Origin: a bacterium
GTDB taxonomy: Bacteria > UBA9089 > CG2-30-40-21 > SBAY01
Direction of reading: 5' to 3'
NCBI GenBank assembly: GCA_040757115.1
Contig: JBFLYA010000230.1
Coordinates: 1-5,841, forward strand
Length of the DNA stretch: 5,841 bases
This document shows positions 1 to 5,841 of the stretch, one piece after another. The notes beneath the pieces were generated by a model. The model searched no databases and was not told the origin of the DNA. It saw nothing but the letters and a program-made list of their open reading frames with translations. The position numbers were made by a program, and so were the translations under genes. The number at the start of each line of letters is the position of its first letter. Position 1 is the stretch's first letter.

Positions 1-2
1 TT

Positions 3-212
3 ATGAAATACAAAGTTAATCTTAAAAAAACTGATGAGGGTTATTCTGTGTGGGTACCTGGTTTGCCAGGTTGTTGGTCACAAGGACAAACTGAAAAAGA
101 ATCTTTGGAAAATATTAAGGATGCTATTCAATCATATCTAGCGACCGTTGAAGATATAATCAAGGATAAAGAATTACGGTTAGTAGAGGTGAAAGAGATA
201 AGTTATGCCTAA
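3..212 (+). CDS. hicB: HicB-family antitoxin
   Basis: This 69-residue protein matches the short HicB family, which neutralises the HicA mRNA interferase by binding it and often represses the operon. The diagnostic segment is residues 13-30 (GYSVWVPGLPGCWSQGQT), followed by the usual ENIKDAI helix at about residues 36-42. This is the partial RNase H-like fold of HicB. There is no C-terminal helix-turn-helix or ribbon-helix-helix extension, so DNA binding is not evident. The stop codon overlaps the start of the downstream hicA by 8 bp, which implies translational coupling. Only two bases precede the ATG in this window, so the ribosome-binding site and promoter cannot be seen and an upstream start cannot be excluded. 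The family-like beginning (MKYKVNLKKTDEGYSV) supports this start. Confidence 0.9.
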   Translation: MKYKVNLKKTDEGYSVWVPGLPGCWSQGQTEKESLENIKDAIQSYLATVEDIIKDKELRLVEVKEISYA

Positions 213-405
213 TCTACCTGGGGTAAGCCATCAACGAGCTGTGAAAGCTTTTGAAAAGGTTGGCTTTTGGATTGCAAGACAAGGGAAACATATAACAATG
301 ACAAATGGGGAGCGGATAATTACCATTCCCAGAGCAAATCCAGTTGACGCTTTTACAATGGCAGGTCTTGTAAGAGATGCCGGTTTGGGTGGTGTCTTAA
401 TCTAG
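205..405 (+). CDS. hicA: HicA-family mRNA interferase toxin
   Basis: This 66-residue protein belongs to the HicA/YcfA family, small double-stranded-RNA-binding-fold ribonucleases that cleave mRNA and are held in check by HicB. Visible features are the N-terminal LPGVS start, the AVKAFEKVGF helix (residues 12-21), and RQGKHI (25-30) with His29 in the position of the catalytic histidine. The basic strand ITIPRAN (39-45) and the GLVRDAGL helix (54-61) follow. The gene begins inside hicB (8 bp overlap) with only a weak purine-rich upstream sequence, so translation is probably coupled to hicB. The order hicB then hicA is the reverse of the E. coli operon but is common in this subfamily. The C-terminus is short: after DAGL, homologues usually continue with a VEEF-like helix, whereas this one ends GGVLI. 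The end may have been worn away, and toxicity is unproven. Confidence 0.88.
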   Translation: MPNLPGVSHQRAVKAFEKVGFWIARQGKHITMTNGERIITIPRANPVDAFTMAGLVRDAGLGGVLI

Positions 406-428
406 CATAAAGGTTGAAATAGTGTAAG

Positions 429-535
429 AAAAGGAGATATGGGGATTATGGAGATTAGGAGATAAATTCATTCTAAAATTTTGGAAAGGACAATGAATAA
501 TCTCCATATCTCCCTTTATCTCCTTATCCCCTTTT
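429..535. repeat. Long GA/CT-rich imperfect palindrome
   Basis: The left arm (about 429-473) is purine-rich, built from ggagat/ggattat-like units. The right arm (about 491-535) is its imperfect reverse complement, built from atctcc units, so the segment can fold into a roughly 45-bp hairpin with a loop of about 17 bases. A shorter outer inverted repeat, AATAGTG (418-424) with CACTATT (559-565), surrounds it. There is no coding content. Two palindromes of the same style but different sequence occur at 5267-5341 and 5402-5494. No T-tract follows directly, so it is not a standard terminator, although a read-through barrier after hicA is possible. Confidence 0.75.
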
Positions 536-623
536 GGACACCAAATCTGCATAGATTTCACTATTAGCGTTATTTTCAGACACCACCCAATTTTACACCA
601 TAAACAAGGAATTCAAACTTAAA

Positions 624-652
624 ACTTACTCCTAAGTCTCAATGGGGTAAGT
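624..652 (+). other. Small hairpin upstream of element A
   Basis: ACTTACTCC (624-632) pairs with GGGGTAAGT (644-652) in a 9-bp stem with one G-T wobble and an 11-base loop. No run of T follows, so it is not an obvious Rho-independent terminator. The sequence directly after it (tatttaaccg) resembles the sequence just after the stop codons of the two paralogous genes at 831 and 1995, so it may be the outer edge of the neighbouring repeat family. Confidence 0.35.
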
Positions 653-657
653 ATTTA

Positions 658-802
658 ACCGCAGAGACGCAGAGGAAAAACAGGAGATAGATTAAATTAA
701 ATTCCTGAAAAGGCAGAAGAAACTTTCAGATTTCTCGCAAAGGCGCAAAGGACGCTAAGATGAAAGTCTATATTTTTCTCCGCGACTCTGCGTCTGGGCG
801 GT
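658..802. repeat. MITE-like inverted-repeat element A
   Basis: Terminal inverted repeats bound this 145-bp segment: accgcagagacgcagag (658-674) against ctctgcgtctgggcggt (786-802), pairing at 15 of 17 positions. Inside is a second motif of the same style (ctcgcaaaggcgcaaagg, about 734-751). This belongs to the well-known dispersed 'accgcagagacgcagag' repeats. It has no coding capacity. It stops 28 bp before the start of the next gene, so it forms that gene's 5' flank. It is related at its ends to elements B and C but has a different centre. Confidence 0.75.
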
Positions 803-814
803 GTCTATTCCCTC

Positions 815-820
815 AAGGAG
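815..820 (+). promoter_or_regulatory. Shine-Dalgarno site deciding the 831 start
   Basis: AAGGAG lies 10 bases before the ATG at 831. The same frame is open back to a GTG at 801, but that GTG falls at the edge of element A and has no ribosome-binding site. The ATG at 831 is therefore preferred. Confidence 0.75.
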
Positions 821-830
821 AGAAAAAGTT

Positions 831-1565
831 ATGCAAACACAAACAATATTTAGGATAACAGAACCAATAAGGAAACAAATAATAAAGATAGTTGATGAGC
901 GAATAAGAGAAGACTATGTAACAAAGGGAGATTTTTCTGAACTCAGGTCAATAGTGTGGAGTATTGGGGTTGAAGTAGAGAAATTAGCTGAGGCACAAAA
1001 GAAGACAGAGATAAAAGTAGAAGAATTAGCTGAGGCACAAAAGAAAACAGAGACAAAGGTAGAAGAATTAGCTGAGGCACAAAAGAAGACAGAGGAAGAG
1101 ATACGGACACTTGCAATGGAATTAAAAGAAACAAGGAGAGAACTTAAACAAGATATTAAAGATACCAGGATACAACTGGGTGGTTTAGAAAAGAGTGTCA
1201 GCTACGGATTTGAAAATGAGGCTTATCGAATGCTTCCATTAGTACTAAAAGAAAGATATAACATCCAGATAGACAAGAAATTGATTAGGGTAAAGATGGG
1301 AGAAAAAGAAATAAATATATTTGGAAAAGGGAAGATGAATGGAAAAGAGATATTGATAGTTGGTGAGGCACAACTTAGACTTGATGAGATGCGAAAGGGG
1401 GATAAGGAAAGGATATTTCAGGATTTGGAGAATAAAGTAGAGATAGTGAAGAAGGAATACAAACAAGAGATTGTCCGGTTGTTAATTGCTCATTTTGCTA
1501 CACCTGGATTTATAAAAGAGGCAGAAGGAAGAGGCATAATCGTCATCCAAAGCTTTGAGTGGTAG
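831..1565 (+). CDS. Coiled-coil protein with degenerate PD-(D/E)XK-like C-terminal domain (DUF3782-like)
   Basis: The 244-residue product is soluble, with no signal peptide or membrane segment. Residues about 45-115 form a long charged coiled coil that includes three tandem 14-residue units (50-91, consensus EELAEAQKKTETKV). The C-terminal part (about 125-244) has the layout of a PD-(D/E)XK nuclease-like fold: a helix with Glu130, a strand with EINIF (160-164), then ILIVGEAQL (174-182), and it ends in IIVIQSFEW. This architecture fits proteins often labelled DUF3782 or, misleadingly, 'Chordopoxvirus fusion protein'. The first acidic position is Asn162 rather than Asp, and the ExK motif is Glu179-Ala-Gln181. 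BglII also uses an E-x-Q, so activity is not ruled out. A paralogue follows at 1995. The function is unknown; a nucleic-acid role is an inference from the fold. Confidence 0.8.
   Translation: MQTQTIFRITEPIRKQIIKIVDERIREDYVTKGDFSELRSIVWSIGVEVEKLAEAQKKTEIKVEELAEAQKKTETKVEELAEAQKKTEEEIRTLAMELKETRRELKQDIKDTRIQLGGLEKSVSYGFENEAYRMLPLVLKERYNIQIDKKLIRVKMGEKEINIFGKGKMNGKEILIVGEAQLRLDEMRKGDKERIFQDLENKVEIVKKEYKQEIVRLLIAHFATPGFIKEAEGRGIIVIQSFEW
978..1103 (+). repeat. Three tandem 42-bp in-frame repeats
   Basis: Three consecutive 42-bp units (978-1019, 1020-1061, 1062-1103) encode EKLAEAQKKTEIKV, EELAEAQKKTETKV and EELAEAQKKTEEEI. Fourteen residues equal two coiled-coil heptads, so gain or loss of a unit keeps both the reading frame and the heptad register. 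The paralogue at 1995 has a single equivalent unit (residues 54-67). The near-identical nucleotides point to recent expansion by slippage or unequal crossing over. Confidence 0.9.
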
Positions 1566-1638
1566 TTATAGAGGGATACTTAACCGTCTTCTCTGGAGTA
1601 CGGTAATCGTTCAGGTGGTAATTCACCGCAAGATGCCA
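1509..1638 (+). repeat. Direct repeat copy 1: shared gene 3' end plus downstream hairpins
   Basis: This 130-bp segment matches 2601-2730 with three differences by eye. The first 57 bp, which encode the last 18 residues and stop of the upstream gene, are identical. The downstream part can form a stem ACCGT-CTTC (1583-1591) with GGAG-t-ACGGT (1595-1604). One of the three differences between copies falls in this stem and changes C-G to T-G, so pairing is kept. A second small hairpin, GGTG/CACC, follows (about 1614-1627). Beyond 1638 the two copies diverge. Confidence 0.9.
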
Positions 1639-1860
1639 CAGAGATGCAGAGAAAAAATTAAAATCTATTCACCAGAGACAGAAATTTCCTTTTTTTGTGC
1701 ATTTGGGGTCTTTCGTTGTTTATTAATCTTTTAATACTTACTTTTGACTAACTGTTTTTAAGCCTTTTTAAACACCAAAAAACGCGAAAAACACGAAAAA
1801 AAGATATTTTCCTCTCTGTTTCTCTGCGTCTCTGCGGTAAAGGATTACCTGAACGATTAC
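1603..1860. repeat. Inverted-repeat element B
   Basis: A perfect 13-bp inverted repeat, gtaatcgttcagg (1603-1615) and cctgaacgattac (1848-1860), bounds the element. Inside it, from 1622, are the arms of the 'accgcagag' repeat family; the right arm (tctctgcgtctctgcggt, about 1820-1837) is intact, while the left arm (1625-1650) is eroded. The left 60-70 bp and right 65-75 bp are almost the same as in element C, but the centre is a different AT-rich sequence with a degraded 'cacgaa' repeat (about 1772-1800). It fills most of the 429-bp gap between the two paralogues, and I see no gene in that gap. Confidence 0.75.
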
Positions 1861-1980
1861 TTTTATATTTTGCTTTTTGCATTTTGAGATTTGGAGGAAA
1901 TTGATAAAAATAAAGGTTTTAAATACCCGCTTAAAAACTACAGTTTCCTGGTTTTGCAGAACTCTAATGGATAATTAATA

Positions 1981-1987
1981 AAAGGAG
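1981..1987 (+). promoter_or_regulatory. Shine-Dalgarno site for the 1995 gene
   Basis: AAAGGAG is followed by a 7-base spacer and the ATG at 1995, which is a near-ideal arrangement and fixes the start. No convincing -35/-10 pair was found in the AT-rich leader between 1861 and 1980. Confidence 0.8.
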
Positions 1988-1994
1988 AAAAAGT

Positions 1995-2657
1995 ATGGCT
2001 GTTTCATTACTAAAAACAGAAGAGGAACATATTCTTAGAGTCTTACCTACCTTGTTAAAAAGGGATGAACAATTCAAGGGTTCTCTCTATACCATCTTAG
2101 GAGAAACCTTTATTAAAAGGGATGACTTCTCTGAACTTAAGGGTATTGTAAAGGAACTTGCACTTGCACAGAAAAAGACAGAGGAGGAACTTAGATTACT
2201 GGCATCAGAAGTAAAGATTACCAGAAAAGAACTTAAGGATGATATTAAGGATACCAGAATAAACTTAAGTGGATTAGGTAAAAGTATGAGCTACGCCTTA
2301 GAAAATGAAGCATTTCGAATGATTCCTGGCGTATTGAAGGAAAAATATGGCATTCAGCTAAAAGAAAAGCTTATCAGGACAAAACTTGGGAAGAAAGAGA
2401 TAAACATATTCGGTAAAGCTGAAATAAATGGGGAGGAGGTAGTGCTCGTAGGCGAGACACAACTAAGACTGGATGAGACACGGAAGAAAGACAAAGAAGG
2501 TATATTTAAGGACTTAAAAGAAAAAGCAGAGGTAGTAAGTAAGGAATATCAAGGGAAAAGGATAGAGAAGTTGTTAATTGCCCATTTTGCTACCCCGGGG
2601 TTTATAAAAGAGGCAGAAGGAAGAGGCATAATCGTCATCCAAAGCTTTGAGTGGTAG
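1995..2657 (+). CDS. Paralogue of the 831 gene: coiled-coil, PD-(D/E)XK-like protein
   Basis: The 220-residue product has the same layout as its neighbour. Residues 10-50 (ILRVLPTLLKRDEQFKGSLY then ILGETFIKRDDFSEL) resemble the usual N-terminus of this DUF3782-like family. They are followed by a shorter coiled coil (about 50-95) containing one LALAQKKTEEEL unit, and then the C-terminal domain. Equivalent motif positions are Glu104, Asn137 in EINIF, and Glu154-Thr-Gln156, so both paralogues carry the same Asn and E-x-Q variant of the PD-(D/E)XK motif. The body has diverged from the 831 gene, but the last 18 residues, from FIKEAEGRG to QSFEW, are identical also in DNA, which suggests gene conversion. 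There is no signal peptide. The function is unknown. Either the two partner through their coiled coils or one is a spare copy; the sequence does not say which. Confidence 0.8.
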   Translation: MAVSLLKTEEEHILRVLPTLLKRDEQFKGSLYTILGETFIKRDDFSELKGIVKELALAQKKTEEELRLLASEVKITRKELKDDIKDTRINLSGLGKSMSYALENEAFRMIPGVLKEKYGIQLKEKLIRTKLGKKEINIFGKAEINGEEVVLVGETQLRLDETRKKDKEGIFKDLKEKAEVVSKEYQGKRIEKLLIAHFATPGFIKEAEGRGIIVIQSFEW

Positions 2658-2730
2658 TTATAGAGGAATATTTAACCGTCTCCTCTGGAGTACGGTAATC
2701 GTTCAGGTGGTAATTCACCGCAAGATGCCA
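2601..2730 (+). repeat. Direct repeat copy 2: shared gene 3' end plus downstream hairpins
   Basis: This matches 1509-1638 with an exact offset of 1092 bp and no length change. It carries the same hairpin in canonical form, ACCGT-CTCC (2675-2683) with GGAG-t-ACGGT. It ends at agatgcca (2730), in what would be the left arm of element B; the rest of that element is absent here. The argD start codon lies 47 bp beyond. Confidence 0.9.
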
Positions 2731-2768
2731 AAATTTCTTCAACACGACACTACGAACGGTTTGTTGGT

Positions 2769-2774
2769 TATAAT
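2769..2774 (+). promoter_or_regulatory. Possible -10 box immediately before argD
   Basis: A perfect TATAAT lies three bases before the argD ATG. The best -35 candidate (ACGACA, 2744-2749) is weak and has a 19-base spacer. Together with the absence of a Shine-Dalgarno sequence, this raises the possibility of a leaderless argD transcript. In an AT-rich sequence a TATAAT can also occur by chance. Confidence 0.3.
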
Positions 2775-2777
2775 TTT

Positions 2778-3983
2778 ATGATTACTCAAAAACAAATTAT
2801 TGAACAAGAAAAAAGATTTATGGTTCCTGTCTATAAACGCTTTCCAGTATGTTTTGTCAAAGGGAAAGGGATTAAAATCTGGGATATTAATGGTAAAGAA
2901 TACTTAGATTTCTTTGGACAGGGAGTAAATAGTATTGGACATAGCCATCCTCAGTTAGTCAGGGCGATTACAGAACAGGCAAATAACCTGATACATTTTT
3001 CCAATCTTTATTATACCATTCCACAGATAGAATTAGCTCAGAAATTGGCTTCAATATCCTTTGAAGGGAAGGTATTTTTTGCCAATAGTGGGGCGGAGGC
3101 AAATGAAGCCGCAATTAAACTTGCCAGAATATACGGTCAGGGTAAATATGAAATAATTACAATGACCGGCTCATTTCACGGAAGAACATTAGCTACCTTA
3201 ACAGCTACAGGTCAGGATAAAATACATAAAGGATTTGAGCCATTGGTTGAGGGTTTTAAGTATGCGCCATTCAATAACCTTGACGAGGTAGAAAAGGCTA
3301 TCACCCCATCTACCTGTGCCATCCTGATTGAACCAATTCAAGGAGAAGGAGGCGTTAATGTTGCAGACGAACAATATTTAAAAGGATTGCGTGCCTTGTG
3401 TGATGAACATAAAATATTGCTTATTTTAGACGAAGTCCAGACAGGAATTGGTCGAACAGGCAAGATGTTTGGCTACGAGCATTACGGGATTGTCCCGGAT
3501 ATTATCACCCTGGCGAAATGGCTGGGAAGTGGTCTGCCAATTGGGGCAATGGTCGCCAAACCTGAATTAGCTGACCTTTTTACACCAGGAACGCATGCCT
3601 CTACTTTCGGCGGAAATCCTTTAGTCTGTGCCGGAACATTAGCCGTGATTAATGCCATTATCGAAGAAAATCTGGTTGAAAATGCAAAAGAGATAGGTAA
3701 CTATCTCTTTAATCGACTATCTGAATTAAAAGATAAATATAGCTTCATAAAAGAGGTGCGAGGAAAAGGATTAATGATTGGTCTGGAGCTTGAGTTTCCA
3801 GGACAGCCAATTGTTAGTACCTGTCTGGAACAGGGATTAATTATTAATTGCACCGTAGAAAAGGTTTTGCGGTTACTACCACCATTAATTGTGACCAAAC
3901 AGGATGTAGATGAAGCCGTAAAAATACTGGATAAAGTGATTTTTTTCACCGCAGAGGCGCAGAGGACGCAGAGAAAAAATTAA
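2778..3983 (+). CDS. argD: Acetylornithine aminotransferase
   Basis: This PLP-dependent class-III aminotransferase (401 residues) converts N-acetylglutamate semialdehyde to N-acetylornithine in cytoplasmic arginine synthesis; ArgD enzymes may also serve the equivalent lysine step. Visible motifs are NSGAEANE (103-110, phosphate binding), GSFHGRT (131-137, with the aromatic that stacks on PLP), EPIQGEGG (185-192), DEVQTGIGRTG (218-228), the Schiff-base lysine Lys247 in LAKWLGSGLPIGA, STFGGNP (275-281), and Arg365 in VLRLLPPL for the substrate carboxylate. The N-terminus aligns with the family, which supports the ATG at 2778 although there is no Shine-Dalgarno sequence. The family match ends near residue 388 (ILDKVI); the tail FFTAEAQRTQRKN and the stop codon come from element C. 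Ornithine or GABA aminotransferase is the main alternative, but argF next door favours argD. Confidence 0.92.
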   Translation: MITQKQIIEQEKRFMVPVYKRFPVCFVKGKGIKIWDINGKEYLDFFGQGVNSIGHSHPQLVRAITEQANNLIHFSNLYYTIPQIELAQKLASISFEGKVFFANSGAEANEAAIKLARIYGQGKYEIITMTGSFHGRTLATLTATGQDKIHKGFEPLVEGFKYAPFNNLDEVEKAITPSTCAILIEPIQGEGGVNVADEQYLKGLRALCDEHKILLILDEVQTGIGRTGKMFGYEHYGIVPDIITLAKWLGSGLPIGAMVAKPELADLFTPGTHASTFGGNPLVCAGTLAVINAIIEENLVENAKEIGNYLFNRLSELKDKYSFIKEVRGKGLMIGLELEFPGQPIVSTCLEQGLIINCTVEKVLRLLPPLIVTKQDVDEAVKILDKVIFFTAEAQRTQRKN

Positions 3984-4134
3984 AATCTATTCACCAGAAA
4001 CAGAAATTTCCTTTTTTTGTGCATTTCGTGTCCTTCGTGCTCTTCGTGGTGAATAGTTACGAAAAACACAAAAAAAGATATTTTCCTCTCTGTTTCTCTG
4101 CGTCTCTGCGGTAAAGGATTACCCGAACGGTTAC
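3945..4134. repeat. Inverted-repeat element C, inserted at the argD 3' end
   Basis: The left arm, accgcagaggcgcagagg (3948-3965), begins inside the argD reading frame. The right arm, tctctgcgtctctgcggt (about 4095-4112), is followed by aaggattacccgaacggtta (4113-4132), which matches the right end of element B with two changes. The centre (4025-4053) is a 'cttcgtg' tract that reads on the other strand as ttcaccacgaagagcacgaa, a second well-known dispersed repeat nested in the first. The element supplies argD's stop (3981-3983) and fills nearly all of the 182-bp argD-argF gap. No terminator or promoter is obvious in it. Confidence 0.8.
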
Positions 4135-4151
4135 ATTTCTTTGTGGCAAAA

Positions 4152-4158
4152 AAAGGAG
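4152..4158 (+). promoter_or_regulatory. Shine-Dalgarno site for argF
   Basis: AAAGGAG lies 7 bases before the ATG at 4166, an ideal spacing. It sits just outside the right end of element C, so the insertion left argF's translation signal intact. Confidence 0.8.
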
Positions 4159-4165
4159 AGTTAAA

Positions 4166-5092
4166 ATGGGAAAGCGGGATTTATTATCTGTGACTGATTT
4201 AGATGTTGCGGATATACGATGGATATTTGAACTAACGGATTCCATATTAAAGAAAGACCAGAGTGGGGAAAAATATCTTCCGCTGGCTAATAAATCTATT
4301 GCCTTAATCTTCCAAAAACCATCCACAAGAACCAGGATTTCTTTTGAAGTTGCCATCCACCAATTAGGTGGTCAGGCAATATTCTTACGCCAGGATGAAA
4401 TTCAACTCGGAATAAGAGAACCTATTGAAGATATTAGCAAAACACTCTCACAATATGTCCAGTTAATTACTGCCAGAACTTACGCTCATAAAGATGTTGA
4501 ACTCCTGGCTAAATATGCCTATGTCCCGGTAATTAATGCTTTATCAGACCAATTTCATCCCTGCCAGGCATTATCTGATGTCTATACTATCTGGAAAAAG
4601 AAAGGGAAGATTACGGGGTTAAATTTAACTTTTATTGGTGATGGTGCAAATAATATTTCTAACAGTTTAATTTTAATCTCAGCAATGATGGGAATGAATA
4701 TCACGGTGGCGACTCCAGCCAAATATATGCCTGAACAAGAAATAATTTCCAGGGCAAAGGAAATTTCCGCAAACTCAAAAAGTCAAATAAAAATCATCCA
4801 CGACCCATTAGAGGCGGCTCGTGAGGCAGATATAATTTATACGGATGTCTGGACAAGTATGGGGCAAGAGGAAGAAGAAGAAACAAGGAAAAAGATTTTT
4901 GCACCGTATCAAGTAAATAGTGCTATGCTTAATTCTGCAAAAGATGATTGTCTGTTAATGCACTGTCTTCCCGCTCACCGTGGAGAAGAAGTTACCGCAG
5001 AGGTTTTAGATAGTCAACATTCTATTGTTTTTGAACAGGCAAAAAATAAACTTCTTGTGCAAAAAGGGATTTTGGTATTTTTAATAGTATAG
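4166..5092 (+). CDS. argF: Ornithine carbamoyltransferase
   Basis: This 308-residue protein has the usual length for the anabolic enzyme, which makes citrulline from ornithine and carbamoyl phosphate in the cytoplasm. The carbamoyl-phosphate site is STRTRISFE (53-61), with Arg104 and HPCQALSD (131-138). The ornithine domain shows FIGDGANNISNS (156-167), DVWTSMGQE (227-235) containing the SMG loop specific for ornithine rather than aspartate or putrescine enzymes, and HCLPAHRGEEV (266-276) with the conserved cysteine. The C-terminus (VFEQAKNKLLVQKGILV) is typical and complete. It follows argD in the order seen in many argCJBDF operons, though repeat DNA separates the two and co-transcription is uncertain. 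No argG follows in the window. No ARG box was recognised. Confidence 0.96.
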   Translation: MGKRDLLSVTDLDVADIRWIFELTDSILKKDQSGEKYLPLANKSIALIFQKPSTRTRISFEVAIHQLGGQAIFLRQDEIQLGIREPIEDISKTLSQYVQLITARTYAHKDVELLAKYAYVPVINALSDQFHPCQALSDVYTIWKKKGKITGLNLTFIGDGANNISNSLILISAMMGMNITVATPAKYMPEQEIISRAKEISANSKSQIKIIHDPLEAAREADIIYTDVWTSMGQEEEEETRKKIFAPYQVNSAMLNSAKDDCLLMHCLPAHRGEEVTAEVLDSQHSIVFEQAKNKLLVQKGILVFLIV

Positions 5093-5106
5093 GAATTTCT
5101 TTTTTG

Positions 5107-5126
5107 GGACGCAGATGAACGCAGAT
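5107..5126. repeat. Dispersed 'ggacgcagatgaacgcagat' repeat motif
   Basis: This 20-bp motif is common as a dispersed repeat in environmental bacterial genomes. Here it overlaps the apparent start codon (ATG at 5115) of the broken GxxExxY gene, so that gene's N-terminus (MNADFQDF) is partly repeat-encoded. It lies 14 bp after the argF stop. No hairpin with a T-tract that could terminate argF is seen around it. Confidence 0.55.
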
Positions 5127-5219
5127 TTTCAAGATTTTAAAATAAAGAATTGACCGAGAAGATCATAAAGGCATTCTACAAAGTTTATAATACCCTTGTA
5201 TATGGTTTTCTGGAGAAAC

Positions 5220-5359
5220 GCTCATGCCCACAGGGAGTGGGCACAAAGGAGGATGAAAATCGGGCATAGAGATTAGAGATTGGAGATTAGAGATTAGCAA
5301 GAGTGCAGGTTCTAATTCACTAATTCTCTAATCTCTAATTAACTATTTTCAGGGGAAAC
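5220..5359. repeat. Unknown small element, copy E1 (head, palindrome, tail)
   Basis: The unit is 140 bp and is directly followed by a second copy. Its head (5220-5260) contains a hairpin and ends acaaaggaggatgaaaat. The centre is an imperfect palindrome: AGAGATT-type repeats at 5267-5297 against CTAATCTCT-type repeats at 5312-5341. The tail is attttcaggggaaac (5345-5359). GAAAAT at the head's end (5255-5260) and ATTTTC (5345-5350) are inverted around the palindrome. The 14 bp just left of the unit (ttttctggagaaac, 5206-5219) resemble the tail, like a target duplication. It has no coding capacity and I do not recognise the family. Confidence 0.6.
5225..5243 (+). other. Head hairpin of E1
   Basis: TGCCCAC (5225-5231) pairs with GTGGGCA (5237-5243), a 7-bp stem with the loop AGGGA. 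It is followed at once by caaaggagg, which includes a full anti-16S complement (AAAGGAGG, 5245-5252). The matching hairpin in E2 has a compensatory base pair change. Confidence 0.6.
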
Positions 5360-5509
5360 GACCATGTCCACAGGGTGGACACAAAGGAGGATGAAAATAG
5401 TGGTAGGAGATAGAAGGTAGGAGGTAAGGAGATAGGCGTGAGGAGTGATGTTTTCTTTACTTTCTACTTTCTACTCTCTACTTTCTACTTCCTTATTTTC
5501 AGGAGAAAC
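5360..5509. repeat. Unknown small element, copy E2 (head, palindrome, tail)
   Basis: The second unit is 150 bp. Its head (5360-5398) is homologous to E1's, with two bases deleted in the hairpin loop region and compensated stem changes. Its tail, attttcaggagaaac (5495-5509), differs from E1's at one base. The palindrome between them is unrelated in sequence to E1's: GTAGGAGATAG-type purine repeats (5402-5436) against CTTTCTACTTTCTACT-type repeats (5456-5494). The C-terminal fragment of the GxxExxY gene begins immediately to the right. Confidence 0.6.
5365..5381 (+). other. Head hairpin of E2
   Basis: TGTCCAC (5365-5371) pairs with GTGGACA (5375-5381), a 7-bp stem with the loop AGG. Compared with E1, the third pair has changed from C-G to T-A on both sides, so the stem is kept. 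The downstream caaaggaggatgaaaat is identical to E1. Confidence 0.6.
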
Positions 5510-5805
5510 CTACAGATATTGAAGTTGGACTATTACTTAATTTTGGACCTAAACCCGAAGTCAAACGAAAGGCTTTTGATAATATGGGAAAATAATTATA
5601 CTCACCAACGGCACAAATTAAGATTTTTTAATAGGGACTCGATAGCCAGGTGATATAGGGTTTGTAAGATATATTACCATAAGTAAGTGTTAAAAAATGT
5701 CAACAATTATTGTTTTGAACCTTCAATTCAGACATAAAAAAGAAGATATAAGGGGTAATAAAAAAAAGATTATTATTTTGGATAAGGAAGATAGGGTTGA
5801 TAAAA

Positions 5806-5841
5806 ATGAGATATGTTAGTTTCTCTGATGGTGAGATTGTA
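5806..5841 (+). CDS. Start of an unidentified gene, cut by the window edge
   Basis: An ATG at 5806 opens 12 codons (MRYVSFSDGEIV) that run to the end of the window without a stop. AGGG at 5793-5796 is a modest ribosome-binding site with a 9-base spacer; an in-frame TTG at 5797 is a less likely start. Twelve residues are too few to assign a family, and I do not recognise it. The preceding 210 bp (5596-5805) is AT-rich with no reading frame, repeat or clear promoter that I can support. Confidence 0.45.
   Translation, partial: MRYVSFSDGEIV

Follow-up and report, generated by a model that had tools for sequence, protein, structure and literature searches.

A two-hairpin repeat family at translation-start motifs, with interchangeable palindromic payloads, as a probable mobile element

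Two repeat units at positions 5206–5506 and their surroundings

The window analysed here is the whole of contig C230 (5,841 nucleotides), from a 4.3 Mb bacterial genome assembled in 462 contigs (G000). Two adjacent repeat units lie at positions 5206–5506, with all of their features on the plus strand. Both units have the same order of parts: GGRGA, the left end AACGNNCATG, a small hairpin, CACAAAGGAGG, ATGAAAA, a long simple-sequence palindrome, TTTTCA, and GGRGA again. The left junction (5206–5216), placed using a left-boundary consensus from the first units of arrays, consists of TTTTC-T and the Shine-Dalgarno (SD)-like target motif GGAGA. Unit 1 (5217–5356) runs from AACG to TTTTCA and its right-end motif GGGGA, and matches the head model R1 with 51.9 bits (E 4.4e-9). 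Its hairpin 1 (TGCCCAC-AGGGA-GTGGGCA, 5225–5243) is a predicted fold backed by covariation within the family; its hairpin 2 (5253–5351), backed by a fold test, extends from ATGAAAA through a payload of the “gagattagag” class (class 2, 10 copies) to TTTTCA. The GGGGA at 5352–5356 is at once the right end of unit 1 and the target of unit 2, which occupies 5357–5506, from AACG to TTTTCA and the right-end motif GGAGA (head model R1, 48.8 bits, E 1.6e-8). Hairpin 1 of unit 2 (TGTCCAC-AGG-GTGGACA, 5365–5381) is likewise a predicted fold, compensatory relative to that of unit 1, and hairpin 2 (5391–5501) carries a payload of the “gtaggagatag” class (class 0, 23 copies) between ATGAAAA and TTTTCA. The flank at the right end of unit 2 (5506–5595) appears to be the 3′ remnant of a GxxExxY/PDDEXK_3-like gene that has lost its start codon, based on a weak Pfam match (E 0.079, profile end 96–116).

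A preliminary description of this DNA reported two units with a shared head, different palindromes and three copies of a tail sequence, and all of these are present where it placed them. The two heads also have the run CACAAAGGAGGATGAAAAT in common. TTTTC-GGRGAAAC occurs at 5206 (as TTTTCtGGAGAAAC, with one mismatch), 5346 and 5496, with spacings of 140 and 150 bp. The palindromes are mutually unrelated simple-sequence fold-backs, as had been described, and region 5200–5515 folds with a z-score of −7.9 relative to shuffled sequences. The treatment of head and tail as separate ends has to be revised: the tail GGRGAAAC is the start of the next unit's head, and the two form one junction. The proposal depended on the head recurring elsewhere in the genome, and many further copies were found; the 15-mer ATTTTCAGGRGAAAC, the reported tail that joins one unit to the next, alone has 77 copies in the 4.3 Mb genome, with none for the reversed control, far more than chance would give.

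Other repeats and genes are found in the window. A second repeat type, at 1605–1860 and 3944–4135, has ends like GTAACCGTTCAGG...CCTGAACGGTTAC and a similar simple-sequence palindromic content (ccgcagagacgcagag ... ctctgcgtctctgcgg), and thus shares the style of payload with other ends. Another GA/CT palindrome (ggagatatggggattatggag ... ctccatatctccctttatctcc) lies at 429–527, with no head. Positions 3–405 encode a HicB-like and HicA-like toxin-antitoxin pair. Two open reading frames (ORFs), at 801–1565 and 1995–2657, encode paralogous coiled-coil proteins with near-identical C-terminal ends and no convincing Pfam match, and each is followed by ~80 bp of nearly identical DNA.

Unit anatomy, payloads and distribution

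The architecture of the family was examined in 556 kb of G000 sequence around element copies, which contains 102 complete units with payloads of 26 classes, as defined by sequence. The full layout is GGRGA-AACGNNCATG-[small hairpin]-CACAAANGNNN-ATGAAAA-[long fold-back payload]-TTTTCA-GGRGA. Across 39 distinct 41-nt heads, hairpin 1 is paired in 91.9% of cells, as compared with 23–52% in slid controls, and has 52 double changes; shuffles gave 18.0 ± 4.6 and slid controls no more than 20. These figures show that pairing in hairpin 1 is constrained. The search pattern partly determined the conserved letters around the stem; the same letters, however, recur in copies detected independently of it with a covariance model. 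Any short ORF beginning with the ATG of the head would have its frame shifted by hairpin lengths that vary from 10 to 15, so it is not coding. In hairpin 2, ATGAAAA pairs with TTTTCA at the base in 71 of 78 distinct payloads. The mean payload energy is −34 kcal/mol, as compared with −20 kcal/mol for shuffled sequences, and 77 of the 78 fold better than the average of their own shuffles.

Conserved ends with interchangeable palindromic centres, first noted for the two units in the window, are a general property of the family. Payload classes combine freely with many hairpin types: six or more payload classes occur with the commonest head hairpin, CCCACAGGGAGTGGG, and nine hairpin types with the commonest payload, gtaggagatag. 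The preliminary description suggested a centre that is replaced or regrown, for example by foldback replication. Regrowth is not supported, because the centres are shared, copied modules, the two commonest classes having 23 and 19 copies. Some payload sequences are also found outside recognised units, in a count that includes degenerate units missed by the pattern, and some are chimeric, joining halves of two palindromes. Heads may have exchanged payloads by capture or through recombination among arrays. Payloads in some other genomes are only ~20 nt long (e.g., ATGAAAATacccaaaagggATTTTC in locus L190), which implies a minimal element of ~70 bp.

The head pattern has 111 matches in G000, 69 in a second species of the same genus (G001), and none in 17 other genomes of the phylum that were searched. 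A scan of GTDB genomes extended the family well beyond this genus. The matches listed cover at least 120 stretches and include metagenome-assembled genomes (MAGs) named Bacteroidota, Deltaproteobacteria, Syntrophaceae, Nitrospirae, Planctomycetota, Chlamydiae and Cloacimonadota. As judged from these sequences, the family appears to span at least six phyla, including Nitrospirota. Among 395 genomes drawn from the phylum of one Nitrospira-named MAG, the covariance model was positive for 24. Such sporadic occurrence points to transfer or to recurrent loss. While errors in MAG binning could add false phyla, repeated copies within several genomes argue for real residence. No exact match was found among IMG/VR viral contigs, and no match to one consensus unit was found among plasmids. 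In a Bacteroidota MAG (JAKPGM), at loci L141, L156, L168 and L202, a second head type, GAAACCNYCATGATTGTGCTCAAGCACAAACAC..., adjoins the units.

Insertion sites and turnover between sister species

The position of units relative to genes is asymmetric. In this genus, 28 of 54 array right ends run into an ORF of at least 60 aa within 25 nt; none of 45 left ends, read outward, does so, and the figure for random positions is 13%. The GGRGA motif is the SD sequence in this genus. In other phyla, the head is flanked by RTGAA, not GGRGA, and for 27 of 70 terminal right ends the RTG is itself the start of an ORF of at least 60 aa. From their translations, we take the ORFs that follow right ends to include RimO (L143), LspA (L217) and PurN (L162). 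The bias towards gene starts recurs among copies found with the covariance model. On the left flank in these phyla, the two bases before GAAAC are mostly AT (A in 108 and T in 120 of 132 copies), indicating that the target there is ATGAA. Several loci retain a native ribosome-binding site before the left copy of the motif, as in AGGAGGTATTTAT followed by GAAACG (L248) and AAGGAATAAACAAAAT followed by GAAACG (L147). At these same two loci the left and right motifs differ, with ATGAA on the left and GTGAA on the right. Not every site is a gene start: the right end of unit 2 meets the headless GxxExxY-like remnant (itself a weak Pfam match), and in locus L218, with the frame interpreted by eye, a unit lies inside a gene. 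These non-start sites fit a sequence target combined with selection against harmful positions.

Additional evidence came from comparing G000 with G001, using the joined flanks of 11 sites and the downstream flanks of 18 sites. Most matched flanks are 93–100% identical. At five sites (C39, C134, C8, C142 and C314), both species have units, but the units are unlike; at C123, the single G000 unit corresponds to one of six in G001; and at C10, G001 has only a remnant. G001 has no units at C162, C16 and C326, but flanks at these sites are too diverged to prove a precise junction. The only clean empty site is C14, where the sequence in G001 is CTTCCTATTTTCAG joined to GAGAACCTATGCTT, with one copy of the motif, and that in G000 contains about five units in a block. 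A junction like TTTTCAGGRGAA is kept in place at 11 of 12 orthologous gene starts, with different content upstream. The mobility suggested in the preliminary description is thus borne out by site differences and one empty site between sister species.

Arrays have a single orientation, with units oriented with the downstream gene, and 52 of 73 are single units scattered over the genome. Of 29 pairs of neighbouring units, 3 share a payload class, as compared with 3.07 expected at random. Tandem duplication was rejected as the source of arrays, given that adjacent units are no more similar than random pairs. The unlikeness of neighbours indicates instead that arrays grow as further, dissimilar units insert at the junction motif.

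Candidate mechanisms and relationship to known elements

The reading we favour, with a probability of roughly 0.6, is that the units are copies of a non-autonomous two-hairpin element that inserts 3′ of a translation-start motif and is moved in trans by an HUH/Y1-type enzyme. The parts of this model differ in strength. That the family is mobile and inserts at start motifs is very likely; the HUH/Y1 mechanism is proposed tentatively, because the lack of terminal inverted repeats, the hairpins near both ends and the fixed 5′ motif match the IS200/IS605 layout. In IS200/IS605 elements, a Y1 transposase reads single-stranded hairpins and inserts the element 3′ of a tetra- or pentanucleotide (PMC6006769, PMC7290912). 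By analogy, a unit would insert 3′ of GGRGA in this genus, or of RTGA(A) in other phyla, and would move as a single-stranded, hairpin-recognised intermediate processed by an HUH/Y1-type transposase supplied in trans. Its right end would be a copy of the start motif. With the target repeated in this way, the signal of the downstream gene would be preserved and the new right end could serve as the target for the next unit, such that units of different origin would accumulate into mosaic arrays. Alternatively, the motif may be a 4–5 bp target-site duplication and not the end of the element.

Searches for the enzyme covered several candidate classes. Eight of 9 genomes contain Y1 transposase genes; 20 Y1 loci from 8 genomes showed no head within ~1.5 kb on either side, including searches with the covariance model with filters off, and one MAG (G034) carries elements with no Y1 match at all. 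No autonomous copy with these ends, or linked transposase, was found, and the suggestion that a transposase or reverse transcriptase gene might sit between the ends yielded no example. The only recurrent genes near heads encode response regulators, kinases and ABC proteins, as in a random sample. The tetranucleotide preceding hairpin 1 (NNCA) shows no shift when the target switches from RTGA to GGRGA, and the guide-target pairing of IS200/IS605 elements was not seen there, in a comparison limited to canonical pairing. IsrB has the target motif NTGA (PMC9581776), which prompted a search for OMEGA/HEARO (IscB, IsrB) components; omega RNA (RF02033) and the RRXRR protein were each found in 0 of 14 genomes, in a search where no positive control was detected, and this link was set aside. 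A long repeat that breaks at least 19 contigs immediately after the head hairpin was also considered as an autonomous copy. It was rejected because it also occurs outside heads (L084, L114, L100 and L102), which makes it a separate insertion sequence (IS) favouring the hairpin's CACAAAG. At 9 of the 10 loci examined, this multi-copy IS, with left end TCTTAYGGTRAAATGTCAAG..., has inserted immediately downstream of the CACAAAG in a head hairpin; its loci are at G000 contig ends (e.g., L079–L083 and L085–L088) and also include L084 and L114, and its interior is absent from those contigs.

Several other models account for parts of these data. In a rather unlikely alternative, the units form a cassette-like system for translation-start sites, with a recombinase that reads the head hairpin, places exchangeable fold-back payloads beside SD sequences or start codons and rapidly remodels 5′ leaders in many phyla. 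Another unlikely model has a dedicated tyrosine-type site-specific recombinase excise units as circles and insert them at the junction motif, in effect a non-coding integron that lacks attC. Such a system would fit several observations: a single short motif recurs between the dissimilar units of an array, arrays have one orientation, gain or loss at C14 is block-wise, and the presumed recombination sites are folded, like those of attC. However, the attC core GTTRRRY was found at the junction of only 1 of 261 heads, no recombinase gene recurs near heads, and the 52 of 73 arrays that are dispersed single units have no platform. A quite improbable model holds that the units are immobile regulators or insulators in the RNA of 5′ leaders, with copies exchanged among arrays through homologous recombination and template switching. 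The strong RNA-like covariation of hairpin 1, the constant position before genes, the chimeric payloads and the right junctions retained at 11 of 12 orthologous sites can all be explained in this way. The many lone units between unrelated flanks, some of them in coding sequence or in a gene remnant (L218; 5506–5595), and the absence of a whole five-unit block from the orthologous C14 site in G001 argue against it. Recombination alone seeds no new sites, although it may explain some payload exchange.

Two further models retain mobility by other chemistry. A DDE-type miniature inverted-repeat transposable element (MITE), moving by cut-and-paste and duplicating a target of 4–6 bp (GGAGA or TGAA) rather than ending in the motif, would leave the same motif on both sides of each unit. 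The single motif copy at the clean empty site C14 fits both this model and the favoured one. Yet terminal inverted repeats are lacking, as the left end reads AACGNNCATG and the right end, read inward, TGAAAATA (TGAAAA); moreover, left and right motifs may disagree, as at L147 and L248, and a duplication that includes that base would require them to agree. A DDE origin is accordingly a poor candidate, less probable than the models above. Least probable of all is insertion via RNA, in which a structured RNA would be reverse-transcribed and inserted at translation-start motifs. Such a route is suggested by a structured element at gene starts that is oriented with the transcribed strand, and by the earlier foldback idea, but no reverse transcriptase is found among the recurring neighbours of heads, and units match no family in Rfam 15 beyond chance-level microRNA hits.

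There are parallels with PATE and other ends-only IS200/IS605 elements, which, like the units, have a subterminal hairpin at each end and no terminal inverted repeats (PMC7290912, PMC6006769). Like PATE, the units are short and non-coding, and they probably insert 3′ of a short fixed sequence; a trans-acting transposase is a feature of PATE that here is presumed. Important differences are the translation-start motif as target, the dozens of unrelated fold-back payloads between the ends, and the mosaic arrays. A search for a parent IS with the same ends gave none, and for this reason the family resembles an ends-only IS200/IS605 element yet cannot be filed there. The very many small intergenic hairpins, the arrays and a suspected Y1 transposase are shared with REP, BIME and REPIN sequences and their RAYT (TnpAREP) proteins (PMC3733652, PMC8266576). 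Unlike REPs, which lie mainly after genes, the units lie before genes and are oriented with them. A GTAG-like or CGTC tag is also absent from the foot of the hairpin, which reads NNCA in both pattern-found copies (partly by construction) and model-found copies.

BOX elements have a modular boxA-boxB-boxC layout. Like the units described here, those of pneumococci are small intergenic repeats with conserved ends and a variable middle (PMC3049150); by description, rather than by sequence comparison, the units differ in having mutually unrelated middles and an end that is a start signal. The TAACTGA repeats of Beggiatoaceae also cluster immediately upstream of start codons, across bacteria that are only distantly related, but these are simple heptamer tandems with no hairpin or payload layout, and they overlap the ribosome-binding site without supplying an SD (PMC4679880). 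Integron cassette arrays similarly join unlike units at one folded site, but the units here have no attC core, ORFs or platform. The family is not REP, an integron cassette, a MITE with terminal inverted repeats or a known Rfam RNA. The preliminary description knew of no named family with this layout, and this agrees with the lack of an Rfam match or OMEGA components. No description was found in the open-access literature, and the family is apparently undescribed.

Small mobile repeats usually avoid or disrupt gene starts. This family seems to target the start signal itself and to return a copy of it, and can thereby multiply where most elements would be lost. The presence of the same head in at least six phyla suggests an old system that is either moving horizontally or very conserved, and the enzyme behind it can now be searched for. 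In sister species of this genus, the 5′ leaders of near-identical genes carry different units, which would speed the evolution of leader-based regulation.
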